In this document: positions 1 to 40,214 of the stretch, piece after piece
Layout: each line of letters begins with the position of its first letter
Numbering within the stretch: the stretch's first letter is position 1
NCBI RefSeq assembly: GCF_003611635.1
Contig: NZ_RAVZ01000040.1
Location: 1-40,214 of the forward strand
DNA from: Corallococcus terminator
Lineage (GTDB): Bacteria; Myxococcota; Myxococcia; Myxococcales; Myxococcaceae
Length of the DNA: 40,214 bases
Direction of reading: 5' to 3'
The notes under the pieces: model-generated
The model's input: only the letters and a program-made list of their open reading frames with translations
Database searches by the model: none
Told to the model about the DNA's origin: nothing
Position numbers and translations under genes: made by a program

Positions 1-1
1 C

Positions 2-412
2 CCCACGCCCGCGCAGACGCCGGCCGTGAAGCCCCCGCCCTCGCCCGCGGACGCGGAGTCCATCGCCCAGGCCGACATGGAGCTGGGCCTGCTGGAGGAG
101 TTCCCGGACGCCGACGCGCAGAGCGGCATCGCGTCCGCCATGCTGCACGCGCATTCGGATGCGCCGGTGTCGCAGAACCGCATCGTGGAGCGGCTGAAGC
201 AGGACGGCCGCCTGGAGTCGCTCTTCGGCGAGGTGTTCCGCGAGGACAACCCCTTCGTGGAGCAGCCGCACAAGGCCGCCATCGTGCGCGCGCTCGACAC
301 GGCGCTCACGCGCGGCACGGTGACGTCCGACGACCTGCGCGCCTTCTCCCGTGGCACCTACGCCCAGGAGTGGCAGCAGATTGGCGTGGCGCTGGGCGAC
401 GCCCGGAAATAA
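2..412 (+). CDS. Unknown protein, C-terminal part (5' end outside window)
   Basis: The reading frame is open from the first complete codon at base 2 to a TAA at 410-412. The visible part is about 136 residues. It begins with a proline/alanine-rich linker-like stretch, which is typical of an inter-domain region, so the real start is probably upstream of the window. A GTG at 26 is possible but has no clear ribosome binding site. The rest is predicted mostly helical and acidic, with no signal peptide, membrane segment or motif I recognise. No function is assigned. It lies 90 bases upstream of the metallophosphoesterase gene on the same strand. Confidence 0.6.
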   Translation, partial: PTPAQTPAVKPPPSPADAESIAQADMELGLLEEFPDADAQSGIASAMLHAHSDAPVSQNRIVERLKQDGRLESLFGEVFREDNPFVEQPHKAAIVRALDTALTRGTVTSDDLRAFSRGTYAQEWQQIGVALGDARK

Positions 413-502
413 CCGGCTTCCCCGCTTCGCCCCCATCGCTTCACGCTTCTTCACGCGCGCGCCGGTTGCGTCGTGACGCGTGCGCGCGAGGATGGGGCCG
501 CC

Positions 503-1753
503 ATGGAAAGCCCGTTGCGCTTCATCTTGTTCTTCTTCGTCGTCGGCGTCGCGGCGGTCTACGTCCACATCTATCTGTACCGGCGCCTGTTCCGGGACAC
601 GTCCGACAGCCGCGCGTGGCGGCTCACCGGCAAGGTGCTGCTGACGGCGCTGTGCCTGCCGCTGCTGCTGTCGTGGGTGGTGACGCGCGTGCTGCCCTCC
701 GCGTTCGCCATCGCCGTCATGTCGTGGACCTGGATGGGCGTGGCCGTGTACCTGCTGCTCTCCCTGGCGGCGCTGGGCGGGGTGCGCTGGCTCGTCGCCC
801 GGACGCGGGGCCACCGGGGCATCCCCCCGGCCCCGGTCACGGCCTCGGGTCCGGTCAGCCCGGAGACAGCGCGAACGCCTTCCCTGGCGGAGCTGTCCAT
901 CACCGTCCCGCCACCCGCCGTGGACGAGGACCGGCGCAGGTTCCTCGCCCGGGCCACCGCGGGCGGCGCGGTGCTCGCGGCCGGCGGACTGACGGGCTAT
1001 GGCATGTGGAGCGCCTTCCACCCGCCCGTGGTGAATGAAGTCACCGTGCGGCTGCCCGGCCTGCCCAAGGCCCTGGACGGCTTCAGCATCGTCCACGTGA
1101 GCGACATCCACGTGGGCCCCATCATCCAGCGCCGCTTCATGGACGAGCTGGTGTCGCGCTGCAACGCGCTCAAGCCGGACCTCGTCGCCATCACCGGAGA
1201 CCTGGTGGACGGCACGGTGAGCGACCTGGGGCACTCCGTGGCCGCGCTCCAGAACCTGAAGGCGCGCGCGGGCACCCACTTCATCACCGGCAACCACGAG
1301 TACTACTGGAACGCGAGCACCTGGGCGGACGCGCTCAGCGGCCTGGGCATCACGGTGCTGAGAAACCGCCACGTGTCCATCGGGGATGCGGGCGGCGCGT
1401 TCGACCTGGTGGGCGTGGATGACTGGTCCATGCGCAACGGGCCCCAGGGCTACAACCTGGACGCCGCGCTCGCCGGCCGGGACCCGGGCCGCGCTGGCGT
1501 GCTGCTCGCGCACCAGCCCTCCAACTGGGACGTGGCGGCGAAGGCCGGCATGGGCCTGCAACTGTCCGGACACACCCACGGCGGGCAGTTCTTCCCCTTC
1601 ACCGTCGCCGTCTCCGCCATCTGGAAGCACGACGCCGGCCTCTTCCAGGAGGGCGACCGCCACCTCTACGTCAGCCGGGGCACCGGTTTCTGGGGCCCGC
1701 CCCTGCGCGTCGGCGCACCGTCTGAAATCGTTAAGGTGACGCTTCTGGCGTGA
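503..1753 (+). CDS. Membrane-anchored calcineurin-like metallophosphoesterase (YkuE-like)
   Basis: A predicted metal-dependent phosphoesterase of 416 residues. The catalytic half carries the family motifs in order: DIHVG (D201, H203), GDLVDG (D233), GNHE (N264, H265) and GHTHGG (H357, H359). These are the dinuclear metal ligands of calcineurin-like enzymes. The N-terminal 110 residues form about three hydrophobic segments, followed by a cytosol-like linker. Next comes a second membrane-directed stretch starting with a twin-arginine-like DRRRFL near residue 140. B. subtilis YkuE has a Tat signal directly before its catalytic domain; here that element sits after extra membrane helices, so the catalytic domain is probably extracytoplasmic. 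ATG 503 is preferred (GAGGA upstream); an in-frame GTG at 473 would add ten residues. Substrate is unknown; lipid or nucleotide phosphoesters are family guesses. Confidence 0.9.
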   Translation: MESPLRFILFFFVVGVAAVYVHIYLYRRLFRDTSDSRAWRLTGKVLLTALCLPLLLSWVVTRVLPSAFAIAVMSWTWMGVAVYLLLSLAALGGVRWLVARTRGHRGIPPAPVTASGPVSPETARTPSLAELSITVPPPAVDEDRRRFLARATAGGAVLAAGGLTGYGMWSAFHPPVVNEVTVRLPGLPKALDGFSIVHVSDIHVGPIIQRRFMDELVSRCNALKPDLVAITGDLVDGTVSDLGHSVAALQNLKARAGTHFITGNHEYYWNASTWADALSGLGITVLRNRHVSIGDAGGAFDLVGVDDWSMRNGPQGYNLDAALAGRDPGRAGVLLAHQPSNWDVAAKAGMGLQLSGHTHGGQFFPFTVAVSAIWKHDAGLFQEGDRHLYVSRGTGFWGPPLRVGAPSEIVKVTLLA

Positions 1754-1772
1754 GGTGTAGATTTACCCGGAA

Positions 1773-2417
1773 ATGAGCAAGGAACCAGCGAAGCGCGAAA
1801 TCAAGCAGGAGCGGGCGGCGCGGACGCGGGTGGAAATCCTGGAGGCCGCCATCACGTTGTTCGCTCGGCGGGGCTACCTGTCGACGACGATGTCGGACCT
1901 GGCGAAGGCCATCCGGATGACCCCTGGCGCGCTGTACTGGCACTTCCCCACCAAGGAAGACCTGCTGCTGGCGGCCATCGAGGAGCTGCACTCCCGCTAC
2001 CAGGCGGAATTCCTGCCACTGCTCACCGAGCGCCGGCCGCTGTCCGGCCGGGAGCAGTTGGTGTTCGTCGTCTCGCGCACCTCGCAGTTCCTGCGCTACC
2101 ACCGCGAATACGGCATCTTCTTCGGAATGCTGTCCGCCGAGTCCGCGGAGTCCAATGACCGCGTGGCGGAGCTGCTGCGGGAGAAGATCGCCGTCTACGT
2201 GCAGGTGCTGGCGGGGATGATCCGCTACGGCCAGAAGCGGCAGGAGTTCCGCTCGGAGGTGGACCCGCTGCACATGGCCCACACCATGATGGGCGGCTAC
2301 CTGGGCATCCTGCTGCACCACAACCTGTTCCGCACCACCGTGAACTACGACCCGCTGATGGCGTCGTTGGATCAAATCCTCTCTGGCGGCCTGCACGTGC
2401 GCGGCCCGCTGGGCTAA
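1773..2417 (+). CDS. TetR/AcrR family transcriptional regulator
   Basis: A 214-residue one-component repressor-type regulator. The N-terminal helix-turn-helix spans about residues 14-65 and has the family signature: ILEAAITLFARRGY, then TTMSDLAKA, then GALYWHFPTKEDLL. The C-terminal two thirds is a helical ligand-binding and dimerisation domain whose ligand cannot be read from sequence. The start ATG lies 19 bases after the metallophosphoesterase stop, with only a weak ribosome binding site (GAGGTG about 15 bases upstream). The two genes are therefore probably co-transcribed. A strong hairpin follows the stop. The target genes are unknown; autoregulation or control of the preceding gene is an inference. 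Confidence 0.93.
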   Translation: MSKEPAKREIKQERAARTRVEILEAAITLFARRGYLSTTMSDLAKAIRMTPGALYWHFPTKEDLLLAAIEELHSRYQAEFLPLLTERRPLSGREQLVFVVSRTSQFLRYHREYGIFFGMLSAESAESNDRVAELLREKIAVYVQVLAGMIRYGQKRQEFRSEVDPLHMAHTMMGGYLGILLHHNLFRTTVNYDPLMASLDQILSGGLHVRGPLG

Positions 2418-2431
2418 CGACCCCGGAAACG

Positions 2432-2472
2432 AAGACGCCCGGCCCCCGGATGCGGTGGGGAGCGGGCGTCTT
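2432..2472 (+). terminator. Hairpin terminator candidate after tetR gene
   Basis: A perfect 10-bp inverted repeat (AAGACGCCCG at 2432-2441, CGGGCGTCTT at 2463-2472) begins 14 bases after the regulator's stop codon. There is no strong T-run, as is usual in GC-rich myxobacterial DNA. The two neighbouring genes converge here. Confidence 0.6.
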
Positions 2473-2503
2473 GTCACTTCAGTGGCTCCAGCGGTGAGGG
2501 CTC

Positions 2504-2531
2504 CCGCTTCCCCCAGGTTCGAGGGAAGCGG
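2504..2531 (-). terminator. Hairpin terminator candidate after the lipoprotein gene
   Basis: A perfect 9-bp stem (CCGCTTCCC at 2504-2512, GGGAAGCGG at 2523-2531) with a 10-base loop lies 15 bases beyond the stop codon of the minus-strand lipoprotein gene. It is distinct from the hairpin at 2432-2472, so each convergent gene seems to have its own terminator. Confidence 0.55.
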
Positions 2532-2546
2532 AAGGTGCCTGCCGCG

Positions 2547-5500
2547 CTACAGCGCTTCCGTCGTGCTCTGCGAACCCTGCGGCTGGCGCGCCGCGCGAAT
2601 CACGAAGTCCGCGGCATTGTTGTCCGTGTCGTAGCCGTTGCCCAGGACCGCGTCCTCGCCCCCCACCGCCATCGTCGCGGAGGTGGAGGCGGCCTTGGCC
2701 TTGCGCTCGTAGGTGCCAGCGGCGGCCGGGGGACCCACGATGGGGGTTCCGCCTTCCGCCGAGTCCGCGTCCGCGCCATAGCCCACCGTGTCCACCGCGA
2801 GCGCCTCCGTCTTCTCCAGCCCGATGCCGGGCAGGCCCAGGCGGATGTGACCGGAGCCTGCCGCCATCTGGATGGTGACGCCGAACGAGAAATCGGACGC
2901 CGCCGTGCTGGCGCTCGAGTAGGTGTTGCCCGTCAGCAGGTAGTAACCATGCGCGGCGATCTTCGCGCCCGCGGGGAGCGCGATGACCGTGGCGGCCCCA
3001 TAGGTCTTGCCGGCCGCGCTCTTGTACTGGAGCTTCCACCCGGAGAGGTCCACCTCCGCGTTCGTGGGGTTGTAGAGCTCCACGAACTCGTCATTCGCGC
3101 CGCTCGGGCCCGCCGGGGCGAACTCACTGATGACGACGTGGCCGGCACCGGTGACGACGTTCACCGTGATGGCCGCGGACTTCGTCACGCCCGCGTAGGA
3201 CGCGTTGAGCTGGGTGCTGCCCGCCGTGGCCCCGGCCGTGAACGTCACCGTGGCGGTCGTCTGGCCCTCCGCCACCGTCACCGTCGCGGCGGGCGACAGC
3301 TCACCCACGCCCGAGGGCGCGAGCACCACGTCCACCGTCGCACCGCCCGCCGGCGCCTTGCGGTCCAGCGTCACGGTGAACACCTGCGTCTTGCCCGCGT
3401 TCACCGTCACCACGTCCGGCGTGATGCTGGAGAGCTTCGCGGGCGGGGGCAGCACGGTCAGCGCACCCGTGCGCGTGAGTCCGTTGAGCGAGGCGGACAC
3501 GGAGCCCGTGCCCTCCCCTTCCGCCGCCGCGGTGAACGTCACCGTCGCCGTCGTCTCACCGGGGTTCACCGTCACCGACGTGCTGGAAAGCGAGCCGAAG
3601 GCCGTGCCCGTCGTGGGCGACGTCAGCGACAGCAGCACCTGCACGGCGGTCGTGGGCGCGGACTCCAGCGTCACCGTGTACACCTGCTGCGCGCCCGCGT
3701 TCACCGTGGCGGTGGACGGGGAGAGCGACACCAGCCGGGGCACATCGGTGATGACGTTCACGGTGGCGTTCAGGGTGTCCGTGCCATTCGTGACCGTCAC
3801 CGTGCCCGCGCCGGTGCTGGCCTCGTCCACGGTGAAGTCGAAGGTGGTGCTCAGCACGTCGGTGGCCACCGTCGTGTTGGAGAAGGTGCCGAAGCCCGCG
3901 GGTGACACCGCGAGGTCCAGCGTCGTGCCGGCCGGCACGGGCCGGTCGAACGTCACGGTGAAGCGCGCCGTTCCGCCCGGCGCCACGCCTTGCGTCTGCG
4001 GCGTGAGGTTCGCGAGGGACGCGGACTCGGCCGTGCCCAGCACGCGCAGCGTGGCCGTCTGGGTGGACGTGCCCGACGTCGCGGTGAGGGTCACCGCCGC
4101 CGCGGGCGCCAGCGCCTGGAGCGCCACCGTAGCGCTCGTCTGGCCGGCGGGGATGACGACCTGTCCGCCCACCGCGTTCAGCGCCGTCGCGTCGCTCGAC
4201 GCGATGGCCACGGTGACGTCCACCGGGTAGCTGGACGCCATCGTCACCGTGAGCTTCTGCGGGATGGCGTCGGAGCCTCCCACGCGCACGAAGCCGCCGG
4301 ACGTGAAGGCCGTCAGCGCCGGAAGGGGCGGCAGCGGAATCTGCATGTCACCCGCGCTCCGGGGCAGCAGCTTGTGGTTGCTGAAGGTGTACGTCAGCAC
4401 GCCGCGCACCACGCGGTATTCGGTGCCCAGGACCTGCACCGGATAGCTGAAGGCCTGGTCGTCCACCATCAGGCCCGTGAGCGCCGGGTCCCCGGACTTG
4501 TTCTCGTCGATGATGAACTCGCGCTGGGCGTTCTCCAGCCGGGTGTTGAACACGTTCTGGACCTCCACCAGCGCGCCCTCCAGGGCCTTGGCCTGGGGAC
4601 CGCCCGTGCGGATGGCCTCCGTGCGCACCACCACCGGCGCGGGCAACGCATTGGAAGCGCTGTTCTTCGTCACCGTGACGTTGATGAGCTCCAGCAGGCC
4701 GAAATACTCCGTCAGCGTGCCTTCCAGCTTCACGTTGTCGCCCACCGCCACGTTGGCCTTCTCCCCGTAGACGTAGAGGCCGGAGTTCTCCGCCCCCTTG
4801 CCCGACGGGTAGTTCGCCACCTGCACCCAGTAGCCACGCGTCGCGGTCGCATTCGCATCCACGGCGGTCACCACCACGCCGTCCACCGCCACCTTGACGC
4901 CCACGAGCGACGTCTTGCCGGAGGTGGGCGTCGTCTTCACGTCGTAGACGGTGACGGCGCACGCGGAGCCGTTCGGGTTCGGCACCGGGCACGGGTCGCA
5001 CTCGTCGCCCACGCCATCATTGTCCGCGTCCTTCTGGTCCGGGTTCGCCACGAGCGGGCAGTTGTCGCCGGGGGCGAGGATGCCGTCGTAGTCGAAGTCC
5101 GACGGGTCGGTGGCCGAGCACACGCCGGCGTCCGTGGGACAGCCGTCGCACACATCGCCCTTGCCGTCGCTGTCGGTGTCCTTCTGGTCCGCGTTGGTCA
5201 CGAACGGGCAGTTGTCGCGCCACGTGGGCACGCCGTCGTGGTCGTCGTCATCGCCTCGCGAGGCCACGCACGCGGTGGTGCCCGCCTCCAGGGGGCACGG
5301 GTCGCACGCGTCGCCCACGCCGTCGCCGTCCGTGTCCACCTGCCGCCCGTCGTCCATGGGACGCACGGGGTTGAAGATGGCCGGGCAGTTGTCGGTGGCG
5401 TTGGGGATGCCGTCCGCGTCCGTGTCGTCCGCGCCCGCCACGCCCGTGTAGACGGTGGAGCCGTTGACCGCGGCGACCGGGAAGGCGGTGCCCACCGCGC

Positions 5501-7202
5501 TGCGCGTCGGCTCGCACGTCGGCTCGTTGGTCGGCGTCTCGCACGCGAACAGCGGGTAGAGGCCCGCGGTGTCCGACGAGCCCTGGAACGCCGTCAGGTT
5601 CTTGCCAATCTCCGACTGCACGCACGCGGCCTTCGCCGTGCCGCACACGGCCAGCGCGTCACACGTGTCCGCGCCCTTGAGGCCGTCCACCAGGGCCTGG
5701 TCGCCGTAGAGCGGCTTGCCACCGCGCATCGTCAGCACCACGTCCGCGGGCTCCGCCGCGATGACCGCGCGGTGCGGGGACGCGGCGTAGCTGCCCTGCC
5801 GGTAGATGGCCAGGTCCGCCACCTTGCCCGGCGCGATGCGGCCCACCTTCTCGTAGACGTCCACCGCGTCGGCCGCGTTGGCCGTCACCATGCGCCACAG
5901 CTCCTCGTCCGTGAAGGTCTTGGCGAAGCGCGTGGTGTTGAGGTGATCCGCGCAGCGCAGCTCGCGCAGGATGTTCATGGAGCCGGAGCGGATCCAGTCC
6001 GTGCCCAGCGACACGGACACGCCCAGCGTCTTGAACGCCGTCACCATGGCGGTGTCGCCGTACAGCGAGATGTTGGAGCGCGGCGACCAGATGAGCCCGG
6101 TGCCGTGCGCCGCCATCTGGGAGATTTCCCGGGCGGTGAGGCCCACGCCATGGATGATGGCCGAGCGGGGGAACAACACGTTGGCGGAGCCCGAGGACAG
6201 GCACCGGAACTCATTCTGCGCCGTGGCCGCGATGCCCTCCGCGACGTGCGGCAGGTACGCCGACGTGCGCGAGGCCACGTCCGCCGCGGACGGGAAGGAG
6301 CCGTAGGCGCAACTGCCCACCAGCGTGGTGCCGCTGCTGTCACCCAGGGGGAAGGTGTCCGAGTCCGCGGAGCCCTCCGCCAGGCCCTCCTGCTGCGCGG
6401 CGCCGTTCGAGCCCGCCACGTCCAGGTTGCGCAGGAAGCCCTTCGCCCCGCCCGCGCCCGCGATGGAGGTGGTGCCCGCCATCACCTGGCGCAGCTCCGA
6501 CCAGAGGATGGCGTCCGCCTTCGAGTTGGCCGGGTTGTTGAGCCGGGTGTGCTTGTTGCTGCCCGTGCGCCAGTCGTGACGGTGCTCGTAGCGCTCCGCG
6601 CTGGTGCCCGGCTGGGGCGCGCCCGGGTAGGTGATGTGGTCGTGCGGGTTGACGAGGCCCGGGGAGATGACGCCCGTGGGGCACATCACCTGCGTCGCGT
6701 CCGCGGCGCCGGCCGTCTGGGAGCAGTCGCAGGCGGAGCACGTGATGGAGCCCTGGGCGTTCACCAGCACCTGGCCGCCCAGGAACGTCTCACCGTCCGT
6801 GAGCACCACGCCGGTGAACAGCGTGCCCGCCGTGCCCGCCTTCGTCACCGCGCACGTGGCGCCGTCCGGAAGCGCCGCGGGAGGCGCGGCCCAACACCGC
6901 GTCGTCTTGGTGGGCGTGGCGGTACAGTCCGCCTCGCACCCGTCGCCGCTCACATCGTTGCCGTCGTCACATACCTCCGTGGCGTCCTTGGTGCCGTCGC
7001 CACACTTCGACGGAGACAGCGTGCAGTTGGCTTCGCACCCGTCGGCCCCCTCCTTGTTGCCGTCGTCGCACTGCTCGCTTCCCTCCTTCTTGCCGTCGCC
7101 GCACACCACCACGGGAACTTCGGGATCATCGGATCCACAGGCACTGCCCAAGAGGAGGACCGCGCCCAGGGCGGCCAGCAATAAGCGGGGGGAGCTGCGC
7201 AT
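2547..7202 (-). CDS. Multidomain surface lipoprotein: Cys-rich repeats, amidohydrolase, TSP3 repeats, OB-like, Ig-like repeats, lamin-tail domain
   Basis: A 1551-residue predicted lipoprotein. ATG 7202 is chosen because AGGAGG sits 4 bases upstream and the product opens with a lipoprotein signal ending LLGSAC (Cys22). Order of parts: two Cys-rich CGDG...CDDGN repeats (about 34-93, DUF4215/Myxo_disulf type); an ATZ/TRZ-like amidohydrolase (about 115-500) with the HDH metal motif near 186, IHGVGL, PRSN and GTDW; thrombospondin type-3 calcium repeats rich in DxDxDG (about 587-742); an OB-fold-like region (about 750-950); three to four Ig-like repeats (about 977-1347); and a lamin-tail domain (VVISEF...NDEFVELYNP, about 1350-1480). 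The amidohydrolase metal ligands look intact, suggesting a cell-surface hydrolase or deaminase of unknown substrate. It is monocistronic, divergent from the kinase at 7439. The Cys-rich, TSP3 and lamin-tail parts are typical of myxobacterial surface proteins. Confidence 0.9.
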   Translation of the reverse strand: MRSSPRLLLAALGAVLLLGSACGSDDPEVPVVVCGDGKKEGSEQCDDGNKEGADGCEANCTLSPSKCGDGTKDATEVCDDGNDVSGDGCEADCTATPTKTTRCWAAPPAALPDGATCAVTKAGTAGTLFTGVVLTDGETFLGGQVLVNAQGSITCSACDCSQTAGAADATQVMCPTGVISPGLVNPHDHITYPGAPQPGTSAERYEHRHDWRTGSNKHTRLNNPANSKADAILWSELRQVMAGTTSIAGAGGAKGFLRNLDVAGSNGAAQQEGLAEGSADSDTFPLGDSSGTTLVGSCAYGSFPSAADVASRTSAYLPHVAEGIAATAQNEFRCLSSGSANVLFPRSAIIHGVGLTAREISQMAAHGTGLIWSPRSNISLYGDTAMVTAFKTLGVSVSLGTDWIRSGSMNILRELRCADHLNTTRFAKTFTDEELWRMVTANAADAVDVYEKVGRIAPGKVADLAIYRQGSYAASPHRAVIAAEPADVVLTMRGGKPLYGDQALVDGLKGADTCDALAVCGTAKAACVQSEIGKNLTAFQGSSDTAGLYPLFACETPTNEPTCEPTRSAVGTAFPVAAVNGSTVYTGVAGADDTDADGIPNATDNCPAIFNPVRPMDDGRQVDTDGDGVGDACDPCPLEAGTTACVASRGDDDDHDGVPTWRDNCPFVTNADQKDTDSDGKGDVCDGCPTDAGVCSATDPSDFDYDGILAPGDNCPLVANPDQKDADNDGVGDECDPCPVPNPNGSACAVTVYDVKTTPTSGKTSLVGVKVAVDGVVVTAVDANATATRGYWVQVANYPSGKGAENSGLYVYGEKANVAVGDNVKLEGTLTEYFGLLELINVTVTKNSASNALPAPVVVRTEAIRTGGPQAKALEGALVEVQNVFNTRLENAQREFIIDENKSGDPALTGLMVDDQAFSYPVQVLGTEYRVVRGVLTYTFSNHKLLPRSAGDMQIPLPPLPALTAFTSGGFVRVGGSDAIPQKLTVTMASSYPVDVTVAIASSDATALNAVGGQVVIPAGQTSATVALQALAPAAAVTLTATSGTSTQTATLRVLGTAESASLANLTPQTQGVAPGGTARFTVTFDRPVPAGTTLDLAVSPAGFGTFSNTTVATDVLSTTFDFTVDEASTGAGTVTVTNGTDTLNATVNVITDVPRLVSLSPSTATVNAGAQQVYTVTLESAPTTAVQVLLSLTSPTTGTAFGSLSSTSVTVNPGETTATVTFTAAAEGEGTGSVSASLNGLTRTGALTVLPPPAKLSSITPDVVTVNAGKTQVFTVTLDRKAPAGGATVDVVLAPSGVGELSPAATVTVAEGQTTATVTFTAGATAGSTQLNASYAGVTKSAAITVNVVTGAGHVVISEFAPAGPSGANDEFVELYNPTNAEVDLSGWKLQYKSAAGKTYGAATVIALPAGAKIAAHGYYLLTGNTYSSASTAASDFSFGVTIQMAAGSGHIRLGLPGIGLEKTEALAVDTVGYGADADSAEGGTPIVGPPAAAGTYERKAKAASTSATMAVGGEDAVLGNGYDTDNNAADFVIRAARQPQGSQSTTEAL

Positions 7203-7252
7203 GAAGCCTCCTGCCGGAAAGGCAGTGCCGAGAAAGGTCGGAGCGACGAAGA

Positions 7253-7291
7253 GCACCCCGGACCTCGCACGTGGCAGAGGACCCGGGGTGC
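7253..7291 (-). promoter_or_regulatory. Leader hairpin in the lipoprotein gene's upstream region
   Basis: Perfect 8-bp arms (GCACCCCG at 7253-7260, CGGGGTGC at 7284-7291) enclose a further near-perfect inner stem (ACCTC/GAGGA). The hairpin lies 51 bases upstream of the lipoprotein ATG within the 236-base divergent intergenic region 7203-7438. That region must also hold the promoters of both genes, but I could not identify -35/-10 boxes with confidence. A 5'-UTR structure is an inference. Confidence 0.35.
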
Positions 7292-7438
7292 AACATTTCA
7301 GCGATACCTGACCCGTGAAGTCCACTTCGTGGGACTCAAAGCGTCCGCCGTGTGCCTGGAGGTGTGGTAGGAGCGCACCCAACGTGTGGGGGAGCGTGCT
7401 CATGACGCGGACGCACAAGGTCTAGAGTAGGGGGGCAC

Positions 7439-9046
7439 ATGATCACCCGGAATCCGTCGAGTACCGTTTCCCGCTTCCTCGAAGGGCACCTGCGGCGCGA
7501 TGCGCAGGCGCGTGAGCTGTCGGTCGCGCGCTTCATGAGCATCCTGTCCGGCATCTGCGTGGTGGTGGCCGCGGCCCTGGGCCCGTCCATGGGCTGGGAC
7601 CTGACGCTGGCGCTGATGGGCCTGTCGGTGGTGCTGGCGGGCTACTACGCGGTGATGTGGGCGGTGCTGCGCAAGGGCGTCTTCCACCCGGCCATCCCGT
7701 GGCTCAACGTGGCCATCGAGGTGAGCATCCCGGCGGTGGTGCTGACATTCGACCTGCGCTACCAGGGCCCCGTCTACGCGCTCACCGCGCCCACCATCGT
7801 CATCTGGGGCGCGCTGGTGACGCTGGCGGGCCTGCGCAGCAACCCGCGCCTGGGACTGGCCGCGGGCGCGCTGGTGGCGGCGGAGTACCTGACGCTCTAC
7901 TTCGGCTTCGTGCGGCCGCTGTTGCCGGAGAACCCGCTCATCACGCTGGCGCCGCTGTTCATCTGCGTGCGCGCGTTCTTCTTCGTGGCCACCGGGGCGC
8001 TGACGGCGGTGCTCGCGCGGCACTTCCTGGAGCGCACCCGGAGCGCGCTCGCGTCGCTGCGCGAGCAGGAGGTGATGGGCAAGTACGTGCTGCATGAGCG
8101 GCTGGGCGCGGGCGGCATGGCGGAGGTGTACCGGGCCACGTACTCGCCCGAGGGCGGCTTCGAGAAGCAGGTGGCCCTCAAGCGCATCCTGCCGTCGTTC
8201 GCGGACGACGCGGCCTTCGTGACGATGTTCCGCCGCGAGGCGGAGCTGTGCTCGACGCTCAACCACCCCAACATCGTCCAGGTGTTCGACCTGGGACGAC
8301 ACGGTGGCACCTACTTCCTGGCGATGGAGTACGTGGACGGGCTGCCGCTCAGCGGCGTGCTCAAGCCGCAGGTCCGCAAGCCGTTGCCGCTGTCGGCCGC
8401 GACGTTCCTGGCCGCGGAGCTGGCGTCCGCGCTGGACTACGTGCACCGCAAGACGAGCCCGGACGGAGAGCTCCTGCGGCTGGTGCACCGCGACGTCAAC
8501 CCGCCCAACGTCCTCATCTCTCGCATCGGCGAGGTGAAGCTGTCGGACTTCGGCATCGCGCGCGACGCGGCCCGCGCGAACCTCACGGTGGCCGGCAGCG
8601 TGCGCGGCAAGCTGGGGTACATGGCGCCGGAGCAGGCCATGGGCCGGGACTTCGACGGACGGGCGGACCTGTTCGCGCTGGGGCTGACGCTGCACGAGGC
8701 CCTCACCGGACGGCGCGCGCTGAGCGGGCATTCGGAGGAGCTGCTGCTGCGCGCGGCGGTGGATCAAGAGGTCGTCCCGCCCTCGCAGCTCAACCCCGCG
8801 GTGCCGGTGGCGCTGGATGCCATCGTCATGTCGCTGCTGCAGAAGGACCCGCAGCGGCGCACGCCCAACGGCGCGGCGCTGCGCCAGCAGCTCCTGGCGC
8901 TGGAGGGCCCCGCAGCCCCCTTCCCCCATGGACAGGCGGAGCTGGGACGGGTGGCGCGCGAAGCGAAGGCGCTCGCGACGGCGCTGACGCAGGAGGACTC
9001 CGAGTCCTTCGCCGCCGTGAAGGCGCCGGCCGTGCGCTCGGCCTGA
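7439..9046 (+). CDS. Ser/Thr protein kinase with N-terminal six-helix membrane domain
   Basis: A 535-residue eukaryote-like kinase with reversed topology. About six hydrophobic helices (residues 30-190) and a short linker helix precede the kinase domain (about 216-490). Most bacterial receptor kinases have an N-terminal kinase and one membrane helix. Motifs: LGAGGMAEV (Gly loop), VALKRIL (ATP-binding Lys), HRDVNPPN (H350, D352, N357), DFG (D370) and YMAPEQ. The catalytic loop has Asn354 where most kinases have Lys (HRDxKxxN); such changes are common in myxobacterial kinases, so activity is not excluded. The last ~45 residues are a helical tail. ATG 7439 follows a G-run (GGGGGG). A hairpin follows the stop. 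The input could be sensed in the membrane or by the loops; nothing identifies it. Confidence 0.92.
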   Translation: MITRNPSSTVSRFLEGHLRRDAQARELSVARFMSILSGICVVVAAALGPSMGWDLTLALMGLSVVLAGYYAVMWAVLRKGVFHPAIPWLNVAIEVSIPAVVLTFDLRYQGPVYALTAPTIVIWGALVTLAGLRSNPRLGLAAGALVAAEYLTLYFGFVRPLLPENPLITLAPLFICVRAFFFVATGALTAVLARHFLERTRSALASLREQEVMGKYVLHERLGAGGMAEVYRATYSPEGGFEKQVALKRILPSFADDAAFVTMFRREAELCSTLNHPNIVQVFDLGRHGGTYFLAMEYVDGLPLSGVLKPQVRKPLPLSAATFLAAELASALDYVHRKTSPDGELLRLVHRDVNPPNVLISRIGEVKLSDFGIARDAARANLTVAGSVRGKLGYMAPEQAMGRDFDGRADLFALGLTLHEALTGRRALSGHSEELLLRAAVDQEVVPPSQLNPAVPVALDAIVMSLLQKDPQRRTPNGAALRQQLLALEGPAAPFPHGQAELGRVAREAKALATALTQEDSESFAAVKAPAVRSA

Positions 9047-9047
9047 G

Positions 9048-9078
9048 GCCCGGGCACCCTGGACGCGAAGGTCCGGGC
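9048..9078 (+). terminator. Hairpin after the 6-TM kinase gene
   Basis: Arms GCCCGG (9048-9053) and CCGGGC (9073-9078), plus an inner ACC/GGT pairing, begin directly after the kinase stop. There is no T-run. It could be a terminator or merely a GC-rich fold. Confidence 0.35.
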
Positions 9079-9153
9079 GGCGCGAGCAGGCGCTGCGCGG
9101 GGCCGGGGAGCGCGCTAGAACCCGACGCGTCCCCGCTCCCGGAGTGCGTCGCC

Positions 9154-10008
9154 TTGGACATCGCCGTCATCACCTACGCAGGAATGCCGCAGTTGTACCC
9201 GCTGGATGCGCCGCTGGTGCCCGCCCTGCGCGAGCTGGGGCTGGATGCCCGGCCGGTCATCTGGGACGACCCCACCGTGGACTGGAGCCGGGTGCGCGCG
9301 GCGGTGGTGCGCAACGCGTGGGACAGCCACCTGCGCCGCGATGAGTTCCTCGCCTGGGCCGAGCGCGTGGACGCCGTCAGCCGCCTGTTCAACCCGTTGG
9401 ACGTGCTGCGTTGGAACACGCACAAGGGCTACCTGAAGGACATGGAGGCCCAGGGGCTGCCCTTGACGCCCACCGTCTGGGTGGCACCCGGCGGCACGCT
9501 GGACGTGGAGCAGGTGGCGCGCGAACGGGACTGGAACGCGGTGGTGCTCAAGCCCGCGGTGGCGGCCGGCGGACTCAAGGTCTTCATCTTCCGGAGGGAC
9601 GCGCTGGGTGAAGCGAGCGCGAAGGTGGCGGAGCTTTCGAAGGAGGGCGACGTGATGGTGCAGCCCTACCTCACCGCCTTCGAGACGGAGGGCGAGCGCT
9701 CCTACATCTTCTTCAACGGCGTCTTCAGCCACGCGGTGCGCCGCCCGCCCACGCTGGCCTCAGCGCCCCGGGGCTTCGCGGAGCCGCACGCGTTCACCCC
9801 GGACAACCCGGCGGAGCTGAAGGTGGCGGAGGCGGTGCTGGAGGCATCCGGTGGCTCGCGGCTGTTGTACGCGCGCGTGGACGTGGCCACGGACAACGCG
9901 GGACACACCCGCCTGCAGGAGGTGGAGGTGACGGAGCCGTGCCTGTTCCTCACCCTGGATGCGGCGGCGCCGGAGCGGATGGCCCGGGCCGTCATCGCCC
10001 GGCTGTAG
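9154..10008 (+). CDS. ATP-grasp domain protein
   Basis: A 284-residue member of the ATP-grasp superfamily, which joins a carboxylate to an amine or thiol via an acyl-phosphate. It begins LDIAVITYAG and continues with a pre-ATP-grasp domain. Then come LRWNTHKGYLKDME (the 'N-x-K-x-x-L' ATP-grasp entry helix), VVLKPAVAAGG (ATP-binding lysine loop), MVQPYL, and a C-terminal acidic EVEVTEPCLFL (metal ligands). This order resembles RimK-like and DcsG-like single-domain enzymes. The start is taken as TTG 9154 because GGAG lies 9 bases upstream and the fold begins exactly there; the frame is open further upstream, but that part overlaps the kinase gene out of frame. The substrate is unknown. It is followed 95 bases later by the FHA gene. 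Confidence 0.82.
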   Translation: MDIAVITYAGMPQLYPLDAPLVPALRELGLDARPVIWDDPTVDWSRVRAAVVRNAWDSHLRRDEFLAWAERVDAVSRLFNPLDVLRWNTHKGYLKDMEAQGLPLTPTVWVAPGGTLDVEQVARERDWNAVVLKPAVAAGGLKVFIFRRDALGEASAKVAELSKEGDVMVQPYLTAFETEGERSYIFFNGVFSHAVRRPPTLASAPRGFAEPHAFTPDNPAELKVAEAVLEASGGSRLLYARVDVATDNAGHTRLQEVEVTEPCLFLTLDAAAPERMARAVIARL

Positions 10009-10103
10009 CGCCCGGACCGGGGCCCGCCAGCCATTCGACCACTCGTGGACACCTGCGAATGCGCGGTGGCGGCAAGGGGCCCTGATGGGGTTATGTCGGG
10101 CAC

Positions 10104-10640
10104 ATGCGCGCCCTGTTGCTTTCTTTGCTCATCCGCCAGCACATGGCCCTCAAGGAGAAGTTCAACGCCAAGTACCCGCACCCCTGGTTGGTGTGGGAAG
10201 CGGGCGCGTGGAACGTCCCCGAAGAGCAGAACGTGTCGGCGACGCGGTTGCCCATGATGGACCTGCGCGACTGCCTGCCCGCGGGCGACGCGCTGTGCTT
10301 CGAGCTGATGGGCGTGGCGGAGCGCGGCCCCCTCAAGCTGGGGCGCGCCGAGCACAACACCTTCGTCGTCAACGACGCCACGGTGTCGCGCGAGCAGTTG
10401 GCCCTGCACCCCACCACCGAGGGGCGCTGGACGGTGGAGCGGCTGGCGCACTCCAAGCCCGCGACGGTGAATGGTGAGGCGCTGGAGCCCGAGCAGCCCC
10501 GGATGCTGCATCCCGGAGATGAGCTGAAGGTGGGCGACGTGCGCCTCACCTTCCACGACGCCGCGACGTTCAACGCGCGCATCGGCCGCATCGCCGCGCA
10601 GGTGCTCGCACAGGCCTCCGCTTCGCCGCCGCCGCGCTGA
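10104..10640 (+). CDS. FHA domain protein
   Basis: A 178-residue cytoplasmic protein with a forkhead-associated domain at about residues 70-155. Visible motifs are LKLGRAEHN (the GR of the phosphothreonine pocket), VSREQL (the S-R-x-H/Q-like loop; Gln replaces the usual His), VNGEAL and LHPGDELKVGDVRLTF. FHA domains bind phosphothreonine peptides, so this is a plausible reader of the kinases nearby (7439-9046 and 11549-13066). The N-terminal 60 residues are not recognised. The start ATG 10104 has only a weak ribosome binding site. It is followed by a compact hairpin. Partner kinase is an inference from location only. Confidence 0.88.
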   Translation: MRALLLSLLIRQHMALKEKFNAKYPHPWLVWEAGAWNVPEEQNVSATRLPMMDLRDCLPAGDALCFELMGVAERGPLKLGRAEHNTFVVNDATVSREQLALHPTTEGRWTVERLAHSKPATVNGEALEPEQPRMLHPGDELKVGDVRLTFHDAATFNARIGRIAAQVLAQASASPPPR

Positions 10641-10652
10641 AGCGAAGTCCGG

Positions 10653-10670
10653 GTGCCCGCGACCGGGCAC
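10653..10670 (+). terminator. Hairpin terminator after FHA gene
   Basis: A perfect 7-bp stem (GTGCCCG at 10653-10659, CGGGCAC at 10664-10670) with a 4-base loop begins 12 bases after the FHA stop codon. There is no T-run. Confidence 0.5.
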
Positions 10671-10742
10671 TTCGAGCGCGACCGTCGAAGCCCCGCGCCC
10701 CTCTCCAGGTGTCCCGAACGTGGCACCTGAGTTCGACGAACC

Positions 10743-10896
10743 CGAGGCCAAGCAGCCCCGGTGCCCGAGCCCCGCGACGGTCCCCAACGCCCCACGGTGC
10801 CGAGCGTCATGTCCCGGCACCGAGGCCAGCAGCCCCGATGCCCGAGCCCTACGACGGGCCCTAACGCCCCACGGTGCCGAGCGTCGTGTCCCGGGG
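10743..10896. repeat. Two-copy ~78-bp direct repeat including the 3' end of the TPR gene
   Basis: The stretch 10743-10819 and the stretch 10821-10896 are near-identical (for example both contain AACGCCCCACGGTGCCGAGC), with one single-base indel and a handful of substitutions. The right copy contains the last codons and TAG stop of the minus-strand TPR gene (ending ...TTLGTVGR). The left copy reproduces the same tail (...MTLGTVGR) beyond the stop. Each copy contains CGGTGCC pairing with GGCACCG or similar. It looks like a local tandem duplication of a gene end. Confidence 0.8.
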
Positions 10897-11580
10897 GTTG
10901 GGCGCCGTGGCGAGCCACACCGCGCCACCCGCGAGCACCGCCGCCGCGCCCACGCCGGCCCAGACGTACCAGCGACGCGACCAGGGCTTGGAGGCCTGCG
11001 CCGTCACCGCGCCTTCCGGCACCTGCATCGCCAGGGCCTCGGAGGCCCCGTTCTTCTGCTGCGCGGCGGCCGGATTCGCGGCGAGCTTCGCCTGGCTGGC
11101 GCGAGCCTCCGCCAACGCGGCCTGTTCGCGCGCCCGTTGCAGCTCGCGGTCCCGCGTGAAGCGTTCGCGCTCGCGGCGCTGCTCCTCCTGGACACGGACC
11201 TTGTTGTCCATCTCCGCGATGAGCTCGCGCACCACGTCCGCGTTCGCGGGCTCCTCCGACGACAGCGCCAGGTAGCGCCGGTAGAAGAAGGCCGCGCGCG
11301 ACGGGTTGTTCAACTGCCGGTGGCACTGCGCGATGTTGAAGAGGAACGCGGGCAGCGGCTTGAGGCGGTACGCCTCGCTGAAGGCCTTGAGGCCCCGGTC
11401 GAACTCCCCCAGGTCGTACGCCAGGTTGCCCTCGGAGAATTTCTCGCGCGCCTGCGCCTCCGAAGAAGCCGTGGGCGCCTCCGCCGCCGCCACCACCTGC
11501 AACGGAGCTCCCAACGACAGCGCCAGCACGAGGCTCAGCGCCTTGCGGTCAATGCGGCGCGAATGGATCAATGACCGCAT
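10861..11580 (-). CDS. TPR-containing membrane-anchored protein, kinase partner
   Basis: A 239-residue protein. ATG 11580 is chosen because GGAGGA lies 8 bases upstream; an in-frame start 14 codons earlier lacks this. Layout: signal-like hydrophobic segment (about 14-34, ending VVAAAE); tetratricopeptide-like helices (about 38-110, including AREKFSEGNLAYDLGEFDRGLKA and FNIAQCHRQL); an Arg/Glu-rich coiled coil (about 120-165); then a C-terminal membrane helix (WYVWAGVGAAAVLAGGAVWLA, quoted to 20 residues: WYVWAGVGAAAVLAGGAVWL). The start overlaps the end of the upstream kinase gene by 32 bases, so the two are translated from one message. In myxobacteria such small TPR proteins commonly accompany PEGA kinases. 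The role is probably scaffold or envelope assembly; that is inference. The last codons lie within a tandem repeat. Confidence 0.85.
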   Translation of the reverse strand: MRSLIHSRRIDRKALSLVLALSLGAPLQVVAAAEAPTASSEAQAREKFSEGNLAYDLGEFDRGLKAFSEAYRLKPLPAFLFNIAQCHRQLNNPSRAAFFYRRYLALSSEEPANADVVRELIAEMDNKVRVQEEQRRERERFTRDRELQRAREQAALAEARASQAKLAANPAAAQQKNGASEALAMQVPEGAVTAQASKPWSRRWYVWAGVGAAAVLAGGAVWLATAPNPRDTTLGTVGR

Positions 11581-13066
11581 CCCTGCTTCCTCCCTTGCGA
11601 CCCGTCCCGCGAGCCGGCGCACGGCGCGGCCCCGGACTCGACTTCACGAGCGGCACGGTCAGCTCCGCGGCGGCGGTATCCTGCTTCAGCTCCACCGCGC
11701 GCTCCAGCGGCACGTAGCCCGCAAGCTCCACCCGCAGTTGCGACGGCATCGACCGCCGCTCCAGCGCCTTCGTCAGCGGCGTGACGCCCAGCTCTTCCCC
11801 GGTGTCCACGCGGACGACCTTCGCGCCGGGAGGGGACGACTGCACCGTCAGCGTCACCGCGTCGGTCGCCCCCGCGGCGGGACGGCCCGCGACAGCCGGG
11901 GCCCCCGCCACCTGGGCGACGTCGGCTTCGGGCGTGCGCGCCGGATGCAGGCCCTTCCACGTCGTGATGCCGGACACCAGCGCCAGCGCGGCCAGCGCCG
12001 CCGACACCTGGAGTCGCCGGTCGCGCAGCGCGGACGGCATCCGCATGCGCACGGTGGGGCGCTCCAGCTCTTCGACTGGAGCCAGATGGGCGGGCTCCGC
12101 CGTCAGGGCCGGCAGCAGCAGGAGCGCGGTGGTGACCTCCGCCAACTGCTGCGGACGGGCTTCCGGCTCCTTCGCCAGGCAGCGCATCACCAGCGCCGCG
12201 AGCGCGGGCGGCATCGGTTCACCCGACGGCAGGTGCGCGGGCAGCGGCGGCGGCGGCTGGGTGATGATCTGCACCACCAACTGCCCGAAGGCCGACGCCT
12301 GGAAGGGCGGATGCCCCGACAGCATCTCGTAGAGGATGTTGCCCACCGCGTAGATGTCCGCGCGGGCGTCGACCGGGAGGCCCGCGGCCTGCTCCGGCGC
12401 CATGTACGCGGGCGTCCCGATGATGGTGCCATCCAACGTGCCGGTAAGGCTCACGCCGGTCTGCGTCGTCATCAGCTTGGCGACGCCGAAGTCCAGCACC
12501 TTCACGAAGTCCGCCTGCCCCGAGCGATGACTGATGAAGAGGTTGTCCGGCTTGATGTCCCGGTGCACCACGCCCACCTGGTGGGCCGCGCCCAGCGCCG
12601 CGCACACCTGCACGCCCATGCGCTGCACCCGCGCCAGCGTCAGCCCCTCTTCCTTCAGGAGCGCGCCCAGGTTCTGGCCGCGCAGCAGCTCCATCACGCA
12701 GTAGACGTGCCCGTGCGGCGACTCATCCACGAAGTCGAAGATCTCCACGATGTGCTCGTGGTTGATCTGGTTGACGGTGCGCGCCTCCTGGAAGAAGCGC
12801 TGCACGAACGAGCTGTCCCGCGCGTGCTCCGGCCGCAGCACCTTGAGCGCCACCTGCCGGCCCAGCCGCACGTGCCGCGCCTGGAACACCCGCCCCATGG
12901 AGCCTTCACCCAGGAGCCGTTCGAGCTGGTAGTTGCCCAGCACCGTCCCCTCCTGGACCTCTTCGCCAGGCCGAGCCACCACCGGAGCCGGCATCCCGCC
13001 ACTGTCGCTCACGGCTTCACCGTGGCCGGACAGGACTGTGTGGGCGAAGAGATCGTCGGTGACCAT
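11549..13066 (-). CDS. Ser/Thr protein kinase with transmembrane helix and PEGA domain
   Basis: A 505-residue receptor-type eukaryote-like kinase. The kinase domain (about 50-320) has LGEGSMGRV, VALKVL, HRDIKPDN (H168, D170), DFGVAK, an activation segment rich in Thr (TGVSLTGTLDGTIIGT) and YMAPEQ, all consistent with an active enzyme. A hydrophobic helix (about residues 385-403, LQVSAALAALALVSGI) follows. The extracytoplasmic part holds a PEGA domain (about 430-490: LTVQSSPPGAKV...GVTPL...LRVELAGYVP), a fold usually involved in surface or wall contacts. The start at ATG 13066 gives a short acidic leader; a good ribosome binding site is not seen, and GTG near 13011 is an alternative. The 3' end overlaps the TPR gene by 32 bases. 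Confidence 0.92.
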   Translation of the reverse strand: MVTDDLFAHTVLSGHGEAVSDSGGMPAPVVARPGEEVQEGTVLGNYQLERLLGEGSMGRVFQARHVRLGRQVALKVLRPEHARDSSFVQRFFQEARTVNQINHEHIVEIFDFVDESPHGHVYCVMELLRGQNLGALLKEEGLTLARVQRMGVQVCAALGAAHQVGVVHRDIKPDNLFISHRSGQADFVKVLDFGVAKLMTTQTGVSLTGTLDGTIIGTPAYMAPEQAAGLPVDARADIYAVGNILYEMLSGHPPFQASAFGQLVVQIITQPPPPLPAHLPSGEPMPPALAALVMRCLAKEPEARPQQLAEVTTALLLLPALTAEPAHLAPVEELERPTVRMRMPSALRDRRLQVSAALAALALVSGITTWKGLHPARTPEADVAQVAGAPAVAGRPAAGATDAVTLTVQSSPPGAKVVRVDTGEELGVTPLTKALERRSMPSQLRVELAGYVPLERAVELKQDTAAAELTVPLVKSSPGPRRAPARGTGRKGGSRDAVIDPFAPH

Positions 13067-13475
13067 GGGGGGATCAGGTTTCCATGGTCGGGCAACCCTG
13101 CAACCCTGGGGCGAGCATCTATCGCTCCAACGACGGAAAAACTTTCTCCACGTGACGATTGGACCGCCCCACCCCGCATGGAGCTGTCCCATGTGCGGCG
13201 AGCACGTACCTTCCGTCCACGGACATTGAAATACTTCTCCATACAGCGCACTCCCGTCCTGTTCCCCCGGCATCGATGGTCGCCGCTTGGATGCGGTTGG
13301 TCAACGTGGGCGGAAGGGCCGCTAGCACGGTGTCGGGAAGACTGTTCCCGGCATGAAGGGTGCGGCAGGCGGGTCGCCTGGACTCCGCTCGGAGGTCGGA
13401 GTGCTCGCTGGGGGAAGCTTGCCGGGGACGAAGGGGGTCCGCACTCCTCAAGACACGACCCAAGGAGGCGTGAAG
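13067..13475. other. Divergent intergenic region (409 bp), no gene seen
   Basis: This stretch separates the PEGA kinase (minus) from the host-attachment-type gene (plus). Frames through it are open only because of high GC and lack family features. It must carry the promoters of both genes, but no convincing -35/-10 or sigma-54 element stands out. A small inverted repeat, CGGGAA at 13334-13339 with TTCCCG at 13345-13350, is the only structure I noticed. Confidence 0.5.
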
Positions 13476-13913
13476 ATGGCGGACAAGAGGCTCTGGATCC
13501 TGGTGGCCAACGCGAGTCGTGCCCGGCTCTTCGCCACGGACGCGAAGGCGGAGAAGTGGGACCTCATCGAGCAGTTCCAACATGACGAGAGCCGGACCAA
13601 GCCCGTCGACCTGTTCAACCAGGCCGACAATCCCAACGCGGGCACGCTGCACGGCCCGGCGTCGGAGAACGATCCCAACGGGCGGAGGGACCTGGAGCAC
13701 GACCGCTTCGCACGGGAGCTGTCGGCGCGTCTGGACAAGGGGGTGGACTCAAGGGCCTTCGACGAGCTGGTCATCGCCGCGCCGCCCACGTTCCTGGGCA
13801 AGATGCGGGGCCTGTTGAGCACGCGCGTGAAGCAGCGGGTGCGGCTGGACCTGGCCTCGGACTTCTCCAGCCTGCCGGAGCGGGAGCTGCACGACCGGGT
13901 GCCCCTGTTGTAG
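13476..13913 (+). CDS. Host attachment-type protein (baeRF family, eRF1 domain 2-like)
   Basis: A 145-residue protein of the family once named 'host attachment protein' and later grouped with the bacterial/archaeal eRF1-like (baeRF) families. Seen in the sequence: an opening beta strand KRLWILVANASRARLF, the conserved central stretch around DLEHDRFARELSARL, AFDELVIAAPPTFLG, and the closing LPERELHDRVPLL. ATG 13476 has AAGGAGG seven bases upstream. An upstream in-frame Met at 13353 is rejected because the extra residues are low-complexity. There is no signal peptide, so it is cytoplasmic. The family's molecular role is unsettled; ribosome-related or stress functions have been proposed on fold grounds. 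Confidence 0.85.
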   Translation: MADKRLWILVANASRARLFATDAKAEKWDLIEQFQHDESRTKPVDLFNQADNPNAGTLHGPASENDPNGRRDLEHDRFARELSARLDKGVDSRAFDELVIAAPPTFLGKMRGLLSTRVKQRVRLDLASDFSSLPERELHDRVPLL

Positions 13914-13991
13914 GCGGGCAGTCGGCCAAGGGGTATGTGGCCCGGGTTCTGGTATAGGACCTGGGTTACCTCTCTTCGCGCCCGACGTGCC

Positions 13992-15884
13992 ATGCCTCCT
14001 CTCTTCTTGCGATCCCTGACGCTGCGTGGGCGGCTGCTGCTGTACATGACCCTGGTGTCCTGCGTGCCCTTGCTGGCCCTCACCGGGATGCAGGATTCGC
14101 TGATGCGCCGGCAGACGGAGGCGCAGATCGACTCGTCGCTGCGCATGGAGGCCGAAGGGTTCAAGGACCTGCTCGAGTCCACCCTCGCGGAGCGCGAGTC
14201 CAGCGCGCGAAGCTGGGCGGAAGACCCGGTGCTGCGCGCCGCGCTGCGCACGAAGGATGCCTCCGCCAGCGACGTGATGTTGTCGCTGCTCCAGCGGCGC
14301 TATCTCACGCTCAACGGCATCGTGCTCTTCAGCAACGAAGGCATGGCCCTCTCCGCCAGCACGCCCGCGCTGCGCGACGCGTACGCCGGAACCCACGCCC
14401 AGGTGCTCGCGTCCGCGTGGTTTCGCGAGGCCCAGGCCGGCCGCACCACGGCGGAGGGCGTGAACGAGGAGGATCCCATCTTCAGCGTGCACGTGCTGCC
14501 GCTGGCGGTGCAGGTGACGGACGAAGGTGGAAGGCCCCTGGGCGTGCTGCTGGCGGCGTTCGACTGGGGCCAGGTGGGGGAGCTGGTGAAGCCCGCGCTC
14601 GCCCGGGCCCAGCAGCGCGGGCACCCCAGCTTCTCCATGGAGGTGAAGAGCGCGAACGGCATCACGCTGTTCGACACACGCCAGGGCGAGCACGACGACA
14701 CGGGCCGGGTGGCGGTGACGGCGGTGGACGGCACGCTCGTGCGCGACGTGGGCGACGGGTGGCAGGTGCTGGCGCAGGTGGATCCCGCGGAAGCGTACGC
14801 GCCGCTCAACCAGATGCGCCGGCTGGTGCTGGGCCTGGCGGCCCTCTTCGTGGCGGCGGTGGGCGTGGGCTCCTGGGCCCTGGCCCGCGGCATCACCCGG
14901 CCGCTGCGCGCGCTGAGCGAGATGGTCCGCCGCGTCGTGAAGGAAGGCGACCTCACGCAGGTGTTGGAGGGGCAGGCGGGCAAGGACGAGGTGGGCGAGC
15001 TGACGGAGGCGTTCGTGCAGATGATGAAGAACCTGCATGAGACGGCCACCAGCCTCCACCAGGGCACGCGCGTGCTCAGTGAGACGGTGGCGGAGCTCAA
15101 CCTCGCCTCCGAGGTGCAGGAGCGCAACGTGGCCCGGCAGGCGGCCGCGCTCCAGGAGACGCAGGTCACCGCGCAGGAAATCAAGCAGACGTCGCTGCTG
15201 GCCGCGGAGAAGGCGGAGACGGTGCTGGGCGTGGCGGCACGGGCCGAAGAGGTGGGCCGCGCGGGCGAGGGCGCCATCCGCGACAGCCTTGACGGCTTCC
15301 AGGGCCTGCACGAACAGTCCGGGGAGATGGCCATGCGCATCGTGCAGCTCAACGAGCGCACGCAGCAGATTGGCGGCATCACCCAGACGGTGAAGGACCT
15401 GGCGGACCAGTCCAACATGCTCGCGCTCAACGCGGCCATCGAAGCGGTGCGCTCCGGCGAACACGGCAAGGGCTTCAGCGTGGTGGCGCGCGAAATCCGC
15501 AACCTGGCGGACCAGTCCATCCAGGCCACGGAGAAGGTGCGCGACATCCTGGGGGACCTGGGCCACGCCATCATCTCCACCGCGAAGATGACCGAGCAGA
15601 GCCACGCGAGCGTCGCGGAGGGCCTGGATCAGGTGCGCACGAGCGGCGAGCACCTCAAGGAGCTGGCCACCATCGTCCAGGACAACGCCGCGGCGGCGCG
15701 GCAGATCGCCGGCGCGGTGAGCCAGCAGAACGCGGGCATCGCGCAGATTTTCAGCGCGGTGACGGACCTGTCCTCCATGATGACCGAGACCCAGGCGAGC
15801 CTGAAGTCCACCACCGGGGCCGCGCGGCGGCTGCAGGAAGTGGCCGGGCGGATGGAAGGCGTCGCCCGGGCGTACCGCATCTAG
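13992..15884 (+). CDS. Methyl-accepting chemotaxis protein
   Basis: A 630-residue transmembrane chemoreceptor. TM1 lies at about 12-35, a periplasmic sensor (possibly Cache-like) at about 36-275, TM2 at about 278-302 (LGLAALFVAAVGVG), and HAMP to about 355. A long signalling coiled coil follows with the tip DLADQSNMLALNAAIEAVRSG near residue 470, then EHGKGFSVVAREIRNLADQS. The tip interacts with CheA/CheW in the family; no che genes lie in this window, so it is an orphan receptor. There is no obvious C-terminal CheR-binding pentapeptide (it ends ARAYRI). Start ATG 13992 is chosen because TM1 follows directly; ATG 13935 is in frame but has a G-rich motif only one base upstream. In myxobacteria such receptors can affect gliding or development. 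Confidence 0.9.
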   Translation: MPPLFLRSLTLRGRLLLYMTLVSCVPLLALTGMQDSLMRRQTEAQIDSSLRMEAEGFKDLLESTLAERESSARSWAEDPVLRAALRTKDASASDVMLSLLQRRYLTLNGIVLFSNEGMALSASTPALRDAYAGTHAQVLASAWFREAQAGRTTAEGVNEEDPIFSVHVLPLAVQVTDEGGRPLGVLLAAFDWGQVGELVKPALARAQQRGHPSFSMEVKSANGITLFDTRQGEHDDTGRVAVTAVDGTLVRDVGDGWQVLAQVDPAEAYAPLNQMRRLVLGLAALFVAAVGVGSWALARGITRPLRALSEMVRRVVKEGDLTQVLEGQAGKDEVGELTEAFVQMMKNLHETATSLHQGTRVLSETVAELNLASEVQERNVARQAAALQETQVTAQEIKQTSLLAAEKAETVLGVAARAEEVGRAGEGAIRDSLDGFQGLHEQSGEMAMRIVQLNERTQQIGGITQTVKDLADQSNMLALNAAIEAVRSGEHGKGFSVVAREIRNLADQSIQATEKVRDILGDLGHAIISTAKMTEQSHASVAEGLDQVRTSGEHLKELATIVQDNAAAARQIAGAVSQQNAGIAQIFSAVTDLSSMMTETQASLKSTTGAARRLQEVAGRMEGVARAYRI

Positions 15885-15912
15885 GCCCGCCCCCCTTCCG
15901 GAGGAATCCCAA

Positions 15913-16521
15913 GTGGCCGCTGTCCCCGCCGTGAAGGCCGTGCTGCTGGACCTGGGCAACGTGCTGGTGTTCCACGACAACGCCCTGCTCTTCGCGCGGC
16001 TCGCGGCGCGGGCGGGCCTGGAGCCCACCGAAGCAGCGCGGCGGCTCACCGGCGCGGGCTGGACGGCGGCGAACCGGGGCCTGCTGGACGCGGAGGGCAT
16101 CCGCCAGGACGTGTGCGGCGCGCTGGGCGTGGAGCTGCCCATGGAGGAGTTCGCGCCCCTGTGGAGCAGCCACTTCACGGTGCACCACGCGGTGCTGCCG
16201 CGCGTGGAGGGACTCGTCGGCCGGGTGAAGCTGGTGCTGCTGTCCAACACCAACGCGCTGCACGTCGCGTATCTGAAGCCGCTGCTGCCGCTGCTCCAGC
16301 GCTTCGACGCCCTGGTGCTGAGCTGCGAGGTGGGCGCGGTGAAGCCGGAGCCGGCCATCTACCGGCTGGCGCTGGACAAGGCGGGCTGCGCGCCGGACGA
16401 AGCCGCCTTCTTCGACGACCTGCCCGAGTTCGTCGACGCGGCCCGGGCCCTGGGCATCCGCGGGCACGTCTTCACGGACGCGCCCGCGTTCGACGCGCAG
16501 TTGAAGTCCCTGGGACTCTGA
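15913..16521 (+). CDS. HAD superfamily hydrolase (YihX-like)
   Basis: A 202-residue haloacid dehalogenase-like hydrolase, probably a small-molecule phosphatase. Motif I is LLDLGNVL with nucleophile D13. The Asp+2 position is Gly15 rather than the usual acid Asp, as in YihX-type 'DLGNV' proteins. A helical cap (about 25-85) follows. Motif II is LLSNTN, motif III Lys lies in KPEPAIY, and motif IV is FFDDLPEFVDAARALG. The GTG start at 15913 has GGAGGA 8 bases upstream. It is 28 bases downstream of the chemoreceptor and may be co-transcribed. Substrate unknown; loss of the +2 Asp makes the mechanism or efficiency uncertain. Confidence 0.88.
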   Translation: MAAVPAVKAVLLDLGNVLVFHDNALLFARLAARAGLEPTEAARRLTGAGWTAANRGLLDAEGIRQDVCGALGVELPMEEFAPLWSSHFTVHHAVLPRVEGLVGRVKLVLLSNTNALHVAYLKPLLPLLQRFDALVLSCEVGAVKPEPAIYRLALDKAGCAPDEAAFFDDLPEFVDAARALGIRGHVFTDAPAFDAQLKSLGL

Positions 16522-16523
16522 AG

Positions 16524-16539
16524 CCGCTACCGGTAGCGG
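16524..16539. other. 16-bp perfect palindrome at a convergent gene junction
   Basis: CCGCTACCGGTAGCGG is fully self-complementary. It spans the 5-base gap between the HAD gene stop (16521) and the last codons and TAG of the minus-strand GST gene. It has no loop of its own, so a long cruciform is unlikely; as RNA it could form a short hairpin acting as a shared terminator, or it could be a protein-binding site. Confidence 0.4.
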
Positions 16540-17177
16540 GCGAGCTGCGGCTCGCCCTGGGCGGCCTCGGTCCATTTGATCATCGCGGGCAGGCCGAGCA
16601 CGGCGTCGCGCCACGAAGTGAGCTCCGGGCGGAACGGCACGCCGTAGGTGACGAAGCGGGTGATGACCGGCGCGTAGAACGCGTCCGCAATGCTGAAGTC
16701 ACCGAAGAGGAACGGGCCTGCCTTGCCGTGGCGTTCGCGGCAGCCGGACAGGAGGGCCTGGATGCGGGCGATGTCCGCGTGCACGCCCGGCGCGTCCAGC
16801 CCCGGCACCGTCTTGCGCGCGGTGAGGTCCATGGGCAGATGGGTGCGCAGGGCCTGGAAGCCGGAGTGCATCTCCGTCGTCACCGAGCGCGCCATGGCCC
16901 GCACGGGGCTGGCTTCGGGCCACAGCTTCGCGGCGGGGAAGCTCTCCGCCAGGTACTCGCAGATGGACAGCGAATCCCACACCACGGTGTCGCCGTGCTT
17001 GAGCACCGGCACGCGCCCGCTGGGCGAGTGCATCGCGATGAGCGCCGCGGTCTCCGGCGTGTCCAGCGGAACGAGCACCTCGCGGAACGGCTGGCCGGTG
17101 TGGGCCAGGGCCAGGTAGGGGCGCAGCGACCACGAGGAGAAGTTCTTGGAACCAACAACCAGGGTGAGTTCGGACAT
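16527..17177 (-). CDS. Glutathione S-transferase family protein
   Basis: A 216-residue GST-fold protein. The N-terminal thioredoxin-like domain (1-80) has the signature KNFSSWSLRPYLAL, where the Ser/Trp region forms the glutathione site in this subgroup. SGRVPVLKHGD (the cis-Pro strand) and VWDSLSICEYLAE (E/S-I/L gamma-glutamyl binding) follow. The C-terminal helical domain contains the FGDFSIADAFYAPV N-capping box typical of GSTs. ATG 17177 fits the domain start; a Met 14 codons upstream is not needed. It lies 38 bases after the cyclase-like gene on the same strand, so they may be co-transcribed. Role is probably conjugation or redox; the substrate is not known. Confidence 0.9.
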   Translation of the reverse strand: MSELTLVVGSKNFSSWSLRPYLALAHTGQPFREVLVPLDTPETAALIAMHSPSGRVPVLKHGDTVVWDSLSICEYLAESFPAAKLWPEASPVRAMARSVTTEMHSGFQALRTHLPMDLTARKTVPGLDAPGVHADIARIQALLSGCRERHGKAGPFLFGDFSIADAFYAPVITRFVTYGVPFRPELTSWRDAVLGLPAMIKWTEAAQGEPQLARYR

Positions 17178-17215
17178 GGCGCGGCACCATACCGCCGCGC
17201 GCCCGTCCGTCAGCT

Positions 17216-17827
17216 TCAACCGCCCGCGGGCACCCGCCGACGGCCCAGCAGTGAACGCACGCGCGCCATGAGGGCGCCTTCGCTCCGGGGCTCTTCCGGC
17301 GTGTCGATGCGGAACACGGCCACCGGCAGCTTGATGTTCTTCAATTCATTGCGGCCCAGCCGCACGGGGGGCGCCCTCAGGCGGCCCTCCACCTGCGCCG
17401 CCACCGTCTCGCTGACGTACACGGTGCCCGGACGCGCCAGGGATTCGATGCGGGCCGCCAGGTTGACGCCTTCGCCGAACACGTCGCCATCGCGGTGCAC
17501 CACCATGCCCAGGTGCGCGCCCGCGCGGATGGACATGCGCCGCTCGCCCGGCACGCAGCGGTTGCGTGCATCCACGGCGGAGCGCCACTCCAGCGCGAAC
17601 GACACCGCGGACAGTCCCGCGCCGAACTCCAGCAGGAAACCGCCCTCCTCCATCCGCTTCACCTCGCGCCCTCCGTGGCGCGGCAGCAGGTCCCGCACGA
17701 GCTGTCCATGCTCGTCGTGCAGGGCCTGCTGAAGACACTCATCCCGCCAGCGTTGACCAGCAGGGGCCTCCATGTCCGTGAACATGATGGCCGACAACTT
17801 CCGGGGCTCCGGGGCCTCCACCACCAT
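17216..17827 (-). CDS. Class III nucleotidyl cyclase-like protein, missing second metal Asp
   Basis: A 203-residue cytosolic protein that is essentially one class III cyclase domain. It keeps the first metal ligand (KLSAIMFTDM, D18), the strand IRAGAHLGMV and the transition-state Asn/Arg pair GEGVNLAARIE. The tail is LKNIKLPVAVFRID. Where active cyclases read (V)KxxGDxxxxxF, this one reads VKRMEEGGFLLEF (about 56-68), so the second metal-binding Asp is absent. The loop after D18 (EAPAGQ) is also altered from the usual GYTAL/GST type. It may be inactive, use Glu61, or be regulatory. Start ATG 17827 is supported by GGGAGG/AGGATG upstream. Confidence 0.8.
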   Translation of the reverse strand: MVVEAPEPRKLSAIMFTDMEAPAGQRWRDECLQQALHDEHGQLVRDLLPRHGGREVKRMEEGGFLLEFGAGLSAVSFALEWRSAVDARNRCVPGERRMSIRAGAHLGMVVHRDGDVFGEGVNLAARIESLARPGTVYVSETVAAQVEGRLRAPPVRLGRNELKNIKLPVAVFRIDTPEEPRSEGALMARVRSLLGRRRVPAGG

Positions 17828-18131
17828 CGTGCATCCTCCCTCCCCCCGGCGCAGACACCGTGATGCTACTGCACGACGGGCCCGGGCTCCCAACCTGGCC
17901 GGGAACCCACCCGGACGGACACGTTCCGGGGAACGCAACCGTGCGAAGTCAGAGGCGGACCCCACGTCCGCACCCCCAACCTAGTGACTTCCTGACGCGG
18001 CGCACCAAGCACCCGGAGGGTTCTGGGCCTCCGGTGTCTGGCACCCGACGCGTCGCGGTGGGAGACGTCCAGTGCGAGTCAGGAACCGGCACGCGGACGC
18101 GTCCCACGCGGCCACGGAGGGCCCCCGGGCC
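17828..18131. other. Divergent intergenic region (304 bp), no gene seen
   Basis: This stretch lies between the cyclase-like gene (minus) and the unknown gene at 18132 (plus). An in-frame GTG at 18072 could extend the plus-strand gene. The only structure I noticed is a 7-bp hairpin (CCGGAGG 18013-18019, CCTCCGG 18028-18034). No promoter box is convincing. Confidence 0.45.
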
Positions 18132-19022
18132 ATGATCTACGCAGACGAGAAGGTCCGGCAGATGGCGCGCTCACTGCTGCCTTCCACGGGCCGCAAGGAG
18201 GCCCGTGAATCCCGCGCGAGCGTGCACCGCGCGGCCCGGCATGAGTCCCGTCGGGAGCTGGCCACATGGCTGCGGGCCGGAGACCTGGACGCGGACGTGC
18301 CGGACTGCGCGCCCTGGCGCGGGCCGGAAATCCGTCAGGTGAAGTGCTCGCGGCGCGAAGGGGACAAGGTGAACCCCTTCATCCGCTGGGCCACCGCCCG
18401 CACGCGGGAGCTGCCCCGCGAGGAGCGCCTGGACCACGTGCGCGCCCTGCTTCCCCCGGGCATCATTGGCGAGCACGCGCTCGAACACCTGGAGCAGGCC
18501 CCCGCCTTCGAGGATCCCCTCCAGGCCGCGCGGCGCGAGCGGCGCCGGCAGTTGTATGCGCGCAAACCCGGTGGCGACTGGATGGACCGGGGCGAGCAGG
18601 CCCAATTGCTGCGCGCCCTGCTGCTGAAGCCCTACGGACACGCCACCTTCAACGAGTTCCTGCGAGCGCGCTACGACGCGACCACCGCGCGCGACCTCCG
18701 GGCGTCCCGCGACCGCCAGCGCGCCACGCTGCCGCCGCACCGGCCGCTGCTCGGCATGGACGACGTGATGCCCTTCCTGGATTCGCTGGAGCCCGGCGCG
18801 GGGGGCCCCCACGCCAGGAACTGGGGCACCTGGGCGCCACCGCCGCAGTGGGTCTGCCTGTTCCTGCACCGCTTCAAGCAATACCGCCGCATCGCCCTCC
18901 TGAGGGAGGTGCTGCAGGATGAGGACCTGCTGCCGTCCCCCTACCGCCCCCAGCGCGCCCGCTTCAACGTGCCGGGGCAGAGGGCGTGGCAGGACGCTTC
19001 AGAAAGGCCGTTGCATCCATGA
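18132..19022 (+). CDS. Unrecognised Arg-rich cytoplasmic protein
   Basis: A 296-residue protein I cannot place in a family. Codon use and frame are those of a real gene: GC-rich third positions, no competing frame with family motifs, GGAGGG 11 bases before ATG 18132, and a strong hairpin after the stop. It is very basic and helical, with no signal peptide or membrane helix. Features that might seed a search are MIYADEKVRQMARSLLPST at the N-terminus, two Trp/Arg-rich blocks (PWRGPEIRQVKCSRREGDKV and NPFIRWATARTREL) and the C-terminal CLFLHRFKQYRRIALLREVL. The N-terminal block ARESRASVHRAARHESRREL suggests nucleic-acid contact, but that is speculation. It may be myxobacterium-restricted. Confidence 0.7.
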   Translation: MIYADEKVRQMARSLLPSTGRKEARESRASVHRAARHESRRELATWLRAGDLDADVPDCAPWRGPEIRQVKCSRREGDKVNPFIRWATARTRELPREERLDHVRALLPPGIIGEHALEHLEQAPAFEDPLQAARRERRRQLYARKPGGDWMDRGEQAQLLRALLLKPYGHATFNEFLRARYDATTARDLRASRDRQRATLPPHRPLLGMDDVMPFLDSLEPGAGGPHARNWGTWAPPPQWVCLFLHRFKQYRRIALLREVLQDEDLLPSPYRPQRARFNVPGQRAWQDASERPLHP

Positions 19023-19097
19023 TGGCCGGCATGGCGCTCTTCCATCTGGCGGGGAAGCGAGCTGTTCCCAGCAGCAGCGGAGCGCACGCCTCCCACG

Positions 19098-19146
19098 GCT
19101 GAAGCAGGGCTTCAGCGATCCGCGCTGGACGCAGGATCGCTGAAGC
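19098..19146. terminator. Two mutually exclusive hairpins between convergent genes
   Basis: GCTGAAGC (19098-19105) can pair with GCTTCAGC (19109-19116) across a 3-base loop. The same GCTTCAGC, extended to GCTTCAGCGATCC (19109-19121), pairs perfectly over 13 bp with GGATCGCTGAAGC (19134-19146). One arm is thus shared by two alternative stems. It lies between the stops of the unknown gene (19022) and the carbonic anhydrase gene (19158), so a bidirectional terminator is the simplest reading. Confidence 0.65.
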
Positions 19147-19157
19147 TCGATGCCGCC

Positions 19158-19862
19158 TTACTGGACGGCGCGGAGACCCGACTGCTCTTCCGTTGCGTCG
19201 CTCAGCTCCGTCAGGAGCCGATCACCCTCGGTCTCGTCGATGGGAACGAAGCGGCCGAGGTCAGAGCGGTAGGCGTGAACCTGTGCCGCCCCGATGTCGA
19301 ACCACCAGCCGTGCAGCCGCAGCGTCCCCGCCGCGAGCCGCTCTTGCACGATGGGGTAGGTCTTCAGGTGCTCGAGCTGCTCGAGGACGTTCAACTGGGA
19401 GAGGCGATCCGCATCGGGCAGCCCCACGCCCACCTGGGTGTTCTCCTTCAACGCCTTGAGCGAGGGCGTTCCGTGCGCGAGCCACTTCTCCAGGTTCGGT
19501 GAGCCGTTCACGACGCCTCCGGCCAAGATCGCCTTCATCGCGCCGCAGCTCGAGTGTCCGCAGACAACGACGTCCTCGATGGGCAGGAAGCCCAGGGAGA
19601 ATTCGATCGCCGCCGCTTCCGAGCGGTCCGCCGTGGGCTGTCCGTTGAGCACGGCCGTCGGAACGAGGTTGCCCACGTTGCGCACGGTGAAGAGGTCACC
19701 GGGGTCCGTGGAGACGAGCAGATTGGGCACCACGCGGCTGTCCGAGCAACTGATGAAGAGACAGTCAGGGGTTTGCCCCTTCGCGAGCCTCGCGAAGGTC
19801 GCCCGGTACGAGGGCAGGGTATGACGCTGGAAATCGAGCAGACCTCTAATGAGCTTCTTCAC
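19158..19862 (-). CDS. Beta-class carbonic anhydrase
   Basis: A 234-residue zinc enzyme interconverting CO2 and bicarbonate. The beta-class ligands are visible: CSDSR (C39, with the D41/R43 dyad) and CGHSSCG (H103, C106). Other conserved parts are FTVRNVGN, AAIEFSLGFLPIEDVVV and, near the C-terminus, LRLHGWWFDIGAA. The length fits the family and there is no signal peptide, so it is cytosolic. The GTG start (19862-19860) has GGAGG 7 bases upstream and overlaps the stop of the SulP gene as GTGA, showing translational coupling. Next to a SulP transporter, the natural role is hydrating CO2 or trapping imported bicarbonate. It is probably expressed from the sigma-54 promoter at 21496-21510. Confidence 0.95.
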   Translation of the reverse strand: MKKLIRGLLDFQRHTLPSYRATFARLAKGQTPDCLFISCSDSRVVPNLLVSTDPGDLFTVRNVGNLVPTAVLNGQPTADRSEAAAIEFSLGFLPIEDVVVCGHSSCGAMKAILAGGVVNGSPNLEKWLAHGTPSLKALKENTQVGVGLPDADRLSQLNVLEQLEHLKTYPIVQERLAAGTLRLHGWWFDIGAAQVHAYRSDLGRFVPIDETEGDRLLTELSDATEEQSGLRAVQ

Positions 19863-21433
19863 TGAGCACCTCCGGGAGCGAGAGACGAAACGTGATGAGC
19901 CGAGGATGAAGGGGGTAGAACAGCAGCAGGCCCGGCAGCGAGGGCCGCACGCGCGCCCCGCCGACTCCAGACGTCCTCGAGCGGCTCCATGGTCACGGTG
20001 CCGCCCGTCTTGCGATGCGTGTCAGCCCAGCTCTCCAGCGCCTCGAAGCCGGAGTGGTCGAGCATGTTCACCGCCACGTCCACCTCCACCTTGGAGCCCG
20101 AGGGAACCTTCGCGAGCGCCGCCGACAGCTTCGGCACGCCGACGAACGTCAGCGCTCCGCTGATGCAGACCTGGTGAACACCATTGGTGGCGTGGCTCTC
20201 CACGCGCACCTGGCCGAGCTGCCACAGGAGCCGGAGGATGGCCGCGCCGAGCCCCAGACCGATGCCCGCGAGCAGGTTGATGCCCACGACACCGGCCACG
20301 GTGATGAGGTAGACCGGCAGCTCGCCCCGGTGCCGGAGCTCCCGGATGTGGGCGAGGTTCACGAGCTTCAGGCCCACGTGCACGAGCAGGCCGGCGAGCA
20401 CCGTCAGGGGCACGAAGGCCGCGAGGCTCCCCAACAGGGTGATGAACGCGAGCATCCACACCGCGTGAAGCACCGCCGACCAGCGCGTCTTCGCGCCGGC
20501 GTTGATGTTCGCCGCGCTGCGCACGATGACGCCGGTGATGGGCAGACCGCCGACCAGACCGGAGAGGGTGTTCGCCACGCCCTGCGCGAGCAGCTCGCGA
20601 TCGAGGTTCGCCCGCGCGCCCGTGTGGAGCTTGTCGGTCGCCACCGCGCTCAAGAGCGATTCGGCACTCGCCACGAGGGCGAGCGACAGCACGGCCACGA
20701 AGAAGGCACCCCACGCGGCCCCTTCCGGAAGGGAAGGCAGCTTGATGGCCGACAGCGCATCCGCGGCCAACTGCACCCGTGCCACGTTCGCGTTCAACAC
20801 CGCCGCGACCGCGGATCCGCCCACGACCGCCACCAGCGGCCCCGGGACCTTCTTCAGCCGCCCGTTCGGCAGGAACTGCCACGCGATGAGGATTCCCAGC
20901 GTGAGCAGGCCCAGCAGCGTGGCCGGTCCATGAAGGTCGGCAATCTGCCCGGGCAGCTCCCGCAGGTTGTTCCAGGCATTGCTCTGCGGAGAGCCACCCA
21001 GAACGATGTGGACCTGACCCAGCACGATGAGAATGCCGATACCCGCGAGCATTCCGTGGATCACGGCCGGCGAGATGGCGAGCGCCGAACGCGCCACCTT
21101 CAGCACGCCGAGCGCCACTTGCACGAGCCCCGCCACGGCGATCGCCGCGCACGTCACGGCGAAGCCCAGCTCCTGGATGAAGCCAAAGACCATCACCGCG
21201 AGGCCCGCCGCGGGGCCGCTCACGAGAAGCGGCACGCCGCCCATCAGGCCCACCACCACGCCTCCCACGACGCCGGCGATGAGTCCCGCCATGATGGGCG
21301 CTCCGGAGGCGAGCGCGATGCCCATACAGAGGGGCAGGGCCACCAGGAACACCACCAGCGAAGCCGGCAAATCCGAGGCGAGGATCTCCTTCAACGAGGG
21401 CCTCGCCTCTGCAGCTTTTCCACCCGAAGTCAT
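19859..21433 (-). CDS. SulP family anion transporter with STAS domain (likely bicarbonate)
   Basis: A 524-residue membrane transporter. Residues 15-400 hold about 10-14 hydrophobic helices with SulP features: ASLVVFLVALPLCMGIALASG, GLIAGVVGGVVVGLMGG, SGPAAGLAV, and GGLPITGVIVRSAANINAGA. A C-terminal STAS domain (about 420-495) has VCISGALTFVG and NMLDHSGFEAL. SulP proteins carry sulfate, bicarbonate or other anions; the 4-base coupling to a carbonic anhydrase argues for bicarbonate, as in BicA-like systems, though sulfate cannot be excluded from sequence. ATG 21433 has GGGGAG upstream. The gene lies 182 bases after the NtrC-type regulator and is preceded by a perfect sigma-54 element. Confidence 0.92.
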   Translation of the reverse strand: MTSGGKAAEARPSLKEILASDLPASLVVFLVALPLCMGIALASGAPIMAGLIAGVVGGVVVGLMGGVPLLVSGPAAGLAVMVFGFIQELGFAVTCAAIAVAGLVQVALGVLKVARSALAISPAVIHGMLAGIGILIVLGQVHIVLGGSPQSNAWNNLRELPGQIADLHGPATLLGLLTLGILIAWQFLPNGRLKKVPGPLVAVVGGSAVAAVLNANVARVQLAADALSAIKLPSLPEGAAWGAFFVAVLSLALVASAESLLSAVATDKLHTGARANLDRELLAQGVANTLSGLVGGLPITGVIVRSAANINAGAKTRWSAVLHAVWMLAFITLLGSLAAFVPLTVLAGLLVHVGLKLVNLAHIRELRHRGELPVYLITVAGVVGINLLAGIGLGLGAAILRLLWQLGQVRVESHATNGVHQVCISGALTFVGVPKLSAALAKVPSGSKVEVDVAVNMLDHSGFEALESWADTHRKTGGTVTMEPLEDVWSRRGARAALAAGPAAVLPPSSSAHHVSSLAPGGAQ

Positions 21434-21495
21434 TGCTTGCGCTCCCCTGTCATCTGCCGACCCGCACAAGGGATCGACGTGACAGGCGGGACTAC

Positions 21496-21510
21496 GCAAG
21501 CGTTGTGCCA
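21496..21510 (-). promoter_or_regulatory. Sigma-54 promoter of the sulP-carbonic anhydrase operon
   Basis: Read on the minus strand, bases 21510-21496 are TGGCACAACGCTTGC. This matches the sigma-54 consensus TGGCAC-N5-TTGC exactly, with the invariant GG at 21509-21508 and GC at 21497-21496. The implied transcription start is near 21484, leaving a 5' UTR of about 50 bases before the SulP ATG at 21433. The gene immediately upstream encodes a sigma-54 activator, which makes a chance match unlikely. Confidence 0.85.
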
Positions 21511-21560
21511 GCCCGTTCCGGGCCCTTACCGCCGGGGGCGTGGCGCGACAGAACCGGGGG

Positions 21561-21616
21561 GATGAAAGAAACTTGAAGCCCGCGACTCAGGCGATGAAAG
21601 ACTTTTTAAGTCCTTC
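21561..21616 (-). promoter_or_regulatory. Candidate activator-binding sites (UAS) for the NtrC-type regulator
   Basis: An 18-base motif occurs twice, GATGAAAGAAACTTGAAG at 21561-21578 and GATGAAAGACTTTTTAAG at 21593-21610 (14 of 18 identical). The spacing is 32 bp, about three helical turns. The second copy extends into a near-palindrome, GAAAGACTT (21596-21604) with AAGTCCTTC (21608-21616), 8 of 9 paired. They lie about 78-132 bases upstream of the predicted start site, the usual place for sigma-54 enhancer sites. The palindrome touches the regulator's stop codon and could instead be its terminator. Confidence 0.5.
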
Positions 21617-22967
21617 ACTCCGAGGGTGGGTTCTCCTCCAGGCGGCGGAGAAATGTCGGATAGGACAGGCCCAGGACGCGGGCCGCCTCCATGCGCCTGC
21701 CTCCGAGCTGCTCGAGCACGTGCCGGACATAGAGTCGCTCCACTTCATCGAGCGGCCGAGGTGGGCCTGACACGGAGAAGGCGTTGGGGTCGACCGAGGC
21801 CGGCGCGCCGCCTCCCTTGGCGAGCGACTGCAGCTCGAGCGCGGGCCCGCCTTCGAGCACGAGCGCTCGCTCGAGCACGTTGCGCAGCTCCCGGACATTG
21901 CCGGGGAAGGGATAGCTCAGCAGGCGCTCCTCCGCGGCGGGAGAGAATGGGACCGGGCGTCGACCCAGCTCCGAGCAGAGCTCCAGCACGAGCGTCCGTG
22001 CGAGCGGCAACACATCCTCGCGACGCTCGCGCAAGGGAGGCACCTCCACCCGGAACACGCTGAGCCGGAAGAGGAGGTCCTCGCGAAAGCGCCCGGCGGC
22101 GACCTCCGCTTCGAGGTCCTTGTTGGTGGCTGCCACGATCCGGGCGGTGCTCGTGAGCTCCGTCGTGCCACCGAGTCGTCGGAAGGCACCCTTGTCGAGA
22201 AACGTGAGCAGCTTGGCCTGGAGCGCGAACGGCAGCTCACCCACCTCGTCGAGAAAGAGGAGCCCGTCGCTCGCGAGTTCCACGAGCCCGCGCCTTGCCG
22301 TCTTCGCATCCGTGAAAGCGCCGCGCTCGTGTCCGAAGAGCTCGCTCTCCATCATCGTGTCCGGAAGCGCGGCGCAGTTGATCTGCACGAAGGCCCCCTG
22401 CTTCTGGCGCAAGGCGTGGAGATGGCGGGCGAGCACCGCCTTCCCGGTCCCGGTCTCCCCCAGCAGCAGGACGGGACTGCGCGGAGTGGTGGCGATCCGC
22501 TCCAGCATCTCGAGGGTTTGCTGCATCGCCGGCGAGCGAGGCTCCGCCATCCGATGCTGACCTTCGAGGACGCTCTCGGCCTGGCGCAGCCGTTCCTGGA
22601 GCTGGAGGTCGCTTGCCGCGCGGCGTGCGCGCATCACCAGGTCGTCAATCTCGACCGGCTTGCTCAGGTAGTCGCGAGCCCCTGCCCGGATGGCTTCGAC
22701 AGCGCTCTCGATATCGCCGTGCGCGGTCACCATCAGCACGACGGTCGCCGGAAGCTGGGCACGCAGCTCGGGCAGGAAGACGAGCCCATCTCCGTCCGGC
22801 AGCCTTCGATCCAGCACGACGAGGTCAGGCGCCTCGGCGGCGAGCGCGGCGCGGGTCTCATGCAGCGAGCGGGCAACCCGGACGCGGAAACCTTCCTGGC
22901 TCAGCATGGATGCCGCGAGCGAGGAGAAGGTCCTGTCGTCATCGACGAGCAGCAGGGAGGTGCTCAT
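21615..22967 (-). CDS. NtrC-family sigma-54-dependent response regulator
   Basis: A 450-residue activator. Receiver domain (1-115): acidic D9-D11, phospho-acceptor D53 (VVLDRRLPDGDG), T81 and K103. AAA+ domain (about 142-370): Walker A GETGTGK (170-176), sigma-54 contact loop ESELFGHERGAFTDA (216-221; Asp replaces the second Gly of GAFTGA), Walker B LLFLDEVGEL, and R-finger region FREDLLFRL. The C-terminal Fis-type helix-turn-helix (about 410-445) includes RRMEAARVLGLSYPTFLRRL. ATG 22967 overlaps the kinase stop as ATGA, so the pair is coupled. The nearest sigma-54 promoter is 105 bases downstream of its stop and drives sulP and carbonic anhydrase, the probable targets. Confidence 0.95.
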   Translation of the reverse strand: MSTSLLLVDDDRTFSSLAASMLSQEGFRVRVARSLHETRAALAAEAPDLVVLDRRLPDGDGLVFLPELRAQLPATVVLMVTAHGDIESAVEAIRAGARDYLSKPVEIDDLVMRARRAASDLQLQERLRQAESVLEGQHRMAEPRSPAMQQTLEMLERIATTPRSPVLLLGETGTGKAVLARHLHALRQKQGAFVQINCAALPDTMMESELFGHERGAFTDAKTARRGLVELASDGLLFLDEVGELPFALQAKLLTFLDKGAFRRLGGTTELTSTARIVAATNKDLEAEVAAGRFREDLLFRLSVFRVEVPPLRERREDVLPLARTLVLELCSELGRRPVPFSPAAEERLLSYPFPGNVRELRNVLERALVLEGGPALELQSLAKGGGAPASVDPNAFSVSGPPRPLDEVERLYVRHVLEQLGGRRMEAARVLGLSYPTFLRRLEENPPSE

Positions 22968-24634
22968 GACGCCATCTTCTCGAGCGGAAGGCGGACCGTG
23001 AAGCGGCTGCCTCCGGGCACGCGAGTGTAGGAAACACTTCCTCCATCATGCGCACGGATGGCCGTGCGCACCATCGGAAGCCCGAGTCCGATCCCCTTCG
23101 ACCGACCCACCGCGAATGGCTCCCAGAGCCGCGGCTCGAAGGCCGGGGGCACTCCTCCGGCGTTGTCCTCCACGACGAGCACCACCTCTCCGCCTTCGCG
23201 AAGGAGCCGGACCTCGACGCGAGGAGTGGGCTGCTGGCCTATATCATGGGCCACGGCGCCGGCTTCGACGGCGTTGCGCATGAGGTTGTCGACCGCGGAG
23301 ACCAGCAGCGTCGGGTCCCCCTTCACGAAGAGCCCCTCCTGCAGCGTGGTCTCGATGGCGACATCCGCTGCTTCCGGCAGGAGCCTCACGGCTTGAAGCG
23401 CGTCCTGGACGAGCAGGTGCATCTCACAACTGCGCCGCTGCGTGGACTGGGGGGAAGCGAAGCTCAGCAATGAGCGGGCAAGGTGGCCGAGCCGGTCCGC
23501 CTGGGAACGCAGCGCCTGGACGGGCAATGTCGTCTCCCCTCCCTTCGCGCGAATCATGCTGAGCGCGGCCTGCATGCTGTTGAGCGCGTTCTTCACCTCG
23601 TGGGCGATGAGCGAGGAGGCCGTACCGAGCGCCGCCATCGTCTCCTGGCGCCGCAATTGTTCCTCGGCTGCCACCAGCGAACGGTAGGAGCGACGCAGGA
23701 GCACCGTGAAGAGCAGGAGCACGCCGCCGAACAGCGCGGTGTGAAAGCCAAGCTGGCCGAGGTAGCGGCGCTTGAGCATCTCCCGGTCCCGCGCCTCGTC
23801 CTCGAGCACGGCGAGCAGCATGCCGGCTCCGGGAACGAGCGCCGCTGCGCCGAGCAGCCGCGTGCCTCCGAGCGTTACGGCCCCGGGAGCGTCCACCAGC
23901 GGGCGAAGGCGCGAGGCGAGCTCCGGCTGGCGCAGCAGTGGCGGGGGCGTTGCCGGCAGGAGGAGCCGACCGCGCTCGCCTAGCAGGGCGATCATGGACT
24001 CGTTCGTCCCGCGAGGGGTCGTCGGTAGCAGCTCGTTCGCCGTGGCGAGTTCGCCCACGAGGAGGCCCACGACACGCTCGTCGCGCACGATGGGGACCGC
24101 GACCGCGACGAGCCCTCCGCCTTCCTCGTCCAGCAGTCCGACCGAAGCGACCCGCTCTTCCACCATCCGCCGGAACCACAGGCGCGAGGCGAGCGGTGTG
24201 CGTCCGAGCGGCATGTCCACCGGGTCGCTCCACATGCGCGTGCCGTTCGAGGACACCAGCGCGACTCCCGCCGAGAAGAGAGACGTGTGGCGGAAGGCAT
24301 TCTCGAGGAGCGCTACCTCCAGTCCCGCGACGCCATCCTCGGGTCTGAGCGACGGGTGCTCCGCGAGCCGTTGCAGCTCCGAGCGCAGCAGCCCGAGGTG
24401 TGCGCCAAGTGCCTGGGCCTGGAGGCCCGCGCGGTCCGACAGGTGAGCGAGCAGTTCGCCCTCCGCCGCCTGCACGTCCTCCTGGTAGGCCACGAAGGGG
24501 ATCACGAAGGCGGCGCCCCAGAGGAGCATCAGACCGACCACGGCGGACCGGCCCGCTTTTCTCTGCGTGCGAAGAAGATCGCCCGGTGGGGGAACGAGAG
24601 AGGTCAGGGAGGGATGGGCCGGAGGCGACGACAT
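22964..24634 (-). CDS. Sensor histidine kinase with extracytoplasmic (Cache-like) domain
   Basis: A 556-residue membrane sensor kinase. TM1 is about residues 32-50 (GRSAVVGLMLLWGAAFVIPF). A large periplasmic domain (about 55-290) includes FSAGVALVSSNGTRMWSD and VAVAVPIVRDERVVGLLVG, features of a double Cache sensor. TM2 is about 300-322 (FHTALFGGVLLLFTVLLRR). H box is LIAHEVKNALNSMQ (H345), N box DNLMRNAVEAG, then VEDNAGGVP and GIGLGLPMV (ATP binding). The 4-base overlap with the response regulator fixes them as a pair. The ligand is unknown; because the target operon handles CO2/bicarbonate, a small carboxylate or bicarbonate-linked signal is a reasonable inference. ATG 24634 is favoured over an upstream frame extension because the sequence before it is not conserved-looking. 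Confidence 0.93.
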   Translation of the reverse strand: MSSPPAHPSLTSLVPPPGDLLRTQRKAGRSAVVGLMLLWGAAFVIPFVAYQEDVQAAEGELLAHLSDRAGLQAQALGAHLGLLRSELQRLAEHPSLRPEDGVAGLEVALLENAFRHTSLFSAGVALVSSNGTRMWSDPVDMPLGRTPLASRLWFRRMVEERVASVGLLDEEGGGLVAVAVPIVRDERVVGLLVGELATANELLPTTPRGTNESMIALLGERGRLLLPATPPPLLRQPELASRLRPLVDAPGAVTLGGTRLLGAAALVPGAGMLLAVLEDEARDREMLKRRYLGQLGFHTALFGGVLLLFTVLLRRSYRSLVAAEEQLRRQETMAALGTASSLIAHEVKNALNSMQAALSMIRAKGGETTLPVQALRSQADRLGHLARSLLSFASPQSTQRRSCEMHLLVQDALQAVRLLPEAADVAIETTLQEGLFVKGDPTLLVSAVDNLMRNAVEAGAVAHDIGQQPTPRVEVRLLREGGEVVLVVEDNAGGVPPAFEPRLWEPFAVGRSKGIGLGLPMVRTAIRAHDGGSVSYTRVPGGSRFTVRLPLEKMAS

Positions 24635-24749
24635 GCGCCTATCATCAACACATTTCGACCCGCACGGCAGTCGCTCATGGAGTTCCCGCGAGCGCGCCAA
24701 GACGGAGGAGGACCTGCCGCAGTCCCCCTCCGCCCCCAGCGCCTCCGCT

Positions 24750-26825
24750 TCAGCGCGCCGGGGCCGCCGGCGCGACCGGGCGCTTCAGCTCGTTGACCAC
24801 GCGCGTGGCGCCGTACACGTGCTCCAGCGCCGCGAGGATGCCGTCGCCGTGCACCGCGACCGCGCGGTTGGACTCCGGCACGTAGGCGTAGCGGCCGCCC
24901 AGCGACGGAAGGTTGCCGTCGAAGATGAGGCCCACCACCTCGCCCTCGCGGTTCACCACCGGCGAGCCGGAGTTGCCACCGATGATGTCGTTGGTCGTCG
25001 CCATGTCGAGCGGCATCTGGTCGGGCACCTTGCCCTTCGCCTTCATCCACGGGTCCGGCAGCTTGAAGGGCTCCTTGCCGGTGTCGCGCCCGTACGCGCC
25101 GCCGAACGTGGTGAGCGCCGGCACCGCGGTGCCGTTGTCGTCCCAGCCCTTCACCTGTCCGTAGTTGAGCCGCAGCGTGAAGGTGGCATCCGGCGCGCCC
25201 GACGTGCCGTTCACCGCGAGGTACGCCTTCGCGAGCCGCTCGCCGTTGCGCTTGAGCACCGCCTCCACCGTGTCCTCGTACTGCTTGCGCGACGCGCGCG
25301 TCTGCGCATCCACCTTGCGCGCCAGGACAATCATCGGATCCTTGGAGGCGTCCACCGCCGCCTTGCCGCCCTCCAGCAGCGCCTTGCGCACCTTCACGTC
25401 GCCCAGCTTCGTGCCGCGCACCAGCGAGCGCGCCAGGTCCGCCGGGGCTTCCTTGCCCAGCACCTCGCGCACGAACGCGTCATCCGCGCCCAGCGTCTCG
25501 CGCAGCTTGTTGAAGCCGAACGTCATCCCCAGCGTCTCCAGCTCCGAAGGAATGGGCGCGTCGCGCAGGAGCTGCTGGTGCAGGCCGGGGAGCTGGCCGT
25601 CGGTGTACTCGCGCAGGCGCTCCGGGTTGGGCTTGGACTTTTCATCCGCCGCGCGCACCAGCGCCTGCGCGTGGGCGAACAGCTCCGAACGGAAGGCGTC
25701 CCCCGCCCCCTTCATCCGGTAGTCGTTCATCATCCGGCGCCACGCCTCCAGCGCCTTGCCCGTCTCGTCCCACATGCCCTGGGTGAGCGCCTTCGCCTGG
25801 GGGTTCGCGTCGATGCGCTTCTTCAGCTCCGCCTCTTCCTGACGCTTGCGCGCGAGCAACGCCGGATCCGCCAGCGCCTCCTGCCGGCCGCGCAGGGCCT
25901 TGAGGCCGTTCTCCACGCCGCGCAGGCGCGAGCGCGCCATCCGGTAGCGGTCCGGTGAGCCGCTGGTGAACTCACGCAGCATCCCGCGCATCTCCGCCAG
26001 CGTCAGCAGCGTCTGGGGCAGCGCCACATCGCGCTGGAACTCCAGCTCCGCCACGGTGCTCTTGCGCTCGGTGCCGCCGGGGTGGCCGGAGACGAAGATG
26101 AGGTCCCCCTCCTTCGCGCCCTCCTTCGCCCACGGCAGGAAGTCCGGGCTCTTCGCGGGCGCGTCGTCCTGCCACACGCGCACGAAGGCCACGTCGTAGC
26201 CGAAGCGCGGGAAGTTGAAGTTGTCCGCGTCACCGCCGAAGGCGGCCATGGAGAACTCCGGCGCGAAGACGAGCCGCACGTCCTGGAAGCGGCGGTACTT
26301 GTAGAGCTGGTACTTGCCCCCGTTGTAGAGCGTCACCACGTCGCACCGCACGTCGGTGCCGGTGGCGCACGCGCCCTCCACCGTCGCGGTCTCCTTCTTG
26401 AGCGCGGTGTTGAAGGCCGCGCCGGTGAGGCCCTTCGTCGCCGTGTTCATCCGCTCGGTGACGTCCGTCATCTCCACCAACTGGTTGGCCTCCACCTTGG
26501 GACAGCGCCGCTCCTCCTTCGCGGACTTCGCCTGGAAGCCCTTCGCGAGCAGGTCGTCCTTCGCGGTGGTGAGGTCCTCAATGCAGCCGCGGATGCAGTG
26601 GTGGTTCGTCATCACCAGGCCCTCCGGTGACACGAAGCTCGCGGAGCAGCCGCCCGCCAGCCGCACCGACCCCAGGCGCACCTTGTCCAGCCAGGCCTGC
26701 GTGGGTTCGAAGCCGTAGGTCTTCTTCACCTGGGCGGCGGGAAAGGCGTCGTAGGTCCACATGCCCTCCTCCGCGGAGGCGGGGAGGGACAACAGCAGGC
26801 CGAACGCGAGGAGTCCGCGATGCAT
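24750..26825 (-). CDS. S46 family dipeptidyl-peptidase (DPP7/DPP11-like)
   Basis: A 691-residue secreted or periplasmic serine peptidase of family S46, which releases dipeptides from peptide N-termini. A signal peptide (1-18, LLAFGLLLSLPASA) is followed by EGMWTYDAFP, the mature start typical of the family. The catalytic residues are visible: TNHHC (His75/76), GGDADNFNFPR (Asp199/201) and GGNSGSP (Ser619). The central helical domain (about 270-500) is rich in charged residues. Length matches the family. The residues after FDGN (LPSLGGRY) lie where DPP7 and DPP11 differ in acidic-residue preference; I cannot settle the specificity. ATG 26825 has AAGGA 9 bases upstream. It ends 115 bases upstream of the histidine kinase, same strand, and probably supplies peptide nutrients. 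Confidence 0.95.
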   Translation of the reverse strand: MHRGLLAFGLLLSLPASAEEGMWTYDAFPAAQVKKTYGFEPTQAWLDKVRLGSVRLAGGCSASFVSPEGLVMTNHHCIRGCIEDLTTAKDDLLAKGFQAKSAKEERRCPKVEANQLVEMTDVTERMNTATKGLTGAAFNTALKKETATVEGACATGTDVRCDVVTLYNGGKYQLYKYRRFQDVRLVFAPEFSMAAFGGDADNFNFPRFGYDVAFVRVWQDDAPAKSPDFLPWAKEGAKEGDLIFVSGHPGGTERKSTVAELEFQRDVALPQTLLTLAEMRGMLREFTSGSPDRYRMARSRLRGVENGLKALRGRQEALADPALLARKRQEEAELKKRIDANPQAKALTQGMWDETGKALEAWRRMMNDYRMKGAGDAFRSELFAHAQALVRAADEKSKPNPERLREYTDGQLPGLHQQLLRDAPIPSELETLGMTFGFNKLRETLGADDAFVREVLGKEAPADLARSLVRGTKLGDVKVRKALLEGGKAAVDASKDPMIVLARKVDAQTRASRKQYEDTVEAVLKRNGERLAKAYLAVNGTSGAPDATFTLRLNYGQVKGWDDNGTAVPALTTFGGAYGRDTGKEPFKLPDPWMKAKGKVPDQMPLDMATTNDIIGGNSGSPVVNREGEVVGLIFDGNLPSLGGRYAYVPESNRAVAVHGDGILAALEHVYGATRVVNELKRPVAPAAPAR

Positions 26826-26953
26826 GGTCAGGCTTCCTTGGAGAGCGAGAAAAGGGCGCCCGGTTCTGTCAATGCGGACGGGCGCGCGTCAACCCGGCAG
26901 GCAGCCGTGTATTCCAAGCCGGTGTGGGGGGCGGCGGGGTATGCTCGGGCCCA

Positions 26954-28096
26954 ATGGCCGCGAAGCACCACGTCTACCTCGTCCCCGGGTTTTTCGGGTT
27001 CACCAACCTGGGCGAGCTCCTCTACTTCGGCCATGCGTACGAGGTCCTGAAGAAGGACCTGGCGCGCCGGGGGGTGGACGCGGAGGTGGTGACCATCGTC
27101 TCGCACCCCACCGCCTCCATCCGTCAGCGCACCGCGGATCTGCTCAAGGCCGTGCACGAGACGGCCTCCGGCGACGACGGCCCCATCCACCTCGTGGGCC
27201 ACTCGACCGGCGGACTGGACGCCCGCCTGTTCGTCAGCCCGGGCGCGCAGGTGTCGGAAGCCCTGGAGCTGGAGCCCTTCGCGCGCCGGGTGCGCACGGT
27301 GGTGACAATCTCCGCCCCGCACGCGGGCACGCCGCTGGCCACGTTCTTCCTGGGGCTGTTCGGCCAGCAGCTCCTGAAGCTGTTGTCGCTGTTCACCATG
27401 TACGTGCTGCGCTTTGGACGGCTGCCCTTGAGCGTGGTGTTCCGCTTCGGGCACCTGATGGCGCGCGCCGATGACCAGTTGGGGTGGAAGGCGACGCTGT
27501 TGGATCAGCTCTTCGACCAGCTCCTGGGCGACTTCTCCAGCGAGCGGCGCGACGCGGTGACGAAGTTCCTCTGGGACGTGGGCCGCGACACGTCGCTGAT
27601 TCCGCAGCTCACGCCCGAAGGCATCGACCTGTTCAACGGCGGCACCCATGACCGCCCCGGCGTGCGCTACGGCTCCGTGGTGACGCAGGCCCGGCCCCCG
27701 TCCCTGCGCACGCGGCTGGCCGCGGGCCTGGACCCGTACGCGCAGCTCACGCACACCATCTACGCGTTCGTGTACAGCCAGACGCAGCGCATGCCGCTCA
27801 CGCAGCTTCCCCTGCACACGCCCGCGCAGACGGCGGCGCTGGTGCAGGCCTACGGCGCGATGCCCGGCCCCACCGCGTGCGACGGCATCGTGCCCACGCG
27901 CTCGCAGGTGTACGGGCGCGTGCTGACGGCGGTGAGAGCGGACCACCTGGATGCCATTGGCCACTTCGACCAGCCGGCGCACCAGCCCCCGCACGTGGAC
28001 TGGCTCATCTCCGGTTCAGGCTTCCGCAGGCCCCAGTTCGAGGCCCTGTGGAAGACCATTGGCGACTTCCTGATGGAGGAAGAACCCCAGCGCTAA
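26954..28096 (+). CDS. Alpha/beta-hydrolase, triacylglycerol lipase-like
   Basis: A 380-residue lipase-like hydrolase. It opens HHVYLVPGFFGFTNLGEL (oxyanion-hole loop, VPGFFG). The nucleophile elbow is GHSTGG with S84, and SAPHAGTPLATFF follows, as in bacterial lipases. A hydrophobic stretch at about 137-165 may be a lid or membrane-associating helix. Candidate acid and base are in the C-terminal third (ACDGIVPTRSQ; HLDAIGHFDQP). No signal peptide, so it is cytosolic or exported by another route. Start ATG 26954 is preferred over the long upstream open frame because the fold starts here. The last 4 bases overlap the minus-strand DUF4442 gene end. Confidence 0.88.
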   Translation: MAAKHHVYLVPGFFGFTNLGELLYFGHAYEVLKKDLARRGVDAEVVTIVSHPTASIRQRTADLLKAVHETASGDDGPIHLVGHSTGGLDARLFVSPGAQVSEALELEPFARRVRTVVTISAPHAGTPLATFFLGLFGQQLLKLLSLFTMYVLRFGRLPLSVVFRFGHLMARADDQLGWKATLLDQLFDQLLGDFSSERRDAVTKFLWDVGRDTSLIPQLTPEGIDLFNGGTHDRPGVRYGSVVTQARPPSLRTRLAAGLDPYAQLTHTIYAFVYSQTQRMPLTQLPLHTPAQTAALVQAYGAMPGPTACDGIVPTRSQVYGRVLTAVRADHLDAIGHFDQPAHQPPHVDWLISGSGFRRPQFEALWKTIGDFLMEEEPQR

Positions 28097-28584
28097 CCGC
28101 GCTTGAACACCGCCAGGAAGCGCGCCTCCGCGACGCGCTGTCCGTCGGTGCCCAGAAGCTGCACGGGGATCCACGCCTCCGCCTTGTCGCCCGTGGATTG
28201 CAGCGAGGACGCGAGGCCCGCGAGCAGCTCCTCGGAGGGTTCACACACCGCGCTCACCGCGCTCTTCGCCTTGGCGTGGAAGGACACCTCCATGCGGTTG
28301 ACGAGCATCTTGTACTGGCTGGGCGGGAAGCGGCGGAAGAGCATCACGCCCATCGTCAATTCCATCACCGTCACCTGGGCGCCCAGGTACACGCTGCCCA
28401 CGTGGTTCTTCGTCTTGCGGTTGAGCGGCACGGTCGCCTTCACGCGCGCGTCCGTCACCTCCTCCACGCGGTAGCCCATGGCCGCCGCCAGCGGGACGAT
28501 GTTCTTCACCGCCAACGTCGTCAGCGCGTTCGCCGCGCCCGGCGATACCTGCCGCACCTTCTCCACCATCTCCAACGCGAACAT
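28093..28584 (-). CDS. DUF4442 hotdog-fold protein (thioesterase-like)
   Basis: A 163-residue protein of the DUF4442/PaaI-like hotdog family. Visible features are the helical N-terminus (MFALEMVEKVRQVSPGAANA), LNRKTKNHVGSVYLGAQVTVMELTMGVML (the hotdog helix region; quoted parts NHVGSVYLGAQ and MELTMG), and YKMLVNRMEVSFHAKAKSAV. Hotdog proteins usually hydrolyse acyl-CoA thioesters; whether this one is catalytic is not known. ATG 28584 is chosen for GGAGG at 5 bases upstream. The gene converges on the lipase with a 4-base overlap (28093-28096), leaving no room for separate terminators. Confidence 0.85.
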   Translation of the reverse strand: MFALEMVEKVRQVSPGAANALTTLAVKNIVPLAAAMGYRVEEVTDARVKATVPLNRKTKNHVGSVYLGAQVTVMELTMGVMLFRRFPPSQYKMLVNRMEVSFHAKAKSAVSAVCEPSEELLAGLASSLQSTGDKAEAWIPVQLLGTDGQRVAEARFLAVFKRG

Positions 28585-28666
28585 CCGGACCTCCGTCCTT
28601 CCCAACTGACACACCGGCACGCGCACCCTGGCCACGCGCGGCTTCCGTCATAGAGTGCCCGGCCCT

Positions 28667-30037
28667 ATGGACACCAGCGTGGACGTGGTCGTCATCGGCG
28701 CGGGCGTCGCGGGGCTCACCGCGGCCCGGGACATCGCCCGCACGGGCGCCTCCGTGGCCGTGCTCGAAGCGCGCGACCGCGTGGGCGGGCGCACCCTCAC
28801 CCGCGACGTGGGCGGCGGCGCCGTGGACCTGGGCGGCCAGTGGGTGGGCCCCCGCCAGCGCCATGTCCTGCGGCTCGCGGACAGCCTGGGCCTCAAGCGT
28901 TTTGCCCAGCACCACCAGGGCACCAAGGTGCTGGAGGTGCGCGGCGGATTGCGCACCTACAAGGGCAAGGTCCCGTCCCTGCCCCTCCTGTCGCTGCTGG
29001 ATTTGCAACGCACGGTGTGGAAGCTGGATGGCCTGGCGAAGAAGGTCCCCCGGGAGAAGCCCGCCGCCGCGCCCCGCGCCGCGGAGTGGGACGCCCTCAC
29101 CGTGGAGGACTGGAAGCAGCGCCACGTGCCCACGTGGGGCGCTCGCGCCGCGCTGGACATCGCCACCCGCGCGGTGTTCGCCGCCGAGCCGTCGGAGGTG
29201 TCGTTCCTGCACTTCCTCTCCTACGTGCACTCCAACGGCGGCCTCATGCCGCTCACCGAAATCGAGAACGGCGCCCAGGCCGAGCGCTTCGTGGACGGCG
29301 CGCAATCCCTCTCACTCCGACTGGCCGAAGCGCTGCCCCCGGACCGCGTCGTCCTCTCCGCCCCCGTGCGCGCGGTCCTCCAGGACGCGCGCGGCGTCAC
29401 CGCCACCACCACCGACGGCCGCACCGTTCGCGCGCGCTACGCCGTGGTGGCCACGCCGCCCGCGCTCGCCGAACGCATCGACTTCGGCGCGGACCTGCCC
29501 GCCGGCCGCCGCCGCGTGCACGCGGACCTGCCCATGGGCAGCGTCATCAAGGTCGTGGCCACCTACGCCCATCCCTTCTGGCGCGAAGCGGGCCTGTCCG
29601 GCGAGGCCGTCAGCGACGTGGGCCCGGTGCGGCTGTGCTTCGACGACTGTGGCCCCGGAGGGCACCACCCCGCCCTGGTGGGCTTCTTCCTGGGCGACAC
29701 CGCGCGCGCGTGGACCGGCCGTCCCGCGGGCGACATCCACCGGGCCGCGCTGGAGGGCTTCGCGCGCTTCTTCGGGCCCCAGGCCCTGACGCCCGTCGCC
29801 GTGGCGGAGCTGAACTGGAAGGCGGAGGCGTTCAGCACCGGCTGCTATGTGGGCCTGCCCCGCCCCGGCACACTCACCGCCATCGGAGAGGCCCTGCGCG
29901 CGCCGTTCGGCCGGGTGCACTGGGCCGGCACCGAGACGGCCATCGAGGGCTGTGGCTACATCGATGGCGCGGTGGAGTCCGGCGAACGCGCCGCCACCGA
30001 GATCGCCGCCCGCCTGACCGCCCCCGACGCGGCGTGA
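28667..30037 (+). CDS. Flavin-containing amine oxidase
   Basis: A 456-residue FAD-dependent amine oxidase. The N-terminal dinucleotide-binding motif is VVVIGAGVAGLTAARDIA (G11, G13, G16), then EARDRVGGRT and GGQWVGP. Near the C-terminus are the motif FSTGCYVGLP (C393) and WAGTETA followed by GYIDGAVESGERAA, the FAD-binding end of the MAO family. The position of C393 fits the cysteine that carries covalent flavin in monoamine oxidases (the SGGCY-type motif), so a covalent FAD is possible here. Function is probably oxidative deamination of an amine such as a polyamine or aromatic amine; the substrate is not known. ATG 28667 follows an 82-base divergent gap from the DUF4442 gene. Confidence 0.9.
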   Translation: MDTSVDVVVIGAGVAGLTAARDIARTGASVAVLEARDRVGGRTLTRDVGGGAVDLGGQWVGPRQRHVLRLADSLGLKRFAQHHQGTKVLEVRGGLRTYKGKVPSLPLLSLLDLQRTVWKLDGLAKKVPREKPAAAPRAAEWDALTVEDWKQRHVPTWGARAALDIATRAVFAAEPSEVSFLHFLSYVHSNGGLMPLTEIENGAQAERFVDGAQSLSLRLAEALPPDRVVLSAPVRAVLQDARGVTATTTDGRTVRARYAVVATPPALAERIDFGADLPAGRRRVHADLPMGSVIKVVATYAHPFWREAGLSGEAVSDVGPVRLCFDDCGPGGHHPALVGFFLGDTARAWTGRPAGDIHRAALEGFARFFGPQALTPVAVAELNWKAEAFSTGCYVGLPRPGTLTAIGEALRAPFGRVHWAGTETAIEGCGYIDGAVESGERAATEIAARLTAPDAA

Positions 30038-30049
30038 GCCGCGCGGACC

Positions 30050-30081
30050 GTCCGGCCGCCTGCCCTACGAGCCGGCCGGAC
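30050..30081 (+). terminator. Hairpin terminator after amine oxidase gene
   Basis: A perfect 8-bp stem (GTCCGGCC 30050-30057, GGCCGGAC 30074-30081) with a 16-base loop begins 12 bases after the oxidase stop. No T-run. Confidence 0.5.
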
Positions 30082-30190
30082 AGCCAGGCGCCGCGTGCCG
30101 TGCCGTGGCACGAGGCCATGGCCATCCCCACCCTACCGGAAGCGCCGCGACGCCCTGCCGCGCACAACCACCTTCCGAGGGATGCGGACC

Positions 30191-30757
30191 ATGTACTCCA
30201 CCAGCCACGTGAACCTTCCCCAGAACGCGCGCGAAGAGCTCATCGACATGCTCAACACGCTGCTCGCCAACGCCGTCGACCTGCATTGGCAGGTCAAGCA
30301 GGCGCACTGGAACATCCGCGGCACGCACTTCTACAGCCGGCACCTGCTCTTCGACGAGGTGGCCAAGCACGCGCGCAAGCACGCGGACTCCTACGCCGAA
30401 CGTGCGGGCGCGCTGGGCGGCTACGCCCAGGGCACCATCCGCCTGGCCAGCAACAACAGCCAGTTGCCCGAATACGACCTCCAGGCCGTGGACGGCGAGG
30501 CCCACATCCGCGCGCTAGTGGAGCGCGTGGGTCGCTACGCCTCCAGCCTCCGCGACGGCATCACCAAGTCGGATGAGGTGAATGACCCGGTCACCGCGGA
30601 CATCCTCACCCAGACCCTGGGCGAGACCGAGGAGGACCTCTGGTTCCTGGAGAGCCACCTCAACGGCGACGCCCGCGTGGGCACCACCGTTCCGCCCCGG
30701 GGCGGCGGCAACCGCCGGGGCCGCACCGCCGAGGACATCAGCCAGGCCACCACCTGA
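30191..30757 (+). CDS. dps: DNA starvation/stationary phase protection protein Dps
   Basis: A 188-residue ferritin-like Dps protein that oxidises and stores iron and shields DNA from peroxide. The family signature is clear: AVDLHWQVKQAHWNIRGTHF (His of the intersubunit ferroxidase site), SRHLLFDEVAKHARKHADSYAERAGALGGY (second His, Asp and Glu ligands in the HLLFD and DSYAER parts), then HxLFDE-type helices and a four-helix core to about residue 160. The C-terminal 25 residues are Gly/Arg-rich (PPRGGGNRRGRTAED) and basic, possibly helping DNA contact. ATG 30191 is preferred over ATG 30182 because GAGGG lies 9 bases upstream of it. A hairpin follows the stop. Confidence 0.93.
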   Translation: MYSTSHVNLPQNAREELIDMLNTLLANAVDLHWQVKQAHWNIRGTHFYSRHLLFDEVAKHARKHADSYAERAGALGGYAQGTIRLASNNSQLPEYDLQAVDGEAHIRALVERVGRYASSLRDGITKSDEVNDPVTADILTQTLGETEEDLWFLESHLNGDARVGTTVPPRGGGNRRGRTAEDISQATT

Positions 30758-30774
30758 GTTTTTCCGCAACCCGG

Positions 30775-30811
30775 CGGACTCCCGCGCTGTTCCCCTGCGC
30801 GGGGAAGTCCG
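30775..30811 (+). terminator. Hairpin terminator after dps
   Basis: An inner stem TTCCCC (30790-30795) with GGGGAA (30801-30806) sits inside an outer CGGACT (30775-30780) pairing with AGTCCG (30806-30811). It lies between dps and the SDR gene, about 46 bases before the latter's start. Confidence 0.5.
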
Positions 30812-30856
30812 GGTCCGTATAGAACGCGTCCTCTGGATTCCAGGAGGGCGCGGCGC

Positions 30857-31732
30857 ATGGCGGCTCAGGCTCAGAACGACCGGTTGGACGGCAAGGTGTG
30901 CCTCATCACGGGGGCCACCGGCGGCATCGGCCAGGAGACGGCGAAGGCCCTGGCGCGACTGGGGGCTACGCTGGTGCTGTCCGGCAGGGACGCGGCCCGC
31001 ACCGCCGCCACCATCGCCGCCGTGCGTGAAGCCGCGCCCCAGGCGCGCGTGGAGTCGCTGCTCGCGGACCTGTCGTCGCTTGCGTCCGTGCGCGCCCTGG
31101 CCCAGGCGTTCCGCGAGCGGCATCAACGCCTGGACATCCTCGTCAACAACGCGGGCCTCATCATCGACCGTCGCGAGGTGACGGTGGATGGTTACGAGGC
31201 CACGTTCGCGACGAACCACCTGTCGCACTTCCTCCTCACGCACCTCTTGCGCGACCTGCTGGTGGCCAGTGGCCCCGCGCGCATCATCAACGTGTCGTCG
31301 TTTGGGCACGCCTTCGCGAACACCGACTTCCTGGACGACCCGCAGACGGCGAACCAGCCCTACCGCCCCCTCCGCGTCTACGGCAACGCCAAGCTCAGCA
31401 ACATCCTGTTCACCAAGGGGCTGGCGAAGCGCCTCGCGGGCACGCAGGTGACGGCGAACGCGCTGCACCCGGGCGCGGTGCGCACGGGCTTCGGGCACAA
31501 CAGCCAGGGCATCTTCCGCCACCTCGTGAAGCTGGGCGCGCCCTTCATGATCTCCTCCGAGAAGGGCGCGAGGACGTCGGTGTACCTGGCGGCCTCCCCC
31601 GAGGTCGCGGGCGTCAGCGGGGAGTATTTCATCAAATGCCGCAAGGCGAAGCCGTCGTCCGCCGCCCGGGACGAGGCGCTCGCGGAGCGGCTCTGGCAGG
31701 TGAGCGAAGAGCTCACGGGAGTGAAGGCATGA
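30857..31732 (+). CDS. Short-chain dehydrogenase/reductase (retinol dehydrogenase-like)
   Basis: A 291-residue NAD(P)-dependent oxidoreductase. Motifs: LITGATGGIG (T18-G25, cofactor Gly-rich loop), LLADLSSLASV (D near 79), LVNNAG, INVSS (catalytic Ser), and VYGNAKLSN with Y175 and K179. After the active site comes LHPGAVRTGFGHN and the C-terminal substrate part. This arrangement is like the RDH11-14/WWOX group; substrate is unknown. ATG 30857 has AGGAGGG about 9 bases upstream. The last 4 bases overlap the next gene (ATGA), so it is the first gene of an SDR-GST-SelO unit. Confidence 0.93.
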   Translation: MAAQAQNDRLDGKVCLITGATGGIGQETAKALARLGATLVLSGRDAARTAATIAAVREAAPQARVESLLADLSSLASVRALAQAFRERHQRLDILVNNAGLIIDRREVTVDGYEATFATNHLSHFLLTHLLRDLLVASGPARIINVSSFGHAFANTDFLDDPQTANQPYRPLRVYGNAKLSNILFTKGLAKRLAGTQVTANALHPGAVRTGFGHNSQGIFRHLVKLGAPFMISSEKGARTSVYLAASPEVAGVSGEYFIKCRKAKPSSAARDEALAERLWQVSEELTGVKA

Positions 31733-32352
31733 TCGACCTGTACACGTTCAAGACCCCCAACGGCCGCAAGATCTCCATCGCGTTGGAGGAGCTGGGCATC
31801 CCCTACAAGACCCACGTGGTGGACATCACCAAGGGCGACCAGTTCAAGCCCGAGTTCCTGGCCATCAATCCCAACAACAAGATTCCGGCCATCGTGGACC
31901 ACGCGGCGCCGGGCGGCACGCCGCTGGCCATCTTCGAATCCGGCGCCATCCTGCTGTACCTGGCGGAGAAGACGGGCACGCTGATGCCCACGGATCCGCG
32001 TGGCAAGGCGGAAGTGACGCAGTGGCTGATGTTCCAGATGGGCGGCGTGGGGCCCATGCTCGGCCAACTCAACCACTTCGAGGTCTACGCCCCCACGAAG
32101 GTGCCCTACGCCATCGACCGCTTCCGCGCGGAGTCCAAGCGCATCCTGGGGGTCCTGGAAAAGCACCTGGCCTCGCGCGACTACCTGGCGGCCCATTACT
32201 CCATCGCGGACATCGCCACGTATCCGTGGGTGAAGGCCGTGCACGGGAACCCCAAGTTCGGCGACCTCTTCCAGGACACGCCCAACATCCTCCAGTGGCT
32301 GCACCGCGTGGGCAGCCGTCCCGCCGTGCAGCGGGGCATGCAGGTCCCCTGA
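31729..32352 (+). CDS. Glutathione S-transferase, YfcG/Nu-class-like
   Basis: A 207-residue GST. It starts MIDLYTFKTPNGRKISIALEE, where TPNG (T9, N11) is the active-site signature of YfcG-type (Nu-class) enzymes that have disulfide-bond reductase activity toward glutathionyl disulfides. NPNNKIPAIVDH and FESGAILLYLAEK complete the thioredoxin domain. The helical domain contains SIADIATYPWV (N-cap). Starts in the stop of the SDR gene (ATGA at 31729-31732). It is followed after 20 bases by selO. This is a different GST subgroup from the one at 16527-17177. The pairing with SelO, whose known targets include glutathione-linked redox proteins, is notable. Confidence 0.93.
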   Translation: MIDLYTFKTPNGRKISIALEELGIPYKTHVVDITKGDQFKPEFLAINPNNKIPAIVDHAAPGGTPLAIFESGAILLYLAEKTGTLMPTDPRGKAEVTQWLMFQMGGVGPMLGQLNHFEVYAPTKVPYAIDRFRAESKRILGVLEKHLASRDYLAAHYSIADIATYPWVKAVHGNPKFGDLFQDTPNILQWLHRVGSRPAVQRGMQVP

Positions 32353-32372
32353 CAGGGGTTGTCCCCCAGGCC

Positions 32373-33839
32373 ATGGCCCCGCTCGAACAGCTCGTCTTCG
32401 ACAACACCTACGCCCGCCTGCCGCCCGGGTTCGCCGCCCGGGTGGCCCCCGCGCCCTTCCCGGACGCGCACGTGGTGAGCGTGAACCCGGCCGCGCTGCG
32501 CCTCTTGGGGTTGGACGCGGAAGCGGCGACGCGCCCGGAGTTCGCGCGGGTGTTCGGCGGGGGCCAGTTGCTGCCCGGCATGGAGCCGCTGGCCATGGTG
32601 TACGCAGGGCACCAGTTCGGCGTGTACGTGCCCCGCCTGGGAGACGGCCGCGCGCTGCTCCTGGGCGAGGTGCGAGCCCCGGACGGCGCGAAGTGGGACC
32701 TGCACCTGAAGGGCGGCGGGCCCACGCCCTTCTCACGCGGCGGTGACGGACGCGCGGTGCTGCGCTCCACCGTGCGCGAGTACCTGGCCGGAGAGGCCCT
32801 GCACGCCCTGGGCATCCCCACCACCCGGGCGCTGTGCATGCTGGGCAGTCGCACGCCGGTGTACCGCGAGGACGTGGAGACCGGGGCGATGCTGGTGCGG
32901 ATGGCGCCCTCGCACGTGCGCTTCGGCACCTTCGAGTTCTTCCACCACACCGAACAGCCCGCGCACGTGGCCACGCTCGCGGAGCACGTCATCGCCGGCC
33001 ACTTCCCACACATCATGGGACAGGAGCGGCGCCACGCGCGCTTCTTCGAGGAGGTGGTGGAGCGCACCGCCAGACTCATCGCCGGATGGCAGGCGGTGGG
33101 CTTCGAGCACGGCGTGATGAACACCGACAATATGTCCATCCTGGGGCTCACGCTGGACTACGGGCCCTATGGCTTCCTGGACGACTTCGACCCCGGCTTC
33201 GTCTGCAACCACTCCGACCACCAGGGCCGCTATGCGTTCGACCAGCAGCCGCGCGTCGCGCTGTGGAACCTGGCCTGTCTGGGTGAAGCACTGCTGACGC
33301 TCATCACCGAGGACGAGGCCCGCGCCGCCCTGGGCGCCTTCCAGCCCGCGTTCGCCGCGCACTTCCTCGCGCGCATGCGCGAGAAGCTGGGCCTGTCCGA
33401 AACCCGCGACGACGACCGCGCGCTCGTGGAGGACCTGTTCGGCCTGATGGCGGGTTCTCACGTGGACTACACGCGCTTCTTCCGCGCGCTGAACCGGTTC
33501 GATTCAAAGCCTGACGTGCGCAACGACGCCCTCCGCGACCACTTCCTCCCGCCCGAGGGCTTCGACGCGTGGGCCGCGCGCTACCGGGCACGGCTCGACG
33601 CCGAGGGCAGCGTGGACACCGTGCGCCACGCGCGCATGGACCGCGTCAACCCGAAGTACGTCCTGCGCAACTGGGTGGCGCAGCAGGCCATCGCCCGGGC
33701 CCAGGAAGGCGACTTCGCGGAGGTGGACCGGGTGCTCGCCCTGGTGTCCGCGCCCTTCGAAGAACACCCGGGTTCGGAGGCCTACGCGGCCTCTCCACCG
33801 ACGTGGGGCCGGCACCTCGTGGTGAGCTGTAGTTCCTGA
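32373..33839 (+). CDS. selO: SelO/YdiU family protein adenylyltransferase (AMPylase)
   Basis: A 488-residue pseudokinase-fold enzyme that transfers AMP from ATP to Ser/Thr/Tyr of proteins. Family landmarks: PEFARVFGGGQLLPGMEPLA, YAGHQFGVYVPRLGDGRA, LHLKGGGPTPFSRGGDGRAV, HFRF-like region RFGTFEFF, GVMNTDNMSILG and LDYGPYGFLDDFDP (the metal and nucleotide aspartates), and a conserved C-terminal SCSS. In animals the same position holds selenocysteine; here the codons are TGT AGT TCC then TGA stop, so it is a Cys form and the stop is genuine. ATG 32373 follows the GST gene by 20 bases. The known bacterial enzyme acts in oxidative stress, fitting the neighbours. Confidence 0.95.
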   Translation: MAPLEQLVFDNTYARLPPGFAARVAPAPFPDAHVVSVNPAALRLLGLDAEAATRPEFARVFGGGQLLPGMEPLAMVYAGHQFGVYVPRLGDGRALLLGEVRAPDGAKWDLHLKGGGPTPFSRGGDGRAVLRSTVREYLAGEALHALGIPTTRALCMLGSRTPVYREDVETGAMLVRMAPSHVRFGTFEFFHHTEQPAHVATLAEHVIAGHFPHIMGQERRHARFFEEVVERTARLIAGWQAVGFEHGVMNTDNMSILGLTLDYGPYGFLDDFDPGFVCNHSDHQGRYAFDQQPRVALWNLACLGEALLTLITEDEARAALGAFQPAFAAHFLARMREKLGLSETRDDDRALVEDLFGLMAGSHVDYTRFFRALNRFDSKPDVRNDALRDHFLPPEGFDAWAARYRARLDAEGSVDTVRHARMDRVNPKYVLRNWVAQQAIARAQEGDFAEVDRVLALVSAPFEEHPGSEAYAASPPTWGRHLVVSCSS

Positions 33840-33904
33840 CGCGCGCTGTCACCGTCCGCCCAGCAGGCAGGCGGGCACCTCCTGGCGGGAATCCAGGGAA
33901 CGGG

Positions 33905-34423
33905 GTGCCTAGCTTGGAGGACATGATCGAACCTCCTGTTCCGCCCCGCATCGTGTTCCGCGCCCTCGGTCCAGGGCTCTTCGGCGCCACCGCGCTGACG
34001 CTGGTGCACGAGAGTGCCCGCCGTGTCCTGAAGCATCCGCCGCGCATGGACGTGCTGGGCATGCGCTCCCTCAAGAAGGGCATCCGCTTCTTCGGCGGCG
34101 AGCCCGCGAGGGACCGCCAGTTGCATCGCCAGACGCTGGCGGCGGACCTGGTGTCCAACGGGCTCTTCTTCTCGCTCGTCGCCCTGGGGCGTCCCAAGCG
34201 GCCCTACCTTCGCGGCGCGGTGCTGGGACTGCTCGCCGGCCTGGGCGCGGTGGTGCTGCCCCCCTGGCTGGGTCTGGGCAGGGCACCATCCCAGGCCCGG
34301 CCGTCCACCTCGCTGCTCACCGTCGCCTGGTACACGCTGGGCGGACTGGCCGCCGCGCGCGCGACGCGGAGGCTGATGGCCCGGAGCGAACCCTCGCGGC
34401 CTCTGGGAAGACCTGTCGGGTAG
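33905..34423 (+). CDS. Small membrane protein, unrecognised
   Basis: A 172-residue protein with two or three hydrophobic stretches in its C-terminal half (LVSNGLFFSLVALG; LRGAVLGLLAGLGAVVLPPW; SLLTVAWYTLGGLAAA). The N-terminal part has an Arg/Lys-rich region (LVHESARRVLKHPPRMDV) and no signal peptide. I do not recognise the family. GTG 33905 has AGGGA 5 bases upstream; ATG 33923 is in frame but sits only 2 bases after a GGAGG, too close to use well. It is 65 bases downstream of selO and could be the last gene of that unit. Confidence 0.6.
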   Translation: MPSLEDMIEPPVPPRIVFRALGPGLFGATALTLVHESARRVLKHPPRMDVLGMRSLKKGIRFFGGEPARDRQLHRQTLAADLVSNGLFFSLVALGRPKRPYLRGAVLGLLAGLGAVVLPPWLGLGRAPSQARPSTSLLTVAWYTLGGLAAARATRRLMARSEPSRPLGRPVG

Positions 34424-34514
34424 GGGCTCGCGCGCCATCCAAGGTTGGCGAGTGAAATCCTTTCCGGTGGAGCACTTGCCGTGGGCGGACAGGCGACACC
34501 AGCCTTGAAGGTTC

Positions 34515-35054
34515 ATGGCCACCGACTTCACCCGCCTGCCCTTGCGCGGCTTCCAGGATGCGTTGAACGTCGTCGTCGAGTCGCCCCGCGGTTCGACGGT
34601 GAAGCTCAAATACGACACGAAACTCCAGGCCTTCACCCTGTCGCGGCCGCTGACGCGCGGGTTCCGCTACCCGTTCGACTGGGGCTTCATCCCCAGCACG
34701 CAGGGCCCGGACGGCGACCCGCTGGACGCGCTGGTGTACTGGGATGTGCCCACGTGGCCCGGCGTCGTGCTGCCGTGCCGGCCGCTGGGCGTGCTCCTGG
34801 TGGACCAGAAGAAGAAGGACAGCCAGACGGGCGCGCGCGAACGCAATGACCGCGTGCTCGTCGTCCCTGTGAACGCCCCCCGGGCGGAGGGGATGAATTC
34901 CTACCAGGACCTGTCCCGGCGCGAGCTGGAGGAGCTGGAGCACTTCTTCCTCGCGGTGGTGCACTTCGCGGACAAGGACGCGCATGTCCTCGGCTGGGAA
35001 GGCCCGGAGGCCGCCGAGCGCATGGTCGTCCAATACGCCCAGAAGGAGGACTGA
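34515..35054 (+). CDS. ppa: Inorganic pyrophosphatase, family I
   Basis: A 179-residue soluble pyrophosphatase hydrolysing PPi to two phosphates, pulling biosynthetic reactions forward. Key features: VVVESPRGSTVKLKYD, FRYPFDWGFIP, the family signature DGDPLDAL (metal-binding aspartates), and DRVLVVPVNAP. The length matches bacterial family I enzymes, though the C-terminal part (LGWEGPEAAERMV) is a little divergent. The start ATG 34515 has GAAGG close upstream. It is followed after 5 bases by the CHAD gene, whose ribosome binding site lies inside this gene's final codons, so the two are almost certainly co-translated from one message. Confidence 0.93.
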   Translation: MATDFTRLPLRGFQDALNVVVESPRGSTVKLKYDTKLQAFTLSRPLTRGFRYPFDWGFIPSTQGPDGDPLDALVYWDVPTWPGVVLPCRPLGVLLVDQKKKDSQTGARERNDRVLVVPVNAPRAEGMNSYQDLSRRELEELEHFFLAVVHFADKDAHVLGWEGPEAAERMVVQYAQKED

Positions 35055-35059
35055 CCGCC

Positions 35060-35947
35060 ATGCCCCCTCCCACTCCCATCCGGGGCCTCGGCCCCGACAC
35101 CGCGCTGGGCGACGCCGCCCGCCGCATCCTCGCCGGCCGGCTCGCGGACGCGCGCCACCCCGAAGCCCAGCTCGACGGGGAGCTGGACGAGGACGGCGTG
35201 CACGACATGCGCGTGGCCACCCGCCGCCTGCGCGCCGCGCTCCAGGTGTTCCACGCCACCGGCAAGCTCACCCGCCTGGAGGCGGACGTGAAGCGCCTCC
35301 AGGACGCCCTGGGCGGCGTGCGCGACCTGCACGTCCAGGACGCGTGGCTGGGCGCCGCCGCGAAGGGGAAGAAGGACACGACGAAGGCCCTGGTCGGCCT
35401 GCGCAAGACGCACCTGTCCGGCCTGAAGGCGAAGGAGAAGACGCTGCGCGCGGAGCTGGAGCGCTGGTCGGAGCGCACCGTGCCGCGCCTGCTCAAGAAG
35501 CTGGACTCGCTGGAGGATGACCACCGCTTCGCCGGTAAGCGCGTGCGCGGCCACCTGCGCCAGCGCCTGCGCCGCGTGGAGAAGCGCCTGGAGCGCTACG
35601 CGGACGCTCCCGACGCCGCGTCCGCGCACGCCCTGCGCAAGGATTTGAAGAAGCTGCGCTACGAATTGGAGATCTACCAGCCGGCCTTCCGCCGCACCGT
35701 GGGCGCGCTGCTGGAGGTGCTGGTGCCCCTGCAGGATGGGCTGGGCGAACTGCACGACGCGGACGTGCGTCTGGAGCTGTTCGAACGCGCCGCCGCGGAG
35801 GCCCCACCCGGACAGCGCAAGGCCGCGCGCAAGCTGCTGCCCCAAGCCCGGGACGAGCGCGCGGAACGCTCCGCCGAAATCGCCCGCGAGGTGCAGCGCT
35901 GGCACGCGGAGGCCATTCCCAAGCGCCTGCGCAAGGCATTGACCTGA
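35060..35947 (+). CDS. CHAD domain protein (polyphosphate-binding)
   Basis: A 295-residue helical protein of the CHAD family (conserved histidine alpha-helical domain). The hallmark is HDMRVATRRLRAALQVF, with the His and the Arg ladder; later blocks include LGGVRDLHVQDAW, LRKDLKKLRYELEIY and LQDGLGELHDADVRLELF. CHAD domains bind inorganic polyphosphate through this basic pore. No CYTH or other catalytic domain is attached, so it is a stand-alone CHAD. GGAGGA (within AGAAGGAGGA, 35041-35050) is its ribosome binding site. Its tight link to pyrophosphatase suggests a shared phosphate-chain role. Followed by a double hairpin. Confidence 0.92.
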   Translation: MPPPTPIRGLGPDTALGDAARRILAGRLADARHPEAQLDGELDEDGVHDMRVATRRLRAALQVFHATGKLTRLEADVKRLQDALGGVRDLHVQDAWLGAAAKGKKDTTKALVGLRKTHLSGLKAKEKTLRAELERWSERTVPRLLKKLDSLEDDHRFAGKRVRGHLRQRLRRVEKRLERYADAPDAASAHALRKDLKKLRYELEIYQPAFRRTVGALLEVLVPLQDGLGELHDADVRLELFERAAAEAPPGQRKAARKLLPQARDERAERSAEIAREVQRWHAEAIPKRLRKALT

Positions 35948-36009
35948 CGTCCCGCGCGGGCAAATCATCGCCCTGACTGAATACAGACAGTCCTCCTGCG
36001 TCTCCTGCG

Positions 36010-36060
36010 GGCCCGCCGGGTCCCCATGCCCCGGCGGGCCGCGACCGGCCTTCGCCGGTC
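36010..36060 (+). terminator. Double hairpin terminator region after the CHAD gene
   Basis: Two perfect stems in a row: GGCCCGCCGGG (36010-36020) with CCCGGCGGGCC (36030-36040), 11 bp with a 9-base loop; then GACCGGC (36043-36049) with GCCGGTC (36054-36060), 7 bp with a 4-base loop. They sit 62-113 bases after the CHAD stop and just before the next gene's start region. Confidence 0.65.
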
Positions 36061-36084
36061 CGTCCAAGTCAGAGGAGTCTGTCC

Positions 36085-38187
36085 TTGCATTCCCCCTCCC
36101 CCCGGCGGCTGGCCCTCGTGGCCGGAACCGCCTTGTCCGTCATGTCCACGGTGGCCGTCGCCGCCGGTCCCTCCGAACCCGCGGCCCTCCAAGGCACCAA
36201 GGCAGTCCGCCTTCCCCCCCAGCTCACTGGCATCACGCAGTCCGCGGAAGCCCTGAACGCGGGCGACACCGCGCAACTGGGAGTCCAGGCGGTGGATCCG
36301 CAGGGCAGTCCGCTCACCTTCTCCTGGAGCGCCAGCGCGGGCACGCTGGGCGCGCCCGTGAACGGCGCGAATTCGAGCAGCCGGAGCTGGACCGCGCCCG
36401 CGTGTCTGGCGGACGGCAGCGCGCCCGTCGTCGCGACGGTGAGCAATGGCCTGGGCCTGTCCACCTCGGCGGCCTTCGAGTTCAGCGTGGCCCAGGACCT
36501 GTACCTCGATCGCCAGCCGGAGTTCACGGCCTCGGGTTTCACCGAACGCCAGAATGTGACGCTCACCCCCCAGCAGACGCTGCGCGCCAACCCGGCCTGG
36601 ATGCCGGAGTCCCCGGAGCTGCTCGTGCTGCCGTCGGATCAGCGGCTGACGGTGTCGTTCGTGTACGAGAGCGCGGGTGGGAGCCATGGGTTCGGGTATC
36701 TCTACGTCGACGACCTCAGGGCGGCCGGCTTCGTGGACTCCCAGGGCAACCTGACGGACAACAACGCCAACGGCATCGCTGACCTGCACGAGGACCTCTA
36801 CAACCTGGCGCCGCCTACCGGCACCCAGGCCCGTCCGTACATCGGCGTCAACCGCCGCTGCACCCGGACCTTCACTTCGGGAGGCTTCACCTACAGCCAG
36901 CCCGAACTGGCGAGCAACAGCTCCTGCGCCACGGCCTTCTCCGCGGGCCAACTCCTGGCGGATGCCCGTCCTGGTTCCCACCCGAACGTGAACGTCGATG
37001 TCGTGGGAAGCTTCCCGCCCGGGACGCCCGGCACCGGCTATTCGGACAGCGGGCTCTTCGCGCGCATCCCCAACCTGCTGGAGCCGAGGCACGCCCTGAA
37101 TGGGAACCGGGGCCTGGGCCACATCCCGTTCCTCCTCGCCGAAGACGACAGCGACGTGAGCACGTATCAGCAGCTCGGCGCGGTGGGGGATGGGTCCACC
37201 GCCAGCGACGGCATTCCCGACTACGACGTCTCCGCCTACGACGCCCACGGCCTTCCGCGGTCCGTCAATCCGAACCCTGGCATCAGCGGCTATGACCGGA
37301 CGGTGGACCTGGGAGTCGTCCAGGGCGGCCGGGAGCTGGTCTTCTTCCTGGTCGCCGCCTACGGCCTGCCCCACTCCATGGACAACGGCACCGTCTTCCC
37401 GTGTCTGCGCAAGTCGGCCACGGGCCAGTGCACGCTGCACCTGAAGACCCCCATCTCCGTCTTCTTCTCCAAGGCGAAGTGGAACCTGGACCAGGACCCC
37501 GTGGGCCAGGCGCCGGCGGCGGCCCGGAACGCCGGCTGTGCCTACAGCGACCGGTGCAATCCGGCGGCCCCCTCCACGGACGCCTGCACCGTGGTCGGCA
37601 CCACGCAGTCCCTGTGCGGGTGGCTGGATTACGATGCCCAGGTCCGGCTCAACACGCCCCACTACGGGAACATCAACCTCCCGAGGACGGCCATCGTCGC
37701 GCCCCAATCCCCCAGCCTGAGCATGAACATGCCCCACGTCATGGTGGGCGCGACAGGCACCTGGCCCGGCGAATGGCTGTTGGCCTTCGAGGACCTCAAT
37801 GGCGGAGGGGACCGCGACTTCAACGACGTCGTCTTCCTCATCCGGTCCGATCCGTCCGGCCTCGTGCGCTCGCGCGTGCTGAGCCCCGCGGACGCGGGAT
37901 GCGCCATCTCCCGCGTGTACTTCGAGAAGCAGGACACGCGGGATGCGGCCACCTGTGATGCCACGTCCTCCATCTCCTATGCGATCTCCACCGACTGCGG
38001 CAGCCCCACGCCCACCTGGCATCCGGTGACGTTCCAGGGTCCCCCGTACCGCATCCTGGATGTCTCCAGCACACCCGGGAACCAGCTCTGCTGGAAGGCA
38101 ACCTTGAATGGCGGGCAGAGCAGCACCTGCCAGCCCACCATCCACAACGTGGACATCGGGTACGAGACCGTGCCCGTCACGCCCTGA
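36085..38187 (+). CDS. Secreted DUF4114 protein with EF-hand-like loop (paralog A)
   Basis: A 700-residue secreted protein. The TTG start at 36085 has GAGGAG 7 bases upstream and directly precedes a Sec-type signal peptide (about 1-27, ending VAVAAG). An Ig/cadherin-like region (about 45-135) contains SPLTFSWSASAGTL. A calcium loop of EF-hand type, DNNANGIADLHED (D225-D237), is followed by YNLAPP and a Cys-containing stretch. The C-terminal DUF4114 signature is FEDLNGGGDRDFNDVVF (about 567-583). Several conserved Cys pairs suggest an oxidised, extracytoplasmic protein. The function is unknown; DUF4114 is found in calcium-rich surface or matrix proteins. A second copy follows 75 bases downstream. 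Confidence 0.85.
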   Translation: MHSPSPRRLALVAGTALSVMSTVAVAAGPSEPAALQGTKAVRLPPQLTGITQSAEALNAGDTAQLGVQAVDPQGSPLTFSWSASAGTLGAPVNGANSSSRSWTAPACLADGSAPVVATVSNGLGLSTSAAFEFSVAQDLYLDRQPEFTASGFTERQNVTLTPQQTLRANPAWMPESPELLVLPSDQRLTVSFVYESAGGSHGFGYLYVDDLRAAGFVDSQGNLTDNNANGIADLHEDLYNLAPPTGTQARPYIGVNRRCTRTFTSGGFTYSQPELASNSSCATAFSAGQLLADARPGSHPNVNVDVVGSFPPGTPGTGYSDSGLFARIPNLLEPRHALNGNRGLGHIPFLLAEDDSDVSTYQQLGAVGDGSTASDGIPDYDVSAYDAHGLPRSVNPNPGISGYDRTVDLGVVQGGRELVFFLVAAYGLPHSMDNGTVFPCLRKSATGQCTLHLKTPISVFFSKAKWNLDQDPVGQAPAAARNAGCAYSDRCNPAAPSTDACTVVGTTQSLCGWLDYDAQVRLNTPHYGNINLPRTAIVAPQSPSLSMNMPHVMVGATGTWPGEWLLAFEDLNGGGDRDFNDVVFLIRSDPSGLVRSRVLSPADAGCAISRVYFEKQDTRDAATCDATSSISYAISTDCGSPTPTWHPVTFQGPPYRILDVSSTPGNQLCWKATLNGGQSSTCQPTIHNVDIGYETVPVTP

Positions 38188-38223
38188 CCCAGCGGCTCTC
38201 CAGCCCCCCCGGCGACAGGTGAT

Positions 38224-38259
38224 AGACCCCCTCTTCGCAGCCGTCGAACGAGGGGGTCT
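38224..38259 (+). promoter_or_regulatory. Hairpin covering the Shine-Dalgarno of paralog B
   Basis: A perfect 10-bp stem (AGACCCCCTC 38224-38233, GAGGGGGTCT 38250-38259), extended inward by TTCG/CGAA with one bulged base. Its 3' arm contains AGGGGG, the only ribosome-binding-site-like element before ATG 38263. It could terminate paralog A, sequester the start of paralog B, or both. Confidence 0.6.
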
Positions 38260-38262
38260 TCC

Positions 38263-40214
38263 ATGCATCCACAGTCCTTCCGACTCCTGGCCCGGGTGGC
38301 CGGGAGTGTCTTGCTTGTCATCGCAGCGCCGCCGGCCCACGCCGCCGAGCCTCCCCGCATCACCACCGTCACGCAGACGGTTCGGCAGTTGGAAGCGGGC
38401 GGCAGCTCGCGGTTGGGCCTCCAGGCCGTGGATCCGCAGGGCAGTCCGCTCACCTTCTCCTGGAGCGCGAGCGCGGGCACGCTGAGCACGCCGCTGGGCA
38501 ATGCGAACACCAGCCGCCTGTCCTGGACCGCGCCGTTGTGTCTTGCCAATGGAAGCCCCCCGGTGACAGCGACGGTGACCAACGGCCTGGGGCTGTCCAC
38601 CACGACGGCGTTCGACTTCAGCTTCGTCCAGCACCTGGAGGCCAACCACCAGCCTGCCTTCACGGCCGAGGGCTTCGAGCAGTTCGAGAACGTGGCACTC
38701 CAGCAGGGCTCCGTGTCCCTGCCTCCGTGGGGCTCGCTCGACGCGGAGCACATCGTGTTCCCGAAGGACCTGCGGCTGAGCGTGGCGTTCGTCCACAAGG
38801 ACTCGCTCGCGAGCCATGCACTCGGGTACCTGTACGTCGACGAGCTTTTGCAACGCGGCTACGTCGACCCCTGGGGCAACCTGATGGACTTCAATGCCAA
38901 TGGCATCGCGGACCTGCACGAGGACCTCTACAACCTTGCGCCCCCCAGTGGCTCCCGGGCCCGCCCGTACATCGGCGTCAATCGCCGCTGTTTCCAGACC
39001 TTCAATTCCCAGGGCCTCACCTACAGCCAGCCCGAACTGGCGCTCAATGCGGGTTGCACCCCCAGCTTCGCCTCACAATCACTCCTGGATGCCCGTCCGG
39101 GAGCGCATCCCTCGCAGACGGTCGACGTCATCGGGCGCGATGCCACGACGTCCCCGCCTCCCGGCCTGGGTTTCTCCGACAACGGGCTCTTCGCGCGCAT
39201 CCCCAACCTGCTGGAGCCGGCCCATGCCCTGAATGGGAACCGGGGCCTGGGCCACCTCCCGTTCCTCCTCACCGACGATGACGAGGACAGGACCACCCCG
39301 CGCCAACTGGGCGCCGTGCCTGACGTGGACTCCCGATACCCGAACGGCATCCCCGACTACGACGTCTCCGCCTACGACGCGCGCGGCGTCCTTCGGGACA
39401 TCAATCCGGACCCGGGCATCACCCCGGCGGACCGCACGGTGGACCTGGGGCGCATCCAGGGCGGCCGGGAGCTGGTCTTCTTCCTCGTCGTCAACCTGGA
39501 GGCGCAGCACGCCCCGGGCACCAGCCTGGTCCTACCGTGTCTGCGCAAGGCGCCCGATGGACGGTGCACCCTGCACCTGGAGGCGCCCGTCTCCGTCTTC
39601 TTCTCCAAGGCGAAGTGGAACCTGGACCAGGACCCCGTGGGACACCCAGCCGGCGTGGCCTTCAACGTCGGGTGCGGTTCCAACGACCTGTGCACCCAGG
39701 AACTGGCCTATCGATATGGGTGCCTCCTGGCCTCTGGCCAGCGGAAGCTGTGCGGCTGGCTGTACGAAAGTGCCCTCGAAACCCTCGCCACTCCCGACTA
39801 CGGCAACACCCTCCTCTTCAAGGACGCCGCGGAGGTGCCGCTCTCCGGCAATGGCAACATGCCGCATGTGCTGCTCCACTCGCCCGTCCTCGCGCCGGGC
39901 CGGTGGCTGCTCGCCTTCGAGGACTTCAATGGCGGCGGCGACCGGGACTTCAACGACGTCGTCTTCCAGTTGCAGGCGGAGGCGGACCCCGGGCGCGTGC
40001 GCTCGCGCTCGCTGAGCCCGGCGTGGGTGTCATCCCCGGAGGACGAAGGCTGCGTCCTTTCCCGCGTGCGCTTCCGCAAGAGCGACAGCGCGCAGCCCGG
40101 CTGTGACAGCCCCGCCAACACCGTCTCCTACGCCGTGGCCACCGACTGCGGCACGTGCAACGGCGGCGTGTGTCAGTCCAACCCCTCGCCCACCTGGCAC
40201 CCGCTGCCCCTGCC
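38263..40214 (+). CDS. Secreted DUF4114 protein, partial (paralog B, 3' end outside window)
   Basis: The frame stays open from ATG 38263 to the window end (650 codons seen). It is a close paralog of the gene just upstream: signal peptide (1-27, RVAGSVLLVIAAPPAHAAE), Ig-like region with the same SPLTFSWSASAGTL, EF-hand-like DFNANGIADLHED (D209-D221), shared LFARIPNLLEP, NGNRGLGH and SKAKWNLDQDP blocks, and DUF4114 FEDFNGGGDRDFNDVVF near residues 553-570. Differences include more Cys in the tail (TDCGTCNGGVCQSN). Whether the gene is complete beyond 40214 cannot be seen. Expression may be limited by the hairpin over its ribosome binding site. Confidence 0.85.
   Translation, partial: MHPQSFRLLARVAGSVLLVIAAPPAHAAEPPRITTVTQTVRQLEAGGSSRLGLQAVDPQGSPLTFSWSASAGTLSTPLGNANTSRLSWTAPLCLANGSPPVTATVTNGLGLSTTTAFDFSFVQHLEANHQPAFTAEGFEQFENVALQQGSVSLPPWGSLDAEHIVFPKDLRLSVAFVHKDSLASHALGYLYVDELLQRGYVDPWGNLMDFNANGIADLHEDLYNLAPPSGSRARPYIGVNRRCFQTFNSQGLTYSQPELALNAGCTPSFASQSLLDARPGAHPSQTVDVIGRDATTSPPPGLGFSDNGLFARIPNLLEPAHALNGNRGLGHLPFLLTDDDEDRTTPRQLGAVPDVDSRYPNGIPDYDVSAYDARGVLRDINPDPGITPADRTVDLGRIQGGRELVFFLVVNLEAQHAPGTSLVLPCLRKAPDGRCTLHLEAPVSVFFSKAKWNLDQDPVGHPAGVAFNVGCGSNDLCTQELAYRYGCLLASGQRKLCGWLYESALETLATPDYGNTLLFKDAAEVPLSGNGNMPHVLLHSPVLAPGRWLLAFEDFNGGGDRDFNDVVFQLQAEADPGRVRSRSLSPAWVSSPEDEGCVLSRVRFRKSDSAQPGCDSPANTVSYAVATDCGTCNGGVCQSNPSPTWHPLPL

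Follow-up and report, generated by a model that had tools for sequence, protein, structure and literature searches.

What governs the expression of a SulP transporter gene and the carbonic anhydrase gene coupled to it, when both lie directly downstream of a two-component regulatory pair, is the question raised by a locus of the heterotrophic predator Corallococcus terminator, found on contig NZ_RAVZ01000040.1 within a 40,214-nucleotide stretch that was analysed as a whole (hereafter the window). To our knowledge, the control of bicarbonate and CO2 supply in heterotrophs has been little studied. An initial annotation of the window had proposed that a sigma-54 promoter connects the two gene pairs and that bicarbonate import and CO2 hydration are switched through it by an extracytoplasmic signal.

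Organization of the locus

The four genes are listed below, all positions being those of the window.

22964-24634, minus strand: sensor histidine kinase (Pfam HisKA and HATPase_c)
21615-22967, minus strand: NtrC-type response regulator with receiver, AAA+ (GAFTDA) and Fis-type helix-turn-helix parts (Pfam Response_reg, Sigma54_activat and HTH_8)
19859-21433, minus strand: SulP-family anion transporter of 524 residues (Pfam Sulfate_transp, E 7.5e-68; best PDB match 6ki1)
19158-19862, minus strand: beta-carbonic anhydrase of 234 residues with a GTG start (Pfam Pro_CA, E 3.6e-44; CSDSRV at 39, CGHSSCGA at 101)

Both the coordinates and the Pfam domains bear out the gene context described initially, that is, a coupled kinase/NtrC-regulator pair followed by a coupled SulP/carbonic anhydrase pair: the kinase stop (22964) overlaps the regulator start (22967) in ATGA, the sulP stop (19859) overlaps the carbonic anhydrase start (19862) in GTGA, and a 181-bp gap, read on the minus strand, separates the regulator stop (22967-21615) from the SulP ATG (21433). 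For the kinase, the ATG at 24634 was taken as the start over the mechanical TTG start at 24700. The receiver, Sigma54_activat AAA+ and Fis-type helix-turn-helix domains of the regulator all score above their Pfam cut-offs, which makes it a member of the NtrC type.

A SulP search of named genomes yielded 24 loci, in 22 of which kinase, regulator, SulP and carbonic anhydrase genes follow each other in identical order and strand; the remaining two (L027 and L032, left out when counting these 22) are a locus of a Bdellovibrionales MAG at 49% identity and a 44-residue fragment. One of the records carrying the locus (L029, BNCN01000006.1) is titled Comamonas sp. KCTC 72670 and is probably misnamed, since its regulator groups with Myxococcus in the tree.

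An S46 peptidase gene lies directly upstream of the kinase in the window (26825-24750, minus strand) and was found by similarity in 3 of the 24 fetched loci, some of which stop short of that position. About 1.2 kb past the carbonic anhydrase gene there is a cyclase-like open reading frame (17965-17219, minus strand; Guanylate_cyc, E 3.2e-07), a relative of which occupies the matching place in 5 of 9 Corallococcus-group loci; no relative turned up in the remaining 17 myxobacterial loci, some of which stop shortly past the carbonic anhydrase gene.

The predicted sigma-54 promoter and its conservation

21496-21510, minus strand: predicted sigma-54 promoter element TGGCACAACGCTTGC (GG at 21509-21508, GC at 21497-21496)
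21484, minus strand: predicted transcription start, 12 nt past the C of the -12 GC, deduced from the promoter position

The exact sigma-54 consensus match claimed for the minus strand is indeed present at 21510-21496, where TGGCACAACGCTTGC is the one place in the window to fit TGGCACN5TTGC without a mismatch, with GG and GC 10 bp apart at -24/-12 in the TGGCAC-N5-TTGC-like context of a sigma-54 promoter. The start that had been expected near 21484 agrees with the position predicted when the C of the GC is placed at -12. The genome gave a single match to the DNA-binding domain of sigma-54. No sigma-70-like match was found in the regulator-sulP gap, such scans being weak in GC-rich genomes.

The match is thus real but weak when taken by itself: the strict pattern has 13 matches across the 10.35-Mb genome, with no enrichment over the 18 obtained for a reversed-pattern control, and it was rejected as stand-alone evidence. 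Looser matches are uninformative, since 36 places in the window fit TGGCACN5TTGC with up to two mismatches and 49 are expected in shuffles. The chance of a strict match on the correct strand of a 181-bp gap is about 1e-4, by arithmetic from 13 matches in 2 x 10.35 Mb.

It is conservation, not the consensus match, that convinces us of the predicted promoter. Orthologs of the regulator (at least 74% identity) and of SulP (at least 72%) occur in an identical set of 54 out of 145 genomes of the order; the two genes are adjacent in the 53 genomes with both gap ends in one stretch, and by coordinates in the remaining one (G119). These 54 genomes are kin, belonging to five genera of one family, and the 22 fetched loci are not independent of them because the two sets overlap. 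Within the five genera the pair is missing from three genomes, namely G081, G082 and G120 (2 of 7 and 1 of 27 in two genera), and the regulator match of G043, a member of the set of 54, breaks off at residue 396, before the DNA-binding end. The GG/GC core is kept in all 54 orthologous gaps, 51 of them reading NGGCACN5TTGC and three NGGCATN5TTGC (L151, being another stretch from the same genome as L092, was left out of the gap set).

As a control, a pattern of the same 6+4 shape was slid along the window gap, 168 positions in all, and scored in the 54 gaps. The promoter ranks first of the 168, being found with up to one mismatch in 51 of 54 gaps as against a median of 8 for the patterns, and second comes an upstream dyad (the proximal site described below), found in 50 of 54 at the same tolerance. 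Both are still the top two in the 38 gaps from outside the genus of the window, with 36 and 35 gaps, respectively. Conservation of the element and of the four-gene order had been named beforehand as a check on the proposal, and both have held, with the core retained in 54/54 gaps and the order in 22/24 loci.

Candidate activator sites in the gap

21561-21578, minus strand: proximal candidate activator site CTTCAAGTTTCTTTCATC, dyad score at least 10/12 in 54 of 54 gaps
21593-21610, minus strand: distal candidate activator site CTTAAAAAGTCTTTCATC, here 32 bp from its proximal counterpart, dyad score at least 10/12 in 53 of 53 testable gaps

Scores of at least 10/12 are reached by 1.0% (proximal) and 0.4% (distal) of letter-shuffled gaps; the gap sequence of L092 is short and gave no distal-site reading, leaving 53 testable gaps. 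These scores are partly circular, as these very sequences supplied the dyad pattern, and the near-fixed distances are less so: the spacing between the 17-bp dyads is 30-33 bp in 48 of 53 gaps and 43-44 bp in the other 5, and the proximal dyad centre and the promoter element are 59-63 bp apart in 50 of 54 gaps and 72 bp apart in 4. Both distances thus jump by roughly one helix turn, which would suit a protein confined to one face of the DNA.

Throughout the 10.35-Mb genome, CTTNAAN4CTTTCATC occurs exactly at two places only, both in the window gap, and with one mismatch at two more, one of them (C235) in the gap behind the closest paralog of the regulator and the other on C399; with up to two mismatches it occurs at 33 places, compared with 13 in a reversed control. 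A wider regulon reaching to C399 was considered and rejected, the site there being taken as a chance one because the nearest sigma-54-like match (up to two mismatches) is about 570 bp off. The perfect dyad CTTCAAN5TTGAAG has a single exact place in the genome, in the gap of the paralog. The sulP-carbonic anhydrase pair is perhaps the single target of the regulator. The paired candidate sites, which the initial annotation had missed, strengthen the reading of this gap as a switch beyond what had been put forward from the promoter.

The sensor domain of the kinase

23759-24499, minus strand: predicted periplasmic dCache sensor domain of the kinase (model pLDDT 83.6, pTM 0.81; fold matches)

The sensor domain was folded alone because the catalytic part took over the fold matches of the full-length kinase model, which was discarded for this purpose. 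The best VIA-align match of the sensor model is the PctA LBD (5ltx_A; Z 16.0, rmsd 3.4, 222 aligned), and alignments with KinD (Z 15.6, rmsd 3.1, 189-190 aligned) and DctB (Z 14.2, rmsd 3.2, 210 aligned) are close to it; L175 was left out of the structure alignments. The dCache_1 family was found in 27 of 28 sensor domains, the window copy scoring 22.7 bits, below the Pfam curated cut-off of 45. Since dCache folds rank first, the model indicates that the kinase carries a double-Cache extracytoplasmic domain, and the extracytoplasmic sensor assumed initially is in keeping with both the fold ranking and the family matches.

As for the ligand, alignment with PctC (E 0.0037) matches an R-x-W-F motif of the sensor to R-x-W-Y; the R of this motif is present in 17 of 17 SulP-linked kinases versus 58% of 12 paralog kinases, and its W and F in all of both. 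In dCache domains for amino acids, the R and W of R-x-W presumably bind the carboxyl group; the motif match taken together with this role makes a carboxylate-like ligand plausible, bicarbonate being one option. The solved dCache domains that match best are binders of amino acids, pyruvate and dicarboxylates, and as amino-acid, pyruvate and succinate binders rank close together (Z 13-16 among the best 50 matches), the fold does not decide the ligand.

The transporter and the carbonic anhydrase

With 229.5 bits against a Sulfate_transp cut-off of 23.2, the transporter belongs to the SulP / SLC26 family. Its best PDB match, 6ki1 (E 1.6e-37), is deposited as 'Low affinity sulfate transporter' and is taken here to be BicA; the transporter scores 152.2 bits against the NCBIfam equivalog cut-off of 880 for BicA (NF050096) and was for this reason not filed under that name. 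Residues E258 and S262 align with a D and a T of 6ki1, which presumably are D258 and T262 of the sodium-binding site of BicA. Glutamate at the position equivalent to BicA D258 is usual in proton-coupled SulP relatives, and our guess, because E258 stands where BicA has its sodium-site aspartate, is that the transporter may be proton-coupled. The second protein contains CxDxR and HxxC motifs (within CSDSRV and CGHSSCGA), which we take to be the zinc motifs of beta-carbonic anhydrases, and Pro_CA scores above its cut-off; it is classed accordingly.

A possible hairpin was noted in the leader of sulP.

21447-21485, minus strand: possible hairpin reaching the ribosome-binding site, from 10 Corallococcus-group leaders (window and L009-L017)

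In these leaders 95.7% of 140 cells are paired and 2 of 14 pairs are changed on both sides, a double-change count also reached in 46 of 500 shuffles, so that support for the hairpin is modest. The sulP leaders of other genera fold too, with different sequences.

A second SulP gene of the genome (C333; L212, G000:C333 1054-5911) is divergent to another NtrC-type kinase-regulator pair. The gap between them has no sigma-54 core with up to one mismatch, TGGCAC being present without the -12 GC, and it was therefore not counted as a second case. Among SulP genes of 40-52% identity found elsewhere in the order, a carbonic anhydrase gene stands alongside in 2 of 8 regions, both without a regulator match, and one other of the 8 regions has a weak partial regulator match.

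A paralogous metal-efflux module

The closest regulator in the genome is 68% identical to that of the window (66-68% for the regulators of the paralogous modules in this genome and its relatives) and precedes genes for an outer-membrane efflux protein, a CzcB/CusB-type RND adaptor and a CusA/CzcA-family pump, the latter scoring 994.7 bits against a cut-off of 701.45; the pump was typed in the genome of the window, and in L178 it was recognized as one of RND type. The paralog gap of the window's genome holds GGGCACACGGCTTGC as well as dyads. NGGCACN5TTGC was found in 8 of 16 paralog gaps (7 of the 8 from the window's own genus) and is lacking in 4, a further 4 being not parsed, and a relative of the efflux protein is encoded in 11 of the 16 loci, in 9 of them no more than about 400 bp from the regulator. 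In L178 the paralog gap after 5830 shows the dyads TGAAAGCCCCTTTCA and TGAAAACAACTTTCA ahead of the outer-membrane efflux gene, with no sigma-54-like element by the pattern used.

In the regulator tree, in which long outgroup branches were flagged, a branch (89/95) sets off the SulP-linked regulators and another (61/84) the paralogs. When the window kinase is compared with the efflux-type kinases, the sensor part is 28-32% and the catalytic part 45-52% identical. Of 46 genera, 14 contain paralogs of 60-68% identity and 5 the SulP-linked pair. The unit made up of kinase, regulator, sites and promoter is related to, and probably copied from, a CzcCBA-type efflux control unit, the direction of copying being suggested by these genus counts, and in this regulator family the DNA-binding code appears to be retained through changes of sensor and target operon.

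The proposed circuit and its alternatives

We consider it very probable, judging from sequence comparison, that the four genes form one local switch running from kinase to regulator to sigma-54 promoter to sulP and the carbonic anhydrase gene. Because the promoter is conserved and the dyads are specific to the locus, a dedicated local regulator probably activates the operon through sigma-54. The membrane kinase would read a small ligand outside the cell by means of its dCache domain and, as the domains and the gene overlap suggest, would pass phosphate to the neighbouring NtrC-type regulator; once phosphorylated, the regulator may bind the two dyads, which are about three helical turns apart and centred near -86 and -118. 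The assembled regulator could then remodel sigma-54 polymerase at -24/-12, a step for which sites, spacing and promoter are indicated by conservation, and sulP and the carbonic anhydrase gene would be transcribed together. To go by family and gene pairing, SulP most likely moves bicarbonate, which the beta-carbonic anhydrase would interconvert with CO2 inside the cell, and bicarbonate or CO2 might serve carboxylation needs or pH balance.

Inorganic-carbon supply is, with slightly better than even probability, the purpose of this circuit. That inorganic carbon should also be its signal appears unlikely, and we are just as doubtful that the kinase reads external inorganic carbon (as bicarbonate, a linked carboxylate or a pH cue), which would make the locus a sigma-54 on-switch for carbon supply copied from a metal-efflux unit, with the DNA code kept and sensor and cargo changed. 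Of the initial interpretation, the sigma-54 promoter before the sulP-carbonic anhydrase operon with its adjacent regulator (in 54 genomes) and the extracytoplasmic sensor have stood, and the bicarbonate part is carried here at the lower strength just given.

A little short of an even chance is given to the circuit being real and serving something else, in which case the input would be a metal, an amino acid or another carboxylate, and SulP and the carbonic anhydrase would act in ion or acid balance or on another anion. A purpose other than carbon would suit the nearest paralogous system, which precedes a CusA/CzcA-type efflux operon, and another anion would suit the SulP family, whose transporters act on a variety of compounds according to the text available for PMC10880623; against this, sulP is followed immediately by the carbonic anhydrase gene in all 22 myxobacterial loci fetched, which favours bicarbonate, and sulP/can2 transcripts of Acidithiobacillus ferrooxidans drop as CO2 rises, as described in the accessible part of PMC6458275. 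A non-carbon input accords with the ligands of the best-matching solved dCache domains, with the PctC-like motif whose R is invariant in the SulP-linked kinases, and with the divergence of the sensor from those of efflux-type kinases relative to the catalytic part.

Far less probable are two readings that dispense with activation through sigma-54. Were the operon served by read-through from the kinase-regulator genes or by an unseen housekeeping promoter, the sigma-54 match would be due to chance, as the 13 strict genome matches versus 18 in the reversed control would allow; we hold this to be very improbable, given a core kept in 54/54 gaps and a promoter ranking 1/168, and, in the case of the housekeeping promoter, given a gap without a sigma-70-like match (a scan weak in GC-rich genomes). 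Slighter still is the probability that the regulator works with sigma-70 or as a repressor, a reading prompted by its GAFTGA loop, where all 22 fetched myxobacterial loci have GAFTDA instead, a departure that the initial annotation had not noted. Contact with sigma-54 can be lost when this motif is altered, but the available sections of the same source (PMC3162934) place a G5 to D change in FlgR among experimentally validated activators, a functional precedent for GAFTDA; the loop is also GAFTDA in L003 of the window's genome and in the paralog L002, whose gap has a sigma-54-like element.

Comparison with known systems

No system in which an NtrC-type pair and a sigma-54 promoter precede sulP and a carbonic anhydrase gene was met with in the literature searched, among the matches listed and in the text available for PMC10880623, PMC12628692 and PMC6458275 among them, and the initial annotation had likewise known of none. 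The locus is present in Myxococcus xanthus strain AM003 (L020), and the M. xanthus literature, as far as titles and abstract openings among the matches listed go, has nothing on a sulP-carbonic anhydrase operon. In A. ferrooxidans, as here, sulP lies beside a beta-carbonic anhydrase gene (can2), with predicted bicarbonate transport and CO2-dependent transcripts; that organism differs in being an autotroph, and the available text on sulP-can2 does not mention an NtrC-type pair or a sigma-54 promoter (PMC6458275).

In conclusion, sequence conservation lends good support to the promoter and its adjacent activator, and carbon supply is the likeliest use of the circuit, by somewhat more than an even chance. 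The circuit is compact and testable: its promoter and candidate activator sites are named, and it perhaps has a single target. At least 27 NtrC-like response regulators are present in M. xanthus, going by the accessible part of PMC6211767. Many of these regulators are without a known target, and reading regulator, dyads and neighbouring genes together may decode more of them.

Three regulatory systems resemble that of the window. The paralogous HK-RR-CzcCBA module is alike in its regulator (66-68%), its GGGCACN5TTGC element and its related gap dyads, and differs in its CusA/CzcA-type RND efflux target and in a sensor that is 28-32% identical. The CorSR system of M. xanthus likewise has a periplasmic sensor kinase and a sigma-54-dependent response regulator beside the genes that they control, but has copper-handling targets and corSR inside its own controlled operon, according to the available description (PMC3707914), from which the likeness is drawn. 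In the NmpR regulon of M. xanthus, as far as the available text goes (PMC11841059, in the main text of which the words 'carbonic' and 'SulP' are absent), an NtrC-like response regulator, two dyads with a 5-bp spacer and a sigma-54 promoter are combined as in the window locus; there, however, the dyad is GCGCA-N5-TGCGC, the phosphorelay is linked to oxygen and several operons are targeted. The preferred distance between NmpR sites is 14-15 bp, and that of the window locus is 15 bp (32 bp between the centres of 17-bp sites). Gel shifts and reporters described for NmpR in the same text showed that expression depends on the promoter-near site and the sigma-54 site and reaches its full level only with the far site.
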